Origin: Paracoccaceae bacterium
GTDB lineage: Bacteria; Pseudomonadota; Alphaproteobacteria; Rhodobacterales; Rhodobacteraceae
Assembly: GCA_007692585.1 (NCBI GenBank)
Contig: REBU01000044.1
Span: forward strand, 1-64,000
Length of the DNA: 64,000 nt
Reading direction: 5' to 3'
Shown here: positions 1 to 64,000 of the stretch, in pieces
How positions within the stretch are numbered: position 1 is the stretch's first letter
How the letters are laid out: each line of letters starts with the position of its first letter
Translations under genes and position numbers: made by a program
The notes under the pieces: generated by a model
What the model saw: only the letters and a program-made list of their open reading frames with translations
What the model was told of the DNA's origin: nothing
The model's database searches: none

Positions 1-1
1 C

Positions 2-58
2 GGCGCGCTTGCCCAAGCCCAAAACAACAACTATCAACCCCAAGGACTCTCGTTATGA
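2..58 (+). CDS. C-terminal end of an unidentified upstream gene (partial)
   Basis: An open frame enters from the left edge and stops with TGA at 56-58, giving an Asn/Gln-rich tail (AQAQNNNYQPQGLSL). The stop overlaps the ATG of the next small frame in an ATGA arrangement, which is the usual sign of translational coupling. Too little is visible to name the protein, and the frame could be chance. Confidence 0.25.
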   Translation, partial: GALAQAQNNNYQPQGLSL

Positions 59-228
59 ACGAGGGACGACCGGGGGGCAGGTCACGACGTCCGCCCGACG
101 GTGCCTCCTCAACCCCTCAGAAAGTCCCGATCATGCCGCCTCAGCACACTCTTGCGAATAAGGCGGGATTACGAGTGGCGTTGAAAACGGGGCAGGTTAG
201 TGTAGGTCACGTTCTATCGAACTATTAG
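55..228 (+). CDS. small basic hypothetical protein (57 aa)
   Basis: The ATG at 55 follows AAGGA at a plausible distance and overlaps the preceding stop (ATGA). The product is Arg/Pro-rich at the N-terminus (GRPGGRSRRPPDG) with no membrane segment or motif I recognise. It converges on flgI and overlaps its last 15 bases. Coupling and the ribosome site argue for a gene; its short length and odd composition argue against one. Confidence 0.25.
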   Translation: MNEGRPGGRSRRPPDGASSTPQKVPIMPPQHTLANKAGLRVALKTGQVSVGHVLSNY

Positions 229-1326
229 TTCTGCATGTAATGCTCCTGCCGCATTAATACTGTTTAAAATATCAATCATATCCCGGGGTGCGACGCCCAG
301 AGCGTTGAGTCCGGAGACAATCTCTGAAAGAGATGTGCCACCTTCCAGTTCAGCAAGTGCTACTGGAGCACGCTCTGCAATCTCAGCAAGCGTTCTTGGT
401 ACTACGATGGTTTCGCCTTCTGCAAATGGATTCGGCTGAACCACAAGCGGAGCTTCTTCGACACGCAAAGTTAAACCACCTTGCGCCACTGCGACGCGGC
501 TTATCCGAACATCTTCACCCATGACTATAGTACCAGATCTCTGATCCACAACAACACGAGCGCGTGACTGCGGAGTTATAGTCACATTCTCTATTCTTGC
601 CAAGGTATGAGCTGGCGATCTGAGGCCAGCTGATGCTATATCTAAAATGACTGTTCCAGAGTCAACCATCGTAGCAACTGCTCGACCAAGTTCACGGTTT
701 ACTTCCTGCTCGATCAAAGCGGCGGTCGTAAAATCAGGAACGCGCAAGGCGAGCCTGATGCGAGATAGACTGGCCAGTTCAAAATCCACTTCTCGCTCGA
801 CTCTCGCTCCGAGGGGGATTGAGCCAGCTGTAGGCACCCCTCGTACCTCGCGTGCGGCTTGACCTTGTACGGAAACACCTCCAGCAATGACAGTACCTTG
901 CGCCACTGCATATATTGTTCCATCGGCGCCATTAAGTGGGGTCATAACAAGGGTACCGCCTAACAGGCTGGAAGCATCTCCGATTGCGGAAACAGTTACG
1001 TCGATGCGACCGCCAGATCGTGCAAACGGCGGCAAAGCTGCTGTAACAACAACCGCGGCCACATTTCGCGGTCGAAACTGTTCTCCGGTGACATTAACGC
1101 CCAGTCTCTCGAGGATATTGGACATGATGTCTTCGGTAAAAGGCGAATTCCGCATGCCATCGCCAGTACCATCAAGGCCCACGACCAAGCCGTAGCCCAA
1201 AAGATCATTCCCACGGACGCCATCGAACTCTACAAGATCTTTCAGACGAACCGAAGCGTCGGCCCATTGGGGTGACAAAATAATAATAAGTGAAAAGAAA
1301 AGCCTTCCTATGTTCCGAAAAATCAT
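214..1326 (-). CDS. flgI: flagellar P-ring protein FlgI
   Basis: FlgI forms the periplasmic P ring, the bushing around the flagellar rod in the peptidoglycan layer. The 370-residue length is normal. A signal peptide covers about residues 1-24 (FFSLIIILSP core, cut near WADAS), and the family hallmark LLGYGLVVGLDGTGD sits at residues 42-56. The C-terminal part (SEIVSGLNALGVAPRDMIDIL) also matches FlgI. The start overlaps the flgL stop by four bases (ATGA), so it is the last gene of the motB-flgE-flgK-flgL-flgI run. The reading frame is visibly AT-richer than most of the window. Confidence 0.97.
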   Translation of the reverse strand: MIFRNIGRLFFSLIIILSPQWADASVRLKDLVEFDGVRGNDLLGYGLVVGLDGTGDGMRNSPFTEDIMSNILERLGVNVTGEQFRPRNVAAVVVTAALPPFARSGGRIDVTVSAIGDASSLLGGTLVMTPLNGADGTIYAVAQGTVIAGGVSVQGQAAREVRGVPTAGSIPLGARVEREVDFELASLSRIRLALRVPDFTTAALIEQEVNRELGRAVATMVDSGTVILDIASAGLRSPAHTLARIENVTITPQSRARVVVDQRSGTIVMGEDVRISRVAVAQGGLTLRVEEAPLVVQPNPFAEGETIVVPRTLAEIAERAPVALAELEGGTSLSEIVSGLNALGVAPRDMIDILNSINAAGALHAELIVR

Positions 1327-2336
1327 CTCAGATAATCCGCCAAACTGAACCTCGACAAGCGCGCTGTAATCGAGAATATAAGATCCAGCTGTGTCATTGC
1401 ATGTTGTAATTTGATCGCAGTCTCATGAGGGTCAGCGGTAATCAATTCACTTCGCGCTATAGATAATGCTGAGTGTTCAGCGCCCGCGCGCACTAAAGCA
1501 ATCGAGGTGCTCTCTTCATCCGTCCCGATCCGGGCTGATAGGTCAATAAGTTCGGCAGCGCCACTCATTAATGTAATCGCGGCCTTATCCAGCATGTCGC
1601 GTCTTTGTTCGACATCCATCAGAATAGAGGTCTCGGAAAGCAAAGCCACTTTGGCATATCCTGCCAGAGTCACGCGAAATGCTTTATCATTTGCAGTCGT
1701 GTTTGGATTTATACTTATACCGTTTCCCAAGTTCACTTCTGAGCTTATTTTTTCACCGCCGATGTATCCGAACGCATCAAAGTCATTCCCTTCGGAGAAC
1801 CAAGAATCGACGAAATCTGACAGCCCGTCTACATCGAGTCCTGGAGGCAATGCCAATTTTAGCTCGGACAAAATAACGTCTGGAGGCGCGAGAGCCGCTT
1901 CCCTTCCAACATCCCCGGAGAAAAGGCCACGACCGGCCAATTTTGTATTCAGAATATCAATAGATTTTTCAAATCCCGCGCGGAAGAGAGATATAGTTCG
2001 TGAAATCTGAGCACTGTCTTTTGAGTTTTTCATTGCCAGCGTATCGACCGAAATGCGTTCCGCGTCGACACGCATACTTTCAATGACGGTTTGCTGACCG
2101 CCCAAAATTGTTTGAATACTTTCGCTCAGATTTTTATGTAGCTGAGTCGCCGCGATTTTTTGCTCGAGCGATGCGAGCATCGTTACGTCGCCCTTTATGT
2201 GTTTGACTTTGTCACGCACAATTCCGCTGCTCATTTCTTGAGAAAATGTGGAAATACTCTGCTTCATGCGTGTGGTTTGCCGTGACAGCATAAGCTGACG
2301 GGACATGTCACCTATCGTCGTGCTGATCATGGTCAT
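1323..2336 (-). CDS. flgL: flagellar hook-filament junction protein FlgL
   Basis: FlgL (HAP3) is a flagellin-like adaptor joining the hook cap region to the filament. The 337-residue protein has a flagellin-type N-terminal helical region (TIGDMSRQLMLSRQTTRMK) and a C-terminal helical region (LVRAGAEHSALSIARSELI) with a variable middle, and no signal peptide, as expected for a type III flagellar export substrate. Its start overlaps the flgK stop (ATGA) and its stop overlaps the flgI start, so all three should be translated in a coupled way. Position next to FlgK distinguishes it from flagellin. Confidence 0.92.
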   Translation of the reverse strand: MTMISTTIGDMSRQLMLSRQTTRMKQSISTFSQEMSSGIVRDKVKHIKGDVTMLASLEQKIAATQLHKNLSESIQTILGGQQTVIESMRVDAERISVDTLAMKNSKDSAQISRTISLFRAGFEKSIDILNTKLAGRGLFSGDVGREAALAPPDVILSELKLALPPGLDVDGLSDFVDSWFSEGNDFDAFGYIGGEKISSEVNLGNGISINPNTTANDKAFRVTLAGYAKVALLSETSILMDVEQRRDMLDKAAITLMSGAAELIDLSARIGTDEESTSIALVRAGAEHSALSIARSELITADPHETAIKLQHAMTQLDLIFSITARLSRFSLADYLR

Positions 2337-3760
2337 ATCTCCATAAGTGTGCGCATCATCGCGTCGATCGTAGACAGGACACGGGCATTGGCAGCATAAG
2401 CCTGCTCTAAAACAAGAAGTTTGCTAAGCTCAGCATCTGTATCGACGCCCTGTGCCGCGAGCGTTTCATTCAGCGCTGTGAATCTCGCGACATCACGACT
2501 GATGCGTTGATCCAACGCAAGCCGCTCAGTTCCGAGCAGCGACAGGATATCAGTCACGTGCCCGTGTATGTCGCGGCCAGACGAAATCTGAGAGGAAATC
2601 AAAGAGCTGCGTTGCATTGCCTGAACCATCCGATCAAGGTTCGCATTGTCAGCAACTGGCCCGGGAACTGCCGCGTCAACACCTGTTCGGATGCGCCACG
2701 GCTCTTCGAAGACAACTGGGTTTACTTCGATCAAAGTAGAGATACCGGGAGTGTAGCCGTCGAAAGTCGCCTGTCCGCGTAGACTGAAGATCCCAAATAC
2801 TTCGGCCGCGGCGGTCGAATCTAAGGACAAGGCCGCGGGAGTGAACCGCTCAATCAGGTCGGTCGAAAATTCGTCCAGCCTTCTGAGCAAATCTGGGGCA
2901 TGTGTATCCCTGATTTGTAGGTTCGCCCCGATCTGACCAGACGCGAACATCGGATTGGTGAGGGAAATATCTCGTCCATTTAGTGAAATGCGCGGCAGTG
3001 ACATGTCTTGCGCCGAGGGGTCCAATGTCCTTACGAAATCGAACTTAGCAGCGTTTTTGTCCACCAGGATAGAGCCATCTTGCGCCAGCAAGAAAACACG
3101 CCCATCTTCACGTGGAAATTCACGGATCGGGAGTTTTACGGAGACTTGATCAATCAAGTTCTGGCGTACATCCATGAGAGCTTCAGGAGCACCGCCCAGA
3201 AGCGACTGGCGCTGGATTTCCTTGTTGAGGCCAGCGATACTCTCAAGCGTGTTATTCAGCCATTTGATGTCCCTGTCGACGGCAGCGTCGGCACGATCAC
3301 GCTCGACAAGGAGAGACTGGCTCGCGGATGATATTTTTTTTGCAACATCGCTCGCTGCTTGAGTTACCTGTTGCAACAAGGCAGGTTGATCGGGGGATAA
3401 TCGAGCCCGCTGAAGGGCTGAATCGAGCTCAGTAAGTGTGCTGGAAAGGCTGCCGCTCTCACCAGGAAGGCCAAGACCGGTTTCCATCTTCTGCCAGAAT
3501 GAACCAAGCAGAGTTGCGTTTTCCTTTTGCGAAGTCGCGTTGCGCAATTCGCCGATGAGGGCCTGATCCGCATGTCGTGAGATGCCGGTGAATGTAACGC
3601 CGTTCCCGTTCCCTCCGACGGAGCGGGCTGCCTGGGTGACCGAGCGCACACCATAGCCTTCGGTGTTCGCGTTCGATATATTGTCTGCGACGGTCTGCGT
3701 ACCGCGTTTGGACAAGGACAGTCCACTCAGCGCGGAAGAAAATGCGAGCGATAGTGACAT
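2333..3760 (-). CDS. flgK: flagellar hook-associated protein FlgK
   Basis: FlgK (HAP1) is the first hook-filament junction protein. The N-terminal rod/hook signature is clear (SGLSLSKRGTQTVADNISNANTEGYG) when read in two pieces at residues about 13-36, and the C-terminal motif EQAYAANARVLSTIDAM closes the 475-residue protein, which is within the family range. An AAGGCCAAGA ribosome site precedes the ATG at 3760. It lies 22 bases after flgE and overlaps flgL by four bases. Confidence 0.95.
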   Translation of the reverse strand: MSLSLAFSSALSGLSLSKRGTQTVADNISNANTEGYGVRSVTQAARSVGGNGNGVTFTGISRHADQALIGELRNATSQKENATLLGSFWQKMETGLGLPGESGSLSSTLTELDSALQRARLSPDQPALLQQVTQAASDVAKKISSASQSLLVERDRADAAVDRDIKWLNNTLESIAGLNKEIQRQSLLGGAPEALMDVRQNLIDQVSVKLPIREFPREDGRVFLLAQDGSILVDKNAAKFDFVRTLDPSAQDMSLPRISLNGRDISLTNPMFASGQIGANLQIRDTHAPDLLRRLDEFSTDLIERFTPAALSLDSTAAAEVFGIFSLRGQATFDGYTPGISTLIEVNPVVFEEPWRIRTGVDAAVPGPVADNANLDRMVQAMQRSSLISSQISSGRDIHGHVTDILSLLGTERLALDQRISRDVARFTALNETLAAQGVDTDAELSKLLVLEQAYAANARVLSTIDAMMRTLMEI

Positions 3761-3782
3761 TCTTGGCCTTCAGTCTGCTGAA

Positions 3783-5081
3783 TCAGCGTTTGATGTTTGT
3801 GGTTTCCTGAAACATCTCGTCCACGGTCTGAATGACCTTGGCGTTTGACGAATAGGCGCGCTGGGTTTGAATCAGGCTGGTCAGTTCCGCCGCAACATCA
3901 GTTGCCGATTCCTGCAACGCAAAGCCAACGAACTCACCAACTGGACCGTTGCCTGCATCCCATAGGAAAAACGGACCACTGTCGCGCGACACCTGAAACG
4001 CCTGTCCATCTCGTGCGGTCAATCCGTTGGGGTTAGGGACATCGACAATGGGGATGCGGTAAAGTGTGCGACGGAAGCCGGAATCATACACGGCATCAAG
4101 ATCCCCGTTCGCGTCTATCATCAACCCGATCAGGTTCCCCGCACCAAAACCATCCTGCTGGACACCCAGTGGAGAAAATGTTGCTCCGCGCTGGACGATG
4201 CCCCCACCTTCTCCGTAGAGACCAATCGAGAAGGTCATGGACTGACCTGCCACCTCAAGCAGGATCTGCCCGGTCGCGGGGTCATAAGCGAACGGTCCGG
4301 TTCCTGCCGGGCTGACTGAGCTCAAAGTCCCCCCAAGTCCCGGCGCTGTGTCAAACTGCATGTCAAAAGTTCCGAGCGCGTCACCTGTTTCGGAATGCGT
4401 CAATTCCATTGTCCAACTGTTGCTGCCAACAGGCCGCATTTCCACGTTGAGCGTTTGTGCGAGCCCCAGCTCGCTGAAAAACTCCACCGTCATGATATAG
4501 GGATCGCCGGATGCACCGGGCAAAGTTGCCGATGCCGGGAGGTTCACCCCGAAATCGATGTTTGTTGTCGCTGAGAAAGCCTGTTGGTTGGGTTGAATAC
4601 GCACAGGCCGCAACGCTACGGTGCTGTCGCGCGGATATGCTGGAATGGTTCCGTCAACATCGGCAGGCCAGCCCAACAGTGCATGACCGCTTGCATTGCG
4701 CATCACCCCATCAGCATCTTGACGAAATGACCCGGTCGGCGAGAGCATCATGGGCGCGGTCCCATCATTCAGTCGCGCCCCCAATTCTGTGGTTACAGGA
4801 ATAAAACCGCGGCCCGACAAGGCGATATCGGTTGCGTTCTGGGTTCCAATCAGAGACCCCCCCTGATCGACGAGGCGAGTCGATGTGGTCCGCACGCCAC
4901 CCGCCGCGTAAGCCCCCTGCCCTGCCAGTCCGGAACCGACAACCATCGAATGAAACGAGGTATTCGCGCGTCGATACCCGAAGGTTGCCGAATTCGCGAT
5001 ATTGTCCGAAATCGTGGCAAGACGATTGGAATTTGCCCGCAGCCCCGCCACGCCGGCGTTCATCGATGAAGAAATGCTCAT
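3783..5081 (-). CDS. flgE: flagellar hook protein FlgE
   Basis: FlgE polymerises into the flagellar hook. The N-terminal helix motif MNAGVAGLRANSNRLATISD continues into NIANSATFGYRR, and the C-terminal motif is LIQTQRAYSSNAKVIQTVDEM; both are typical of hook and distal-rod proteins. The ATG at 5081 was chosen over an in-frame start at 5111 because GGAG lies six bases upstream and the family begins at MSISSSMNAG. The 432-residue length and the position before flgK favour FlgE over FlgF or FlgG. Confidence 0.93.
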   Translation of the reverse strand: MSISSSMNAGVAGLRANSNRLATISDNIANSATFGYRRANTSFHSMVVGSGLAGQGAYAAGGVRTTSTRLVDQGGSLIGTQNATDIALSGRGFIPVTTELGARLNDGTAPMMLSPTGSFRQDADGVMRNASGHALLGWPADVDGTIPAYPRDSTVALRPVRIQPNQQAFSATTNIDFGVNLPASATLPGASGDPYIMTVEFFSELGLAQTLNVEMRPVGSNSWTMELTHSETGDALGTFDMQFDTAPGLGGTLSSVSPAGTGPFAYDPATGQILLEVAGQSMTFSIGLYGEGGGIVQRGATFSPLGVQQDGFGAGNLIGLMIDANGDLDAVYDSGFRRTLYRIPIVDVPNPNGLTARDGQAFQVSRDSGPFFLWDAGNGPVGEFVGFALQESATDVAAELTSLIQTQRAYSSNAKVIQTVDEMFQETTNIKR

Positions 5082-5149
5082 ATCCGCTCCAGACCCAGAT
5101 GATTCTTTCACCCAGTCTGGAGGATAGGACTTAATTTCTTCCTAAGCCG

Positions 5150-5938
5150 TTATGTCTGATCGGATTGCAGAAGCAGTATCAGCTCGACGCGATTATTGCG
5201 TGCTGCTGTGGTAGGTGAAATCGCAGGCGCACGATCCGCGTTGCCAGTCACGCGATGAATACGCGACTCTGGCAAACCCTGGTCAAGCATCAGGCGCTGC
5301 ATCGTGATTGCGCGCGAAATCGTCAGATCCCAAACAGGATTTTGCAGAAAGACGGTCGGGAAACTACGCGAATGGGTCTGTACAGCGACGGGATTGGTCA
5401 CCGTGCTGAAGGCATTGCTCAGGACATCGGCAAGCGCGATCAGAACCGGGCGGGGTGTGCCGTCGTCGGGATTGAACAGGGGCCTGTCTTCGAGGTCAAA
5501 AAGCTCGATCAACAGCCCCTCATCCGTCATGCGGATCGCAACATGCTCAAAGGCCTCGCCCAGAAGTTCATCCCCGGCGATCTGAGTTTCGATCGCGTCA
5601 ACGATCGTGTCGAGCGCTTCCAGATCAGATTTGGAGATCTCTTGTTCGGCCAGTGCTTCTGCCAGCGACTCGACCTGAGACAGCGCCTCGCCCCCCATGA
5701 CACCGTCACCCCCGGATGATTGTGACTGAACGGCCTGAATATCCGAAAAATAATCTGCAATCCCTTTGCGCTGCTCATCCTCGACAGAGCCAAGAAGCCA
5801 GAGCATCAGGAAAAACGCCATCATCGCGGTCACGAAATCCGCATAGGCCACTTTCCATGCGCCACCGTGATGGCCGTCGCCCGACACCACCTTCTTGCGC
5901 TTGATAATAATCGGCCTGACATTGTCAGAACGTTGCAT
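5150..5938 (-). CDS. motB: flagellar motor stator protein MotB
   Basis: MotB pairs with MotA to form the proton-driven stator. The N-terminus has a basic cytoplasmic stretch (IIIKRKKVV), then HHGGAWKVAYADFVTAMMAF with the proton-carrying Asp inside a single membrane helix (about residues 20-50). The C-terminal OmpA-like peptidoglycan-binding domain ends with AARNNRVELILLL. The ATG at 5938 follows GGGTGAT; a GTG at 5968 would add ten residues. motA is not adjacent. It heads the five flagellar genes, 68 bases before flgE. Confidence 0.93.
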   Translation of the reverse strand: MQRSDNVRPIIIKRKKVVSGDGHHGGAWKVAYADFVTAMMAFFLMLWLLGSVEDEQRKGIADYFSDIQAVQSQSSGGDGVMGGEALSQVESLAEALAEQEISKSDLEALDTIVDAIETQIAGDELLGEAFEHVAIRMTDEGLLIELFDLEDRPLFNPDDGTPRPVLIALADVLSNAFSTVTNPVAVQTHSRSFPTVFLQNPVWDLTISRAITMQRLMLDQGLPESRIHRVTGNADRAPAISPTTAARNNRVELILLLQSDQT

Positions 5939-6241
5939 TTGATCACCCACTATTTCACCCTCTTTCACGCTACACTTCAGGGTTGAACAAGAGGTTAAAA
6001 CGGAGGGCCGCTCGATGTCGCAACACGCGTTCTATCGCCAATCGCACGCAGATAAACCTCTGCATTATAGACAAATAGCATCGATTCCCGCATCCGCACC
6101 GCTTTCGGCATGGTTTCGGGTCGCGCCGCGGGGGCAGTGCTTCACGCCTTGACAGGGGAACGGTACTTCACTCAGACTCGGGGTCGCGCGGACCTTTCGT
6201 GCCAAGCAGAAGCCGCCCTGACACGACGCCGGAAAGAGCCG
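5939..6241. promoter_or_regulatory. divergent intergenic region between motB and pxpB
   Basis: About 300 bases separate the flagellar genes (leftward) from pxpB (rightward), so promoters for both must lie here. I see no convincing sigma-70 or sigma-54 pair and no clear operator palindrome. The TTG chosen for pxpB at 6242 is preceded by GGAAAGAG at 6231-6238. Confidence 0.4.
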
Positions 6242-6982
6242 TTGCCCAGCAGTGACATTTCCCCATGGATTGAAAATCTCGGCGTTGACGGGATGCTGAT
6301 CCGTTTTGGAACGGAGCTGACGGAAGCGGCCAATCGCGCGGCCCTGGCCTGTCATGCGGCGATTGAGGCAGCCGCAATTCCAGGGGTCGAGGAAAGCGCA
6401 GCCTCGCTGACATCAGTTTATGTGCGGTTTGCACTGATGCGGACAGATCATAGCGCCTTGCGCATAGTGCTGGAGCAGATTTTGGCGCAGCAGGACTGGT
6501 CGCAGGCAAGTCTGCCGCAGGGGCGCAGGCTCTGGCATGTGCCTGCTGTTTTCGGCACGGAGTTGGGCCCGCAACTGGCGGAAGCCGCCGCGCTTGCCAG
6601 CCTCGCCCCCGAAGACGCAATCGCAGCGCTCTGCGCGCAGCCCTTGCGCGTCCAGACCATCGGATTTGCGCCCGGACAGCCCTATCTGGGCCAGCTCCCT
6701 TCCGCATGGGATATCCCGCGCCAGACGGGGCTGACGCCGCGCGTGCCCCAAGGTGCACTTGCGGTCGCGATCCGCCAGGTGGTGCTGTTTTCGGTCAGCA
6801 CCCCCACAGGCTGGCGGCATGTGGGCCAGACTGCGCTGCGCCTGTTCCGGCCCGACCACCCTGATCCGTTTCTCCTGCGCCCGGGGGACGAAGTGCTGTT
6901 TCGGCCGGTCACGCGCGACGCATTCGAGACGCTGCGCGCCACGGCCCCTGATGGCGGCGCCACATCCGAGCGGCTGCGCTGA
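6242..6982 (+). CDS. pxpB: 5-oxoprolinase subunit B (KipI family)
   Basis: PxpB works with PxpC and PxpA to hydrolyse 5-oxo-L-proline to L-glutamate with ATP. Family features are the N-terminal GMLIRFGTELTEAANRAAL, the central SLTSVYVRF, and the C-terminal block IGFAPGQPYLGQLP followed by TPRVPQGALAVA and the TGWRHVGQTALRLF stretch. An ATG exists at 6110 but would add 44 unrelated residues; the TTG at 6242 has GGAAAGAG upstream and gives an N-terminus of family length, so I prefer it. The stop overlaps the pxpC start (TGATG). Confidence 0.9.
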   Translation: MPSSDISPWIENLGVDGMLIRFGTELTEAANRAALACHAAIEAAAIPGVEESAASLTSVYVRFALMRTDHSALRIVLEQILAQQDWSQASLPQGRRLWHVPAVFGTELGPQLAEAAALASLAPEDAIAALCAQPLRVQTIGFAPGQPYLGQLPSAWDIPRQTGLTPRVPQGALAVAIRQVVLFSVSTPTGWRHVGQTALRLFRPDHPDPFLLRPGDEVLFRPVTRDAFETLRATAPDGGATSERLR

Positions 6983-8007
6983 TGGCAGAGGTGATTTTCC
7001 ACCGTGCTGGCCCCGGCATCACTGTGCAGGATCTCGGTCGCACCGGGTATCTGGCGCAGGGGCTGTCGCGCGGGGGCGCGGCGGATCGACTGGCGCTGCA
7101 TGAAGGTGCCACGCTCTTGGGGCAAGATCCCCATTGCGCCGCGCTCGAGATCGCGGGCAGTTTCCTCAGCCTGGAACTCACAGCCCCGCGACGCATTGCG
7201 CTGACCGGGGCCCCGATGCAGGCTGTGTGCGATGGGGCAGCACTCGTCTGGCACGCCAGCCACGCACTACCCGCTGGCGCAAGGCTTGACCTCTCTCCCC
7301 GCACAGGCGGCTATAGCTACCTGCATTTCGGCGGCGGGATTGATCTGCCGCCCTTGCTGGGCGCGCGCGCGGCGCATCTGGCCGCAGGACTGGGACAGAT
7401 GATCAAGGCCGGCACGCGCCTGCCCCTGGGGCACGATCCGGGCCATTGCAGCGGCCAGACGTTCACCCCGCTTGCACGTTTTGACGGCGGTTTGCTGCGG
7501 ATGGTCGCAACGCCGCAGACGCGGCTTTTCCCGAAAGCGATCTGCGCGCGCTTCACGCAAACGCAATTTCGCAAGGATGCGCGCGCCAATCGGATGGGGC
7601 AGAAACTTCTCTGGGACGGAGCCGGTTTCGGACTGGATACAGGGCTGCAAATCCTGTCGGACACCATCGTGCCCGGCGACATCCAGATCACGGGCGACGG
7701 TGCGCCTTTTGTGCTGTTGTCGGAATGTCAGACCACCGGAGGCTATCCACGCATCGGCACTGTTCTGCCCTGCGACCTGGGGCGCCTGGTGCAGGCCCCG
7801 CCCGAGGCCGCGCTGCATTTCACCTTCGTCTCGCTGCAAGAGGCGGTGCAGATCGAGCGCACAGAGGCCGCGCGTCGCGAAACGCTCGGCAAAAGCCTGC
7901 GCCCGTTGCTGCGCGACCCCCATGACATGGCCGATCTTCTGGCCTATCAACTGATCAGCGGGGTTACCTGCGGTGATGATCTGGAAAGCGAGCGGTCATG
8001 GTTCTGA
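6982..8007 (+). CDS. pxpC: 5-oxoprolinase subunit C (KipA family, biotin-dependent carboxyltransferase-like)
   Basis: PxpC is the second KipI/KipA-type subunit of the ATP-dependent 5-oxoprolinase. Recognisable blocks are AGPGITVQDLGRTGYLAQGL at residues 9-28, ADRLALHEGATLLG, ALEIAGSFLSLEL, and near the C-terminus SDTIVPGDIQITGDGAPFVLLSE followed by TTGGYPRIG. At 341 residues it is of usual length. Its start shares one base with the pxpB stop, and it overlaps pxpA by ten bases, so the three subunits are made from one coupled message. Confidence 0.93.
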   Translation: MAEVIFHRAGPGITVQDLGRTGYLAQGLSRGGAADRLALHEGATLLGQDPHCAALEIAGSFLSLELTAPRRIALTGAPMQAVCDGAALVWHASHALPAGARLDLSPRTGGYSYLHFGGGIDLPPLLGARAAHLAAGLGQMIKAGTRLPLGHDPGHCSGQTFTPLARFDGGLLRMVATPQTRLFPKAICARFTQTQFRKDARANRMGQKLLWDGAGFGLDTGLQILSDTIVPGDIQITGDGAPFVLLSECQTTGGYPRIGTVLPCDLGRLVQAPPEAALHFTFVSLQEAVQIERTEAARRETLGKSLRPLLRDPHDMADLLAYQLISGVTCGDDLESERSWF

Positions 8008-8774
8008 AAATCGACCTCAATGCCGATCTGGGCGAGAGCTTCGGGCTCTGGCCGATGGGGGCGGATGCCGAATTGCTCGATGTGATCAGCTCGGCAAATA
8101 TTGCCTGCGGCTTTCATGCGGGCGACCCCGATGTGATGGCACAGGCCATGGCGCTGGCCGTGGCCAAAGGCGTGGGCATCGGCGCACATCCCGGCCTGCC
8201 TGATCTGCAGGGCTTCGGACGGCGGCGCATGCAGATCACCCCCATCGAGGCGCGCAACATGGTCGCCTATCAACTCGGTGCAGCGCAGGCCATGGCGCGG
8301 CTGGCAGGCGCTCAGGTGCGCCATCTGAAGCTGCACGGGGCGCTTGCGAACATGGCGGCTGAGGATGAGACGCTCGCGCGCGCCTGCTATGAGGGCGCGC
8401 TGGCAGTGGACCCGCAGATCATCCTCATGGTGATTTCCGGCACAGCGCAGGCGCGTGCTGCGACTGGACTGGGCGCGCGCATCGCGCAGGAAATCTTCGC
8501 TGATCGCGCCTATACCGCGAATGGTTTGCTGATGGACCGCCGCCTGCCGGGCGCCGTCATCCATGACACTGATCAGATCTGCGCCCGCATCCTTGCCATG
8601 CTCCAGGAGGGCGCGATCCTGACGGCCGATGGCACCCGCCTGCCCGCAAAAATCGATACGATTTGCCTGCATGGCGACAGCGCAGGCGCAGCACAGCGCG
8701 CTCGGGTCTTGCGTGATGCGCTGCGCGCGGCGGGCGTGCAGATAACGGCCTTTGAAGGCCGCGCAGCGCTCTGA
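7998..8774 (+). CDS. pxpA: 5-oxoprolinase subunit A (LamB/YcsF family)
   Basis: PxpA supplies the third subunit of 5-oxoprolinase. The LamB/YcsF signature is strong: KIDLNADLGESFG at residues 3-15, ISSANIACGFHAGDP, IGAHPGLPDLQGFGRR, and VRHLKLHGALANMAAED. The C-terminal KIDTICLHGDSAGA also fits. The 258-residue length is standard, and the ATG lies inside the end of pxpC. With the racemase-like gene and TRAP transporter downstream on the other strand, the region suggests scavenging of amino-acid-like carboxylates, but that link is inference. Confidence 0.94.
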   Translation: MVLKIDLNADLGESFGLWPMGADAELLDVISSANIACGFHAGDPDVMAQAMALAVAKGVGIGAHPGLPDLQGFGRRRMQITPIEARNMVAYQLGAAQAMARLAGAQVRHLKLHGALANMAAEDETLARACYEGALAVDPQIILMVISGTAQARAATGLGARIAQEIFADRAYTANGLLMDRRLPGAVIHDTDQICARILAMLQEGAILTADGTRLPAKIDTICLHGDSAGAAQRARVLRDALRAAGVQITAFEGRAAL

Positions 8775-8816
8775 GGCCGCAAGCACGCACTTTTGCGCGC
8801 GTGCGGCGATCACGGC

Positions 8817-9494
8817 TCAGCTCACACTCAGATCCGAGACCTGCGCCACCACCCGCGCCGGAGTATTCTCACTGTTTGACGAGACGGCCACGGCCACGAG
8901 ACGCTCGATCGGGGCTCCGAAGACACGGGTGAAATCGCGGTCCAGATCGACGCTTTCGGAGAACCGTCCGGTCTGCGCCGGGCGCGTGACCAGATTGCGC
9001 AGCCGGTCGGGCGCATGCGGGCTGGGCACGACCGCGCCGATGCGCCCGTCCCCGCCCCAGGTATACATCAGCACGCGCGCGGAGCGATTGGTCATCAGAC
9101 GGCGCAGGTTGCTGTCAGGCCGAACGCTTTCTGCCGCCTGCGCGGACATGCTGACAAAGAACACCCCCAGATTGCGGTCATCATTGCCAATTTGCGACAA
9201 ATCCGACGGCGGCACAGAACTTTCCACCTGCCAGCTCCACGACGCGCGCGTGGCTGCGCGGAACTCCGCAGGCAACATCCTGTAGAGGATCGAAGATGAT
9301 CCATCCGCCACCACCCGCAGGCTGGAATTGCGCAGCTCGAAGCGATTTGGGGTCAGCCGCCGGAAGGTCAGGTGTTCCCATGCGGCATCGAAGGGCACGC
9401 TCCGGGCTTCGGCGCGTCGCGGCACCCCAAGGCAGAGAACCGCGCCCAAGCCAGTGGCCAGCGCGTGGCGGCGGGATAAGTGACCATCGGGCAT
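8817..9494 (-). CDS. exported DUF3047-family protein
   Basis: The 225-residue protein begins with a twin-arginine-like export signal (HLSRRHALATGLGAVLCLGV) cut after RRAEA. The mature part carries DUF3047 features: WEHLTFRRLTPNRFEL, the WSWQVES strand, DDRNLGVFF, VLMYTWGG and a late R-D-F-TRVFG block. The function of DUF3047 is unknown. The ATG at 9494 has AGGAG eight bases upstream; an in-frame start at 9554 would hide the signal peptide. It is read away from the two dehydrogenases, and its end faces pxpA, so it is probably transcribed alone. Confidence 0.75.
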   Translation of the reverse strand: MPDGHLSRRHALATGLGAVLCLGVPRRAEARSVPFDAAWEHLTFRRLTPNRFELRNSSLRVVADGSSSILYRMLPAEFRAATRASWSWQVESSVPPSDLSQIGNDDRNLGVFFVSMSAQAAESVRPDSNLRRLMTNRSARVLMYTWGGDGRIGAVVPSPHAPDRLRNLVTRPAQTGRFSESVDLDRDFTRVFGAPIERLVAVAVSSNSENTPARVVAQVSDLSVS

Positions 9495-9666
9495 AACACA
9501 GCTCCTGTTTCGTCTGGATACCTGTTTTACGTCGCAGTGGCGGATTTGTTTCAAAAATTGTGCCCGGACCTGCTGACGTCAGGACAGGACAGTGCGCGGT
9601 CGGCCTGTAAACCCCGCAGGATCCGGGCTAGAACGGAGCTGGAGATGTGCAAGGACAGACCACAGG

Positions 9667-10380
9667 ATGAGGCAAAAACGCTATTTCGTCACTGGGGCCG
9701 CGTCGGGGCTGGGGCTGGAACTGCTGCGCGAATTGGCCGCGCGCGGGCATCATGTGATCGCGACCGGTCGGCGCACGGCGGCGGCGTTGCCCGCCGACTT
9801 TCCCGACCTGCCCTATCTGAGCTGCGATCTTGCGCAACCCGACCAGGCGCGCGCGGCAGGCGAATGGGCGCGCGGCCAGGGCAGCCTTGATGCTGCCATT
9901 CTGAACGCAGCCGCAGGATTTTATCGTCCGCTTCACGTCGAAACCGCCGCCGAGATGGCGGCTGTGCTGCGCCTCAACCTCGATGCCAACATGATCCTTG
10001 CGCAGATGCTCTGCCCGGTCCTGCAGGGGGGGCGGCTGGGGCTGATCGGCTCGGTCGCGCATCGCGGCGCGCCGGGCATGCCGGTCTATGCCGCCAGCAA
10101 GGGCGCGCTGGATGGGTTTGGCCGCGCCTTGGCCGAGGAATGGCGCGGCAAAGTGACTGTGCGCGTGCTGCATCCGGGGCCTGTGGCCACTGGCATGTCC
10201 GAACGCGCGGGCCGTGCGCGCAATGCACTCGACCGGCTGTTCCTGCCGCCACGCGCGATGGCGCTTGCGCTTATCGCCGCCCTTGAGGCCAGAAACGGCG
10301 CAGACCGGCAGGTGATCGCCCATCGGCGCGTCGCGCAGGTGGCCTTGCAGGCGCGTCTGGGGTTGGGAGGACGCAGATGA
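9667..10380 (+). CDS. short-chain dehydrogenase/reductase (SDR) 1
   Basis: A classical SDR of 237 residues. The N-terminal TGAASGLGLELL is the TGxxxGxG nucleotide-binding motif, NAA in ILNAAAGFY is the NAG-like motif, S in IGSVAHRG is the catalytic Ser, and VYAASKGALDGF carries the YxxxK pair. The PGPVATGMS block closes the cofactor site. Substrate is not readable. ATG 9667 was chosen because the Rossmann fold starts immediately after it. It overlaps the next SDR by four bases (ATGA), so the two may act on linked substrates. Confidence 0.85.
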   Translation: MRQKRYFVTGAASGLGLELLRELAARGHHVIATGRRTAAALPADFPDLPYLSCDLAQPDQARAAGEWARGQGSLDAAILNAAAGFYRPLHVETAAEMAAVLRLNLDANMILAQMLCPVLQGGRLGLIGSVAHRGAPGMPVYAASKGALDGFGRALAEEWRGKVTVRVLHPGPVATGMSERAGRARNALDRLFLPPRAMALALIAALEARNGADRQVIAHRRVAQVALQARLGLGGRR

Positions 10381-11138
10381 GGGTGTTGATCACAGGCGGC
10401 GCGAGTGGACTGGGTCTGGCGCTGACGCGGGCAAGCCTCGCGCGGGGGGATCAGGTCTGCGCGCTCGATATTGCCCCCTGCCCTCCGGATCTCGCAAGTT
10501 CGGCGCTGGTCTGGATGGCGCATGACATGGCCTGCGATGATCCTGCCGACTGGGACAGTCTGGCCGCACGCCTCGCCCCACTAGGTCCATTCGATCTGGT
10601 GATCCTGAATGCAGGCATCAGCGCCACAGGCCCTTTCGAGGACATCCCCCCCGAAACCCACTTGCGCGTCAGCTCTGTCAATCTGCAGGCGAGCCTGCAG
10701 CTCAGCGCGCTTCTGATCCGCCACGAGGCCATCGCCCAGGCCGGGCGGCTGGTCTTTGTCGCGTCACTGTCGCATTTCATGGGCTATCCAGGCGCGGCCT
10801 CCTATGCCGCCAGCAAGGACGGGCTGGTCAGCTTCGCGCGCAGCCTGCGCGCCCCCCTGCGCAAACAGGCGAAGATTGCCGTGCAAGCCGCCTGCCCCGG
10901 TCCGATGGACACGCCGCATGCCGCGCTGCACGCGCCCAAAGGATCAGATGCCAGCCGCCGCATGGATCCCGCCCTTGTGGCCCGCGCAATCCTTGATGCG
11001 GGTCATCGCCGCTTCTGGATCCTGCCCGGCACAGGCACGAAAGCCGCAGCGGCTCTGGGGCGGACCTTCCCGCAGCTCAGCACGAAATTGATGGGACGGC
11101 TGCTTTTTGAAAAGCTCAAGACCGACCGATCGCAGTGA
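10377..11138 (+). CDS. short-chain dehydrogenase/reductase (SDR) 2
   Basis: A second SDR, 253 residues, coupled to the first by ATGA. It has TGGASGLGLALT at residues 6-17, the NAGIS motif, the catalytic region SLSHFMGYPGAASYAASKDG with Tyr and Lys, and PGPMDTPHA. Both SDRs have similar motif spacing, so they may have arisen by duplication. No transporter or regulator on the same strand explains their substrate. The gene converges with the MFS gene on the other strand. Confidence 0.85.
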   Translation: MRVLITGGASGLGLALTRASLARGDQVCALDIAPCPPDLASSALVWMAHDMACDDPADWDSLAARLAPLGPFDLVILNAGISATGPFEDIPPETHLRVSSVNLQASLQLSALLIRHEAIAQAGRLVFVASLSHFMGYPGAASYAASKDGLVSFARSLRAPLRKQAKIAVQAACPGPMDTPHAALHAPKGSDASRRMDPALVARAILDAGHRRFWILPGTGTKAAAALGRTFPQLSTKLMGRLLFEKLKTDRSQ

Positions 11139-11179
11139 CCTGCGTTTTCTTGGCAAAAATACTCCATAAAATCAATTTC

Positions 11180-12346
11180 TTATAGCCGCCGCAGCAACCC
11201 AAAGCCCAGCATCAGCATGACGACGAGCGCCAATGCCGCACCGCCTGTTCCAGCGGCAGACAGCGCTGCGCCAAAGACCAACGGCACCGCGACCCCGCCA
11301 AGATTGGTGGTCAGCATCGTATAGCCCATCGCACCGCCCAACAGATGCGGCGGCGCAAGCCGTGCGGTCAGCGCGATGTGCAGGCCAACAGCCCCGCAAA
11401 CTGTCGTCCCCAGCAGAAAACACGCCAGCACCGCAAGCGCCGGGGCACTGGTCAGGCCATAGCCCCAGAACGCCGCCGCCCCTGCAAGCCCCAGCACGCA
11501 GAGCCACCGCAACGCCCGCGCCGTATCGCCCAGCAGCAGCCTGTCGGCCACCGCTCCCCAGCCAAGCCGGCCCAGAAATGTGCCCAGATGCAGCGCCCCG
11601 AGGCTCAGCCCCAGCACAGCTGCCCCCGCCCCGGCGCCACGTTGCAGCAGGTCCGGCACATGCGCCCAGAGTGCGAATTGCATGCCATTGGTCAGGCCCG
11701 CCGCCAGATTGGCACGCGCAAGGCCCGGCAAGGTCAGAATTTCGGTCAATGGCTTGCGGCTTTGGGCAACGGGCGTGCGGCGGATGGCATCGCGCGGCAA
11801 GAGCGCAAGAAAGAACAGACTTGCGGCAAAGGCGATTGCAGCCGCCATCGCAATACCGGCCTGCCAGCCCCAGACCTGCCCCAGCAGCGCGGTGAGACTG
11901 CCCAAGCCCGCCCCGGCAGGCACGCCGGTTTGTTTGAGGCTTAAAAGCGTATTGCGCCAGCGCGGCGTGAACCAGAGCGTGATCGCGCGCCCCGCTGCCG
12001 GATTGATCAGCCCATAGCCCGCCCCGCAAAGCGCGATCCCCGCCCCAAGCTGCGCAAAGTCCGGTGCTGTCGCGCAAATGCCCAAGCCTGCGGCGATGGT
12101 CATCGCCGAAAGCGTCAGCGCTGCCCGCGTGCCCAGCCGGTCCGTCACCAGCCCCGCAGGCAGCGACGCGGCCGCCAGCGCGCCGGAATAGAGGCTGGCG
12201 AGTGCGCCCAACTCCAACGGCGAGAGGCCCAGAGCTACGACGAGTTGCGGCCCGGCGGTCAGCACCGAGAGCACCGACATCGCGCCCAGCGCATGCGCTG
12301 CGAAGATCAGCGCGAAGTTCAATCGGGCGCGGGCCGGGGTGGTCAT
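11180..12346 (-). CDS. MFS transporter
   Basis: A 388-residue major facilitator with about twelve hydrophobic segments. The loop between helices 2 and 3 reads GLVTDRLGTRAALTL, a version of the MFS motif A, and the C-terminal half repeats it weakly (GRLGWGAVADRLLLGDTARAL). Substrate cannot be read. The ATG at 12346 sits one base from the stop of the racemase-like gene, so it is probably the last gene of the dctP-dctQ-dctM-racemase-MFS transcript. A longer in-frame start would overlap that gene. Confidence 0.85.
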   Translation of the reverse strand: MTTPARARLNFALIFAAHALGAMSVLSVLTAGPQLVVALGLSPLELGALASLYSGALAAASLPAGLVTDRLGTRAALTLSAMTIAAGLGICATAPDFAQLGAGIALCGAGYGLINPAAGRAITLWFTPRWRNTLLSLKQTGVPAGAGLGSLTALLGQVWGWQAGIAMAAAIAFAASLFFLALLPRDAIRRTPVAQSRKPLTEILTLPGLARANLAAGLTNGMQFALWAHVPDLLQRGAGAGAAVLGLSLGALHLGTFLGRLGWGAVADRLLLGDTARALRWLCVLGLAGAAAFWGYGLTSAPALAVLACFLLGTTVCGAVGLHIALTARLAPPHLLGGAMGYTMLTTNLGGVAVPLVFGAALSAAGTGGAALALVVMLMLGFGLLRRL

Positions 12347-12347
12347 G

Positions 12348-13043
12348 TCAGGCGCGGACGGCCTGCCTTGGCGCGGCATCGCAGCGCGGTGGAACCTGGC
12401 CCAAGGCCACGCGCAGCGTCGCAATCGCCGCTGTCGTCCCGTCGATCACCGGCACCGCCACTTCCGGTTGCAACCGCGCGGCGAGCCCGGCCAGCGGCCC
12501 GCCCCCCAGCACGATGCTGCCCACCCCATCTGCCCGCGCGGATTTCTGGCACAGCGCCAATAGCTCTGGCGCAAGCTGCTCCTGAATCTCGCCAGGATCG
12601 TCCCAGACGGCCCCCTCGACCATATGCATCGCCGCCAGCCGGTCGCCATGCCCATAACCGAGCGCGGTCTTGCGCAGCGCGTCCGACATGGCGGGCGCGA
12701 AGGACACGATCGACATCCGCGCGCCGAGCACCGAGGCCATGGCATAGGCCGATTGCGCGATCCCCACGACCGGGACACGGGTCTGCGCCCGCACGGCCTC
12801 AAGCCCGGTATCGCCAAAAGACGCAAGGATCACGCCGTCCACAGGCGCAGACCAGGCGCTGAGGCTCTGCGTCACCGCCTGTGCGGCGCGGCGCGCATCC
12901 TCGGGGGTGACGATCAGTTCGGGCGCGCCCTGCGCCCGGATCGTGGTGATCTCTTCGCCCGGCTGGCAGGCCGCCTGCGCGGCGGCATTGATCCGCGCTG
13001 TCACGGAAACCGAGGAATTCGGGTTGATGATCAGAAGTTTCAT
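12348..13043 (-). CDS. Asp/Glu/hydantoin racemase superfamily protein, catalytic cysteines not apparent
   Basis: The 231-residue protein starts KLLIINPNSSVSVTARI, the typical opening of hydantoin/allantoin racemases. In such enzymes two cysteines act as acid and base. Here the first position reads ILASFGDTGLEA (Ser75 where ACFGD is common) and the second region reads IVLGGGPLAGLAA without Cys. It may therefore be a non-racemising member, for example a lyase or binding protein. It begins five bases after dctM ends; an ATG at 13076 would overlap dctM. Context suggests action on the ligand imported by the TRAP system. Confidence 0.75.
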   Translation of the reverse strand: MKLLIINPNSSVSVTARINAAAQAACQPGEEITTIRAQGAPELIVTPEDARRAAQAVTQSLSAWSAPVDGVILASFGDTGLEAVRAQTRVPVVGIAQSAYAMASVLGARMSIVSFAPAMSDALRKTALGYGHGDRLAAMHMVEGAVWDDPGEIQEQLAPELLALCQKSARADGVGSIVLGGGPLAGLAARLQPEVAVPVIDGTTAAIATLRVALGQVPPRCDAAPRQAVRA

Positions 13044-13048
13044 GGCCC

Positions 13049-14338
13049 TTACCCCAGAATGATGGATGGCAACCACAACGAGATCGCCGGGAAGATATTG
13101 ACCAGCCCGAGCGCCACCAGCATCGCCCCGATAAACAACATCAGCGGCGGGATGATCTGCCCGATGGAGATCTTGGCAATCGAGCAGGTGATCAGCACCA
13201 CGGAAGCCACGGGCGGCGTTTGCTGGCCAATGCCGAGATTGAGCGTGATGATCAGCCCGAAATGCACCCGGTCGATGCCCAACTGGTCGGCAAGCGGCAG
13301 GAAGATCGGCACCAGCATCAGGATCGCGGGCGTGCCATGCACGATGGTCCCTGCGAGCAGGAAGAACACATTGATCGCAAGCAGCACCACCCAGTAGTTC
13401 TCGGAGATGCCGAGGATCGCGTTGGCGATATCCTGCGGGATGCGCTGGTTGGTCAGATACCAGCCCAGAAGCGTCGAGGTCGCCACGATGAACATCAGCA
13501 TGGCCGAGCGCTTGCCCGCAATGCGCAGCGTGTCGATGAAGCTCGCCCAGCTGAGCGTCCGGTAGACCAGCGCCGCCATGACGACGGACCAGAGCGCGGC
13601 CACGGCCCCTGCTTCGGTCGCGGTGAAGATACCCCCCAGAATGCCCACAAGGATCAGGATCGGCAGGGTCAGGGGCAGGGCGGCGTCTTTGCCTGTATCG
13701 AGCACGCGGGCGAAGCTGAACGCGCCTTCAGTCGGGAAGCCCTTGTAGATGGCGATCAGATAGGCAGTCATCAGCAGCAGGAAACAGACCAGAAAACCCG
13801 GCAGGATGCCTGCGGCGAACAGCTCCGCGATCGAGGCATTGGCGACATAGGCATAAAGGATCAGGTTCAGGGATGGCGGCACGATGATCGCCATCGTGGC
13901 CGAGGTCGAGGTCACGGCGGCGGCAAACGCTGCCGAATAGCCGCGCTTCTTCATCTGCGGGATCATCACCGAGCCAATGGCCGCGGCATCCGAGGTGGCT
14001 GTCCCTGAAATCTCGGAAAAGAAGAGCGAGGTCAGGATGTTGACATGCGCCAGACCGCCGCGGATATGGCCCACGAGCGAGGATGCAAAAGCGAGGAGTT
14101 TTTCAGCGATCTTGCCCTGATTCATGACTTCACCTGCGATCATGAACAGAAGCGCTGCGACCAGCAGGTAGTTATTCGCGCCGCCAAAGGGGATCAGCCC
14201 GATGATCATCGGCACAACCGCCGGATCGAGGAAGATCATCACAGTCGCCGTGATGCCGAGCACGAAGGCAATCGGAACGCCCATCATCAACAGGCCGATC
14301 AGCAGGATCAGAATGATATATCCGGGAGCGAGAAACAT
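13049..14338 (-). CDS. dctM: TRAP transporter large permease (DctM type)
   Basis: The 429-residue integral membrane protein is the ion-coupled transport subunit of a tripartite periplasmic transporter. It has the family N-terminus (GVPIAFVLGITATVMIFLDP), a central SEISGTATSDAAAIGSVMIP block and the C-terminal GIGQQTPPVASVV motif, with about twelve helices. The start shares one base with the dctQ stop. The order dctP-dctQ-dctM is standard. Confidence 0.95.
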   Translation of the reverse strand: MFLAPGYIILILLIGLLMMGVPIAFVLGITATVMIFLDPAVVPMIIGLIPFGGANNYLLVAALLFMIAGEVMNQGKIAEKLLAFASSLVGHIRGGLAHVNILTSLFFSEISGTATSDAAAIGSVMIPQMKKRGYSAAFAAAVTSTSATMAIIVPPSLNLILYAYVANASIAELFAAGILPGFLVCFLLLMTAYLIAIYKGFPTEGAFSFARVLDTGKDAALPLTLPILILVGILGGIFTATEAGAVAALWSVVMAALVYRTLSWASFIDTLRIAGKRSAMLMFIVATSTLLGWYLTNQRIPQDIANAILGISENYWVVLLAINVFFLLAGTIVHGTPAILMLVPIFLPLADQLGIDRVHFGLIITLNLGIGQQTPPVASVVLITCSIAKISIGQIIPPLMLFIGAMLVALGLVNIFPAISLWLPSIILG

Positions 14339-14859
14339 CAGCCATCTCCTTCTGGCAGCAATTCACCGGGATTGATGCGGCCCATGATCAGACCGACCAG
14401 ACGCACTGTGCAGATCAGCACGATCAGCGCGCCGCCCAACGGCACCGCCCCGCGAAACAGGATGACGGGCAGATCAACGGAAATCAGCGTGCGGCCCATG
14501 AAGCTGAGCGCCGCGCGCCCGCCATACCAGAAGAGCGCCGCCCCAAAGCCCGCCATCAGCACCTGATTGATGCAGGCCAGCACCCGCTGCACGCCCAGAT
14601 TGAGGGTGCGGGCAAAGGAATCGAAGCCCAGATGTTCGTTCGTGCGGGTCAGATAGGCTGCGCCGATGAAGGTCAGCATGGCCAGAATATGCGCGGGCAA
14701 TTCTTCGCCCCATGACACGGAACTGTTGAGCACGAAACGCGAAAACACTGCGTAATTCAACAAAAGCAACAGGATACCAGAGACAATGATGGTGAAGAGA
14801 TCAAGCGCACGGCACATCTGCCGATCCAGCCAGACCACGATAGTCCCGAGACTGTCCAT
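14338..14859 (-). CDS. dctQ: TRAP transporter small permease (DctQ type)
   Basis: A 173-residue membrane protein with four predicted helices. The middle has the DctQ hallmark SVSWGEELPAHILAMLTFIG followed by AAYLTRTNEHLGFD. It bridges the binding protein and DctM. The ATG at 14859 is preceded by AGGAG at a good distance, whereas the ATG at 14874 lies inside that ribosome site; I therefore chose 14859. It begins 73 bases after dctP. Confidence 0.92.
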   Translation of the reverse strand: MDSLGTIVVWLDRQMCRALDLFTIIVSGILLLLLNYAVFSRFVLNSSVSWGEELPAHILAMLTFIGAAYLTRTNEHLGFDSFARTLNLGVQRVLACINQVLMAGFGAALFWYGGRAALSFMGRTLISVDLPVILFRGAVPLGGALIVLICTVRLVGLIMGRINPGELLPEGDG

Positions 14860-14932
14860 GACATTCTCCTGCATGTTGGGGCGATGGGGAGGAGGAAGGG
14901 GCCCTGCGCAGCTGCACAGGGCCGGGGCACGA

Positions 14933-15910
14933 TCAGTCGAGGCCGAGCACTTCGCGGGTGACGGCGATCATGTCGGCACCGATGGCATCGACAAAGAGCG
15001 GATCATCATAGAGCGGTAGGGCAGCGGCCTGGAATGCCTCGAAATCGACCTCGTTGATGGCGATCTTGTCGGCGAGGCTTTCAAGCACGCGCGCATCTGT
15101 TTCTTCACCCCATGCGAAGGTCCAGGGCGCAGTCTCCGCGGCGACGCGCAGCACAGTTTCGCGCGTTTCAGGGTTCTGGGCGTTCAGCCAAGGCTCGCCG
15201 AACAGCATGAACGTCGGCAGATAGACATGGTTTGACAGCGAAAGATAGCCTTGGACTTCGTAGAAGCGCGCGCTTTCGGCGATCTGGGCGGGGTTTTCCT
15301 GCCCGTCGATCACGCCCTGATCGAGGCCCGAATAGACCTCACCAAAGCTCAGCGGCGTCGCATTGGCGCCGAGCGTGTTGAACATCGCGACGCGCTGGCG
15401 GGACGTGGGCGTGCGGATTTTCAGCCCGCGCATGTCTTCCGGCGTGACGATGGGGCGCACGGAATTGGTGATGACGCGAAAACCATTGTCCCAGAGCGCC
15501 GAGAGCACGATGCCACGCCCGGCGAAGCCTTCAGCCAGCATGTCAAAAGCCGCGGACGCCGCGAATTTCTGCACCTGGTCGCGGTTTTCAAACAGATAAG
15601 GCAGATCGAACACGGCCGTGCGCGGGTTCACCTGCACCACAGCCGAGGCCGAGAGCGAGGCGTGATGCGTGCCAAAGCCAAGGCCCTGCAGCACGTCTTC
15701 CTCAGAGCCGAGCGTGTTGCCCATGAAGATCTGGACATCCATGCCGGGCAATTCAGCCTCCACCCGGTCCTTGAACTCCAGCAGGAAGGCATGGGCGAAA
15801 CTGCCATCAGGCAGCGAGGAGTTGATTTGCAACACCTGAGCCTGCGCGACGGCGGGCAGAAAAACGGCGACTGATGCGGCGAGTGCGGATAGGCGGAACG
15901 TGAAGGACAT
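14933..15910 (-). CDS. dctP: TRAP transporter substrate-binding protein (DctP type)
   Basis: A periplasmic binding protein of 325 residues with a signal peptide over residues 1-24 (cut after AVAQA). Family features include LGSEEDVLQGLGFGTHH, FDLPYLFENRDQVQKF, the WDNGFRVITNS segment, and GLKIRTPTSRQRVAMF, whose Arg usually binds a substrate carboxylate. SFGEVYSGLDQGVIDGQENP follows. The ligand is likely a carboxylate but cannot be fixed. It is the first gene after the AT-rich region at 15971-16006. Confidence 0.94.
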   Translation of the reverse strand: MSFTFRLSALAASVAVFLPAVAQAQVLQINSSLPDGSFAHAFLLEFKDRVEAELPGMDVQIFMGNTLGSEEDVLQGLGFGTHHASLSASAVVQVNPRTAVFDLPYLFENRDQVQKFAASAAFDMLAEGFAGRGIVLSALWDNGFRVITNSVRPIVTPEDMRGLKIRTPTSRQRVAMFNTLGANATPLSFGEVYSGLDQGVIDGQENPAQIAESARFYEVQGYLSLSNHVYLPTFMLFGEPWLNAQNPETRETVLRVAAETAPWTFAWGEETDARVLESLADKIAINEVDFEAFQAAALPLYDDPLFVDAIGADMIAVTREVLGLD

Positions 15911-15970
15911 CTTGAAACCTCTTATATTGATGTGTCGGACAGCCTGTTGCGGGCAAGTTCAGGTTAGTAT

Positions 15971-16006
15971 TTTTTCATCTATCAATTACATGAAAAATTA
16001 TTTTCA
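15971..16006 (-). promoter_or_regulatory. inverted-repeat operator candidate for the RpiR regulator, upstream of dctP
   Basis: Three copies of a TGAAAA half-site alternate in orientation in an AT-rich tract: TTTTTCAT at 15971-15978, ATGAAAAA at 15990-15997 and TTTTCA at 16001-16006. The last two form a perfect six-base inverted repeat with a four-base centre. RpiR-family proteins bind short palindromes of this TGAAA-N-TTTCA kind. The tract lies 60-100 bases before dctP and downstream of the rpiR-like gene, as expected for control of the transporter. Confidence 0.55.
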
Positions 16007-16102
16007 CAACAATTTTTCCACACCAGATGCAGTCAAAACTGGCGTTTTTTGCGTTTTGAAGCAGCGATTGCTCAGTGATAGGGCAGTTTGGAATCGTCTG
16101 CG

Positions 16103-16975
16103 CTACAGCTCATCAAGCGAATCATGCAATCCTTCAATTGCCAAAAGCCGTTTGCGTCCGGCCTGCCCAGAGCGTTCGAGCGTCCGCGTGGCAAGGATAT
16201 GGCAGAGCGTCAGAACGGCGGCATGGTTGAACAACGGCCCCGGTGCGGTGGTCTGCACCCGCAGCCGCCAGCGCGGCGCGAGATCTGTCTCGAAGGGCGA
16301 CAGATCTCCACCTGCCTGGGGGGCGACATCGCTGATCAGCGCCGCCTGTGCGGGGGTATTGCGCAACTCGCGGCACAGCGCCGGCAATTGCCGCACCGGG
16401 CGGCGCAGCGCGAAAACCACCGCGACATCGCCGCTTGCGATGCTCCCCAGGCTCTCTGCAAGTGTCTGTCCTGCCAAGGGCAGAACCGTCACCTGCGGCA
16501 CGATCTGCCCGATCTGCGCGCCCAGATAGAGCGCGAAAGCATGTGCCGTGCGAAAGCCGATGATCCAGACGCGACCCGCTTTCAGAATCGCATCGGCCAG
16601 ATCATCGATCTCGGCCAACGAAATCGCGGCAAAGCTGTTCTCGACATTCTGCCGCCCCTGCGCGATCTGTGCCATCAATGCAGCCTCTGGTCCCTGATCG
16701 CTGGCCGAGACCCGAAACACCGCCGCCCCGGTCTGTTGCGCAAGCCGCGCCGCCTGCCGGGCCTGATCAAAGCTTTCATATCCCAGTTTACGCACAAAAC
16801 GCGTCACAGTGGCATTGGAGACATTGGCAAGCTGCGCCAATTCGGTGGCAGAGTAGCTTGCGATCTCGCCAGGGAAAGACAGGATCGTATCCGCAAGCCT
16901 ACGCTCACTGGGATGAAGCGAGGGCAGTGCGGCCCGAATGCGGGCGACATATGATCCTGCGGAAATGGAGCTCAT
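16103..16975 (-). CDS. RpiR-family transcriptional regulator
   Basis: The 290-residue protein has an N-terminal RpiR helix-turn-helix (SATELAQLANVSNATVTRFV followed by RKLGYESFDQ) and a C-terminal SIS sugar-isomerase-like ligand domain (VWIIGFRTAHAFALYLG near the middle). Such regulators sense phosphosugars or related metabolites. ATG 16975 gives the usual short leader before the HTH; in-frame starts at 17002 and 17029 are possible, and none has a strong ribosome site. It lies 192 bases upstream of dctP on the same strand and probably controls the TRAP operon. Confidence 0.88.
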   Translation of the reverse strand: MSSISAGSYVARIRAALPSLHPSERRLADTILSFPGEIASYSATELAQLANVSNATVTRFVRKLGYESFDQARQAARLAQQTGAAVFRVSASDQGPEAALMAQIAQGRQNVENSFAAISLAEIDDLADAILKAGRVWIIGFRTAHAFALYLGAQIGQIVPQVTVLPLAGQTLAESLGSIASGDVAVVFALRRPVRQLPALCRELRNTPAQAALISDVAPQAGGDLSPFETDLAPRWRLRVQTTAPGPLFNHAAVLTLCHILATRTLERSGQAGRKRLLAIEGLHDSLDEL

Positions 16976-17162
16976 GGTGTAGTGATAGCCGAACCGGCGC
17001 ATGCATTGCCAGCCATATCCCAAGATCATCGCACAATCTATGGAACCCGGGCTCCAGCCGCATTATATGCCCAGATCAGCGGCACATAGCTGGCCCGCGC
17101 CGAATACAAAGGGAATAGCTGAAGATGTCCGACTGTCCGATGACCCCGCGCAGGTCACCGCT

Positions 17163-18122
17163 ATGAGCCACGCTGCCCTCCAGCCGATCGATGCCGTGAT
17201 CACCTGGGTCAATGGGACCGATCCGGCCCATCTGGCGCGCCGCCAGCAGCGCCAGATGCAACTCGGCGGCGCGCTGCATGCCAATGCCATCAATCCGCAT
17301 CGCTGGGGCAGCAGTGACGAGCTGACCTACTGCCTGACCAGCATTGCCCATCACGCGCCCTGGCTACGCCACGTCTGGCTGGTGACCGATGCGCAGACGC
17401 CCGATCTCTCTGCCGTCCCGGCGCAGCTGCGCGAGCGGCTTGCCATCGTCGATCATCGCGAGATCTTCGCGGGCTATACCCATGTTCTGCCCACCTTCAA
17501 CTCGCTCTCGATCGAAGCGATGCTCTGGCGCATCCCCGGTCTTGCCGAGTCGTTTCTCTATTTCAATGATGATGTCTTCCTGACCGCACCACTGCATCCG
17601 CAGGATGTGTTTAGCCACGACAAGCCGGTGCTGCGCGGCAAATGGGTGGATTACAGCGCCCTTGTCAATGATCCGGCCCGCCAGTCCGACCCGGCACTGT
17701 TCAACCATTTCACGCAGATCAATGCGGCACAGCTGGCAGAATTTGATCCCGCGCATATGTGGGCCAGCGCGCATGTCGTACACCCCTTGCGCCGTCCGCT
17801 TCTTGAGGCGCTTTTCGCGCGCCACCGCGCTGCTTTCGAGGCAAGCATCACCCATCCGTTCCGAGATCTGCGCCAGTTCCAGCCAATGGCGCTGCACAAT
17901 ATGGCCGCGATCCGCGCCGGGCATTCGGTGCATTTACAGACCAAGGATTACGCACATCTGCGCTCTGGCGCGGTGATCGATTTCCCACTCGATCAGGTGC
18001 GCGCCTATCTGCATCAGGCGACGACCGGGCAAAACAAGTTCCTGTGCATCAATGATCTGCCGCAACTGGAAGCGTCGCTGCCAGAATCGCGGGCATGGCT
18101 GGCGCGCGCCACTGGCAGGTGA
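17163..18122 (+). CDS. Stealth-family protein (polysaccharide hexose-1-phosphate transferase type)
   Basis: A 319-residue soluble protein carrying the Stealth conserved regions: CR1 as IDAVITWVNGTDPAHLARRQ, CR2 as WGSSDELTYCLTSIAHHAPW continuing to FNSLSIEAMLWRIPG and LYFNDDVFLT, and CR3-like AHVVHPLRRPLLEALFARHR with the FRDLRQFQPMALHN segment. Known members transfer sugar-1-phosphate units in capsule or exopolysaccharide synthesis. No other capsule gene adjoins it. The ATG at 17163 precedes CR1 by eight residues; a longer in-frame start at 17001 would add 54 non-homologous residues. Confidence 0.8.
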   Translation: MSHAALQPIDAVITWVNGTDPAHLARRQQRQMQLGGALHANAINPHRWGSSDELTYCLTSIAHHAPWLRHVWLVTDAQTPDLSAVPAQLRERLAIVDHREIFAGYTHVLPTFNSLSIEAMLWRIPGLAESFLYFNDDVFLTAPLHPQDVFSHDKPVLRGKWVDYSALVNDPARQSDPALFNHFTQINAAQLAEFDPAHMWASAHVVHPLRRPLLEALFARHRAAFEASITHPFRDLRQFQPMALHNMAAIRAGHSVHLQTKDYAHLRSGAVIDFPLDQVRAYLHQATTGQNKFLCINDLPQLEASLPESRAWLARATGR

Positions 18123-18300
18123 CAGCGGATCGCAGTGCACGGGGGCGCACCTCTATCTCGCCCTCGTTGACCAACTGCAGCGAGGCTTGCGACCAGCTGG
18201 TGAGAACCGAATCGTCGCAGACATATTTGCCGTGCACAGGTCTGCAACCTGGTTGCGGCCAGCCGGGCCCGTCACTGTGGCAAAATGTCAGAACACCCTG
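18049..18300 (-). pseudogene. C-terminal continuation of the S8 protease in the -1 frame (frameshift candidate)
   Basis: Downstream of the protease stop (18288-18290) the frame one base back stays open to a TGA at 18049-18051. It reads like a real protein: VLTFCHSDGPGWPQPGC, then HGKYVCDDSVLTSWSQASLQ, then LVNEGEIEVRPRALRSA. It has no start codon of its own near the junction. I infer that it is the natural C-terminus of the S8 protein, split by a one-base deletion, an assembly error or programmed -1 slippage. The last 74 bases overlap the 3-prime end of the Stealth gene on the other strand. Confidence 0.5.
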
Positions 18301-19505
18301 CGCGCGGCATCAAGATCAAACAGCCCGCGGATGCCTGCAAAGGCATCTTTCTTCAGGGCTGGCCGCACCGATTTCCCCTCGGACTGCATCGCCAGGCTGA
18401 TCAGCCCTGCCGCGATAGCAGTGGCCGCCGACGTGCCCGAGAATTCGGCAAAGAGCGATGCGATTTCGAGATGCGGGCCATCAGCCGGCGGGGTGTAGCG
18501 GTAAATCGACGGATTATAGCCCCGCCGCCCACGCGGATCGAGCGAGATGATCCGCTGCTTGGGGAAATGCTGCGCGGGATCGGGCCGCTTGAGATAGGGA
18601 TCAACCTCGGCCCATGGATCAAGAAAGGCCAGGTCACGATCATAACGGCTGGCCTGGGTGCTGAGTGTTGCGATGACGCTCGTATCGCCCGGCTTGGGAT
18701 GATAGGCATAGGTCAGCGGCTTTCCGTCAATGTCGCAGGCCGTGACCGCGACCAGACCGGGAAAAGAGCCCGCGAGACTGGCGGGATAGGACAGCGCGTG
18801 CGCCCCTGAATTACCGGCTGCGCACAAGACCAGAGTGGTTTCGCAAATCTGCCTGAGCCGCTCGGTCACAGCAGACCATCTTCCTTCACTGGGATCAAAA
18901 CTCGGCGCGTCTTCCGCAACGCGTATCGTGTCATCCCACGCGGCGGCCACCACAATGATCTGTGGCTTGTCGCGAAGCTTGTCAATGTAGTCAAGCGCGC
19001 CAAGAACCATATCCGGGTCGGGCGCGGCACTCAGCGAAACGGGGATCATCTGACAGAACGGATTGATCCCGGCATAGGGCAGCGCGATCTCCTTTTTCGT
19101 CCCGCACTCATCGATCGAAGTCAAACCCACCCGCTCGGGCCGCAACAGATCCGCGCGGACGGGACGCGCGCCGATCAATCCTGCCACAGCCGTGCCATGC
19201 GCCCCGTAAATCGTGGGGCCCGTCTTAGTGTCCACGAGGTCGCCGGAATTCAAGCTGGAAAAATCCTGCATATTCGCCGTGTCGATCGCACCGTTGAGGT
19301 TTGGATGCTCCCAATCAACGGTGGTGTCCATGATTGCAATCCTGTCCGGTGTCGCCGCTTGCGCCGCTTTTTCCCAAGCGCAACTGGCAAAGTCTTGCGT
19401 GTTGTCAATCACCCGGAGTGTCTCGAGATGCCACAGGGCGTGAAAACTGGGATAGAACCCTTTGCCCTGCGTTGGGTCAGACGCGTCTGCATGTTGGGTA
19501 ACCAT
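18288..19505 (-). CDS. S8 (subtilisin-family) serine protease
   Basis: The 405-residue product has a complete subtilase catalytic set: Asp60 in RIAIMDTTVDWEHP, His103 in YGAHGTAVAGLIG, oxyanion Asn232 in CAAGNSG, and Ser359 in FSGTSAATAIAAG. No signal peptide is visible, so export by Sec or Tat is not obvious. The protein ends abruptly just after the fold, and a convincing tail continues in the -1 frame (18049-18300). It starts 15 bases after the PAP2-like gene and is the last of five closely packed genes. Candidate roles are processing a neighbour product or an intracellular target; this is inference. Confidence 0.88.
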   Translation of the reverse strand: MVTQHADASDPTQGKGFYPSFHALWHLETLRVIDNTQDFASCAWEKAAQAATPDRIAIMDTTVDWEHPNLNGAIDTANMQDFSSLNSGDLVDTKTGPTIYGAHGTAVAGLIGARPVRADLLRPERVGLTSIDECGTKKEIALPYAGINPFCQMIPVSLSAAPDPDMVLGALDYIDKLRDKPQIIVVAAAWDDTIRVAEDAPSFDPSEGRWSAVTERLRQICETTLVLCAAGNSGAHALSYPASLAGSFPGLVAVTACDIDGKPLTYAYHPKPGDTSVIATLSTQASRYDRDLAFLDPWAEVDPYLKRPDPAQHFPKQRIISLDPRGRRGYNPSIYRYTPPADGPHLEIASLFAEFSGTSAATAIAAGLISLAMQSEGKSVRPALKKDAFAGIRGLFDLDAARRVF

Positions 19506-19520
19506 GGGTTTTCCTCCTGT

Positions 19521-20501
19521 TCAATACCATTCCGCGCGCACCAGCGCCATCTGATCTTCCATCACCCGCTCGATCACCGGCATGCAGCGCCGCGCGAGCG
19601 CCCGCCCCGCATTGGTGTCCGAACGGATATGCAACCCGGCCCATTCGCGATTTTCGGCCACCTGCCACGCCGCACGATACAGCGCAGGCAAGCCCGGATG
19701 CTCCGGCACTGTGCGCGCGAAGAGCTCCGCGATCAGAAAAGATTGCAGCGCGTGGTTTGACGGATAGGAAGAATGGGCCGGCACCGGCAGGAAGGGCCTG
19801 AGGTTGGGATCAAGTTCACTGGGGCGCGGCGCGTCAAAGCGCGCCTTGTAATGCAACCCGATGAACCCACCGAGCAGGATCAGGGTCTGGAACATCGCGG
19901 CCGTCGCAGAGGCCTGCGCGGCAACCGAGACGCCGAGCGGCTGCATGTAGGCCGTGATGTCATTTCCCGCCTCAACGAGAATATCCTGACGGCGCGTCGC
20001 TTCACCTGCGCCTTTGAGGTCGGCTTCTTTATTGTGCAGATCAGCGATCTCGCCCATGCGATCCTCGACTGGCGGGGGCGGTTCGAGATAATCCTCATGC
20101 CAGCCGAAGCGTTCCATGAACCCGCAGAGCAGGCCGATTTCCTTCCATGGGATCTCGATCTCCGGCCAGAGGAACCCTGTCCCCGCGGCCTCGATTGGGC
20201 TGCCCTGAAATAGCCCCTTGTGCAGACCTTTATGCAGGCCCTTGTGAAGCCCTTTGTGCAAACCCTTGTGAAGACCCTTGTGCAGCTTCCCGCCGCCTGC
20301 AGACACATCCGCATAGCTGCGCTGGATCAGCAATTTGCGCACCAGCGCACCCAGCGCGGCATCACCTTCCATGGTCGCAGCAAACCTGTGAAACGCGCCA
20401 ACGATGTCGTTCAGAACACTACGCTCTTCCAGCTCGATCCTGTCGCCCCACACGACCAGATCCGCGCTTTGCAATATCTTGATCATAGCTTGCGCCGCCA
20501 T
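19521..20501 (-). CDS. PAP2 / vanadium-haloperoxidase-fold protein with LHKG repeats
   Basis: The C-terminal half of this 326-residue protein shows the full acid-phosphatase/vanadium-haloperoxidase signature: Lys219-x6-Arg226-Pro (KARFDAPRP), PSNH at 247-250 and Arg285-x5-His291-x3-Asp295 (REWAGLHIRSD). Ser-Asn-His replaces the common Ser-Gly-His. The N-terminal half is unfamiliar and contains six tandem LHKG units (residues 73-96). One hydrophobic stretch at about 203-217 is not a full membrane domain and no signal peptide is seen. It sits 14 bases after the SARP-like regulator gene. It could be a phosphatase or a haloperoxidase; the signature cannot separate them. Confidence 0.8.
   Translation of the reverse strand: MAAQAMIKILQSADLVVWGDRIELEERSVLNDIVGAFHRFAATMEGDAALGALVRKLLIQRSYADVSAGGGKLHKGLHKGLHKGLHKGLHKGLHKGLFQGSPIEAAGTGFLWPEIEIPWKEIGLLCGFMERFGWHEDYLEPPPPVEDRMGEIADLHNKEADLKGAGEATRRQDILVEAGNDITAYMQPLGVSVAAQASATAAMFQTLILLGGFIGLHYKARFDAPRPSELDPNLRPFLPVPAHSSYPSNHALQSFLIAELFARTVPEHPGLPALYRAAWQVAENREWAGLHIRSDTNAGRALARRCMPVIERVMEDQMALVRAEWY
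20211..20285 (-). repeat. six-unit LHKG-coding tandem repeat (12-base unit)
   Basis: Inside the PAP2-like gene, residues 73-97 read as six consecutive LHKG units plus a final Leu. At DNA level all six 12-base units differ through synonymous changes (CTG, CTT and TTG for Leu; CAC and CAT for His; AAG and AAA for Lys; several Gly codons). The peptide is kept while the DNA has diverged, which points to selection on the protein and not to fresh replication slippage. Confidence 0.95.
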
Positions 20502-20515
20502 GGCATCTCTCCCTT

Positions 20516-22330
20516 TCAGTGCAAAATATCACTTTGCCGCAGCCCCTGAACCAGCCGCTGGCTCAGATCAGTCGGCGCGCGGCGCAAAAGACCGTCGGCC
20601 CAATCCGACAGATCGTATCCCGGTCGCAGGGTCTGGATGCGGACCATCATGCGCCGCGCATCCGTGCTCTGGCCCGACAACGCCAGACCTGCCATCGCAT
20701 AGCGCAGCGCACCGAGATATTTCGGGCGGCGAAACAGCGCCTGATTGGCATGCAAAAGCGACTGGTGGAAATCACCGCGCGCCATGCTGACCATCGCCCC
20801 TGTCACCTCATAGGTATACCGCCAGGGACTGAACGCGCCGACGCGCAGGCACCGTGCCACAGCCTCTGCCGCACCGTCGATATCGCCCCGGATCAGCCGG
20901 AGAACCGCCAGATGGTCTAGATTGATCGCCAGATGCGGATTGCGCTCATAGGCGGCTTCTACCATAAGTTGCGCGATGTCGCTGTCATCCGAGAGCATGT
21001 GCATCGCGTATCCTGCAAGGCTCTGACAGAGCGGCAGAAGCGGGTCCGATGCCCGCATGCTGGCGATCACATCGCAAAGTCGGACCGCATCGAACGTCGT
21101 GGCCGCCCCGATCCCTTCATGGACCTTGAAGACCTGGGCAAAGGCCCGCAGGCATTCGAGCATCGCAGACGGGCCGTCATCCAGCATCCGCTCGAGTTGC
21201 GTTTCCGTGCGCAGAATGGTCGATGTGTCCAACGAGAACAACGCCGCAACCGCCGAGATGGGAAAGAGATCAGCCCCGCCCGCCGAATGTCCCTGCGAGG
21301 CCAGCCGATCCACCAGCAATTCCCCGACCGCATGGGCGCGGTCCGCGCTGTGCGGCACCTGCGGGTCGATCGGGTCCGATACCCACAAGACGCGGCGCGT
21401 GCACGCCTCCATCAGCTGCAGCCGCGTACGCAGCGCCCTGCCGTTCTTCTCGACAGCGGGCTGCAACCAGTGGCTCGCACCGCGGCCAGACTCGATGGGC
21501 AGCGGCAGGATCGGGTGGTCCGCGCGGCGCAAATCATGCACATCCATCGTGGTCGTGTGCCACAGGAACGATACGACATGATCCACGAAACTGTCGACGG
21601 CATGCAGCTCCGCGCGGGTCAGCTGGACATGGAGCGGCGGCAACAGTCCCAGCGCCAGATGCGGCGGTGCGAGACCGCTCAGCGCGGATTTCGCCGGCGG
21701 GGCATGCGGGGCGGGACTGTCCTCGGCCGGGGCAGACAGGCGCATGTCGCGCAAAAACTCCTCGAATCCCGCGCAGCCTGCCATCGGCAGATCCAGCCCC
21801 TCAAGGAAGCTGGCATCGCGCCAGTCACCGTCGCGTGCGGTAATCCGGCCCGGCGCGAGGCTGACAGTCGCACGATCTGCGACCAGCATATCCGCCCCCA
21901 GAGGGGCCAGGTCACGCCGCAACTGATAGATCGCCATGCGCAGATTTGCCGAAGCCCGCGCGGCAGGCGCGTCGCCCCAGAACAGATCCTGCAGGCTCTT
22001 GCGGGTCTTGATCTGTCGTGGTGCGCAAATCAGCACGGCCAGAATGGCCTGACGCAACATGCTGCCCGGTGTGATGTCGCAACCATCCTGCGCGATCACC
22101 CGGAACGGACCCAGAAGACTGGCACTGGCGCAGCGCGGGCCAGTCTCGCCCGGGTGCGGGCGCGGCGGGATCTCCGGCACGTCATCCAACGGAAGACACT
22201 TCCCTTGCGATGCCAACAACGCGCTGAAGGCTATCACGCGCGCCTTCGTATACGAAGCGTTTTCACCCTTGCCCCGCGCTGGGGGCAGTGATGCGCGGCG
22301 TTGCATGGCAGGATTTGTGCACCTTTGCAT
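20516..22330 (-). CDS. SARP-like transcriptional regulator (winged helix plus TPR-like domain)
   Basis: After about 65 poorly conserved residues comes a SARP/BTAD-type winged-helix domain: LLGPFRVIAQDG, then MLRQAILAVLICAPRQIKTR, then LQDLFWGDAPAARASANLR followed by MAIYQLRRDLAPLGADMLVA. The remaining ~450 residues are helical with repeat-like segments (HLAINLDHLAVLRLIRGDID, YLGALRYAMAGLALSGQS), resembling tetratricopeptide arrays. ATG 22330 lies ten bases after the slam stop and has GGGGGATG nearby; an in-frame start at 22444 would overlap slam by about 100 bases. SARP regulators are best known from actinobacterial secondary metabolism; here it probably controls its own operon. Confidence 0.8.
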   Translation of the reverse strand: MQRCTNPAMQRRASLPPARGKGENASYTKARVIAFSALLASQGKCLPLDDVPEIPPRPHPGETGPRCASASLLGPFRVIAQDGCDITPGSMLRQAILAVLICAPRQIKTRKSLQDLFWGDAPAARASANLRMAIYQLRRDLAPLGADMLVADRATVSLAPGRITARDGDWRDASFLEGLDLPMAGCAGFEEFLRDMRLSAPAEDSPAPHAPPAKSALSGLAPPHLALGLLPPLHVQLTRAELHAVDSFVDHVVSFLWHTTTMDVHDLRRADHPILPLPIESGRGASHWLQPAVEKNGRALRTRLQLMEACTRRVLWVSDPIDPQVPHSADRAHAVGELLVDRLASQGHSAGGADLFPISAVAALFSLDTSTILRTETQLERMLDDGPSAMLECLRAFAQVFKVHEGIGAATTFDAVRLCDVIASMRASDPLLPLCQSLAGYAMHMLSDDSDIAQLMVEAAYERNPHLAINLDHLAVLRLIRGDIDGAAEAVARCLRVGAFSPWRYTYEVTGAMVSMARGDFHQSLLHANQALFRRPKYLGALRYAMAGLALSGQSTDARRMMVRIQTLRPGYDLSDWADGLLRRAPTDLSQRLVQGLRQSDILH

Positions 22331-22340
22331 CACATCCCCC

Positions 22341-23636
22341 CTAGAAACGCCGCGACAAGGACAGGGCCACATCCGTGGCGCGCATGCGGTGAAGGGGAAT
22401 ATTGCTCGACTGCCATCTACGCGTAAGCGTAAGCTGTGGCACAAGACCCTGGAATTGTAGCCGATCGTGACTGAGGGTCACACGCAGGCTGCGAACCCGG
22501 TCGCGACGGGCGACCGAAAAGCCCGGATAGACCCCATCATGGGTGTTGCGCCCCAGCAGCGTGCTGACGCCCAGATGAAGCTCATCACCAAGACGGGTGG
22601 ACAGGCCAAGGCCAAGCGCAAGGTCAGTATGGGTCAGATGTGCTGCACGCGCGGTTTCACGCAGCACAGGCAGCTCCAGTGTCAGCCTGGTGTCTTGTGA
22701 CAGGGCATAATGCAGCCCCGGTGTCACACGGATCTGGATGCCATCGCGAAACTCCGCGCGCGGGAAACGTTGCCGCAGGTATTCGGCATGAATGAAAAGC
22801 TGCAAACGCGCGGTCACAAGGCCCGCCGCGCTTGTCCCGAAACCGGCCTGCTGGCGGGTCAGATCACCCGCCTGAAAAAGCTGCGTGACGCGGGGACCGA
22901 AGGTGAGCGTGCTGCGCGGCCCGCGCCGCGTCACATCGAGCCGCAGCGCGAGCTCTGTCTCATCGGGTTTGCGCGATGTGCTGAAGCGGCGATGATCGAG
23001 TGAGGCCGACACGATGGCCGTCATCATTGGCCCCAGCGTCCAGCGATACCAGGCCGTCGCCCCCAGCGTCACGCCCAGACCCGATGTCGCCCGAGATGCA
23101 GGGTCAAGCATGAAGGGCACCCCATCGATCATGACGGTCCGGGTCGCGCTGCCCGCCGTGATGTTGGAGGAGGGCAAAAGCGCGAAACGCAAGGCGAGCC
23201 CCGCGCGCGGGTGGTGCCGCACCGTTGCGAGCTGCGTGAGAAGCTGGTCGCGCAACTGCGCATCTTCCGTGCGCGACGCCAGCTGATGCGCCTGCGCGAC
23301 TGCGGCCCCAAGCTGCCCGGCGGCGTGCAGCGCCCGGATCAGCCACATCCGCGCAGGCTCGAAATCGGGCGCGACAGCCAGGATGTCGCGAAAAATCGCT
23401 ATTGCGCCATCGGCATCGCCCGCGCGCAGGGCGATCAAGCCTTCAAGTTGTGCCTGATGCAAGCCCGCATCGGGGCGCCTGGCCAGGTGCCGCGAAAGCG
23501 CTTCGCGGGCGGCGACAGCATCACCGCGCTGCAGCGCCTGCGCCATTGTCTCGGCCGGGGTCTGGGCTGTTGCGCCAGTCGCAAGCGCGAGGGCGACAGT
23601 CAGACCCGCGAACAGTCTGCGAAGACAGAGTTTCAT
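22341..23636 (-). CDS. Slam-type surface lipoprotein assembly modifier (DUF560 outer-membrane protein)
   Basis: Slam proteins move lipoproteins to the cell surface across the outer membrane. This 431-residue protein has a signal peptide (residues 1-24, cut after ATAQ), an N-terminal TPR region (about 28-150; AREALSRHLARRPDAGLHQA, GDADGAIAIFRDILAVAPDF) and a C-terminal beta-barrel from about 155 (LRFALLPSSNITAGS) that ends in Phe, the usual outer-membrane insertion signal. The length is somewhat short of neisserial Slam. The ATG follows TTGGGGAAATC. A TbpB-like lipoprotein is encoded just upstream, the expected substrate arrangement. Confidence 0.8.
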   Translation of the reverse strand: MKLCLRRLFAGLTVALALATGATAQTPAETMAQALQRGDAVAAREALSRHLARRPDAGLHQAQLEGLIALRAGDADGAIAIFRDILAVAPDFEPARMWLIRALHAAGQLGAAVAQAHQLASRTEDAQLRDQLLTQLATVRHHPRAGLALRFALLPSSNITAGSATRTVMIDGVPFMLDPASRATSGLGVTLGATAWYRWTLGPMMTAIVSASLDHRRFSTSRKPDETELALRLDVTRRGPRSTLTFGPRVTQLFQAGDLTRQQAGFGTSAAGLVTARLQLFIHAEYLRQRFPRAEFRDGIQIRVTPGLHYALSQDTRLTLELPVLRETARAAHLTHTDLALGLGLSTRLGDELHLGVSTLLGRNTHDGVYPGFSVARRDRVRSLRVTLSHDRLQFQGLVPQLTLTRRWQSSNIPLHRMRATDVALSLSRRF

Positions 23637-23664
23637 GATTTCCCCAAGATTTTATGTCATGGTG

Positions 23665-23734
23665 GTGCGGGCACCACTTGGGGAAGTGCCCGCACCTTGA
23701 CCTTTATCCGGCAGATTCCTGCCCGACAAAGGTC
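23665..23734 (-). promoter_or_regulatory. two intercistronic hairpins between the lipoprotein and slam genes
   Basis: A perfect ten-base stem lies at 23665-23674 / 23686-23695 (GTGCGGGCAC and its complement) with an 11-base loop. A second, imperfect stem spans 23699-23734 with outer arms GACCTTT / AAAGGTC. Neither is followed by a T tract, so they look like mRNA-stabilising or partial-termination elements. They could keep lipoprotein mRNA more abundant than slam mRNA. Confidence 0.65.
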
Positions 23735-23777
23735 ATCCCTGCGCACGCCCCCGAAATGTCGCGTTGCGGCTCCCCAA

Positions 23778-24773
23778 TCAGTTCTTGTCACCCCGGAAGA
23801 AGCCCCAGCCCAGAATGGACGCGTCACCATCGGCGGCGGTCCCGCTGAGATTGATCGCCCCTGCAACCCCGTCAGCCGCCGTGCCGAAGAACGTGCCCGA
23901 ATAGGTTGACCCGGCATCGATCGCGGCGATCCCGGTCGTGAAGGCGCTGTCGGCCGTCACAGCGCCCGTGAAGCCGTTACCGCTGATCGCAGTTTCATTC
24001 AAAGACAGCGCCCCGTCGACAGCTGTCCACGACTGAGACGGATCCTCGGCGCGCGGCGGTCTGCCCTCGAGATTTGTCAGTGACCCGAACACGGTCCCCG
24101 ACCCGAAATTTGCCGACATGTTCAGATTGCCCTGCACCTCGGACACCGCTGTCGCGAAATTTACAAACCCCGTCGTCGGGGCAAGCCGGATGCGTGAATT
24201 GCCCGAATAGGTCGCCGAAGGCAAAGCCGCCAAAGCCGCAGCACGTGTCTCGGTGCCCGTCACGATGAAGGCTTCCCGGCCTGTGCCATCACCGGTGTCG
24301 ACGAAATAAGCAAAAACGTGGTAGTCGCGACTATTTGTCGGGTCGAGTTGGCCCGCCATGCCATCATTGTTCCACGCCCAGATGCCTGCCCCGTCTTTCT
24401 CGAAACCATAGCCATCCTCGGACAGATCCTCGGGCGTGAAGACTACCTCTGGTTGGCCCGGCACCTGCAAGGTCAGGCCACCGGCTGCATTCCGCGTCAC
24501 CGTCGCCGTGGGTGCTGCGGACGCAACTGCGGTCTGCGCGTCATAATTGCGCTGGATCTCTGCTGTTGTGCGTTCCGAAGACCGCAGTGCTGCGCCCTCT
24601 GCCAGCGCTTGCGCTGCGGTGCCTGCTGTCTCGGTGAGCACCTGCTCCGCGCCGGTATTGCCCGAGCGGCCCGCAGGTGGCGTGACTTGACTGGTGCTGC
24701 TGCTGCCACTGCCGCAGGCCGACAAGGCTGCGCTGCCGACAATCAACGCGGCGAGATATCCATGATGTTGCAT
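23778..24773 (-). CDS. TbpB-like surface lipoprotein (probable Slam substrate)
   Basis: A 331-residue lipoprotein: the leader ends in the lipobox LSAC with Cys20, followed by a Gly/Ser linker (GSGSSSTSQ). The C-terminal ~120 residues resemble the transferrin-binding-protein B barrel family, with TYSGTFFGTAADGVAGAINL near the end (the GxFYGP-EVGG-type motif) after SANFGSGTVFGSL. ATG 24773 has GGAAGGG upstream; the in-frame 24833 start would bury the leader. TbpB-type proteins capture host or environmental ligands at the surface. The ligand here is unknown; no TonB receptor is adjacent. Confidence 0.78.
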   Translation of the reverse strand: MQHHGYLAALIVGSAALSACGSGSSSTSQVTPPAGRSGNTGAEQVLTETAGTAAQALAEGAALRSSERTTAEIQRNYDAQTAVASAAPTATVTRNAAGGLTLQVPGQPEVVFTPEDLSEDGYGFEKDGAGIWAWNNDGMAGQLDPTNSRDYHVFAYFVDTGDGTGREAFIVTGTETRAAALAALPSATYSGNSRIRLAPTTGFVNFATAVSEVQGNLNMSANFGSGTVFGSLTNLEGRPPRAEDPSQSWTAVDGALSLNETAISGNGFTGAVTADSAFTTGIAAIDAGSTYSGTFFGTAADGVAGAINLSGTAADGDASILGWGFFRGDKN

Positions 24774-25057
24774 GGGGAAAACCCTTCCATTTTTGAAATC
24801 CCAAGGTTCAGTCGGTGACCCGACAGGAAACACGTCTCACACAAGGCGTCAGCGCATCGTCAACTATAGGAATTTCAATACTTTAGCTGATATTGTGCGC
24901 AGCCACCGCCCAGTCCTGCGCATCAGCGGGTTGTGGCTCGCCGTGGATCAGAAGGTGGAGCACGAGCGACCTTCACCTTAGCCCGGCACTGAACCGTGCG
25001 TTTTTAGGCAGCAGAACTGCGGCGGTCGTATTCTCGAAAATAAGCGCAAGAATCGAC
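24774..25057. promoter_or_regulatory. intergenic region upstream of the Slam operon
   Basis: About 280 bases between the lipoprotein gene (leftward) and the tRNA-Gln promoter. It must hold the promoter of the five-gene block; an AT-rich patch lies at about 24865-24895. I see no clear Fur or Irr box and no confident -35/-10 pair on the minus strand. Confidence 0.4.
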
Positions 25058-25086
25058 TTGCAGGCAGACCGACGCTTGGCTATTAC
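25058..25086 (+). promoter_or_regulatory. sigma-70-type promoter of tRNA-Gln
   Basis: TTGCAG at 25058-25063 and TATTAC at 25081-25086 are separated by exactly 17 bases, and the tRNA begins 13 bases after the -10 element. Spacing and position fit a stable-RNA promoter. Confidence 0.6.
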
Positions 25087-25098
25087 CCGGCGCACAGT

Positions 25099-25173
25099 TG
25101 GGGTGTAGCCAAGTGGTAAGGCATCGGTTTTTGGTACCGTGTATCGTAGGTTCGAATCCTACCACCCCAGCCA
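25099..25173 (+). tRNA. tRNA-Gln (anticodon TTG)
   Basis: A complete 75-base cloverleaf with encoded CCA. The acceptor stem pairs TGGGGTG with CACCCCA, the D arm is GCC-AAGTGGTAA-GGC, the anticodon loop TTTTGGT gives anticodon TTG, and the T arm is GTAGG-TTCGAAT-CCTAC. The sequence lines up closely with bacterial tRNA-Gln. The outermost anticodon-stem pair is T-T. Confidence 0.97.
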
Positions 25174-25361
25174 GTCTTTCCTAAGTGCATGATATACAAT
25201 GCGGAATGCATCATGAGTCCCAGTGAGATTCGGTTTTCGGGGCAACTGCGACACAGGATTGCATCACATCGGTGCATCACAGGGTCTGAAATCGCCCTTC
25301 GAACCGCCCCGATCCGCGACAGGCTTTTCGCGCCCTCCGACCTGAATCAGAGGGGCGAGAG

Positions 25362-25586
25362 ATGGTACGGCTCAACCACACCTTGCGCAGAGGTGCGGTT
25401 TACGTCTGGCGGCGCAGGCTTACCGCAGGTCACCCGTCTTACAAGGGGAAATACGTGCAGATTTCCTTGCGAACGAAGGAGTTATTCACAGCGCAGACGC
25501 TTGGGCCACTTGTGAACACGGCTTTCAACGACAGTATCAAATCCAAGTTGACCGAAGCCATCACCGTTCAAGACGTCAAGACGTAG
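25362..25586 (+). pseudogene. remnant of a tyrosine-type integrase (N-terminal piece)
   Basis: A 74-residue frame resembles the N-terminal DUF6538-like segment of tyrosine integrases (LRRGAVYVWRRRLTAG, then VQISLRTKELFTAQTLGPLV) and then stops; no core or catalytic domain follows. It lies 190 bases downstream of tRNA-Gln in the same orientation, a classic integration position. I take it for a decayed integrative element. No flanking duplication of the tRNA 3-prime end was found. Confidence 0.55.
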
Positions 25587-25701
25587 TGGACAGCCGAATT
25601 CCAATTTAAGCCCGACATCACACAGGGCGTTGAACTATCGACCGAAGATAATGTCTCTGCGAGCGGGCGTGCAGGTCGTCATGACGTGTCCCTTGGCAGC
25701 C

Positions 25702-26610
25702 TCAGCCGCCAGCCCGCTTCGCACCTGCGCCGCCCCATGCCAGTGGTATAATGGCCCCCGGCAGCGCTGCCAGTAGTGCCGCAAGGCCGAAGATGACGCT
25801 GGCGGCCACAGCCATCACTGGATCAATCCCTGCAAGCGGCCAAAGCAGCGCTGCTGCTCCCTCGCGCAAGCCCCATCCATTAACCGAAACCGGCAACAGC
25901 ATCGCCGTCAGCGTCAGCGGCAACACAAAAAGCGCGGCCCAGAGGTCAAGCGCCACACCAACTGCTTGCGCCGCGGCCCAGAAACCGAGCAGATTACAGC
26001 CGAGGATTGCTGCGCTCAGGCCAAGCTGTATCCGCCAGATCCCTGCCTCGATCCAGGCACTGCGCAAGCGTCCCAACATCCGCGCGACAATCCCCTGCCC
26101 CGCGCGCGGCAGCCGCAACCCAACCCAAAGCGCTCCGGTCACGCCAATCGCGCCCGCTGTCAGAGCGAGCGCTGCAGGCTGAGGCCAGAGCCATGCACTC
26201 ATCCCAAGCAATGTGACCAGTCCCAGCGCAAGCTGGCCTGCCAGCCGCTCGATGACGACAGTTTCCGCCGCAGCCCCCAGGCCGGCCTGCTCGCGCAGGC
26301 GAAAGGCGCGACCAACATCGCCCAGCACCCCGCCCGGCAGCACGGTATTGCCCAGCACCGCCAGCCAGTACTCGCGCAGCGCCAAGCCGGGCCGCAGCGT
26401 TACCCCCAGCGCCCCGGCCGTGCAGCGCCAGCGCAGCGCCGAAAGGGCGATTTGCCCGACCAGGGCGACAGTGGCCACCGCAAGCCAGACTGGTTGGGTC
26501 ACGCGCAGCGCATCCCAAATGGCCTCGCTGCCCAGCGCGCGGCCAATCAACACGAGCGCCGCGACAGTCACCGCGCTGCGCAACAAAAGGCCGACGCTGC
26601 GGCGGCTCAT
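25702..26610 (-). CDS. flippase-like integral membrane protein (LPG-synthase transmembrane / UPF0104 family)
   Basis: The 302-residue protein is almost wholly membrane-embedded, with about eight helices. Family segments include ALRWRCTAGALGV, LAVLGNTVLPGGVLGDVGRA and VIERLAGQLALGLVTLLG, with PVSVNGWGLREGAAALL near the C-terminus. Relatives are thought to move lipid-linked substrates or carry lysyl-phosphatidylglycerol. The start overlaps the sulfatase-fold gene (ATGA), so it is third of a lipid/sugar-modifying operon. A flippase role for lipid or lipid-linked donor is inference. Confidence 0.75.
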   Translation of the reverse strand: MSRRSVGLLLRSAVTVAALVLIGRALGSEAIWDALRVTQPVWLAVATVALVGQIALSALRWRCTAGALGVTLRPGLALREYWLAVLGNTVLPGGVLGDVGRAFRLREQAGLGAAAETVVIERLAGQLALGLVTLLGMSAWLWPQPAALALTAGAIGVTGALWVGLRLPRAGQGIVARMLGRLRSAWIEAGIWRIQLGLSAAILGCNLLGFWAAAQAVGVALDLWAALFVLPLTLTAMLLPVSVNGWGLREGAAALLWPLAGIDPVMAVAASVIFGLAALLAALPGAIIPLAWGGAGAKRAGG

Positions 26611-28247
26611 GGCGCGCCGCTGCTCAGCACGCGCAAAAGCGCATCGCGCAGGGCATCCATGCGGATCACAGGGGTTGTGGGGTCTGGGATCATGCCGGGG
26701 GTCCAGCCCAGCGCGTCGAAACGCGCAACAAGCGCGGGGGGGCCGATCACATGAACGGGCACGTCATAGCCGGCGACCTGTGACACAAAGCGCGCGGGTT
26801 CATGGTCGCCCAGCATGATGATCAGCGGCGGGTCGCCTGCATGGCGGGCCGCCCAGCTGCCCATGACCTGCAGACTGTAATCCACGGCCAACCGGAATTG
26901 GTCGCGCACCCGGTCATGATCGCGCCAGACGACTTCAGGCGGATCGCCTTCATTGGCCCATTGGTTGAAGATGGTGCCATCGCCAATATCCTCCCAATCG
27001 ATCACGGGCGGGATGGGCAGCCAGGGCGCGTGGGACGACACCAGCGCGACCTGCGCCACGATCGGATCGCGCGCGCCCTGCGGCAGGTCGCGCGCCAGCC
27101 GGTCGAGCGCATCGAGCGTGAATTGGTCAGGCATGGTCACCCAGTTGAACGGTTCGCCCTGATACCCCAGATCCGGGGCATTATAGATGGCATCGAAGCC
27201 GAAGAAATCTCCCTCGGGCCAGGGCAAGACATGCGCGGGCTTGATCGCCACAGTGCGCCGCCCGGCAGCCTGCGCGAAGTGAAACAGGGTCTGGCGTTCG
27301 CTGGCCAGCACGGCACGGTAACGGCCTTGGTTATCCAGCCACAGCCCGGTCGCCACGGAGCCATGCGCCAGCCAGCTCTGCCCGCCCACCATCGGCGCGC
27401 GCGACCATCCAGAGCGCATCGCCAGACCGCGCGCAGCGAGATCCGCCTCGATGCGGCGCAGGGTGCCAGTATGGGTCGGGATATAGAGCGGGTTCTCGAA
27501 ACTTGAGCGGCCATAGCTCTCGACATAGACAAGGATCAGATCGGTTTCGTCCAGGTGGTCGAAAAGCGGGCCCGCCGCGCGCATGGGATCGCTGACGGCC
27601 GCGGCGCGAAACTGCGCGAGATCCGCGCGTGTGTCGCGAAATTGCGCGACGCGCTCGACCCCGACGCGCGCGGTGAAGGCCGCCCCGGGCAAGGCCGCGC
27701 GCAGGCCCGCCGGAAGCTCCCAGGCGCGGCGCGCCTGCCCGATCTCGGCCACAGCCAGCGCGGCGGCAGGCAGGATCAGCACCGCAGCCGCGATCCGCAC
27801 GGAACGCAGGACATTGATATGCGCCCAGACCCCGGTCGCCCACCACAGCCCCACCGCCAGCAGCGCCAGCGCGCCCAGCGCAGCCATGACCGCCAGCGCA
27901 GCCAGTGGCGTGCCAACCGACCCCTGCCCCAGCATCCAGGCCGCGGAGACAAGGTTCAGATCCACTGCGATATTGAAGCCGCGATTGAAGGCAATAAAGG
28001 TCGCGAAATCGGCAAGTTTGAGCACCACAAGCGCAAGCAACGCTGCAATCAACGCCAGCCGAAACAGAAGCCCAAGCCAGTGCCGCCCCATGATCACGAG
28101 CGCGGCGAGCAGCACGGGCAGTTCCAGCGGAAACAGGGCGAGCGCGCCCCAGGTCATCGCCGCCGGATGATTGGGCTGGATCAGCACCAGATAGAGCAGC
28201 GCCGCCGCCAGACTCAGCCGCGCCGATGCGGCGAGTGTATGCGTCAT
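26607..28247 (-). CDS. membrane sulfatase-fold enzyme (OpgB / LtaS-like phosphoglycerol transferase candidate)
   Basis: A 546-residue protein with about five N-terminal helices (residues 10-170) and a periplasmic alkaline-phosphatase-fold domain. Expected metal and nucleophile positions are visible: Glu in ILVYVESYGRSSF, Ser in APMVGGQSWLAHGS where Thr or Ser is the nucleophile, His in LVSSHAPWLP, and Asp-His in IIMLGDHEPARF. OpgB and LtaS of this fold transfer phosphoglycerol from phosphatidylglycerol. Lying back-to-back with glucan-synthesis genes, it may decorate periplasmic glucans. Coupled by ATGA overlaps on both sides. Confidence 0.78.
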   Translation of the reverse strand: MTHTLAASARLSLAAALLYLVLIQPNHPAAMTWGALALFPLELPVLLAALVIMGRHWLGLLFRLALIAALLALVVLKLADFATFIAFNRGFNIAVDLNLVSAAWMLGQGSVGTPLAALAVMAALGALALLAVGLWWATGVWAHINVLRSVRIAAAVLILPAAALAVAEIGQARRAWELPAGLRAALPGAAFTARVGVERVAQFRDTRADLAQFRAAAVSDPMRAAGPLFDHLDETDLILVYVESYGRSSFENPLYIPTHTGTLRRIEADLAARGLAMRSGWSRAPMVGGQSWLAHGSVATGLWLDNQGRYRAVLASERQTLFHFAQAAGRRTVAIKPAHVLPWPEGDFFGFDAIYNAPDLGYQGEPFNWVTMPDQFTLDALDRLARDLPQGARDPIVAQVALVSSHAPWLPIPPVIDWEDIGDGTIFNQWANEGDPPEVVWRDHDRVRDQFRLAVDYSLQVMGSWAARHAGDPPLIIMLGDHEPARFVSQVAGYDVPVHVIGPPALVARFDALGWTPGMIPDPTTPVIRMDALRDALLRVLSSGAP

Positions 28248-29032
28248 GAGGCCTCGGCAGCGCGTCTGTGAAGCCAGCGGATATCAACCGCGAAGCCTGT
28301 CGCCACACTGGCCAGAAGAATGACCCCCAGCACATGCGACAGGCCGGGCGTGACGATCGGTGCCAAGATCAGGACCTGCCCGCCCATCTGCACTGCGGCC
28401 ACTGTCTTGCGCCAGAAGGCGTCCGGCAGAGGGTGGCGCAGCGCAGGCAGGATCAGCCCGGCCAGCAGGAAGGCAGGACGGATCAGCCCCAGCGCGAGAA
28501 ACCAGATACCGACCTTGTCTGCCTGCCAGGCCAGCGCGGCCAGCACCAGCGCGAAGGCCACATCAGTTTCCATATCGAAGCGCGCCCCGAAATCCGAGCG
28601 CAGCCCGGAGCGCCGCGCGGCCCAGCCATCGACCCCGTCCAGCAACAGCGTCAGCAGCGCAAGCAGCACCAACCCCCAGCCGAACCCGCTTGCAGGGTCC
28701 AGAACCTCTGGCGTCGCCAGCAGCCCCGCGAGGGCGGCAATTGATGCCGCGCGTAACAGGGTCAGTGTGTTGCAAAGACCAAGCCTCGAGTGCGGATAGT
28801 TTAACCGCTCCAGCCCGTGCGACACGGCCACAGCGCCGATGGACGCAATCACCCAGGTCAGCATCGCCGCAAGCTTGGGCTGATCCGCCCCACCGGTACT
28901 GGCCAGCCAAGCAGCTGCAAGTCCAGAGAGCGGCACAAGCACACACGCCAGCAGCAGCGCTTGAAATTGCGCTCCGCCTGTCGACATGACGCCCGCTCCG
29001 CGCCGCATGACTGAGACCATCGTCTTGACCAT
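28244..29032 (-). CDS. CDP-alcohol phosphatidyltransferase family protein
   Basis: The diagnostic motif is present: DGVDGWAARRSGLRSDFG followed by ARFDMETD, matching DG-x2-AR-x8-G-x3-D-x3-D. About six hydrophobic segments surround it, as in phosphatidylglycerophosphate or phosphatidylinositol-type synthases. The alcohol acceptor cannot be deduced. The start is uncertain: ATGs at 29032, 29020, 29008 and 28987 are in frame. It is first of the three-gene minus-strand operon and diverges from cytochrome b561 across 180 bases. Confidence 0.82.
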   Translation of the reverse strand: MVKTMVSVMRRGAGVMSTGGAQFQALLLACVLVPLSGLAAAWLASTGGADQPKLAAMLTWVIASIGAVAVSHGLERLNYPHSRLGLCNTLTLLRAASIAALAGLLATPEVLDPASGFGWGLVLLALLTLLLDGVDGWAARRSGLRSDFGARFDMETDVAFALVLAALAWQADKVGIWFLALGLIRPAFLLAGLILPALRHPLPDAFWRKTVAAVQMGGQVLILAPIVTPGLSHVLGVILLASVATGFAVDIRWLHRRAAEAS

Positions 29033-29213
29033 GCTGTGTCAGTTAGCCCGTTGCCGAATTTATCAATACACACCCTGCACACTGATCACGCCTGCGTGTT
29101 TTGCGTCTGAAATCCGCGCAACGCCGTCTCTTGTCAGGCCGCAAGCACTTGCCTTTTCCGCGCAAGCCCTACCCCTATAATGAATGCCAAGACCACCAGA
29201 TAACGAGGCACAG

Positions 29214-29771
29214 ATGCGCACAATCCCTGACAGCCCCCCTCTGCGCTACAGCAACACGACCCGCGTTCTGCATTGGGTCAGCGCGATCATGATCCTGTCG
29301 ACGATCCCCATCGGTGCCATCATGCTGCGCGAGGGGCTGGAGCGCTCGACCCAAGATCTGCTTTTCATACTCCACAAGAATGGCGGTGTGATCATCTTCG
29401 CGCTGGTTTTGGCGCGTCTCGCCTGGCGCCTTGTATCCCCCCCGCCGCCCCTGCCCGCATCCATCCCCGACTGGCAGCATCGCGCGGCGAGACTGGGGCA
29501 TATGGCGCTTTATGCCATGCTCGTGGTGATGTCGGTGAGCGGGTACGTGCGCGTGCGCGCGGGCGGTTTCCCGGTCGAGATGCTCGACGCAATCGGCGCG
29601 CCAACGCTTGTGCCGCGCTCCGAGGCGCTGGCCGATTTCGCGCAATCTGTCCACGGCTACGCCCGCTTCGTGCTGGTCGCGCTGATCGTGGTGCATGTCG
29701 GGGCAGCCTTGATGCACATGGTTCGGCGCGACGGGGTGATGCGCCGGATCTGGCCCCCGGTCGGCGGCTGA
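29214..29771 (+). CDS. cytochrome b561-type membrane protein
   Basis: A 185-residue protein with four helices and the histidines of di-heme b561 proteins: His in TTRVLHWVSA, His in FILHKNGG, His in ARLGHMALY, and later VHGYARF and VVHVGAALMHM. Such proteins move electrons from the quinone pool to periplasmic acceptors. ATG 29214 has GAGG five bases upstream and was preferred to 29184. It ends one base before the OpgH-like gene, so it heads the glucan operon. Its role there is unclear. Confidence 0.85.
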   Translation: MRTIPDSPPLRYSNTTRVLHWVSAIMILSTIPIGAIMLREGLERSTQDLLFILHKNGGVIIFALVLARLAWRLVSPPPPLPASIPDWQHRAARLGHMALYAMLVVMSVSGYVRVRAGGFPVEMLDAIGAPTLVPRSEALADFAQSVHGYARFVLVALIVVHVGAALMHMVRRDGVMRRIWPPVGG

Positions 29772-29772
29772 G

Positions 29773-32250
29773 ATGGGCAGGCTGACCCGCGCGCGGCGGG
29801 CGCAATCGCTGGTGGTGCTGACGCTGACCGCAGCGCTGGTTGGAGCGCTTCTGTGGGGTCTCGATCTGGAGGCCACCCACCCGGCGCTGGCCGCATTGGT
29901 TACGATACTGTTCACGCTGAACGCCATCGCGCTTGCCGGGGCTGCGGTCACGGCGGTCGTGGGGCTGACCACCATACGCCATGCGCCCCGGCGCGCGCGC
30001 ACCACCGAGATGCCTGCCCCCGGAGCGGGCACCTGCGCTGTGCTCTGGCTGGTCTGCGGCGAAGACCCCGACTTGCTGACCGCACGTATCCGCGCCTTCC
30101 TCGCCGATCTCGACGCAACCAGGCAGAGCGGCGCATGTCGTGTTTTCGTGCTGTCCGACACCACCGCGCCAGACGCCCGGACCCGCGAGCGCGCGGCCCT
30201 TGCAACTCTGGGTACTGGCATCACCTACCGCAACCGAAGCGCGCCGCTTGGGCGTAAGCCGGGCAATCTGCGCGACTGGCTGGACATGCATGGCGCAAGC
30301 TTCGATATGATGCTCCTTCTGGACGCCGATAGCGGCTTCAGCGCGGCGCGTCTGGCGCGGATGCGCGCTGAAATGGCAGCCAATCCGCAATTGGGGATCA
30401 TTCAGGCTGCGATCCGCCTGCGCCCGGGTGTCAGCCGTTTCGCGCGGTTGCAGCGGCTGTCGGCACGGCTCTGCGGGCCGGTCTTCGCGCATGGGCTTGC
30501 CCGGCTGAGCGGAGATGCGGGCAATTTCTGGGGCCACAACGCGCTGATCCGCACCCGCGCCTTCGCGCAGGATGCGGCGCTGCCCGAATTGTCGGGGCGC
30601 GCGCCCTGGGGCGGCGCGCTGCTGAGCCATGATTTCGTCGAGGCCGCCTTTCTGCGCCGCAGCGGATGGCAGGTGCAGATCGCCCCCGACAGTCGCGGCA
30701 GTTTCGAGGATGCGCCGGAAACCATCGCCACCCATCTGCGCCGCGACAGGCGCTGGGCGCAGGGCAATCTTCAACATCTGCGCGTGATTGCTGCGCAAGG
30801 CTTGCACCCTGCCAGCCGCCTGCATCTGGCCGCGGGCATCCAGAGCTACCTTTCCGCGCCGATCTGGCTGGCGCTGGTGCTGCTCTTTGGCTCGGGCGCG
30901 GTCCATGCCACAGCGGCCGCGCTTGTGCCGCTCGCCGGGATGCTTGGCCTGCTGATGGTGCCCAAGATTGCCGGGGTGCTTGCACGCCGCGCAAACGCGC
31001 GGACTGCCAAGCGCCGCGCGCGTCTGTGGCGAGGCTTCGCGCATGAACTGGCCCTCTCGACGCTGTTTGCGCCACTTGCGATGCTGCAGCGTTCGGGCTT
31101 CGTCGCAGCGGTGATCGCCGGGCGCGACAGTGGCTGGCAGCCCTCAGGAGCGGGGCGTGTGCAGGAAGCAGGGGCACCGCGCGGCGTGATCCTTGCCGCC
31201 GGGGCGATCATGGCGGCGGTCATGATCCCGCAGGCGCTGATCGGCGAAAGTCTGACCGCCGCCATGATCGCAGGCGCGATGGTCCTGCCGGTCACCCTGC
31301 CGCTCTGTGTCGCGCCCTGGCTTGTGGCATGGTTTAACCGCGCGCCGGATCGCGATGCGCAAGACGGGATCGCGCGCTATTACGACGCAAGCACCCGGCG
31401 CTTTCTGACCGTAGGCGGCAGCGGGTCAGCGCTGGCCATTCACCGCCCGCTCTGGGACGACGGCGCACGCAACGCCACCGAAGCCGCTGGCCATGTGAAC
31501 ACTTTGGTCGTGCGGGCCGCCGAAGCTGCCCTTGGCCAACCGCCAAAGCTGGTGCGCGATCTGGGCTGTGGGGTTGGCGGCAGCCTGTTCCACCTTGCCC
31601 AGGCTTGGCCCGAAGCCCGGCTGGGGGGGCTCACACTTAGCGCCGCGCAAGTGCGCATCGGGCAGGCCCATCTGTGCGCACGCGGGCTGCAGGGGCGCGT
31701 GAGTCTGGCGCAATCGGATTTTACCTTGCCCACCACTCTGCCCCCGGCGGATCTGGTGCTTGCCATTGAAAGCCATGTCCATAGCGACAGTGCCGCCAGC
31801 TTCCTGCGCGCGGCTCTGCTGCATCTGCGCCCCGGCGGGGTGCTGATCATCGTCGATGACATGCTGGCCGAGAACCACGCCCCTGCCGGAGATCAGGCCG
31901 CGCGCCTGATCGACGCGTTCCGGCGCGGCTGGCACCTGGGCCATGTCAGCTCGGGGGCCGCGCTGGTGGCCGAGGCCGAGCGGCTTGGTTTCGAGCCCCT
32001 GCGCATCGAGGATCTGACCCCGATGCTGCGCCTTGATCGCCTGCGCGACAGGGTGCTGCGCGTCGCCGGACCGCTGGCAGATGCGCTGGGGCTGGGACGA
32101 ACTCCGTTTTTCGCAAACATGATCGGCGGCAATGCCTTGACCCAGGCCTATCGCCACGGCCTGATGCGCTACCGGCTTGTGGTGTTGCAGCTGGGCACCC
32201 CGGCGCAACTGGCCGACCCATTGCCCCAACCGGGCAAGAGCGCGGCATGA
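29773..32250 (+). CDS. opgH: OpgH-type glucan glucosyltransferase fused to a C-terminal SAM methyltransferase
   Basis: Residues about 1-530 form a membrane GT2 glycosyltransferase of the OpgH/MdoH type: two N-terminal helices, MLLLDADSGFSAARLARMRA with the DxD-like Asp pair, the catalytic LLSHDFVEAAFLR, RRDRRWAQGNLQHLR (QxxRW-like) and several C-terminal helices. From about 535 a soluble methyltransferase follows, with SAM motif VRDLGCGVGGSLFHLAQAWP and LHLRPGGVLIIVDDM, as in gamma-tocopherol/cyclopropane-type enzymes. Usual OpgH lacks this domain. The 825 residues read through without a break. The stop overlaps opgG (ATGA). It should elongate beta-1,2-glucan and perhaps methylate it. Confidence 0.88.
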   Translation: MGRLTRARRAQSLVVLTLTAALVGALLWGLDLEATHPALAALVTILFTLNAIALAGAAVTAVVGLTTIRHAPRRARTTEMPAPGAGTCAVLWLVCGEDPDLLTARIRAFLADLDATRQSGACRVFVLSDTTAPDARTRERAALATLGTGITYRNRSAPLGRKPGNLRDWLDMHGASFDMMLLLDADSGFSAARLARMRAEMAANPQLGIIQAAIRLRPGVSRFARLQRLSARLCGPVFAHGLARLSGDAGNFWGHNALIRTRAFAQDAALPELSGRAPWGGALLSHDFVEAAFLRRSGWQVQIAPDSRGSFEDAPETIATHLRRDRRWAQGNLQHLRVIAAQGLHPASRLHLAAGIQSYLSAPIWLALVLLFGSGAVHATAAALVPLAGMLGLLMVPKIAGVLARRANARTAKRRARLWRGFAHELALSTLFAPLAMLQRSGFVAAVIAGRDSGWQPSGAGRVQEAGAPRGVILAAGAIMAAVMIPQALIGESLTAAMIAGAMVLPVTLPLCVAPWLVAWFNRAPDRDAQDGIARYYDASTRRFLTVGGSGSALAIHRPLWDDGARNATEAAGHVNTLVVRAAEAALGQPPKLVRDLGCGVGGSLFHLAQAWPEARLGGLTLSAAQVRIGQAHLCARGLQGRVSLAQSDFTLPTTLPPADLVLAIESHVHSDSAASFLRAALLHLRPGGVLIIVDDMLAENHAPAGDQAARLIDAFRRGWHLGHVSSGAALVAEAERLGFEPLRIEDLTPMLRLDRLRDRVLRVAGPLADALGLGRTPFFANMIGGNALTQAYRHGLMRYRLVVLQLGTPAQLADPLPQPGKSAA

Positions 32251-33845
32251 AGCGGCGCGGCTTCCTGCGCGGCAGTGCGGCGGCCCTTGCACTGGTTCCG
32301 GGCGGTGTGGCGCTGACTGAACCCGCCCTCGCCGAGACGGCACTGACCAGCTCCGAAGCTGTGATCGCTACGGCGCGCGCGCTGGCAAACGCGCCTTACC
32401 TGCCGCGCCCGCAGGCGCTGCCGCCACCCTTTGATGCGCTGAGCTATGACAGCCACCGCGCCATCCGTCCCATCGAGGGCCGCGCCGCGCGTCTGCCGCT
32501 GGGCCATGAATTTCGCGCGGATCTCTTGCCACCGGGCTGGCTGTTTCCCGACCCTGTGACCATCTCTTTTGCAGGCGAGAGGCCAGCGCCGGTCTTTGGC
32601 ACCGGGCTGTTCGAGTTCGATCCGCGCTATTTCCCACAGCCGCCCGCCGCGCGCGCTCTGCCCGATGCCGGGTTTTCCGGGCTACGCCTGCTCTATCCCC
32701 TCAACGCCGCCGACCGGCTGGACGAGTTGATCGTCTTTCAAGGCGCCAGCTATTTCCGCGCGCTGGCACGCGATGCCGTCTATGGTCTGTCGGCGCGCGC
32801 ACTGGCACTGGGAACCGGCGGCGCAGCGCCGGAAGAGTTCCCGGTCACGCGCCAGATCGCCATTCTGGACACAGACCCGGGCCGCGTGACGCTGGGCTGC
32901 GTGATCGACAGCCCGCGCGCGGCTTGCGCGCTGATCGCCGCAATCACGCCGGGGCGGGCGGGCGCGCCTGAAACCGTGATGGACAGCGCGCTGCATCTCT
33001 TCGCGCGCGAGACCATCACGGATGCGGGCATAGCGCCGCTGACGTCGATGTTTCAGCATTCCGACATGGGTCCGGCCGGGATTGATGACTTCCGCCCGGC
33101 GGTGCATGACAGCGATGTTCTGGTGATCGACAATGGCGCGGGCGAAAGGCTGTGGCGGCCCTTGGCCAACCCCGCAAAACTGCAGATGTCGGCCTTTGCA
33201 GATCACGCGCCGCGCCGGTTCGGGCTTGTGCAGACGGCTGACCATTTCGACCGCTTCCGCGATGGCGAGGCCGCCTATCACCGCCGCCCCTCGGCCATGG
33301 TCGAACCTGCGGGCGACTGGGGCGCAGGGGCGGTGATGTTGCTCGAAATCCCGACAATTGACGAATTTGCCGACAATATCGCTGTGTTCTGGCGGCCCGA
33401 TGCCCCGCTCGAGCCGGGACAGGAACACCGTTTCGCCTATCGGCTGCGCTGGCAGCCTGCGGGGCTGCAATCGCTGCCAGAGGCCGATCCGCCGCTGGCG
33501 CTGGTGCCCATGCGGCATGCGACGGGCATCGAGCCGGGCCTGCGCGGCGCACGGCGCTTTGTCATCGACTATGCCCCGCCAGCGGGCAGCACCCCGCCCG
33601 CGCCAGACAGGCTGGCCCTGATGATCACCGCCGCCGACGGCGCAGATATCTCGGGACAGACGCTGCATAAGCTGGCGGGCGCGCCGGACACGCTGCGCGC
33701 AAGCTTCCTGCTTACCCCCGACGCGGCGCTTGATCGCGCCGAATTGCGCGTGGACCTGCGCCACCGCGAGGGGATGCAAACGGCGGGGGCGGCGGCGCCG
33801 GTCTGGCTATGGCGCTGGGGTCGGGGGCATGACGGTGGTCCCTGA
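32247..33845 (+). CDS. opgG: periplasmic glucan biosynthesis protein OpgG
   Basis: OpgG acts in the periplasm on the glucan backbone made by OpgH. The 532-residue protein has an export signal with paired arginines (MKRRGFLRGSAAALALVPGG), then family motifs DALSYDSHRAIRP, GLFEFDPRYFP, DELIVFQGASYFRALARDA, YGLSARALALGTG, and SMFQHSDMGPAGIDDFRP, continuing to VHDSDVLVIDNGAGERLWRP. Length is typical. Start is coupled to the OpgH fusion. OpgD is a close paralogue with a similar leader, so opgD is an alternative name. Confidence 0.92.
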   Translation: MKRRGFLRGSAAALALVPGGVALTEPALAETALTSSEAVIATARALANAPYLPRPQALPPPFDALSYDSHRAIRPIEGRAARLPLGHEFRADLLPPGWLFPDPVTISFAGERPAPVFGTGLFEFDPRYFPQPPAARALPDAGFSGLRLLYPLNAADRLDELIVFQGASYFRALARDAVYGLSARALALGTGGAAPEEFPVTRQIAILDTDPGRVTLGCVIDSPRAACALIAAITPGRAGAPETVMDSALHLFARETITDAGIAPLTSMFQHSDMGPAGIDDFRPAVHDSDVLVIDNGAGERLWRPLANPAKLQMSAFADHAPRRFGLVQTADHFDRFRDGEAAYHRRPSAMVEPAGDWGAGAVMLLEIPTIDEFADNIAVFWRPDAPLEPGQEHRFAYRLRWQPAGLQSLPEADPPLALVPMRHATGIEPGLRGARRFVIDYAPPAGSTPPAPDRLALMITAADGADISGQTLHKLAGAPDTLRASFLLTPDAALDRAELRVDLRHREGMQTAGAAAPVWLWRWGRGHDGGP

Positions 33846-34263
33846 CATGCCGCCAGACGCGGGTTTCGCGCGCATATTTGCGCAAGCTTGGTCGAAGACG
33901 CTCTGTTCGGGCCGTCCACCTGTGCGCGGTGCCAGCGATCCCAGCCATCGAGACACCACTGGTAATCCTGGCGCAGGGCGCAAGACCGATGCAACGACAC
34001 CGAAATAGTTTCCGCCATCACCTTATGGGCAAGCGTCTTCGCGGCTCTGGCCGCCAGAGCGCCGGCGCGGCATGCGCATCTCAATGCCTGCAGCACTGCT
34101 CGCGATTTCAACCTCGGGGCACAAGCGATTGTGGCCGTCGCGGTTCTGCTGGCGCTGGGGACGACACTGGGCTATGCGCTGCCGGGCGCGCAGGACTGCC
34201 GCGCTCACGGGAGCGCAAGCAAGCGACAGCTGCACAGCTGCACAGCTGAGGAGACAGACCGCA
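33846..34263 (+). other. intergenic stretch with a hydrophobic open frame lacking a start
   Basis: No convincing gene fills these 418 bases. A plus-strand frame from about 33970 to 34300 encodes two hydrophobic segments (ITLWASVFAALAARAP; QAIVAVAVLLALGTTLGYAL) but has no ATG, GTG or TTG at its head. It may be a decayed small membrane protein gene. The end contains the GAGGAGA site used by the next gene. Confidence 0.35.
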
Positions 34264-35325
34264 ATGCCCCCGCCAGACGCAATCTTTGCCATTCCCGGTG
34301 ACCTGAACACGCGCACAGGCGGCTATATCTATGCGCGGCGGCTGCTCGAAACGCTGCACGAGATTGGCCAGCCCCTGCGCCATGTCGCGCTGATGCCGTC
34401 CTGGCCGGAGCCCAGCCCAGCCGCCGAGGCCGAGCTGGCCGCAATGCTGACCGCGCTGCCGCCGGATATGGCGCTGATCCTCGATGGACTGGTCTTCGGC
34501 GCGATGGACACGCAGCTTCTGGCCGCGCAGAGGCGTCCGGTCATCGTCATGCTGCACCACCCGCTGGGGCTGGAATCCGGTCTGCCCCCGGCCCGCGCTG
34601 CCGCAATGATCGCGCGCGAACGCGCCAATCTGCGCCATGCCGCGCATGTCGTCGTGCCCTCGCCGCATACGCGCGACATTCTTGTGGCCGAATTCGGGGT
34701 CCGGCACGAAGATATTTCGATAGCCCTGCCCGGATTCGACCGCCCCGACCCGGCTGGAGTCGATGTTGCGCCAGCCTCACCGCCGCTGGTGCTCTCCGTC
34801 GGCATCCTCTGCGAACGCAAGGGCCATGACATCTTGCTGCGCGCCTTGGCGCGGCTGACGCATCTGGACTGGCAGGCGGCGATTGTCGGCAGGATCCATG
34901 ACGACGCCGTTTACGCCGCGCTGATCGCGCTGCGCCGCGCGCTGGGGCTGGAGGCACGTGTGCGCTTTACAGGCGAACTCGCGCAGGCCCCGCTCGATGC
35001 ACTCTATCGCAGCGCAAGGGTGTTTGCGCTGGCGACCCGCTACGAGGGATATGGTATGGTCTTCAGCGAAGCGCAGTTGCACGCGCTGCCGGTCGTCAGC
35101 TGCGCGGTCGGCGCGGTGCCGCAGACTGTGCCCGAAGGTGCTGGCCTGTTGGTGGCCCCGGACGATGTGCCGGGCTTTGCCGCAGCGCTGGAGCAGATGC
35201 TGACCGACAACGCAGCCCATGCGCGCCTTGCGGCTGGTGGCGCGGCTATCGGTGCGACCCTGCCCCAGTGGCGTGATGCGGCGCGGATCATGCGGGGCGT
35301 GCTTGACCGTGTGTCCGGGCGATAA
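34264..35325 (+). CDS. GT4-family glycosyltransferase
   Basis: The 353-residue cytosolic protein has a GT-B fold: N-terminal GDLNTRTGGYIYARRLLETL, the hinge region LVLSVGILCERKGHDILLRA, and the donor-binding EGYGMVFSEAQLHALPVVSC with the E-x7-E motif, then VPEGAGLLVAPDDV. The start at 34264 lies behind GAGGAGA; the in-frame 34072 start would add 64 unrelated residues. The position after opgG suggests glucan or lipid-linked sugar modification, but the 418-base gap weakens the case for co-transcription. Confidence 0.85.
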   Translation: MPPPDAIFAIPGDLNTRTGGYIYARRLLETLHEIGQPLRHVALMPSWPEPSPAAEAELAAMLTALPPDMALILDGLVFGAMDTQLLAAQRRPVIVMLHHPLGLESGLPPARAAAMIARERANLRHAAHVVVPSPHTRDILVAEFGVRHEDISIALPGFDRPDPAGVDVAPASPPLVLSVGILCERKGHDILLRALARLTHLDWQAAIVGRIHDDAVYAALIALRRALGLEARVRFTGELAQAPLDALYRSARVFALATRYEGYGMVFSEAQLHALPVVSCAVGAVPQTVPEGAGLLVAPDDVPGFAAALEQMLTDNAAHARLAAGGAAIGATLPQWRDAARIMRGVLDRVSGR

Positions 35326-35488
35326 GCGCACGATCCCAGTCTGTTTGCCCGGAATTCAATCCGCTTCAGCGCGCTCTGGTCACAAAAAGGTCTGCGCTCT
35401 TGCACTGATCGAGCATGCGGCTAATATCCTGTGAAACCGCGACAACTCACGCTTGACAGCGTGTGACGGGTCACAGGAGGACTGCAGG
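35326..35488 (+). promoter_or_regulatory. leader region of the peptide-type ABC transporter operon
   Basis: A 163-base gap before the binding-protein gene. It contains the ribosome site AGGAGG at 35475-35480, eight bases before the ATG, and a small inverted repeat around the TGTGACGGGTCACA segment at about 35462-35475. I see no convincing -35/-10 pair. Confidence 0.4.
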
Positions 35489-38008
35489 ATGCAATTGATG
35501 CGCGCCTTGGATCCGCTTCAGGTTGCTTCATCTGGTGTCAATCTGCTCCGTTCCGGTCTGGTATTGACCTTCGCCAGCGCGCTCGCCTTATCGCCCCTGC
35601 CGCTGCGCGCGCAGGACAATCTTGACACGCGGCGCGGCGGGTTGCTGGATGAAATCGTCTTCGCAACCGAAACCGATACCGCGCGGCTCTCGGGCCTGAT
35701 CTCGGACGGAGCGTTTCAGCTCACGGCGCAGGGCGTCAGCGATCCGTCGATGTTCCAGCGCATCCGCGAGTCTGCATTGATCGATTACGATATGTCCTTC
35801 GGCGGCTCGGTGGAACTCACGCTGAACCCGGCGGGACCGACCTTTCGCGACGGCACGCTCAACCCATTCCATGTTCCCGCCATCCGCGAGGCGATGAACT
35901 GGCTCATCGACCGCCGTTTTATCGCCGAGGAAATCTATGGCGGTCTTGCGCGTCCGCGCAGCCTGCCCATCGGCACAGCCGTGCCCGATTTCGCCCGCGT
36001 TGCGGCCAGCGCCCGCGCAATCGAGCTGCGCTACCGTCACGACCCTGCCCGCGCGCTGGCGGTGATCGAGGCCGAGATGCAGGCGCTGGGGGCCGAGCGG
36101 CAGGGCGGCATCTGGCACCATGACGGGCGGCCTGTGACGCTGCGCATGGTCATCCGCTCGGACGACAACCGCCGTCAGGTGGGCGATCATGTGGCCAATC
36201 TGCTCGAAGGCGCGGGGTTTCGCACCGAGCGGCTCTACCGCGGGCCGGAGGAAGCCTCGCGCATCTGGATCGCCTCTGACCCGGCGGCCGGGCAGTGGCA
36301 TATCGTGACGGGCGCGTGGATCTCGACCCTTGTGCGCCGCGATTCTTCCGATGACTTCGATTTCTACTACACCCCGCGCGGCAGGCCCGACCCGCTCTGG
36401 CAAGCCTACACGCCCGCGCCGGAATTCGACCGCGTCGCGTCGCGTCTGGCCGAAGGCGATTTCGCTGATCTGGAAGAACGCGCAGCGCTGATGACCCGTG
36501 CGCTGGATCTGGCGATGCAGGATTCCGCGCGGATCTGGCTGGTCGATCAGTCGCAGATCGGCCCGCGCGCCGCAGATATCCAGGTGGCCTCGGATCTTGC
36601 GGGCGGGGTGCGGGGCTCGCAGATCTGGCCGCTGACGCTGCGCTTCGCCGACCGCGTGGGCGGACAGGCGCGCGTGGCCATGCCCAGCGTGCTGACCGAG
36701 CCGTGGAATCCGGTCGCGGGCACGAACTGGCTGTTTGACCGCATGGTTCTGCGCGCGCTCAATGACAGCTCGGTTCTGCCTGACCCGTTCACAGGGTTGC
36801 ACCGTCCACAGCGATTGGCGCGGGCGGATCTGACCGTGCGCGAAGGCACTCCGGTTTCCGTCACCCTGCCCTGGGTCACGCTGGATCAGGCCGAGGAGAT
36901 CACGGTGCCCGATGACGCCTGGATCGCGTGGGACGAAGGCGAAGGCCGCTTTCTGACCGTGGCAGAAACCGGCCAGCAGGGCCTGTCGGCGCGCACGCGC
37001 ACTCTCCTGCATTACGGGCCTGAATTCTTCGACCGGCTCTGGCATGATGGCTCGACAGTCTCGCTGCCCGATGTGCTGGTCTCATGGGCGCTGACCTTCT
37101 CCCGCGCCAATCCCGACAGCCCGCATTTCGACCCCAGCCATGTGCCCGTTTTCGAGGTTTTCGAGCGGCAGTTTCGCGGCTGGCGGATCGTATCCGAAGA
37201 CCCCTTCGTGCTGGAAGTCTACAGTGATCAGATCTCGCTGGATGCCGAAACGATGGTTGCGCAGCGCACAGCCAGCGTGCTGCCCTGGCATGTGATCGGG
37301 CTTGCGATGCAGGCAGAAGCGCGCGGCGAGCTGGCCTTTTCCTCGGCCAAGGCGGACCGGATCGATGCCGAATGGCTGAGCCTTGTGGCCGGGCCGAGCC
37401 TGCCCATTCTCGACCGCAGGCTGGAAGATGCCCGCGACGCAGGAGCGATCCCCTTTCCCAACCTCCTTGGCCCGCATCTGACCGAGGAAGAGATCGCGCA
37501 GCGCTATGACAATATCGCGGCCTGGCGCGCGGCGCGGCGGCATTTCCAGATCGGCGACGGGCCCTATCTGCTCCATTCGGTGCATCCTATCGAAGGCGCG
37601 CTGGTCTTGCGCCATTTCCCCGATTTCCCTGATCCGGCGGATCGCTGGCTGGGCTTTGCCGCACCGCCTGTCCCGGTGCTGGATCTTGACGGGCCGCTGA
37701 TCGTCGCGCGGGGCGAAGAGGCTCGCTTCACCATTCAGGCCAGTTTCGCAGGCGATCCTGTCGCAGCGGACGATATGGAAGCCGCGCGTTTCCTGCTCTT
37801 TGACGGCGACGGCACGCTGATTGAGGAAGGCGACGTCACCGAGATCGGCGGCGGCATGTGGGAGGTGCGCTTGACCCCTGCCCAGATCGCAGCCCTTGGT
37901 ATGGGGCCGAATAGTCTGGAAGTTGTCTTTACCTCGCGCCATGTCGCGATGCCGGTATTCGCCAGCCAACCCTTCGCCACTGTGCCTGTGCGCACCGCGA
38001 ATTGGTGA
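35489..38008 (+). CDS. ABC transporter substrate-binding protein, family 5 (oligopeptide type), unusually long
   Basis: The periplasmic protein (839 residues) has a long leader with a hydrophobic core (SGLVLTFASALALSPLPL, cut near RAQ). Family-5 features include NPFHVPAIREAMNWLIDRRF, the LRMVIRSDDNRRQVGDHVAN segment and ISLDAETMVAQR. Normal members have about 500-600 residues; here a second large region and a C-terminal beta-rich domain (residues ~740-839) extend it. Start 35489 is fixed by AGGAGG. It leads an operon with two permeases and a double ATPase. Ligand unknown. Confidence 0.82.
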   Translation: MQLMRALDPLQVASSGVNLLRSGLVLTFASALALSPLPLRAQDNLDTRRGGLLDEIVFATETDTARLSGLISDGAFQLTAQGVSDPSMFQRIRESALIDYDMSFGGSVELTLNPAGPTFRDGTLNPFHVPAIREAMNWLIDRRFIAEEIYGGLARPRSLPIGTAVPDFARVAASARAIELRYRHDPARALAVIEAEMQALGAERQGGIWHHDGRPVTLRMVIRSDDNRRQVGDHVANLLEGAGFRTERLYRGPEEASRIWIASDPAAGQWHIVTGAWISTLVRRDSSDDFDFYYTPRGRPDPLWQAYTPAPEFDRVASRLAEGDFADLEERAALMTRALDLAMQDSARIWLVDQSQIGPRAADIQVASDLAGGVRGSQIWPLTLRFADRVGGQARVAMPSVLTEPWNPVAGTNWLFDRMVLRALNDSSVLPDPFTGLHRPQRLARADLTVREGTPVSVTLPWVTLDQAEEITVPDDAWIAWDEGEGRFLTVAETGQQGLSARTRTLLHYGPEFFDRLWHDGSTVSLPDVLVSWALTFSRANPDSPHFDPSHVPVFEVFERQFRGWRIVSEDPFVLEVYSDQISLDAETMVAQRTASVLPWHVIGLAMQAEARGELAFSSAKADRIDAEWLSLVAGPSLPILDRRLEDARDAGAIPFPNLLGPHLTEEEIAQRYDNIAAWRAARRHFQIGDGPYLLHSVHPIEGALVLRHFPDFPDPADRWLGFAAPPVPVLDLDGPLIVARGEEARFTIQASFAGDPVAADDMEAARFLLFDGDGTLIEEGDVTEIGGGMWEVRLTPAQIAALGMGPNSLEVVFTSRHVAMPVFASQPFATVPVRTANW

Positions 38009-38015
38009 GGAAACC

Positions 38016-39128
38016 ATGACCGAGCTCACCCAGCCCCCCGCCACGCACCCTTCCACGACACGCCCCCGCAGCCGCGAGATCAGCGGCCTTGCGCTGTTCA
38101 TGCTGCGCCGTGTCCTTGCGCTGGTGCTGACCGTGCTGGTGGGCGTCTATCTGACCATCATCATCGCCAATATGGGCGGGCAGGTTGATGAGCTGCGCAT
38201 CATCCAGATCCGCGCCGATGTCAGCGAGGCCGTGCGCGCCAACCCGGCCGTTGCTGCGGCCGAGCGCCCCGCCCTGATCGAGGCACAAGTCGCGCAAGAG
38301 GTCGAACGCCTGGGCCTCGATCAGCCGTTCTTCTGGCGCAGCCTCGATTATCTGCGCCGCGCCATGCTGCTCGATCTGGGCCGCGCCGAGCAGATGAGCA
38401 GTGATCTCGGCTCGCGGCAGGTCTCCGCGATCATCACCGAACGCCTGCCCGCCACGCTTCTGCTGTTCGGGACAGCCAATGTGCTGGTCTTCGCGGTGTC
38501 GCTGATCGTGGCGCTGGGGCTGTCGCGGCGCTATGGCTCCGCGCTTGACCGCACGATCGTGGCCCTTGCGCCAAGCTCTGCCGCGCCGGGCTGGTTCTAC
38601 GGGCTGTTCCTGATCCTGATCTTCGCCTTCGCCTGGCCGATTTTCCCGTCTGGCGGTATGGTCACGGTTCCCCCGCCCGAAACCGCCGGGGCTTATGCGC
38701 TCAGCGTGCTGCATCACATGGTCCTGCCGGTGTTTGCGATCTTCATCTCCTCCATCTTCGTGTCGATCTATTCCTGGCGCACCTTCTTCCTGATCCATTC
38801 GAGCGAGGATCATGTCGAAATGGCCCGCGCCAAGGGCCTGACGGACCGCATGATCGAGACGCGCTATATCCTGCGCCCAACGCTCCCGCCCATTGTGACT
38901 TCGTTCCTGCTGATGCTCATCGGCCTCTGGAGCGGCGCGATCATCCTTGAGCAGGTGTTCAACTGGCCGGGCCTTGGCACGCTTCTGTTTCAGGCCATCG
39001 GCTTTCGCGACACGCCAGTGATCATCGGCGGTGTGGTGATCTTCGCCTATCTTCTGGCGCTGACCGTGTTTCTGCTGGATTTCCTCTATGCCCTGCTTGA
39101 CCCGCGCGTGCGGGTAGGTGCCCCATGA
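38016..39128 (+). CDS. ABC transporter permease (DppB type)
   Basis: The 370-residue protein has a first helix, a soluble segment rich in charged residues (about 70-130), and five further helices. The permease coupling loop EDHVEMARAKGLTDRMIETR with the EAA-like Gly is present, and RYILRPTLPPIVTSF continues it. ATG 38016 follows GAGGAAACC, eight bases after the binding-protein stop; the earlier in-frame start would sit inside that gene. It overlaps the next permease by ATGA. Confidence 0.9.
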   Translation: MTELTQPPATHPSTTRPRSREISGLALFMLRRVLALVLTVLVGVYLTIIIANMGGQVDELRIIQIRADVSEAVRANPAVAAAERPALIEAQVAQEVERLGLDQPFFWRSLDYLRRAMLLDLGRAEQMSSDLGSRQVSAIITERLPATLLLFGTANVLVFAVSLIVALGLSRRYGSALDRTIVALAPSSAAPGWFYGLFLILIFAFAWPIFPSGGMVTVPPPETAGAYALSVLHHMVLPVFAIFISSIFVSIYSWRTFFLIHSSEDHVEMARAKGLTDRMIETRYILRPTLPPIVTSFLLMLIGLWSGAIILEQVFNWPGLGTLLFQAIGFRDTPVIIGGVVIFAYLLALTVFLLDFLYALLDPRVRVGAP

Positions 39129-40450
39129 GGGTCGCGGCACTCTGGGCGCGCATCCGGCCCTACCCTTCGGCAGTGGCGGGGGCCGCAATCATCCTCGCGC
39201 TGGTGCTGGTCGCCGTCGTGACCGTGATCGCCATTCCCTATAATCAGGCCGTCACCCAATGGCGCGGGGGCGATGCCGATTGGCGGATGAACCCGGTCAA
39301 TGCCAGCCCCGTCTGGACCAATCGCCTGACTGGCGGGAATGCGCCGCGCACGATGCGCGTGACGGTCGACCCTGACACCATCCAGCGCGCGCCTTTCGAG
39401 GGCGGCTTGCAGATGCGGCTGCCGCTCAGCTTTGACTTCCCCTATGACGATTTCCCAAGCGAATTGACGCTGATGCTGACGCTCAGCGGCACCGAGCGCG
39501 CGGCCTTCGTTGACCCGGTCTGGCAGCGCCCTGACGGGAGTGAGATCCGCCTTGGTGCGCAGCGGATCACGGGCGCGGACCGCATCGCGCTGTCGCAGGA
39601 CCGCGCGCTGGAAGGGCGGCTGGGCGATGTCCCCCATGTCGCGCTTTTCGCGCAAGCGCAGGACCGCACGCGCGTCGTGCAAGGCCGCTACACTCTGCTG
39701 ATTGACGCCGTGCTGTTCGACGAAGGGGCGGAGCTTTCCGCCGAATTGCTGGCATTCGGGCGGGTGCATGGGCTGGCCGGCACGGATCATCTGCGGCGCG
39801 ACCTGATGCTGGCGCTCCTCTGGGGCACGCCGATTGCGCTTGCCTTCGGGATCCTTGCGGCTGTCGGCACAACGGTCACGACGCTGGTGATCGCCGCAGT
39901 CGGTGTCTGGTTCGGCGGGCTGATCGATGCGGTGATCCAGCGCCTGACGGAAGTGACGATGATCCTGCCGATCCTGCCCATTCTGGTGATGATCGGCACG
40001 CTCTACTCCACCAGTATCTGGCTGATGCTGGGCGTGGTGATTGCTCTGGGCATTTTCAGTGCGTCGATCAAGATGTATCGCGCCATGTTGCTGCCCTTGC
40101 GCCGCGCCCCCTATATCGAGGCCGCGCGCGCTTACGGGGCGTCCAACATGCGCATCGTGATCCGCTACATGATCCCGCGCATTCTGCCGGTGCTGATCCC
40201 GTCTTTCGTGACGCTGATCCCGACTTATGTCTTCCTTGAAGCCTCGCTTGCCGTGCTGGGTCTGGGCGATCCGGTGCTGCCGACCTGGGGCAAGGTTCTG
40301 AACGACGCGCAGACGCAAGGCGCGCTCTTCAACGGCTTTTATTACTGGGTCATCGCGCCTGCCGTGCTCCTGATGCTGACGGGCTTGGGCTTCGCGCTGT
40401 TCGGTTTCGCCCTTGACCGTATCTTCAACCCGCGTCTGAGGTCGACATGA
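39125..40450 (+). CDS. ABC transporter permease (DppC type) with a large periplasmic insertion
   Basis: The 441-residue second permease has one N-terminal helix (about 15-38), then about 170 residues of soluble sequence between helices 1 and 2 (WRGGDADWRMNPVNASPVWT onward), then the transport domain with the EAA loop YIEAARAYGASNMRIVIRYM and IPRILPVLIPSFVTL. DppC proteins of about 300 residues lack this insert, which probably contacts the long binding protein. Coupled on both sides by ATGA overlaps. Confidence 0.88.
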   Translation: MRVAALWARIRPYPSAVAGAAIILALVLVAVVTVIAIPYNQAVTQWRGGDADWRMNPVNASPVWTNRLTGGNAPRTMRVTVDPDTIQRAPFEGGLQMRLPLSFDFPYDDFPSELTLMLTLSGTERAAFVDPVWQRPDGSEIRLGAQRITGADRIALSQDRALEGRLGDVPHVALFAQAQDRTRVVQGRYTLLIDAVLFDEGAELSAELLAFGRVHGLAGTDHLRRDLMLALLWGTPIALAFGILAAVGTTVTTLVIAAVGVWFGGLIDAVIQRLTEVTMILPILPILVMIGTLYSTSIWLMLGVVIALGIFSASIKMYRAMLLPLRRAPYIEAARAYGASNMRIVIRYMIPRILPVLIPSFVTLIPTYVFLEASLAVLGLGDPVLPTWGKVLNDAQTQGALFNGFYYWVIAPAVLLMLTGLGFALFGFALDRIFNPRLRST

Positions 40451-42408
40451 GCGCGCCCCTGCTGGAAGTCGAAAATCTGCGGCTGCATTACCGCACTCAG
40501 GGCGGTGTGATGCAGGCGCTTGACGGGGTGTCCTTCAGCCTCGCGCGGGGCGAGGCGATGGTGGTCCTGGGCGAATCCGGCTGTGGCAAGACCTCGCTCA
40601 GCCGCGCGCTGCTGCGGCTTCTGCCGCGCAATGTCGCTGAGTATTCCGGCGTGGTGCGGATCGACGGGCGCGATGTCATGCCGCTCTCGGACGAGGTATT
40701 CCGGCGCGAAATCCGCTGGTCGCGTGTCGCCATCGTGATGCAGGCGGCGATGAACGCGCTCAACCCGGTCGTGCGGGTGGGCGAGCAGGTGGCCGAGCCG
40801 CTGATGGCGCATCAGGGCCTTGCCCGCGCGCCCGCGCTGGAGGCCGCGGCCAAGGCACTGGTGCAGGTGGGTGTCTCCGCCGATTTCATGCAGCGCTACC
40901 CGTTCGAGCTGTCAGGCGGAATGCGTCAGCGCGTCGTGCTTGCCATGGCGCTGATCACCAAGCCCGATCTGATAATCCTTGATGAGCCCACCTCCGCGCT
41001 CGATCTGCTGACGCAGGCGAGCATCATGAACACGCTCAAACGCATCAAGCGTGAGACCGGCACCAGTTTCGTGCTGATCACGCATGATGTCGGCACATCA
41101 AGCGAACTCGCTGATCATGTGGCCGTGATGTATGCAGGCCAGATCGTCGAGTTCAGCCCCGCGCGCGATTTCTTCCGCGCGCCCGTGCATCCCTACGGAC
41201 AGGCCCTGATGGCGAGCGTGCCGCGCCTGCATGACCTGGCTGAGCCGCAGCATCTGGAAGGCACGCCACCGCCCCTGATCAACCCGCCCGCGGGCTGCCG
41301 CTTCGCGCCACGTTGCGCGCAGCGCTTCGACAAATGTGCGGAAATGCCGCCCGAGATGCAGCACGCCGATGGGCGGCGGAAGCTATGTTGGTTGCCAGAG
41401 GGCGAGACGGCGGGCAAAAGTGCTGCCGAAAAGGGTGCTCCCGCATCGGATTTGCTCGATATTCGCGCGTTGAAAACACATTTCACCCTGCGCAAATGGG
41501 GCTTTCTGCGTGCGGGCACTGTGCAGGCGCTCGATGGGGTCAGCTTTCGCCTGGCCCGTGGTGAGGCCGTGGCCGTAGTGGGCGAATCCGGTTGCGGCAA
41601 GTCCACGCTGGTGCGCACGCTGCTGGGCCTCGACCTGCCGACAGAAGGCAGCATCACCATTGAGGGGCGCGCGCTTGGCACGATGGATGCAGAGGCACAG
41701 CGCCATCTGCGGCGCACTGTGGGCTATGTCCAGCAAGACCCCTATGGCGCATTGCCGCCCTTCATGGATGTGGCCACGATCCTTGCCGAGCCTTTGAAGG
41801 TTCATGGGCTGAGCAATATCACCGCGCGCGTGCTGGCCGCGCTGGAGGAAGTCGGTCTGACCCCGGCGCAGGAATTTCTGGGCAAATTCCCGCATATGCT
41901 GTCAGGCGGGCAACAGCAACGCGTGGTGATTGCGCGCGCCTTGATCCTCGAGCCTGCACTGATCATCGCGGATGAGCCCGTCTCGATGCTCGATGCCTCG
42001 GTCAGCGCAGGCATTCTGCGGCTGCTGCGCAAGATCCAGGAGACGCGTGGGCTGACGCTGATCTTTGTCACGCACAACCTTGCCACCGTGCGCCATTTCG
42101 CCAACCGGATTTTCGTAATGTATGCGGGCCGCTTTGTCGAAACTGGACCGACGCAGGCGCTGCTCGACGCGCCGCAGCACCCCTACACGCAGGCGCTTCT
42201 CGCCGCGGTTTCCGATCCCGACCCGGAAAATGCCGCCCGCGAGCGGCCTGTGCCTGACAGCGAACCACCAAGCCTGATCAACCCGCCAGCGGGCTGCCGT
42301 TTCCACCCACGCTGCCCGCAGGCAATGGCGGGGATCTGCGACAAGGATACGCCCCCGGCCTTTACCCCGCGCCCCGGACAGACCAGCTGGTGCTGGCTGC
42401 ACCGTTGA
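40447..42408 (+). CDS. fused double ATPase of a peptide-type ABC transporter (DppD-DppF fusion)
   Basis: Two complete ATP-binding cassettes in 653 residues. The first has Walker A GESGCGKTSLSRALL, signature LSGGMRQRVVLAMAL and Walker B DLIILDEPTSALD; the second has GESGCGKSTLVRTLLG, LSGGQQQRVVIARAL and ALIIADEPVSMLD. Each half ends in the oligopeptide-transport motif NPPAGCRF-PRC (cysteine-rich). The fusion guarantees a one-to-one ratio of DppD and DppF parts. It is coupled to the second permease by ATGA. Confidence 0.93.
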   Translation: MSAPLLEVENLRLHYRTQGGVMQALDGVSFSLARGEAMVVLGESGCGKTSLSRALLRLLPRNVAEYSGVVRIDGRDVMPLSDEVFRREIRWSRVAIVMQAAMNALNPVVRVGEQVAEPLMAHQGLARAPALEAAAKALVQVGVSADFMQRYPFELSGGMRQRVVLAMALITKPDLIILDEPTSALDLLTQASIMNTLKRIKRETGTSFVLITHDVGTSSELADHVAVMYAGQIVEFSPARDFFRAPVHPYGQALMASVPRLHDLAEPQHLEGTPPPLINPPAGCRFAPRCAQRFDKCAEMPPEMQHADGRRKLCWLPEGETAGKSAAEKGAPASDLLDIRALKTHFTLRKWGFLRAGTVQALDGVSFRLARGEAVAVVGESGCGKSTLVRTLLGLDLPTEGSITIEGRALGTMDAEAQRHLRRTVGYVQQDPYGALPPFMDVATILAEPLKVHGLSNITARVLAALEEVGLTPAQEFLGKFPHMLSGGQQQRVVIARALILEPALIIADEPVSMLDASVSAGILRLLRKIQETRGLTLIFVTHNLATVRHFANRIFVMYAGRFVETGPTQALLDAPQHPYTQALLAAVSDPDPENAARERPVPDSEPPSLINPPAGCRFHPRCPQAMAGICDKDTPPAFTPRPGQTSWCWLHR

Positions 42409-42422
42409 AGGAGACAGGCCGC

Positions 42423-42659
42423 ATGCGTCATCTGCTTGGTGCTGTGATCGTGATACTTGTCGCGCTTGGCGTGCAGTTGGCCATGGTGGCGGGCGCCTTG
42501 CGGCCCAACCTGGCACTCGCAATGCTCGGTTATGCAGCGCTGTTCTTCGGCGCGGTGCTGATCGTCCCGGCCGCGTTGCGACACGCGGCACAGCGCAACA
42601 TCCACCGCACCCGCCCCGATACGGACACACCCCGCTTACCCACGCCACGTCTGCGATAG
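42423..42659 (+). CDS. small two-helix membrane protein
   Basis: A 78-residue protein with two hydrophobic segments (LLGAVIVILVALGVQLAMVA; LAMLGYAALFFGAVLIVPAA) and a basic tail (RNIHRTRPDTDTPRL). GGAGA precedes the ATG. It starts 14 bases after the ABC ATPase gene and is probably the last gene of that operon. No family recognised. Confidence 0.6.
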   Translation: MRHLLGAVIVILVALGVQLAMVAGALRPNLALAMLGYAALFFGAVLIVPAALRHAAQRNIHRTRPDTDTPRLPTPRLR

Positions 42660-42859
42660 CGACAACGTTATCCCAGCAGGCGCTAGCAGGAACACCGCCT
42701 TTTCCTTAACAAATATTAACCTTAATCCATTGGGCTCTGGCGAAAAAATAACGTTCTAACTGAACGATTGTCTCAGTCATGACCAGTCAGGACCGTATTC
42801 TTGCCCGAATTTCGCAAGAGAGTGTGATCCAACAAGACAGCTAATGACAAGGCCGGGTA

Positions 42860-43765
42860 ATGGACAGACTGACCGAAATGGAAGCGTTTGCGACTGTCGT
42901 GGACCAGGGCGGGTTCACGGATGCAGCGCGGAAGATGGGGATTTCGAAATCCGCAGTCTCCAAACATGTTTCGGCGCTTGAGGCGCGGCTCGGGGCGCGC
43001 TTGCTCAACCGAACGACACGGCGCGTCAGCCCCACGGATATCGGGCTTGCCTATTATGACCGCGCGCGCCGCGTGCTCAATGACGCAGGCGAGGCGGACA
43101 ATCTGGTCACGGCCATGCAATCGGCCCCGTCGGGCATCCTGCGCATGGCCGTGCCGACGGATTTCGGCGCCACGCATCTGTCGCCGGTGCTCGGCGAGTT
43201 CCTCAACCGCTACCCCGAAGTCTCCGTGAACATGGTGCTGAAAAATCGCTATGTCGAACTGATCTCCGAAGGCTTCGATCTCGCGATTCGCATGGGTGAA
43301 ATGGACGATTCGAGCCTGCGTGCGCGCAAGATCTGTCAGGCCACGCAGCGCCTGATTGCCGCGCCGAAATACCTAGAGGATTATGGCCGTCCGGGCCGGA
43401 TCGATGATCTCAATGACCACCGGTTGCTCTATTACTCGCATAATGCCGCAAGTTCCGTGTGGAAAATCACCGCGCCCTCTGGCGAACAGCGTCAGGTGCG
43501 CTCGGCGTCGTGGTTTTCGGTCAATGACGGCCAGTCGCTGCTCAATGCCGCGATCAATGGGCTGGGCATCGCCTATCTGCCTAGTTTCCTCTATGTTCCG
43601 GCGATGAAAAGCGGGCTGGTCGAAGACGTCATGCCCGAACTGCCCCGCGACATCCAAAGCCTCTATGCGGTCTATCCCTCGGGCCGCTACACCCAACCCA
43701 AGGTGCGCGCGCTGATCGATTTTCTGGTCGAGAAATTCGGCGCACGCAGTGCGGATGACTGGTAG
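42860..43765 (+). CDS. LysR-family transcriptional regulator
   Basis: The 301-residue protein has the N-terminal LysR helix-turn-helix (GFTDAARKMGISKSAVSKHV, then LEARLGARLLNRTTRRVSPT) and a periplasmic-binding-like effector domain (PSGILRMAVPTDFGATHLSP, YVELISEGFDLAIRMGEMDD). This pattern matches the large CrgA-like subgroup. AAGGCCGGGTA precedes the ATG. The 200-base upstream gap holds AT-rich TTAA elements. The target is not obvious; neither neighbour diverges from it. Confidence 0.92.
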   Translation: MDRLTEMEAFATVVDQGGFTDAARKMGISKSAVSKHVSALEARLGARLLNRTTRRVSPTDIGLAYYDRARRVLNDAGEADNLVTAMQSAPSGILRMAVPTDFGATHLSPVLGEFLNRYPEVSVNMVLKNRYVELISEGFDLAIRMGEMDDSSLRARKICQATQRLIAAPKYLEDYGRPGRIDDLNDHRLLYYSHNAASSVWKITAPSGEQRQVRSASWFSVNDGQSLLNAAINGLGIAYLPSFLYVPAMKSGLVEDVMPELPRDIQSLYAVYPSGRYTQPKVRALIDFLVEKFGARSADDW

Positions 43766-43862
43766 CACGTCGCGCCGGTCCCCTCTGGGCAGGGTCCCCT
43801 CCCCTGCCTCTCACCCGGCCAGAGCGATCAGCTCTGGCCGTTTTCGTGACGCGCGCAGCACG

Positions 43863-44333
43863 TCAGTCGCGGTGATAGGGACTTCCCGCGAGGATCGTGG
43901 CCGCCCGGTAGATCTGTTCAGCCAGCATGACCCGCACCAGCATATGCGGCCAGACCATTGGGCCGAAAGACAGAAGCTTGCGCGCCGCGGCCCGCAGATC
44001 CGGGTCAAGACCATCCGCCCCCCCGATCACGAAAGCCAGATCACTCACACCACTGTCGCGCCATCCTGCGATGTCTTGCGCAAACTCCCGCGAACTGCGC
44101 GTCTCGCCGCGCTCATCCAGGGCCACGACCAACGCCCCCTCGGCCAGCACCCGCTCTAGCGCACGCGCCTGCGCTATGGGTTCGGTAGCCTTGCGCTCAT
44201 CGACTTCGTGTTCGATGCAGGGACCAAGCGACAAGGCGCGCCCGGTCCGGTCAAATCGGGTCAGATAGTCATCGATCAACGCGCGCTCGGGGCCTTTGCG
44301 GATGCGCCCGACCGCGCAGATTTGCACGCGCAT
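43863..44333 (-). CDS. rlmH: 23S rRNA (pseudouridine1915-N3)-methyltransferase RlmH
   Basis: RlmH is a SPOUT methyltransferase that methylates pseudouridine 1915 in helix 69 of 23S rRNA. The 156-residue protein shows the knot region LAFVIGGADGLDP and the C-terminal LVRVMLAEQIYRAATILAGS ending PYHRD, both diagnostic. ATG 44333 was chosen because it overlaps the rsfS stop (ATGA) and gives the family N-terminus (RVQICAVGRIRKGPE); an in-frame start lies at 44366. Confidence 0.95.
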   Translation of the reverse strand: MRVQICAVGRIRKGPERALIDDYLTRFDRTGRALSLGPCIEHEVDERKATEPIAQARALERVLAEGALVVALDERGETRSSREFAQDIAGWRDSGVSDLAFVIGGADGLDPDLRAAARKLLSFGPMVWPHMLVRVMLAEQIYRAATILAGSPYHRD

Positions 44334-44704
44334 CAGATCGTCGCCGCGCCACCCGCATCGAGCCACATTTTCTCTAGCTGGTAAAATTCGCGCACTTCGG
44401 GCCGGAAGACATGCACCACGACATCGCCAGTGTCGATCAAGACCCAGTCGCCGACCTCCTTGCCTTCGGAGCGCGCCGAAAGCTTGAAGCGCTCTTTCAG
44501 CCGATCAATCAGCTTTTGCGAGATCGCCGCGACATGGCGGCTGGAGCGGCCCGAGCAGATGACCATGTAATCCGCCATGTTGGAACGCCCGCGCAGATCG
44601 ATCTGCACGACGTCCTCGGCTTTTTCATCATCTACAAGGCCCACAACGGCGCCGAGCAGATCTTCGGGCGAGAATTCGGATGTCGCGGAGCGTTCAGCGC
44701 GCAA
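44333..44704 (-). CDS. rsfS: ribosome silencing factor RsfS
   Basis: RsfS binds ribosomal protein uL14 and blocks subunit joining in starved cells. The 123-residue product carries EKAEDVVQIDLRGRSNMADY, ICSGRSSRHVAAISQKLIDR and GDWVLIDTGDVVVHVFRPEV. The start codon appears to be TTG at 44704, giving a leader of about 20 residues before the conserved core, similar to relatives. No nearby ATG is in frame. The gene is coupled to rlmH by ATGA, the usual neighbour. Confidence 0.92.
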   Translation of the reverse strand: MRAERSATSEFSPEDLLGAVVGLVDDEKAEDVVQIDLRGRSNMADYMVICSGRSSRHVAAISQKLIDRLKERFKLSARSEGKEVGDWVLIDTGDVVVHVFRPEVREFYQLEKMWLDAGGAATI

Positions 44705-44754
44705 TCCGACCGGAAGGCCGGTTTCTGGATCAGAGTGAGACAGGAGATTTCCCC

Positions 44755-45003
44755 GTGTTGATCGTGCCGCATATCCCCGGCACCAGAGGGACCGATGATA
44801 GCAGTCCGCCGCGCCGAGTTCAATCGGTTGCGCATTACGGCTTGGGCAAGGGGCCGCGCGGTCGGCATGTGCTGCCCATTGATCCGCAAGGACGAGAGCG
44901 CTATACGCGAGAGATGACTCGTTTTTTCGACATGGCTGACCATGCGCGCCTGCCGCAGCGCTTCACCCGAGAGAACCGTTCGGTTCTGGCACGGCGGCAC
45001 TGA
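44755..45003 (+). CDS. possible small basic protein (82 aa)
   Basis: A GTG-started frame preceded by CAGGAG eight bases upstream, reading away from rsfS. The product is rich in Arg, His and Pro (PRRVQSVAHYGLGKGPRGRH) with DPQGRERYTREMTRFFDMAD in the middle and no membrane segment. The ribosome site and protein-like composition support it. It ends 69 bases before leuC. No family recognised. Confidence 0.4.
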   Translation: MLIVPHIPGTRGTDDSSPPRRVQSVAHYGLGKGPRGRHVLPIDPQGRERYTREMTRFFDMADHARLPQRFTRENRSVLARRH

Positions 45004-45072
45004 CTGCGCGCTTGCAGCCGCTTGGGCCGCATCTTTTTTGCCAGCCAAACCGTCAGCCAAGGAATTTCTGCC

Positions 45073-46482
45073 ATGCCAAAAACACTCTATGACAAGATCT
45101 GGGATGCCCATGTTGTCCATGAAGACGACAACGGCACTTGCCTGCTCTATATCGACCGCCATCTGGTTCACGAAGTGACCAGCCCGCAAGCCTTCGAAGG
45201 GCTGCGTGTGACGGGCCGCCGTGTGCGCGCGCCCGAGAAGACCATTGCGGTGCCCGATCACAATGTGCCCACGACACCTGACCGCGAACAGGGGATCGAG
45301 AACGAGGAATCGCGCATCCAGGTCGAAGCGCTCGACCGCAATGCCCGCGACTTCGGCGTGCACTACTACCCAGTTTCCGACATCCGGCAGGGCATCGTGC
45401 ATATCGTCGGGCCCGAACAGGGCTGGACCTTGCCGGGGATGACAGTCGTCTGCGGCGACAGCCACACCGCGACGCATGGGGCCTTCGGCGCGCTCGCGCA
45501 TGGGATCGGCACGTCAGAGGTCGAGCATGTGCTCGCCACCCAGACCCTGATCCAGAAGAAATCGAAGAACATGAAGGTCGAGATCACCGGCTCCCTGCGC
45601 CCCGGTGTGACCGCAAAGGACATCACGCTCTCGGTCATCGGCGCAACCGGCACGGCGGGCGGCACCGGCTATGTGATCGAATATTGCGGGCAGGCCATCG
45701 AAGAGTTGTCGATGGAAGGCCGCATGACCGTGTGCAACATGGCCATTGAGGGCGGTGCGCGCGCCGGGCTTATTGCGCCTGATGAAAAAACATTTCAATA
45801 TGTGCAGGGCCGCCCGCATGCCCCCAAAGGCGCGCAATGGGACGCCGCACTTGCCTGGTGGAAGACGCTGAAATCCGATCCTGACGCGGTCTGGGACAAG
45901 GTCGTGACCTTGCGCGGCGAAGATATTGCGCCGGTTGTCACCTGGGGCACCTCTCCCGAAGATGTGCTGCCGATCACAGCCACTGTGCCCGATCCTGAAA
46001 GCTTCACAGGCGGCAAGGTCGAGGCGGCGCGCCGCGCGCTTGACTATATGGGCCTCACAGCGGGCCAGAAGCTGACCGATATCGAGATCGACACTGTGTT
46101 CATCGGCTCCTGCACAAATGGCCGGATCGAAGACCTGCGCGCGGCCGCCGCTGTCCTGAAGGGCAAGAAAATCGCCGTCAAACGCGCAATGGTGGTGCCC
46201 GGCTCTGGCCTCGTGCGGGCGCAGGCCGAAGAAGAAGGGCTCGCGCAGATCTTCATCGATGCGGGCTTTGAATGGCGGCTGGCGGGTTGCTCGATGTGTC
46301 TTGCGATGAATCCTGACCAACTCAGCCCAGGCGAGCGCTGCGCGGCCACCTCGAACCGCAATTTCGAGGGCCGTCAGGGACGGGGCGGACGCACGCATCT
46401 GATGTCGCCAGCGATGGCTGCCGCCGCCGCACTGACAGGTCGACTAACCGATATTCGCGAAGTGATGGCAGAACCCGCCTGA
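45073..46482 (+). CDS. leuC: 3-isopropylmalate dehydratase large subunit LeuC
   Basis: LeuC with LeuD isomerises 2-isopropylmalate to 3-isopropylmalate in leucine synthesis, using a 4Fe-4S cluster. Motifs: [20 protein letters not shown], the first cluster cysteine region [14 protein letters not shown], and [13 protein letters not shown] supplying the other two Cys; [20 protein letters not shown] binds substrate. Length 469 residues is normal. ATG 45073 follows AAGGAA and matches the family start ([11 protein letters not shown]); an in-frame start at 45022 is less likely. Confidence 0.97.
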
Positions 46483-46483
46483 T

Positions 46484-46530
46484 TTTCTTGCTCAAAATAC
46501 TCTGGGGTCCGGGGCGAAGCCCCGGCGCTC
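46484..46530. repeat. dispersed intergenic element with a G/C hairpin between leuC and leuD
   Basis: TTTTCTTGCTCAAAATACTC is followed by a perfect hairpin CCGGGGC-GAA-GCCCCGG at 46509-46525. A copy of the 5-prime part occurs at about 11146-11166 behind the second SDR gene (TTTTCTTGGCAAAAATACTC). The similar context, just after a stop codon, suggests a short mobile-like or regulatory repeat. It sits inside the leuCD transcript. Confidence 0.6.
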
Positions 46531-46547
46531 TGGACAGGAGACCATAA

Positions 46548-47153
46548 ATGGAAAAATTCACCCCGCTGACAGGCATCGCGGCCCCCATGCCGCTGGTCAA
46601 TATCGATACGGATATGATCATCCCCAAACAGTTTCTCAAAACGATCCAGCGCTCGGGACTTGGGAAAAACCTCTTCGACGAAATGCGCTACACGCAGGAC
46701 GGGCGCGAAATCCCTGATTTCGTGCTCAATCAACCCGCTTATCGTAACGCGCAGATCCTCATCGCCGGTGACAATTTCGGGTGCGGATCGTCGCGCGAAC
46801 ACGCGCCTTGGGCGCTGGCGGATTTCGGCATCAAAGTCATCATCTCGACCAGTTTCGCCGATATTTTCTACGGAAACTGCTTCAAGAACGGGATGCTCCC
46901 CATTGTCCTGCCGCAAGAGCAGGTCGAAATCCTGATGGAAGACGCGCGCAAAGGCGAAAACGCGCGTATCGCCATTGATCTCGAATCACAGACAGTGACC
47001 AGCGCCGATGGACAGGTCTTCACCTTCGAAATCGACGCCTTCAAGAAGCATTGTCTGCTCAACGGGCTCGACGATATTGCCCTCACGCTGGAGAAAGTAT
47101 CTGCAATTGATACTTTTGAAACAGCCGCGGCGCAAACGCGGCCCTGGGTCTGA
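46548..47153 (+). CDS. leuD: 3-isopropylmalate dehydratase small subunit LeuD
   Basis: The swivel subunit that completes the isopropylmalate isomerase. The 201-residue protein starts [20 protein letters not shown] and contains [20 protein letters not shown], the substrate-binding [17 protein letters not shown], and [29 protein letters not shown] precedes the ATG. It follows leuC by 65 bases containing a dispersed repeat, and a strong terminator ends the transcript. Confidence 0.97.
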
Positions 47154-47177
47154 GGCTTTGAAACAAGGCCCTCGACG

Positions 47178-47208
47178 GCGGCATCTCAGCGAGGTGCCGC
47201 TTTTTTTT
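47178..47208 (+). terminator. Rho-independent terminator after leuD
   Basis: A perfect ten-base stem (GCGGCATCTC with GAGGTGCCGC, counting one G-T pair) closes on a three-base loop AGC and runs straight into eight T residues at 47201-47208. It lies 25 bases after the leuD stop. This is the best terminator in the window. Confidence 0.9.
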
Positions 47209-47300
47209 CATGAATTTGATGCAAACTCGCGACAGTTTCTTCTCGAAATAGCCCTGTCTCTCCCTCATCCTGACCTTGGCTATTGCGAAGGTGGCGCGAG

Positions 47301-48266
47301 ATGGGCAACATTGTGTCAACAATGAGGCAGGCGCTTTCGATCAGGAAGCGTGAAGAAAAAACGGCGCAGTCGACCCCGGTCGATATAAAAGCGCTACGAC
47401 AAGGCAGCAAAGTTTATATGTCACATGTGGTGCAATTCATTTTACGTGGTGTTTTCGTTGGCCTGTTGATCCTGACCCCAGCGCTTCTGCTGCCGGGAAT
47501 TTCGCAGGATGCGGCACAGGGGATCACGCTTCTGGGTATCCTTGCCGCCATCGTTGTGCTGACGGAATATTCGGCCTCTTATCCCGGCCTGATCGAATTT
47601 CGCGACGCCAAGCCCTATAATCGTTCGCGGTTCCTGATCCTTGCGCTCATCGTCATTTCGGTGACGCTCCTGCAGCGCTCGGTCATCCTGCAGACAACCG
47701 ACATGTCGGCGTTGTCCGCAGTCGCGATGCAGTTGGGCCACCTTCTGGATTTTCCTTTCAGCCCTGTGCGGCTGCTGGTCTTGTCACTACCACAGGGACT
47801 GCCTGCCGAACATGTGACCAATGTCGCGGCTGCCGCTGCGATCGCCTATATTGTGGCGATCGCGGGACTGGCAGTTTTTGTTGCGATGACGATTCTGGGG
47901 CGCTGGCCGCGCAAGAACATCGCTTTCAATGTCTGGGTAAATCTTCCGAATTTCGACCCGACCAAAGGGACTGATGTCGTCCAGAGGCTCGAACGGGATG
48001 CGCAGATTAACGTCTTGTTAGGCATTATCCTGCCATTCTCCTTGCCAGTGCTCCTGCATATTTCGACGCTGCTGGTGCAGCCGATGACGCTGGAGACGCC
48101 GTTGGCACTTGTGTGGGGGGTCTCGCTCTGGGCGTTCATTCCGGTCAATCTGATCATACGCGGTGTTGCGATGAACCGCATCGCGCAACTGGTGCGCGCC
48201 CAGCGCCGCCGGATTGCCGAAGCCCAGGACGCGGTGCCCGCGCCCGCGCGCTCTGCCTATTCCTGA
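47301..48266 (+). CDS. conserved-looking membrane protein of unknown function
   Basis: A 321-residue protein with about six hydrophobic helices (FILRGVFVGLLILTPALLLP, GILAAIVVLTEYSASYPGLI, FLILALIVISVTLLQRSVIL, and three more) and a basic C-terminus ([12 protein letters not shown]). The start at 47301 lies after AAGG; a TTG at 47283 and ATG at 47325 are alternatives. Its end overlaps the next frame, and that gene lacks a clear start of its own, so the two may be linked in expression. No family recognised. Confidence 0.65.
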   Translation: MGNIVSTMRQALSIRKREEKTAQSTPVDIKALRQGSKVYMSHVVQFILRGVFVGLLILTPALLLPGISQDAAQGITLLGILAAIVVLTEYSASYPGLIEFRDAKPYNRSRFLILALIVISVTLLQRSVILQTTDMSALSAVAMQLGHLLDFPFSPVRLLVLSLPQGLPAEHVTNVAAAAAIAYIVAIAGLAVFVAMTILGRWPRKNIAFNVWVNLPNFDPTKGTDVVQRLERDAQINVLLGIILPFSLPVLLHISTLLVQPMTLETPLALVWGVSLWAFIPVNLIIRGVAMNRIAQLVRAQRRRIAEAQDAVPAPARSAYS

Positions 48267-49375
48267 TTGCCGCGCTCGCCGCATTTTTCGTGGCCCCACC
48301 CCCAACCGCAGCGGATGATATCAGACTGGCCTTCTGGCGCATCGATCTCGGCGGCCGGGGACCGGGCTATGCCTTGCGCGACATCCACGCGCCGACAGAA
48401 GCTGCCAACAGCACTGCACTCCAGATTGCGCATGTCCGACCGGATGTGCTTGTGCTTTCCGGTCTGGATTACGATCACGGACTGAGCGCACTAAAAGCGC
48501 TGCGCGACCTTGTTGCCAACCATGGACACGATTTCGAGCATCTCTTCGCGCTCCCCTCGAATGCTGGGCTGCGACATCTCACGCCCGGGGACATTCCGCG
48601 CGCCCTGACCGGACCGGATGACGCGCAGGGCTATGGCGCATTCGCAGGCGCTGGCGCGCTTGCGATGCTGTCACGATATCCTGTCGACCTGACAAGACTG
48701 CGCGATTTCTCGGACTTCCTGTGGCGTGACCTGCCCGACAGTTTGATCTCAGATCATGATCGAGAGCGGTACGACACGCAACGGCTGTCGAGTACGGGGC
48801 ATTGGGATGTGCCCGTGATGCTAGGCCCGGGGCAAAGGCTGCATCTGCTGATCTATCAGGCGGGACCGCCGGTCTTTGGCGATGCACACCACACCAACCG
48901 GCTGCGCAATCATGATGAAACGGCTTTCTGGACGGCATATCTCGACGCACGCCTTGCTGTGCCGCCTCCGGCAGGGCCTCTGGTCGTGATCGGGGGCAGC
49001 AATCTCGACCCACGTGACGGCGACGGCCTGCATCAGGCGATGCAGGCGCTTCTGACCCATCCGCGCCTGCAGGATCCGCAGCCATCGAGTGACGGAGCGC
49101 GGCACGCGGCGCGCACGGACAAGGATCGCGCCCATCTTGGCCCACCAGAGCTGGATACCGTCCATTGGCCGCAGGACCGCGGGCCGGGCAATCTGCGCGT
49201 CAGCTATATCCTGCCATCGGTCGGTCTGGGCGTCACGGGATCAGGCGTATTCTGGCCCCACCCCGACACGCCGGAGGCTGCCTATCTAGGCCCCGCCGAC
49301 AGCCCGCCGACGCGGCATCGAATGGTCTGGGTCGATATCGATCGCGCCAGTCTGACCGTCGAGAAGCTTAATTGA
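48113..49375 (+). CDS. exported endonuclease/exonuclease/phosphatase-family protein (start unresolved)
   Basis: From about 48240 the frame has a signal-like stretch ([18 protein letters not shown], cut near TAADD) and then a phosphatase-fold domain: [72 protein letters not shown] and late [14 protein letters not shown]. The only GTG before the signal peptide is at 48113, which would overlap the previous gene by 154 bases; no ATG is in frame. The true start may be a CTG or ATT near 48250, or the frame may be reached by slippage. It converges with dapA. Confidence 0.65.
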
Positions 49376-50246
49376 TCAGGCCTGCATGGCGCATGGCCGC
49401 ATCCATCTGCACCTTGGCGGCGTCGGTCAGACCTACCAGCGGCAAGCGCACATCTTCGCCGCATTTCCCCAACCGCGAGAGGCCATATTTCGCCGCAACC
49501 AGACCCGGTTCAACGAAAATCGCGACATGCAGAGGCATCAGCAGATCGTGCAGCGCCAAGGCGCGGGCGTGGTCTCCGGCGAGGCTGGCTTCCTGGAACG
49601 CCGCACAAAGCTTGGGCGCAACATTGGCCGTGACCGAGATGCAGCCGACACCGCCTTGCGCGTTGAAACCGGGTGCTGTCGCATCCTCGCCCGAGAGCTG
49701 CACGAAATCAGGCCCACAGCTCATGCGCTGCAAGCTGACACGCTCGAGCTTGCCAGTCGCATCTTTCACACCGATGATGCGCGGCAACTCCGCCAGTCGC
49801 CCCATCGTGTCCGGCATCATATCGACGACCGAGCGGCCAGGAATGTTGTAGATGATGATCGGCAGATCGCAGCAGTCATGCACCGCCGTGAAATGCGCGA
49901 TCAGCCCTTCTTGCGTGGGCTTGTTGTAATAGGGTGTCACAACCAGCGCCGCATCCGCGCCGACGCGCTCTGCGTGGCGGATGAAGCCGATGGCTTCCTT
50001 GGTGTTGTTCGAGCCCGTCCCCGCGATCACCGGCACGCGTCCGGCCGTCACCTGCACCACTTCCTCGATCACGCGCTTATGTTCGTCATGGCTGAGCGTC
50101 GGACTTTCGCCCGTGGTGCCAACGGGGACCAAACCATGCGAGCCCTCGGAAATCTGCCAATCGACCAGCGCATGCAGCGCGTCGAGGTCCAGCGCATCAT
50201 CTTTCAGCGGTGTGACCAAGGCTGGCATCGACCCTCTGAGCTGCAT
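49368..50246 (-). CDS. dapA: 4-hydroxy-tetrahydrodipicolinate synthase DapA
   Basis: DapA condenses pyruvate and aspartate semialdehyde in lysine and diaminopimelate synthesis. The 292-residue product has [40 protein letters not shown], the catalytic Tyr in [12 protein letters not shown], and Schiff-base Lys in [29 protein letters not shown] is the usual late motif. The ATG at 50246 follows AAGGGGAACGCAG; in-frame frames further upstream are not homologous. It overlaps the previous gene tail-to-tail by eight bases. Confidence 0.97.
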
Positions 50247-50373
50247 CTGCGTTCCCCTTCGACTGACACATTCCTGCCGACCAAGACCACGATTGCACGA
50301 AAGTGTCTTGATGCTCTGAGTGTGGCGGTTAGAACGATAACCACGGATTTTCAAGGTGAAAAGAAGGCGGCGT

Positions 50374-52353
50374 ATGCAGCAGAAGCTCTCCCGAAAGCTG
50401 TGCCGGGGCGCGGCGATCCTAGGTCTGGCACTGTGGGCAACAGGAGCCGCCCATGGGCAGAGCAGCCCGCCGCCGTCGCGCGTCGCAGGCATTCTGGGCA
50501 GCGCAATGACCGCAGCGGAAGCCGGAAATGTCGACGGCGCGCTCAATCAGGTCCGGGCCTTGCACCCTGTTGCCGCAGATCTGATCCGCTGGCGGGCCTT
50601 GCGGGCGAGCCATGGCACGCTGTCGGAGTTCAAGGATTTTCTGAATGAAAAGCGTGACTGGCCGCTGAATATCACCATACAGCGCCGCGCCGAGGCATTG
50701 ATTGCAACGCGCGGCCCGCAAGAGATCATCGGTTTCTTCGCGCTACATCCGCCGATCACCGAAGAGGGCATGATCGCACAGGTTTTTGCTCTTCATGCAC
50801 AGGGACAAGTGGCCCAGGCGACCGAACTGGCGCAGCAGCTCTGGCAGGACGCGTCGCTGAACGGGGAAAACGAATTGCGTCTGCTGCGCCAATTTGAGGC
50901 GGCACTGGCCCCGCATCACGCAGCCCGCGTCGATATGCTTTTGTGGCGGCGCGAAACGGACGGGGCGCTGCGCCATCTGGAGCGTCTGCCCGAAGCCCCC
51001 CGCGCCGTGGCGCGCGCGCGGATTGCGATGCAGAATAATGAAGACGGGGTGACCGGCTTCATCGCCGCCGTGCCCGACGCGCTGCAAAACGACCCCGGCC
51101 TGATGCATGACCGGTTCGAATTCCGCATGCGCGCTGGCAATTTCGATGGCGCTGCAGAGATCATTCTGGCGCAGTCACGCGACGAGGCGGGCCTCGGCAA
51201 TCCCGAGGACTGGGGGCGGCGGCGGATTCTTCTGGTGCGCAATGCACTCTCAAACGGAGATTTCCAGCGCGCTTATGATCTGGCGACGCCCAACGGGCTG
51301 AGCGACGGGCTGAGTTTCGTCGATCTGGAATTTCTCGCAGGCTTTATCGCGCTGACCTATCTCGATCGGCCCGAAGATGCGTTACGCCATTTCACCAATC
51401 TGCGTGTGCGCTCGACCAGCCCGATCAGTCTGGGCCGCGCAGGCTTCTGGGAAGGTCGCGCGCATGACGCTCTCGGAAATCCCATCGCCGCGCAGGCCGC
51501 CTATGAATTCGGCGCGGAGCATCAGACCGGATTCTATGGCCAGCTTGCCGCCGATCATCTGGGCATGACACTCGATCCCGCGCTGATTGACGGGCCGGTT
51601 TTCCCTGATCTGAGCGAAACTGCTTTTGCGGAGTCTGATCTGTTTGCCGCTGCGATGCTGTTGCGCGAGGCCGGGCAATGGCATGACGCGCGCCGCTTCG
51701 TGCTTGCGCTGGCGCGGCAGGTCGAGGATGACGAAGCCGCGCTGAGCGCGCTGGCCGATCATATGCTGGCAATCCGCGAGCCGAATTTCGCGCTGAACAT
51801 CGCCAAGATCGCCACGCAGAACGACATCACCCTGCCCCGCGCCTCTTTCCCGATCACCGAACTGGCGCAGGCCGAATTTCCGGTCCCGATGGATCTGGTC
51901 AAGGCCATTGCCCGGCGCGAAAGCGAATTTGACCCGGCGGTGGTCAGTCCGGCAGATGCGCGCGGGCTGATGCAGGTGCTACCCGGCACGGGTGAGATGA
52001 TGGCCCGCCTGCTGGATGTGCCGTTCGATCCCCGCGATCTGACACGCAACCCGGTCCTGAACGCCAGGCTGGGCGCAGCCTATCTGCAGGTGTTGCGCGA
52101 AGAATTCGGCCCGTCACTCGCGCTTGTGGCCGCAGGCTACAATGCCGGGCCGGGACGGCCGCGCCAATGGATCGAACGGCTGGGCGATCCGCGCGATCCG
52201 TCAGTGGATATCCTGACATGGGTTGAAAGCGTGCCCTTCGCCGAAACGCGCAACTATATCATGCGCGTGGCAGAATCGCTGGTCATCTACCGCGCGCGGC
52301 TGGCGGGCAGCCCGCAGCCCATCGCGATGGAGCAGCTGTTGCGCGGGCAGTGA
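50374..52353 (+). CDS. slt: soluble lytic murein transglycosylase (Slt)
   Basis: Slt cleaves glycan strands of peptidoglycan to 1,6-anhydro products. The 659-residue protein has a signal peptide (core [16 protein letters not shown]), a long alpha-superhelical body, and a C-terminal lysozyme-like domain with catalytic Glu516 in [16 protein letters not shown], then [18 protein letters not shown] and [17 protein letters not shown]. The ATG at 50374 follows AAGAAGG; a GTG at 50356 is in frame. It diverges from dapA. Confidence 0.94.
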
Positions 52354-52360
52354 TCGTCGC

Positions 52361-52981
52361 TCAGCTCAGCCCGATCACGATACCCACGATGATCATCAGT
52401 GCGCCCGCGATCCGGTTTGCAACCGCCAGCGCGCGGCCAGAGCGCAGGAGCAGGCGCGCGCGGTCCACCATCAGCGCGAAAGCCAGATTGCCGAACATCG
52501 GGATGAATACGGAAACCGCCAGGATCGCCGCGATATCCGCGCCTGTCACGCGGCTGAGGTCGAAAAAACCCGGCAAGACGCCCATATAGAACAGGATCGC
52601 CTTGGGATTGGCCAGGATGACCGTGACGCCTGCCAAGAAGCCCGCGCCCGCGCCGGGGCGCGTCAGACGGCTGTCTTCGGACAGGCGCGCGGTCGCGTGG
52701 CGGATCAGTTGCACGCCCATGATCACGAACATCCCCATCGCGACCCATTTCAGCGCCTCCAGCAGGTCGCCATAGATCGACAGGATCCAGGACAGCCCGA
52801 AAATCGCGGCGAGCGGCCAGATCATATCGCCCAGAGCGACGCCGACCGCCACAGGCGCGGCAGAGGCGAAACCGCCCGACATCGCCCGCGCGATCACCGC
52901 CAGCCAGACCGGGCCGGGGGTCAGGAACAGGATCAGGATCGCGCCTGCGTAGAATGTGAGCTCCAGCGCGGTGATGGTCAT
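52361..52981 (-). CDS. LysE-family translocator
   Basis: A 206-residue membrane protein with six helices and the LysE/RhtB opening ILILFLTPGPVWLAVIARAM, then ASAAPVAVGVALGDMIWPLA and LAGVTVILANPKAILFYMGV. Relatives export amino acids such as lysine, threonine or homoserine lactone; the substrate here is open. It overlaps the VOC gene by ATGA, which in turn overlaps recF, so it is the last gene of a recF-VOC-lysE string. Confidence 0.9.
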   Translation of the reverse strand: MTITALELTFYAGAILILFLTPGPVWLAVIARAMSGGFASAAPVAVGVALGDMIWPLAAIFGLSWILSIYGDLLEALKWVAMGMFVIMGVQLIRHATARLSEDSRLTRPGAGAGFLAGVTVILANPKAILFYMGVLPGFFDLSRVTGADIAAILAVSVFIPMFGNLAFALMVDRARLLLRSGRALAVANRIAGALMIIVGIVIGLS

Positions 52982-53415
52982 GCAGGGGCCGGCAGTGTCA
53001 GGCTGCCATCTTTCGCCAAGGGCCAGAACGGATTATGCGCCACTTCCCAGACATGGCCATCAGGATCAGTGAAATAGCCCGAATAGCCGCCCCAGAACAC
53101 CGCCTCAGGGGATTTGAGCGGCACAGCACCAGTGGCCAGCGCCTCGGCGAAAGCGGCGTCCACATCGGCGCGGCTGTCGAAATTCTGGCAGAGCGTCACC
53201 GCGCCCGTGCCAAGATGCGCCCCTTCACGGCCCTGATCCTTCGCCAGATCAGCACGCCCGAAAAGCATCAGCGCCTGACCATGCAGCTGGAAACAGGCCA
53301 TGCCCTCGACCTCCTCGGCGGGCACCCAGCCGAGGCCCTTGTAGAAGGCTTTGGCGCGGGTGAGATCATCCACGCCGAGGGTGATGAGGGTGATGCGCTG
53401 GCGCGGATAACTCAT
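52978..53415 (-). CDS. VOC (glyoxalase/bleomycin-resistance) family protein
   Basis: A 145-residue single-domain member of the vicinal-oxygen-chelate superfamily: ITLGVDDLTRAKAFYKGLGW at residues 9-28, CFQLHGQALMLFG, and YFTDPDGHVWEVAHNPFWPL with the metal-ligand region DPDGHVWEV. Enzymatic role not readable. Overlaps recF and the LysE gene by ATGA. Confidence 0.88.
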   Translation of the reverse strand: MSYPRQRITLITLGVDDLTRAKAFYKGLGWVPAEEVEGMACFQLHGQALMLFGRADLAKDQGREGAHLGTGAVTLCQNFDSRADVDAAFAEALATGAVPLKSPEAVFWGGYSGYFTDPDGHVWEVAHNPFWPLAKDGSLTLPAPA

Positions 53416-54506
53416 GGGGCAATCTCCTCAAGGATCGAGCGCCCGTCGCGCTCTGAGACAGTGAAATGCTGCGCGCGGGGGCCGAGATCCGCAAAAAGTT
53501 CAGCCCCGGTGCCAGTCAGAAAGGCCTGCGCGCCAAGATCGCAGAGCGCATCATAAAGCGCTGCACGACGGCCCGCGTCAAGATGGGCTGCGACTTCGTC
53601 CAGAAGCAGGATCGGTGCGTGCCCATCGCGGGTCCGGAGTGCACGTGCATTGGCAAGAAGGATGGAAATCAACATCGCCTTCTGCTCGCCCGTTGAACAT
53701 TGCGCCGCCGCCATTCCCTTGGCCGCCCAGACGGCGCCCAGATCGGCACGGTGCGGCCCGGTCAGGCTGCGCCCGGCGGCCATGTCGCGCCTGCGCCCTT
53801 CGGCGAGCGCTGTCGCCAGATCATCGGCCACGCGCGGGGCGGTGCATTCGAGCGCAAGATCGGCCTGCGGGAACGGCCCGTCGGCGATGCTGTGATCTGC
53901 GAGCGCGGCCAAAGCATGGTGACGATTGGCACTGATCTCGGCCCCCGCCTGCGCCATCTGCGCCTCAATCGCCGCATACCAGCCCGCATCGCTGATCTGA
54001 TCGCGCAAAAGCCGGTTGCGTTCGCGCATGGCCTTTTCATAGGCCAGTGTCTGTGTCGCATGGCCAGGCCGGAAACTGAGCACGATCCGGTCCAGAAACC
54101 GCCGCCGCCCGTCCGGCCCTTCCAGCCAGAGCCGGTCCATCGCAGGCGTCAGCCAGAGCATCGCCGCGATCTCGCCCAGCATGGTCTGCGGCACGGCCTT
54201 GTCATCGATGCGCAACTGGCGCGGCTGGCTTGGCTCAGCCCAGGTCTCGATCTGGCGCAGCCCATGGGCGCAGGTGATCCCGGCGCGCAGCTTCCAGCCC
54301 AGCGCCTGCGGTTTGCGCGCGATCTCTTCGGGCGCGGCGCGACGCAGACCGCGACCGGGCGAGAGCAGGGAAATCGCTTCAAGGATATTCGTCTTGCCTG
54401 CCCCGTTCAGCCCCGACAGCGCCACAGGGCGCCCGTCGCAGATCAGCTGCGTGCGCTGATGCGAGCGGAAATGCGACATGAAAAGCGAGGCGAGATGGAC
54501 CGACAT
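53412..54506 (-). CDS. recF: DNA replication and repair protein RecF
   Basis: RecF is an SMC-like ATPase that loads RecA at gaps with RecO and RecR. The 364-residue protein has HFRSHQRTQLICDGRPVALS, Walker A GLNGAGKTNILEAISLLSPG, and late signature and Walker B parts (STGEQKAMLISILLANARAL, PILLLDEVAAHLDAGRR). It follows dnaN by 55 bases and overlaps the VOC gene by ATGA. The dnaA-dnaN-recF order is ancestral in bacteria. Confidence 0.96.
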   Translation of the reverse strand: MSVHLASLFMSHFRSHQRTQLICDGRPVALSGLNGAGKTNILEAISLLSPGRGLRRAAPEEIARKPQALGWKLRAGITCAHGLRQIETWAEPSQPRQLRIDDKAVPQTMLGEIAAMLWLTPAMDRLWLEGPDGRRRFLDRIVLSFRPGHATQTLAYEKAMRERNRLLRDQISDAGWYAAIEAQMAQAGAEISANRHHALAALADHSIADGPFPQADLALECTAPRVADDLATALAEGRRRDMAAGRSLTGPHRADLGAVWAAKGMAAAQCSTGEQKAMLISILLANARALRTRDGHAPILLLDEVAAHLDAGRRAALYDALCDLGAQAFLTGTGAELFADLGPRAQHFTVSERDGRSILEEIAP

Positions 54507-54561
54507 AGCGCCAGCGGTAGTGCCTTTCCCGCCGAGTTTCCAGCAGCAAAACCTGCCGGCG

Positions 54562-55680
54562 TCAGACGCGCATCGGCATCACGACATAGACCGCGCTCAT
54601 GTCATTGCCTTCGCGCATCAACGTCGGATCGCCCGAGGAATTAAACAGGAATACCGCGTTTTCGCGATCCACCTGACTGGCGATTTCCAGCAGGTATTTG
54701 GCGTTGAAGCCGATTTCCAGCCGCTCATCTGCATATGCGACGATCAGTTCTTCCTCGGCCGCACCAGAATCGGGCGCATTGACCGACAGCACCAGCTTGT
54801 CGTCTTCAATGATCAGTTTGACCGCGCGCGAGCGTTCCGAAGACACTGTGGCCACGCGGTCGACAGCCTTGGCAAAATCGCCGGCATCAACTTCCAGCCG
54901 CTTGGTGTTCTGGCTGGGAATGACGCGGGTGTAATCCGGGAATGTCCCGTCAATCACCTTCGAGGTCAGGCTGATATCGGGTGTCGCGAAGCGTACTTTT
55001 GTTTCCGAGACAGAAACGGCGATTTCCATATCGTCATCATCTAGGAGCTTACGCAATTCGCCGACAGTCTTGCGCGGCACGATCACCCCGGCCATCTGCT
55101 CGGCCCCTTCGGGCAAAGGCGCGTCGATCCGGGCCAGCCGGTGCCCATCGGTCGCGACACAGCGCAGCACGCGCCCGCCGTCGCCTTCGGCGACATGCAG
55201 ATAGACCCCATTGAGGTAATAGCGCGTCTCTTCGGTGGAAATCGCGAATTTCGCCTTGTCAAACAGACGGCGCAGCACTTTGGCGGGGGCTTTGAAATTG
55301 GCGCTGTACTCGCTCGACGCCATCACCGGAAAATCTTCTTTCGGCAGGGTCGCAAGCGAGAAGACCGACCGCCCGGCTGCAACCTGCAAGCGGCCGGTGC
55401 GCGCGTCGTGGCTCAGCTCGACCAGCGCGCCATCGGGCAGTTTGCGCACGATCTCATGCAAGAGCACCGCGGAAACCGTCGTTGCCCCCGCAATCTCGAC
55501 CATCGCGGGCGCGCGGTCGATCACTTCAATATCGAGATCGGTGGCCCGCAGCCGGACGTTGCCTTCATCGGCCTCGATCAGCACATTGGCCAGGATCGGG
55601 ATCGTGTTTCGGCGCTCGACGACGGATTGCGCTTGCGACACGGCCTTGAGCAAAACGGCGCGTTCAATACTGATCTTCAT
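54562..55680 (-). CDS. dnaN: DNA polymerase III beta subunit (sliding clamp) DnaN
   Basis: The beta clamp tethers polymerase to DNA. At 372 residues it has the standard length and three repeated clamp domains. Markers are MKISIERAVLLKAVSQAQSV, NTIPILANVLIEADEGNVRL, RATDLDIEVIDRAPAM and the C-terminal LMREGNDMSAVYVVMPMRV. It lies 107 bases after dnaA and 55 before recF on the same strand. Confidence 0.98.
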   Translation of the reverse strand: MKISIERAVLLKAVSQAQSVVERRNTIPILANVLIEADEGNVRLRATDLDIEVIDRAPAMVEIAGATTVSAVLLHEIVRKLPDGALVELSHDARTGRLQVAAGRSVFSLATLPKEDFPVMASSEYSANFKAPAKVLRRLFDKAKFAISTEETRYYLNGVYLHVAEGDGGRVLRCVATDGHRLARIDAPLPEGAEQMAGVIVPRKTVGELRKLLDDDDMEIAVSVSETKVRFATPDISLTSKVIDGTFPDYTRVIPSQNTKRLEVDAGDFAKAVDRVATVSSERSRAVKLIIEDDKLVLSVNAPDSGAAEEELIVAYADERLEIGFNAKYLLEIASQVDRENAVFLFNSSGDPTLMREGNDMSAVYVVMPMRV

Positions 55681-55787
55681 GCCCCTGATCCCACTTTTTC
55701 GACCCGCAGAAACCGCCCTGCCGGGGGCGCGAGACTAGTCAAATTTCAGCGGGCCACAAGGGCTTTCTGAAGGTTTGCAAGGCGTTT

Positions 55788-57143
55788 TCAGCTTTCCAGA
55801 AGGCGCCGCAGCAATTCGATATCCTCGTTGAGCTGGCTATCGGTGCTGCGCATTTCCTCGACCTTGCGCACACCATGCAGGATCGTGGTATGGTCGCGCC
55901 CGCCAAAGCGCCGCCCGATTTCCGGCAGGGAGCGCGAGGTCAGCTCCTTGGACAGATACATCGCGATCTGACGCGGGCGCGCGATGGTACGCGTGCGCTT
56001 TGGCCCCAGCATATCCGACAGGCGCAGGTTGAAATGCTCGGCGACCTTGCGCTGGATTTCCTCGACCGTCACGCGCCGCTCGGAGCTGCGCAGAATGTCC
56101 GACAGACAATCCTGCACCATATCCATCGTCACTTCCTGCCCGATCAGGCTGGAGAAGGCGAACAGTCGTTGCAGCGCCCCTTCGAGCACGCGCACATTGT
56201 TGCTGATGCGATGGGCGAGAAACTCGAAAATCCCGTCCGAGATCTTCACCGCGCCGTAGCTCTGCGCAAAATGCGCGGCTTTGCGTTGCAGGATGCCCAG
56301 ACGCAATTCGTAATTGGTCGGGTGCAGGTCGACCACCAGCCCGCATTGCATCCGCGAGGAAATCCGTGCTTCCAGATCCTTGATCTCGCCCGGCGCGCGA
56401 TCCGCCGACATGACAATCTGCTTATTCTGATCAACCAAGGCGTTGAATGTATGGAAAAACTCTTCCTGAGTGCTTTCCTTGCCCGCAATGAACTGCACAT
56501 CATCGACCATCAGCACATCGACCGAGCGGAAGATATTCTTGAAATCCATGATCTCGCGGTCGCGCAGGGCCTGCACGAAGCGATACATGAATTTCTCGGC
56601 CGAAAGATAGAGAACCTGAAGATCGGGGCGCTTCTCGGTCAACTCCCAGGCGATGGCCTGCATCAGATGGGTCTTGCCAAGGCCAACGCCGCCATAGAGG
56701 AACAGCGGATTGAAGGTCACCGGCCCCCCTGTCGCCACCCGACGCGCGGCCGCATGAGCAAGTTCATTGGGTTTTCCGACCACGAAATTGTCGAAAGTCA
56801 GTTTCTGATCCAGCACGACGCCTTGCAACACGTCTTCGCCCATCGCGGTGGCTGGTGCGGGGCTTTCAGCGGGCGGGGTCACGCTTTTCGCAGGGGTCGC
56901 GGCGACGGTGCTGACCACGAAATCCAGCCGAGTGACATCGCTCCCTTCCTTGCGGATCAGGGTCAGGATCTGGTCGTGATAGTTGCGTTTGACCCAATCG
57001 CCGACGAATCGCGAGGGCGCACGAAATCGCACGACACCGTCGTTGATCTCGAGGCATTCGAGCGGTTCTATCCAATTCTTGTGATTGCTCTCACCAACCT
57101 CACGCCGCAATTCATCAGAAATACCTGCCCAGCCTATCGCCAC
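55788..57143 (-). CDS. dnaA: chromosomal replication initiator DnaA
   Basis: DnaA opens the origin and controls initiation. The 451-residue protein has domain I (ISDELRREVGESNHKNWIEP), Walker A GGVGLGKTHLMQAIAWEL, Walker B DVLMVDDVQFIAGKESTQEE, and domain IV with GPKRTRTIARPRQIAMYLSK and GRDHTTILHGVRKVEEM that contact DnaA boxes. The upstream gap (57144-57571) lacks recognisable DnaA boxes, so the origin is probably elsewhere. Confidence 0.98.
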   Translation of the reverse strand: MAIGWAGISDELRREVGESNHKNWIEPLECLEINDGVVRFRAPSRFVGDWVKRNYHDQILTLIRKEGSDVTRLDFVVSTVAATPAKSVTPPAESPAPATAMGEDVLQGVVLDQKLTFDNFVVGKPNELAHAAARRVATGGPVTFNPLFLYGGVGLGKTHLMQAIAWELTEKRPDLQVLYLSAEKFMYRFVQALRDREIMDFKNIFRSVDVLMVDDVQFIAGKESTQEEFFHTFNALVDQNKQIVMSADRAPGEIKDLEARISSRMQCGLVVDLHPTNYELRLGILQRKAAHFAQSYGAVKISDGIFEFLAHRISNNVRVLEGALQRLFAFSSLIGQEVTMDMVQDCLSDILRSSERRVTVEEIQRKVAEHFNLRLSDMLGPKRTRTIARPRQIAMYLSKELTSRSLPEIGRRFGGRDHTTILHGVRKVEEMRSTDSQLNEDIELLRRLLES

Positions 57144-57520
57144 ATCTTCCCCCGCTCTTGCTTTTCCTCAGACACACGGCGCCGTCACAATGAAGCTCAC
57201 GAAACACAGGCTCATGCGGTCGCGCATACGACCACCTGACCCGGTTCTGATCCGCTCATTGCTCTGATCAGTCTATCGCTCTGGTCACAACGCCCTGCCG
57301 CGCGTCATCATACGCACCCATACTCACACCTAGCGACATCCGATTTCTTGCTGCGCCCGAACACTCTGCCAGGCGGCAACAACGCAGGCCCCCCAAGGAC
57401 TGTCCGAGTCGCATCAAGACATTAACAACGTCCGAAGTTTCACCGCAACACAACATCAGACTTGACTAACATCGGACCTCCAAAGAATCGCCACCTGTTG
57501 CATCCAGAGGCATCACCAAA
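57144..57520. promoter_or_regulatory. dnaA upstream region, no DnaA boxes seen
   Basis: About 375 bases between the rpsT terminator and dnaA. It should hold the dnaA promoter. I see a loose CTGATC...GATCAG inverted pair at about 57247-57271 but no TTATCCACA-type box and no AT-rich unwinding tract strong enough to call oriC. Confidence 0.4.
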
Positions 57521-57553
57521 ACGCAAAAAGGCGCCCGAGGGCGCCATTTTTCG
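57521..57553 (-). terminator. Rho-independent terminator of rpsT
   Basis: On the minus strand GGCGCC-CTCG-GGCGCC (57530-57545) is followed by TTTTTGCG and further T residues and preceded by A residues. It lies 19 bases after the rpsT stop. The flanking A and T tracts would also let it work weakly on the other strand. Confidence 0.85.
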
Positions 57554-57571
57554 TTTATTAACAATAGATTT

Positions 57572-57838
57572 TCAGGCGCTCAGCAACTTGACCCGCGCCG
57601 ACAGACGCGACATCTTGCGTGCCACTGTGTTCTTGTGCATCACACCTTTGGTGACACCGCGTGCCAGTTCGGGCTGCACTTGACGCAGCGCTTCCTTGGC
57701 CTGCGCAGCGTCACCGGAGGCAATCGCCTCCTCGACTTTGCGCAGGAAAGTGCGGATGCGCGAGCGGCGCGCCTTGTTGACATCGGTGCGACGCTCGACC
57801 TGGCGGGCGCGTTTCTTGGACTGGGGCGTATTGGCCAT
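57572..57838 (-). CDS. rpsT: 30S ribosomal protein S20
   Basis: The 88-residue basic protein matches S20 throughout: [40 protein letters not shown] and [20 protein letters not shown]. The ATG at 57838 starts at the family N-terminus; an in-frame start at 57865 adds nine residues. A perfect seven-base inverted repeat (57889-57905) lies in its leader, and a terminator follows the gene. Confidence 0.97.
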
Positions 57839-57888
57839 GGGCTTTGTCTTTCGATTTCGTTTCAACCTGATCGCGCAACGACCCTACA

Positions 57889-57905
57889 CTGACCGGATCG
57901 GTCAG
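57889..57905 (-). promoter_or_regulatory. palindrome in the rpsT leader/promoter
   Basis: CTGACCG-GAT-CGGTCAG is a perfect seven-base inverted repeat 51 bases before the rpsT start. A TTGTCG hexamer (minus strand, 57909-57914) followed 18 bases later by AGTGTA could be the promoter, which would place the palindrome in its spacer. Confidence 0.35.
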
Positions 57906-57996
57906 GTTCGACAAATGCCTTAAGCGGGCCCACGCGCATGTGTGGCGGCGTATACGCCAGCCGGCGACAAAAGAAAAGCGCGAAAACGCGCCATGT

Positions 57997-58773
57997 TCAA
58001 CTGTCGCGGAACTGTGGCTGGCGCTTCTCCAGAAAGGCCGACATGCCTTCTTTCTGATCCTCGGACGCAAAGAGCATGTGAAACACGCGCCGCTCGAACA
58101 ACAAGCCCTCGCGCAGCGTTGTTTCGTAGCTGCGATTGACGGCTTCCTTGACGACCTTGACCGACACCTGCGATTTCTCCGCGATCTTGCCCGCCGCGGC
58201 CATCGCTTCTTCCATCAGCTTCTTGGCCGGCACAACGCGACTGACCAGCCCGGCGCGTTCCGCTTCTTCGGCATCCATGAAACGGCCTGTCAGATGCATG
58301 TCCATCGCCTTGGACTTGCCCACGAAGCGCGTCAGGCGCTGGGTGCCGCCGATGCCCGCGACCACACCCAGATTGATCTCGGGCTGGCCGAATTTGGCCG
58401 TATCTGCGGCAATGATGAAATCACACATCATCGCCAGCTCACACCCCCCGCCCAGCGCATAGCCTGCGACAGCCGCGATGATGGGCTTGCGGATGCGCTG
58501 GAACAGCTCGGTCTCAGGGCCGAACATATCCGTCTCGAACATCTCTACCGCGGTCTTCTCCGACATCTCCTTGATATCGGCCCCCGCAGCGAAGGCCTTG
58601 TCGGACCCGGTGATGACGATGCAGCGCACCTTGTCATTGTGATCAGCAGCGCTCAGCGCGTCGGATAGTTCGCCCAGCAAAACGCTATTGAGCGCATTCA
58701 GCGCGTCGGGACGGTTCAGACGGATCAGCGCGACATGATCTTCGATATCGACGATCAGCGTTTCATAGGCCAT
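57997..58773 (-). CDS. enoyl-CoA hydratase
   Basis: A crotonase-fold hydratase of 258 residues that adds water to enoyl-CoA in beta-oxidation. It begins [20 protein letters not shown] and shows the CoA/oxyanion block [14 protein letters not shown], the catalytic Glu pair in [20 protein letters not shown] and [22 protein letters not shown] 58773 has AAGGTG at a good distance and matches relatives; an ATG at 58782 adds three residues. The location between rpsT and mutM is common in Rhodobacterales. Confidence 0.93.
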
Positions 58774-58835
58774 GGATGGCACCTTGATTATTGCGAATTG
58801 CCCTGAGCCTTAACAGCTTGAGCCTTGGGATCAAG

Positions 58836-59699
58836 TCATCTCTGACAGGCCGCGCAATAGAAGCTGGAGCGCCCCGACTGCACGATCCGGCGCACAGTTT
58901 CCGGGCAATCCGGGCTGACGCAGGCCGCACCTTCGCGCCCATAGACGCGAAAGGCATGCTGAAAATATCCAAGTTCGCCATTGGCCTGACGGTAATCGCG
59001 CAGCGATGAGCCGCCCGCCGCGATCGCCTCTTGCAGGGTTGCGCGGATCGCGTCTGTCAGCGCCTCGATCCGCGCGGGGCCGATCCGCCCGGCCGCGCGG
59101 CGCGGATGGATTCCGGCGCGAAACAGCGCTTCGCAGACATAGATATTGCCCAGCCCCGCCACGATTCGCTGATCTAGCAGCGCGGCCTTGACCGGCGTCC
59201 TGCGCCCCGCGAAACGCGTCTTCAGATGGTCGGCATGAAAGCTGTTGCCCAGTGGCTCCGGTCCCAAGGATGCCAGCAGAGGATGCGCGCCAAGCTGGTC
59301 GGTGGGCCACAGATCCATCGCCCCGAAGCGGCGCGGGTCATTGAATGTCACCCGCGCGCCGTTGCCCATGTGGAAGATGACATGGTCATGCTTCTCAAGC
59401 GCCGGATGATCGAAATGGAACTGCCCCGGAACATGCGCGGCCTCCAGCCCCGAGATGACCATGCGCCCCGACATGCCCAGATGGATGAGCAGGGTTTCGC
59501 CGCGATCCGTCTCGGCCAGAATATACTTGGATCGCCTGCGCAGTTGCAAAACCCGCGCACCGCTGACCCGCGCGGCCATGTCAGGCGGGAAGGGCCAGCG
59601 CAGATCGGCCCGGCGCAGCTCCAGCCGCGCGATCACCTGCCCTTCCATCGCAGGCAACAGGCCCTGACGGACTGTCTCGACCTCGGGCAATTCGGGCAT
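58836..59699 (-). CDS. mutM: formamidopyrimidine-DNA glycosylase MutM (Fpg)
   Basis: MutM removes oxidised purines such as 8-oxoguanine. The catalytic N-terminus [15 protein letters not shown] is intact, with Pro2 and Glu3. The helix-two-turn-helix segment [20 protein letters not shown] and the zinc finger at the C-terminus (CVSPDC followed by YCAACQR) complete the 287-residue enzyme. It diverges from ubiE. Confidence 0.97.
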
Positions 59700-59806
59700 G
59701 GCGGGTGTCCTTCAGGGTCATGGGGCCGCATTGTATCGCCCCCGTTTCCTCCTATAAGGAGTAGGGAAGCGCTCCGACAAGGGGCAGCAGGCGGAGAGCG
59801 GCACAG

Positions 59807-60559
59807 ATGACCGGGACAGACAAGACCACTCATTTCGGATTTCAGACCGTGGAGGAAGACCAGAAAGCGGGGCTGGTGCGCGGTGTCTTCACCAGTGTGG
59901 CCTCGAAATATGATGTGATGAATGATCTGATGTCACTGGGCATCCACCGGGTCTGGAAAGACGCCATGATGGACTGGCTGGCCCCTCGCCCTGGTCAGCA
60001 TCTGCTTGATGTGGCGGGCGGGACTGGCGATGTGGCCTTTCGTTTCCTCAAGCGCGCGGGCGACGATGCGCGCGCCACCGTGCTCGATCTGACGGCCTCG
60101 ATGCTACTCGAAGGTCAAAAACGCGCCGAGGCCGAAAACATGGCGCAGGCGCTCGACTGGATCGAAGGCGATGCGATGGCCCTGCCCTTCGCGGACAAGA
60201 GTTTCGATGTCTATACAATCAGCTTCGGCATCCGCAACGTGACCCGGATCGAGGATGCGCTGTCGGAAGCCTATCGCGTCTTGCGGCCCGGCGGGCGGCT
60301 GATGGTGCTGGAATTCAGCCAGATCCCGAATGATCTGCTGCAAAAAGCCTATGACCTTTATTCGTTCAATGTGATCCCGCAGATGGGCAAGTTGGTGACG
60401 GGGGACCGTGACAGTTATCAGTATCTGGTCGAATCGATCCGCCGCTTTCCCGATCAGGACCGCTTCGCCGAGATAATCCGCGCCGCAGGTTTCGGGCAGG
60501 TCAAGTATCGCAATCTGTCCATGGGCATCGCGGCGCTGCATTCAGGCTGGAAACTCTGA
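59807..60559 (+). CDS. ubiE: ubiquinone/menaquinone C-methyltransferase UbiE
   Basis: UbiE carries out the C2 methylation of the quinone ring. The 250-residue protein has the SAM motif [20 protein letters not shown], the family block [20 protein letters not shown] and late [17 protein letters not shown]. It precedes ubiB by one base, so the two ubiquinone genes form an operon. Confidence 0.96.
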
Positions 60560-60560
60560 G

Positions 60561-62093
60561 ATGTTGCGAAGTGTCTTCAACCTCTGGCGGCTGATCCGCA
60601 CAGGTGCCACGTTCGAGCGCACCGGCGCCATGGCCGAAGTGCTCGAAGCCATGAACGCGCCACCGCGCCTGCGGGTCGCCGCGCGGGTGCTGGGCTGGCC
60701 GCTCAAGCCGCTGGGGCTGCGGGGTGATCCCGCGCTGCCGCCCCTGACCCGCGCGCTGACGGCACTGGGGCCGGCCTATATCAAATTCGGCCAGACGCTT
60801 GCCACGCGCCCTGATGTCGTCGGGCAGGATCTGGCCGATCAGCTGCGCTATCTGCAGGACCAACTGCCCCCTTTCCCGCGCGACAAAGCGCTGGAAATGA
60901 TCGCCGAAGAGCTGGAACGCCCCATCGAGGCGCTGTTCTCGGAGGTGTCGGAACCGGTCGCGGCCGCGTCAATCGCGCAGGTGCATTCCGCAATCCTTGC
61001 CGAGACAGGCGCGCGCGTCGCCATCAAGGTGCTGCGTCCAGGGGTCGAGCGCGCGTTTCAGACCGACATCGATGCGTTCTATTTCGTCGCGAACGTGATC
61101 GAGTTCATTCTGCCCAAGACCCGCCGCCTGCGCCCGCATGACGTGATCACGCATTTCGAGTCGATGGTGCTGGCCGAGCTGGACCTGCGGCTGGAAGCGG
61201 CCTCGGCCTCGGAATTCGCGTCGAATATCGAACAGGATGCAGGCTTCAGCGTGCCCCGGCCCAACTGGAACCTGTCATCGCGCCGGGTCATGGTGCTTGA
61301 TTGGGCCGAAGGTGTGCCGATGGGCGACAATGCCGCGATTGATGCGCTGGGGGTCAGCCGCGCGGAGCTTGGCACGCGGGTGCTGACGCTGTTTCTGCAG
61401 CATGCGCTGCGCGACGGGCTGTTTCACGGCGACATGCATCAGGGCAATATGAAGGTCACGCCCACGGGCGAGATCATCGCCTTCGATTTCGGCATCATGG
61501 GCCGCATCGACAGCTTTACCCGGCGGGCCTATGCCGAAATCCTGTTCGGCTTCATCCAGAAAGACTACCGGCGCGTGGCCGAAGTGCATTTCGAGATGGG
61601 TTATGTGCCTGCAGACCGCGATATCGACGAATTTGCCCGCGCCCTCAGCGCTGTGGGCGAGCCGATCTTCGGGATGGATGCACGCCATATCTCCATGGCG
61701 CGCTTGCTGGCCTATCTGTTCGAAGTCACCGAGCGTTTTGGGATGGAAACGCGCACTGAGCTGATCTTGCTGCAGCGCACGATGGTTGTCGTCGAAGGCG
61801 TCGCGCGGTCACTGAACCCTGAGATTAACATGTGGCGCACAGCCCGCCCGGTCGTGGAAAGCTATGTGCGTGAGAATATCGGCCCCAAGGCGCTCGCCCG
61901 CGATCTGACACAGACCCTGCGCATCCTCAGCCGCTTTGGTCCGCATCTGCCGCGCCTGGCCGAAAACGCCCTGATTGCCCAGTCCCAACCCGCCACGCCC
62001 CCTGCGAGCACAAGCAGGATCGGCCCGGTGGCCGGGGCACTGATCGGTGGCGCACTTGTCGCCTTTGGTGTCGGCCTGGGCGCGATGCTCTAA
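60561..62093 (+). CDS. ubiB: ubiquinone biosynthesis regulatory kinase-like protein UbiB
   Basis: UbiB is an atypical (ADCK-type) kinase-like protein needed for ubiquinone synthesis. The 510-residue protein has the KxGQ motif in AYIKFGQTLATRPDVV, EPVAAASIAQVHSAILAETG, ARVAIKVLRPGVERAFQTDI with the nucleotide-binding Lys, and HGDMHQGNMKVTPTGEIIAF with DFGIMGRID. A C-terminal helix (VAGALIGGALVAFGVGLGAM) anchors it in the membrane. Coupled to ubiE. Confidence 0.95.
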   Translation: MLRSVFNLWRLIRTGATFERTGAMAEVLEAMNAPPRLRVAARVLGWPLKPLGLRGDPALPPLTRALTALGPAYIKFGQTLATRPDVVGQDLADQLRYLQDQLPPFPRDKALEMIAEELERPIEALFSEVSEPVAAASIAQVHSAILAETGARVAIKVLRPGVERAFQTDIDAFYFVANVIEFILPKTRRLRPHDVITHFESMVLAELDLRLEAASASEFASNIEQDAGFSVPRPNWNLSSRRVMVLDWAEGVPMGDNAAIDALGVSRAELGTRVLTLFLQHALRDGLFHGDMHQGNMKVTPTGEIIAFDFGIMGRIDSFTRRAYAEILFGFIQKDYRRVAEVHFEMGYVPADRDIDEFARALSAVGEPIFGMDARHISMARLLAYLFEVTERFGMETRTELILLQRTMVVVEGVARSLNPEINMWRTARPVVESYVRENIGPKALARDLTQTLRILSRFGPHLPRLAENALIAQSQPATPPASTSRIGPVAGALIGGALVAFGVGLGAML

Positions 62094-62120
62094 CCGCGGC
62101 GCGGCCTGCGTCTTCCGGTG

Positions 62121-62801
62121 TCAGGCCGGGGGCGGCCAATCCGGGCCACGGGCCAGTCGCGCGGCGACCTGCCCCAACCACTGACGCTCCAGCAAGACCA
62201 GCATGCCGGGGCCGTCAAACGCCAGCTCGACCTGTCCCTGCAGCGCATGGTTTGACGTGCCGATCACCCCGTCTGGCGCGAATTCCAGCCCGTCAATCGG
62301 CCAGCACAGACCTTGCGAACGTCCCGTGACGCGCGCCATCGGAAAGAGCGAGACACGCGCATCCGCAACCAGATCCAGCGTGATCTGTGGCGGGGCCAGA
62401 AAGCAGATATCGTCGGCGCAGAGCAACACCACCCGCGCGCGCCCATGCCGGATGAGCGAAGACATGGCCGCCAGCGTGTGATCGAGCCGCGCCCCGTCAA
62501 AACCCAGCCCGATCACCAGCGGGGCGTCGATCAGCCGCAGCGCCTTGTCGAAATCGGTGCTGTCCTGATCCGCGACATGCACGACCCGCGCCCCAAGCTG
62601 CGCGCGCAGGGACGGCTCCAGCGAGTCCAGATCGCCGATGACTTGCGCGGGCGTCATCCCGAACGCATGCAACCGGTTGGCCCCGCCATCCGCCGCCACC
62701 AGCCGAGGTGCAAGCTCCAGCGCCCGCAAGATGTCCGCGCGCTGCACGATCCCGCCTCCGACAAGGGTCACACATCGGTTTGTATCGACAAGCGGATGCA
62801 T
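62121..62801 (-). CDS. thiN: thiamine diphosphokinase
   Basis: This enzyme makes thiamine diphosphate from thiamine and ATP. The 226-residue protein has VAADGGANRLHAFGMTPAQV, the key IGDLDSLEPS and ADQDSTDFDKALRLID motifs, GFDGARLDHTLAAMSSLI and a late ISNH-like GVIGTSNHAL. It converges with ubiB across 27 bases and diverges from the long acidic gene. Confidence 0.93.
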   Translation of the reverse strand: MHPLVDTNRCVTLVGGGIVQRADILRALELAPRLVAADGGANRLHAFGMTPAQVIGDLDSLEPSLRAQLGARVVHVADQDSTDFDKALRLIDAPLVIGLGFDGARLDHTLAAMSSLIRHGRARVVLLCADDICFLAPPQITLDLVADARVSLFPMARVTGRSQGLCWPIDGLEFAPDGVIGTSNHALQGQVELAFDGPGMLVLLERQWLGQVAARLARGPDWPPPA

Positions 62802-62940
62802 TGAGATATGCTTTCAATTAAGACGAATCGCCACATTCTTGGCCATATTCAGATCATTAAAATACCCAAGTCTGAACATGTAATCGCTCATCTTATCCAC
62901 GACATCTGGTGCCATAGAGGCAAAGAAAGCGAGCAAACTA

Positions 62941-64000
62941 TGGTTGGTTCAAACAAGATACTGACAGTTTCCTACGGCACATTCTCCTGCACGTTGGAAG
63001 GATTTGACGAGCCTTTTGGCACCATGAAGGCCATAGCCGAGTATTTCCGGGATCTTGCGGCCGATGACCGGTATTTCGGTGCCGAGCCCCCGACCCCTGA
63101 TGCAGAAATGCTCCATCGCATCGCAGAGCGCGAAATCAAGCGCCGCGTCGAAGCTCAGATCCACGAAAACAGCATCCTGCTGCGCCCGCAAGCCGAAGCT
63201 GCGCCCGTGGCCGCGGCCTTCTCTGCTGCCGCAACAGCTCCGGCTGCGACCGAAAGCACGCCCGCACAAGAAAGCCAGCAGCAGAGCGCCGAGCCGGCTG
63301 CCGTTCCAGCCCCCACTGAAGCGCCCGAGGCGCTGCGCGCGACCACGCCCGAACCGGAAGCCGCCCCCGCAGCCGATCTGCCGGAACACGAGGTGAAACC
63401 GGTGGCGACAACAGAGGCCGAACCTTTGGCCGAAATCGTGGCAACCGAAGCCAAAAACGACACGCTCTCCGAGGATGTCACTCCCGATAGCGCGGAAGAG
63501 CAAGATATTGAGAGCGCGGCCGAGACCACAGCCCCCGTCGACGCAGCACTCCCGACTGAAGACGCGCCCGAAACGCCCGAAGCCACCGAAGAGATGGATA
63601 TGGCGCAGGACATTGTCGAAGATCAGGAAACACCTGTTCAGTCTTTGCTTGAAACCGCCGCCCCTGCGCGTCTGCCGCGCAGCAACAAACTGGATCTGAG
63701 CGAAAAGCTTGCGCGGATCCGCAACGCCGTCGCCAAGGCGTCGATGAAGGACATCGCCGCGTACGGCCAGACGCTGGCCGAAGACGCTGCGCCTGAAATA
63801 GCGGCAGAAACTGCCCAGGCTGAACAGCCTGCTGCGCACGCCGATCTCGACGACACAACAACCACGGCTTTTGCACAGGACGCGGATGAGGACGACACCC
63901 CGCTGACCGATAGCGGGCTTTACGACGAAGATGCTGCGCCCTCCAGCTTGTCGGCGCATTTCGACAATGTTGAAGATGAAGACGACACGCTGGAAATAAC
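62941..64000 (+). CDS. long acidic protein of unknown function (3-prime end beyond the window)
   Basis: The frame opens with ATG at 62941 after GAAAGCGAG and stays open to the edge (353 codons visible). The first 70 residues are ordered and protein-like ([20 protein letters not shown], then [20 protein letters not shown], then [17 protein letters not shown]). The rest is Ala/Pro/Glu-rich and low in complexity, with a basic island [20 protein letters not shown] at about residues 240-260. No membrane segment is visible. A long frame also exists on the other strand but has a Ser/Gly/Ala shadow composition. Confidence 0.75.

Follow-up and report, generated by a model that had tools for sequence, protein, structure and literature searches.

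Gene content of the locus

Five open reading frames follow one another on the minus strand of the window, the stretch of 64,000 nucleotides of a Paracoccaceae bacterium that was analysed as a whole. They encode a lipoprotein, a Slam protein, a SARP-like regulator, a PAP2-fold protein and an S8 protease (Table 1) and are separated, in this order, by 141, 10, 14 and 15 bases. The preliminary description of this DNA had placed the five genes on one strand, with gaps of 10, 14 and 15 bases between the last four; the same strand and values were measured, and the families that it had proposed for all five products were borne out by profile or structure-sequence matches. The start of the SARP-like gene is uncertain, as an upstream TTG at 22444 is also in the list of open reading frames. 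Scans of the locus with sigma-70 and terminator models yielded nothing informative.

Table 1. Features of the locus (positions in the window).
Feature	Position	Strand	Evidence
TbpB-type barrel lipoprotein, predicted Slam cargo, accessory module	23778..24773	-	PF01298, lipobox
Slam / type 11 secretion outer-membrane protein, accessory module	22341..23636	-	PF04575, N-terminal TPR
SARP-like regulator: winged helix, CadC-like alpha/beta part, TPR superhelix	20516..22330	-	AfsR 8hvr, AF2, Foldseek
PAP2-fold phosphatase-like protein, intact active-site motif, tandem peptide tract	19521..20501	-	7f17, invariant residues
Tandem peptide repeat (LHKG)x6.2, PAP2 residues 73-97	20211..20285	-	codon variation
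S8 (subtilisin-type) protease, signal peptide not evident	18288..19505	-	PF00082, catalytic residues

In a profile search, the lipoprotein matched PF01298 (TbpB_B_D) above its cut-off (2.2e-6, 28.6 bits against 26). It also matched the NCBIfam family slam_lipo (3.6e-9), but at 37.1 bits it stayed below the cut-off of 80. It is accordingly filed as a predicted TbpB-type barrel protein with a lipobox and not as a slam_lipo equivalog. The next product matched PF04575 (SlipAM, Slam/DUF560) at 1.8e-17 (64.2 bits, cut-off 22), the barrel match covering residues 183-431 and profile positions 37-288 of 288; the preliminary description had made its reading depend on such a DUF560 match in the barrel protein. 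At the N-terminus, TPR_19 scored above its cut-off (8e-7) and TPR_Slam below it (3.6e-4). The SlipAM barrel and N-terminal TPR identify a putative Slam, for which cargo export is predicted, and a search of the genome at E<=0.001 gave no second match. The pair resembles Slam (type 11 secretion) systems with TbpB-like cargo in that a Slam barrel with N-terminal TPR adjoins a TbpB-type lipoprotein, but differs from them in having three further genes downstream. Inspection by eye revealed a lipobox (LSAC) in the lipoprotein and a signal-peptide-like start in Slam, while no export signal was apparent in the SARP-like, PAP2 and S8 proteins, in agreement with the earlier claim that only the first two genes carry such signals.

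The regulator matched the AfsR chain 8hvr at 3.3e-5 and Pfam Trans_reg_C at 1.3e-4, the latter below cut-off. Its AF2 model (mean pLDDT 84.8, with residues 7-62 under 50) retrieved CadC 3ly7 (6.4e-6) and TPR superhelices in Foldseek, and both analyses place a TPR superhelix, a peptide-binding fold, at its C-terminal end. On the basis of 8hvr and of the modelled fold, which predict a winged helix and a helical part, it is filed as SARP-like only. It would share a winged helix, an alpha/beta middle part and a helical C-terminus with AfsR/SARP and CadC-type regulators, but differs from them in being cytoplasmic, as judged by inspection, and in being paired with a repeat-tagged PAP2 protein and a protease.

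The PAP2 protein fell just below the Pfam PAP2 cut-off (2e-5, 24.8 bits against 27.2) and matched the acid phosphatase 7f17 by sequence (4.7e-14) and by the fold of its model (2.5e-7). Residues K219, R226, P227, S248, H250, R285, H291 and D295 were invariant in all 86 PAP2 proteins aligned. The modelled fold and these eight catalytic positions place it in the PAP2 phosphatase / vanadium haloperoxidase superfamily. Haloperoxidase homologues were more distant from the model (8.5e-4) than acid phosphatases. The class A non-specific acid phosphatases (PhoN/PhoC; PDB 7f17, 2a96) have the same fold and the full K-X6-RP / S-x-H / R-X5-H-X3-D motif. The window protein differs from them in that a signal peptide is not evident, in having an extra N-terminal part and the repeat tract, in the replacement of PSGH by PSNH, and in its SARP and protease partners. 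The protease matched PF00082 (Peptidase_S8) at 5.3e-17, and the alignment retained H103 and N232 in 85/85 sequences and D60 and S359 in 84/85 each; this Asp-His-Ser triad and oxyanion Asn assign it to the S8 subtilases. Against PHROGs, it gave one protease match (4.4e-9), and the other four proteins gave none.

A conserved trio and its variable partners

The same five-gene order was present in 6 of 80 related loci (L037, L038, L039, L040, L041 and L043), with a seventh, L042, interrupted by a contig end. Its recurrence in six relatives indicates that the arrangement is more than chance. The order regulator - PAP2 - S8 was found in 82 of 85 loci, the remaining three being interrupted by contig ends, and in most relatives this trio stands without Slam: tblastn failed to find Slam or lipoprotein at 73 of the 80 loci or next to a second copy of the trio lying on the same contig, 2.5 kb outside the window. 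Another 23 genomes of the family had Slam-like matches, and ten of these also had a PAP2 match. By the listed coordinates the two were side by side in none of the ten, the nearest being about 13 kb apart (G074). As the trio mostly lacks Slam and the Slam-like genes of other genomes do not adjoin PAP2, the Slam-lipoprotein pair is a separable module; its link to the trio rests on proximity in seven genomes only. The conserved core consists of the SARP-like/TPR regulator, the PAP2-fold protein and the S8 protease, to which Slam and lipoprotein were added in one sub-clade. The preliminary description had proposed a five-gene unit built around surface capture. One cluster of these families does exist and its order is conserved in the six loci; the proposed functional unit is weakly supported. 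As the main reading, we rejected the five-gene unit as core, since the trio occurs alone in most relatives and in the second copy on this contig.

The protease partner proved more variable. An S8-like gene adjoined PAP2 in 47 of 60 further loci, and Pfam S8 was detected in 40 of the 48 proteins, with Asp, His and Asn invariant and Ser in at least 90%. Of these 47 wide-family loci, 11 had PAP2 and S8 on opposite strands, showing that they do not always form one operon; a PAP2-S8 fusion occurred once (L198). Elsewhere a papain-like protease was called weakly at five loci (the Pfam cut-off was exceeded in L201 only), a glutamic Peptidase_A4 was found in L207-L211, and L157 and L194 had an HExxH motif alone, so that an HExxH-type protease is perhaps among the replacements. 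A Pfam S8 match was not found in L205, nor any protease in the stretch examined of L169, L182, L203 (two near a contig end), L212, L214 and L215. The adjacent protease is replaceable across unrelated families (S8, papain-like, glutamic A4).

A PAP2 match of any kind was present in 66 of the 198 genomes of the family, a patchy distribution, and 78 records showed plasmid carriage. Neither the trio nor the PAP2 repeats were found described in searches of the open-access full-text literature, and passages of PMC12282271 and PMC8406197 mention neither. This suggests that the three-gene cassette with a repeat-bearing phosphatase-like protein is apparently undescribed, as far as open-access searches reach; the earlier claim of an undescribed combination holds within the same limits.

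A tandem peptide tract in the PAP2 protein

The most unusual feature of the locus was absent from the preliminary description, whose gene and family calls otherwise stood. The window PAP2 carries LHKG six times in tandem, with codons varying synonymously at each of the four positions of the unit and a DNA identity of 0.73 between adjacent units. In relatives, the tract occupies one fixed place, after an N-terminal mini-domain and ahead of the PAP2 domain, and its unit wording is lineage-specific. Of the PAP2 genes whose fetched stretch also contained a match to the regulator, 153 were distinct; the tract was perfect in 150 of them and degenerate in three, and 17 PAP2s from the same searches had neither a regulator match nor a tract. 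With one common threshold, a tract was detected in 77 of 88 PAP2s of S8-bearing loci and in 0/5207 open reading frames outside the trio, 0/83 SARP and 0/84 S8 proteins. We counted 74 different units with periods of 2-5, variable in copy number, charge and hydrophobicity (NR, GS, QA, AM, EAV), and a quick PAP2-core tree of 184 rows implied at least 76 unit changes. L015 and L198 represent one gene, taken once in the distinct counts (183, 153, 150, 163) and twice in the codon counts (164 arrays; neighbouring-unit statistics).

Of 164 arrays, a set that includes one gene twice, 162 drew on more than one synonymous codon. Codons were identical between neighbouring units at a frequency of 0.349, where 0.423 was expected. 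When one array was taken per unit, 59 of 74 fell below the codon-shuffled value, 14 above, with one tie (sign test, 1e-7). Since the synonymous codons of adjacent units differ more often than chance, selection appears, on codon usage, to keep the peptide repeat and to disfavour DNA repetition. Phase-variable simple sequence repeats, or contingency loci, are likewise short tandem units in coding DNA. In the PAP2 tract, however, every period is a number of bases divisible by three, so that frame switching does not arise, and synonymous codons remove the repetition from the DNA but leave it in the peptide; frame-shifting phase variation was rejected on these grounds. In the structure model the tract appears as a weak helix at low confidence (pLDDT about 49-56), so that the structure gives no hint on its role.

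Paralogues carried different units in 18/18 genomes with two or more tracts read (in G126 the second tract is degenerate). This difference provides no test of insulation: in the wide set the chance rate of unit sharing is only 0.6%, and in the tight trio set it is 26%.

The tract-free PAP2s without a regulator match have signal-peptide-like starts and constitute natural controls.

Possible roles of the cassette

We favour, tentatively and at somewhat less than even confidence, a cassette of regulator, repeat-tagged PAP2 enzyme and protease in which the tract would couple PAP2 to the protease or to the TPR regulator, as a tag for docking or cleavage. The PAP2 enzyme would hydrolyse small phosphate esters or be a haloperoxidase-like relative. 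Its tract may act as a multivalent docking and/or cleavage tag for which repetition would matter and not which residues are repeated. The tract would be engaged by the adjoining protease or by the regulator through its TPR superhelix, and proteolysis or release of the tract could switch the enzyme or the regulator. In the clade of the window, the same transcript would also encode the surface lipoprotein and its exporter, possibly tying the switch to the cell surface, the weakest step of the scheme. It is difficult to see how a single protease specificity would suit units of such differing charge and hydrophobicity.

The perfect peptide, with codons that vary and alternate above chance, is the opposite of recent slippage. 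A passive low-complexity linker grown by replication slippage is thus already disfavoured and rather improbable, even if the low-confidence model, the position between two domains and the variable copy number suit it; the tract is also tied to regulator-linked members and missing from the 17 others. Somewhat less improbable, yet still unlikely, is an enzyme-fused peptide precursor, whose tract the protease would cut into short peptides (for example LHKG or NR), modified or signalling intracellularly to the TPR regulator. RRNPP regulators sense peptides, and RiPPs are known in which tandem cores and S8 proteases occur together. The locus resembles RRNPP systems and tandem-core RiPP precursors in combining an HTH-TPR regulator, a protease and a repetitive peptide, and the protease that usually adjoins PAP2 and comes from at least three unrelated families, the TPR of the regulator and the HExxH and ThiF genes after the Rhizobium trio also fit a precursor. 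However, the repeat lies inside a conserved enzyme with lineage-specific units of period 2-5, and a common cleavage motif is not apparent among the 74 units. The HExxH/ThiF genes occur in only one of four annotated plasmid records, and, with flank clusters partly annotated, clusters outside the trio recur in at most 15 of 85 loci, so that no constant modification enzyme stands out.

A single five-gene surface-sensing operon, with the trio serving the Slam-lipoprotein pair, would account for the shared order in six other genomes and for the short gaps, but is distinctly improbable given the 73 of 80 loci and the second copy in which tblastn found neither partner, and the separation of Slam-like genes from PAP2 in all ten other genomes with both. 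Patchy occurrence, plasmid carriage and replaceable effectors would suit a cassette for anti-phage defence or another conflict, its effectors being the protease and the phosphatase. This we regard as very improbable: PADLOC defence models gave no credible match to the components scanned, and the one weak subtilase match (0.0027, 15.3 bits) did not identify a known anti-phage system.

Returning to the docking or cleavage tag, we consider a wider form of it possible but doubtful, namely that what is conserved is repetition itself and not sequence. SARP/TPR-paired alphaproteobacterial PAP2s would each carry a lineage-private tandem-peptide address (more than 70 units, periods 2-5), perfect in protein and actively non-repetitive in DNA. 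A protease of interchangeable family and/or the TPR regulator would read it, unit-agnostically or by co-evolution, giving insulated parallel circuits per cell. Proteins usually conserve sequence, or disorder and composition. In the tract, position and periodicity persist through changes of unit, and the codons chosen suggest selection opposing the DNA instability that repeats bring. Such a pattern would not be expected from the known roles of short repeats, namely phase variation, linkers and RiPP cores. The cassette is small, with two enzymes whose active sites are intact and with natural controls, and is therefore directly testable; it recurs in many cultured Rhodobacterales and rhizobia.

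A conserved regulator-PAP2-protease cassette

The preliminary description had placed five open reading frames on a single strand with gaps of 10, 14 and 15 bases between the last four. This arrangement was confirmed, the full series of gaps being 141, 10, 14 and 15 bases, and all five family names were backed by profiles (TbpB_B_D, SlipAM, SARP/AfsR-type DNA-binding domain, PAP2 and Peptidase_S8). The Pfam matches of the SARP-like and PAP2 proteins fell below the curated cut-offs; the former was assigned from AfsR (8hvr, 3.3e-5) and a fold model, the latter from acid phosphatase 7f17 (4.7e-14) and a fold match. The model of the PAP2 core (pLDDT mostly 93 or more) matched class A acid phosphatases, and that of the regulator comprised a winged helix, a CadC-like middle part and a TPR superhelix.

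Positions of the genes and features discussed (L, related loci, each in its own coordinates)
Sequence	Positions (strand)	Feature
Window	23778-24773 (-)	TbpB-type lipoprotein
Window	22341-23636 (-)	Slam
Window	20516-22330 (-)	SARP-like regulator
Window	19521-20501 (-)	PAP2 protein
Window	20211-20285 (-)	LHKG x6, PAP2 residues 73-97
Window	18288-19505 (-)	S8 protease
Window	17001-18122 (+)	Convergent gene
Same contig	66485-70625	Second trio
L032	10512-14269	Genes 3' of trio, Palleronia plasmid
L033	10556-12945	Genes 3' of Rhizobium trio
L055	5233-6894	Second S8 protease
L198	1489-4269 (-)	Fused protein, 926 aa
L208	5848-7746 (-)	Cyclase-type regulator
L222 (L157 refetched)	5584-8535 (-)	HEFGH protein, 983 aa, beside PAP2 with GL-rich tract
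L223 (L194 refetched)	5700-8366 (-)	HEMGH protein, 888 aa, beside PAP2 with GQ-rich tract

Named genomes were scanned with an alignment of PAP2 proteins, and the best 80 of 207 relatives were retained; PAP2 is present in all 80 loci by construction, while the neighbouring genes are independent of this selection. With the second copy from the contig of the window and four annotated plasmid records added, the set comprised 85 loci. The order SARP-PAP2-S8 was found in 82 of them, the remaining three (L047, L063, L101) stopping at contig ends. Lipoprotein and Slam genes preceded the trio in six of the 80 loci (L037-L041 and L043; L042 could not be judged), and in L038, L040, L041 and L043 the end of the Slam match and the first possible start of SARP lie about 7 bases apart at most. 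Neither gene was detected by tblastn at 1e-3 in the other 73 loci, some of whose contigs are short. Slam was likewise absent from the stretch read around the second trio, whose PAP2 domain is 43% identical. A further 23 genomes of the family had Slam-like matches; ten of these also had a PAP2 match, never side by side with Slam in the listed coordinates (nearest about 13 kb, genome G074). The proposed five-gene unit thus recurs, but most trios lack the Slam-lipoprotein pair: the wider unit is the trio, to which the pair was added in one sub-clade. One Natronohydrobacter MAG carries close relatives of both copies (PAP2 81% in L037, 92% in L084).

A peptide repeat and its codon signature

The window's PAP2 protein contains a short tandem repeat of LHKG, modelled with pLDDT of about 49-56; NR x11 occupies the corresponding place in the second copy. 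N-termini of fetched trio-family relatives carried NR, NK, NRG, NRD, RG, SR, AK, QA, AM, AH, TK or LHKG, and many other units, including GNT, NGGM, GHE, SAY, TGW, DGAV and GGGAG, were found beside related regulators in the wider family. Among 183 distinct PAP2 genes, 153 had in the fetched stretch a match to the regulator of the window or of the second copy, the TPR part alone being sufficient, as in L208. Of these 153, 150 had a perfect tract, which no shuffled version of the N-terminus concerned equalled in 200 trials, and the tract was visibly degenerate in the other three (L045, L080, L159). The 30 genes without a regulator match in the fetched stretch divided into 13 with a tract and 17 without. 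For several of the 13 the flanks were cut or extended over only 1.5 kb, and wider fetches of L013, L014, L016 and L027 (as L199, L196, L200 and L205) revealed a regulator match; those of the 17 that were read mostly had, by eye, signal-peptide-like starts. With rotations merged, 74 different units were counted, with periods of 2 (76 arrays), 3 (62), 4 (24) and 5 (one); Cys never occurred and Pro in one unit. At one common threshold a tract was detected in 77 of the 88 PAP2 proteins of S8-bearing loci, and in none of 5207 ORFs outside the trio (spurious ORFs included), 83 SARP and 84 S8 proteins.

Of 164 tracts, in which one gene is represented twice, 162 had at least one unit position with two or more synonymous codons. 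The same residue in adjacent units had an identical codon at a frequency of 0.349, where 0.423 would be expected given the codons of the tract itself; 129 arrays lay below the codon-shuffled value, 34 above, with one tie. As relatedness makes these 164 arrays non-independent, we also took one array per unit (n = 74), a conservative count: 59 lay below, 14 above and one tied (sign test, 1e-7). Recent slippage would not produce this pattern, which rather indicates that the peptide repeat is maintained and DNA repetition disfavoured.

Replacement of the protease

In the trio family, eight catalytic positions of PAP2 were kept in 86/86 proteins and the S8 catalytic residues in 84 or 85 of 85. A longer S8-like gene, not reached by tblastn with the window's S8, adjoined PAP2 in 47 of 60 further wide-family loci (48 proteins), on the opposite strand in 11 of the 47. 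Pfam S8 at 0.01 matched 40 of the 48; catalytic Asp, His and Asn were invariant and Ser was kept in at least 90%. Five other wide-family loci had a papain-like gene in the protease position, matching Pfam C1 above cut-off only in L201 and below it in L197, L199 and L200, with a weak C39 match in L196. In L206 (refetched as L224) a more distant S8 is present. Glutamic proteases (Peptidase_A4) took this position in class-wide loci L207 to L211. No protease was found in the stretch examined of L169, L182 and L203, or of class-wide L212, L214 and L215; PAP2 of L166 lacks a tract. In L157 and L194, PAP2 is followed by large HExxH-motif proteins without Pfam or NCBIfam family, possibly a fourth protease type.

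A single protein in L198 combines PAP2 and S8 domains with TH-rich repeats and, by eye, a Tat-like start, and is apparently an exported, fused form of the cassette. Replacement by unrelated proteases, together with this fusion, argues that proteolysis and the tract-bearing PAP2 act together. Eleven Rhodobacterales loci, L055 among them, have an additional S8 protease gene a short distance upstream of the trio, about 1 kb in most; the protein of L055 gave a weak Ig-like match.

Predicted role of the tract and neighbouring genes

L208 combines a GNT-type PAP2 and an A4 protease with a regulator that is not a SARP but a TPR-containing class III nucleotide cyclase; the constant element of the regulators may therefore be their TPR part. 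TPR superhelices bind extended peptides, which makes that of the regulator a candidate reader of the tract. We infer that the tract may be a docking or cleavage tag, which would link both proteolysis and the TPR regulator to the activity of PAP2; in the window's clade, the Slam pair may bring a surface protein under the trio's promoter. No description of the trio or its repeats was found in open-access full texts, although absence there is no proof of novelty. We know of no kind of system that keeps periodicity and position while the unit changes and the DNA is de-repeated.

In L032 the trio is directly followed by genes for an animal-type haem peroxidase and an annotated C1 peptidase; a single ORF cluster is represented at this place and also close to the trio in L052, L059 and L095. 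The corresponding genes of L033 encode a ThiF-type adenylyltransferase and, according to the record, a putative HExxH peptide-modification protein. The convergent gene downstream of the window's S8 gene appears, by a sequence motif, to resemble a Stealth-type sugar-phosphate transferase.
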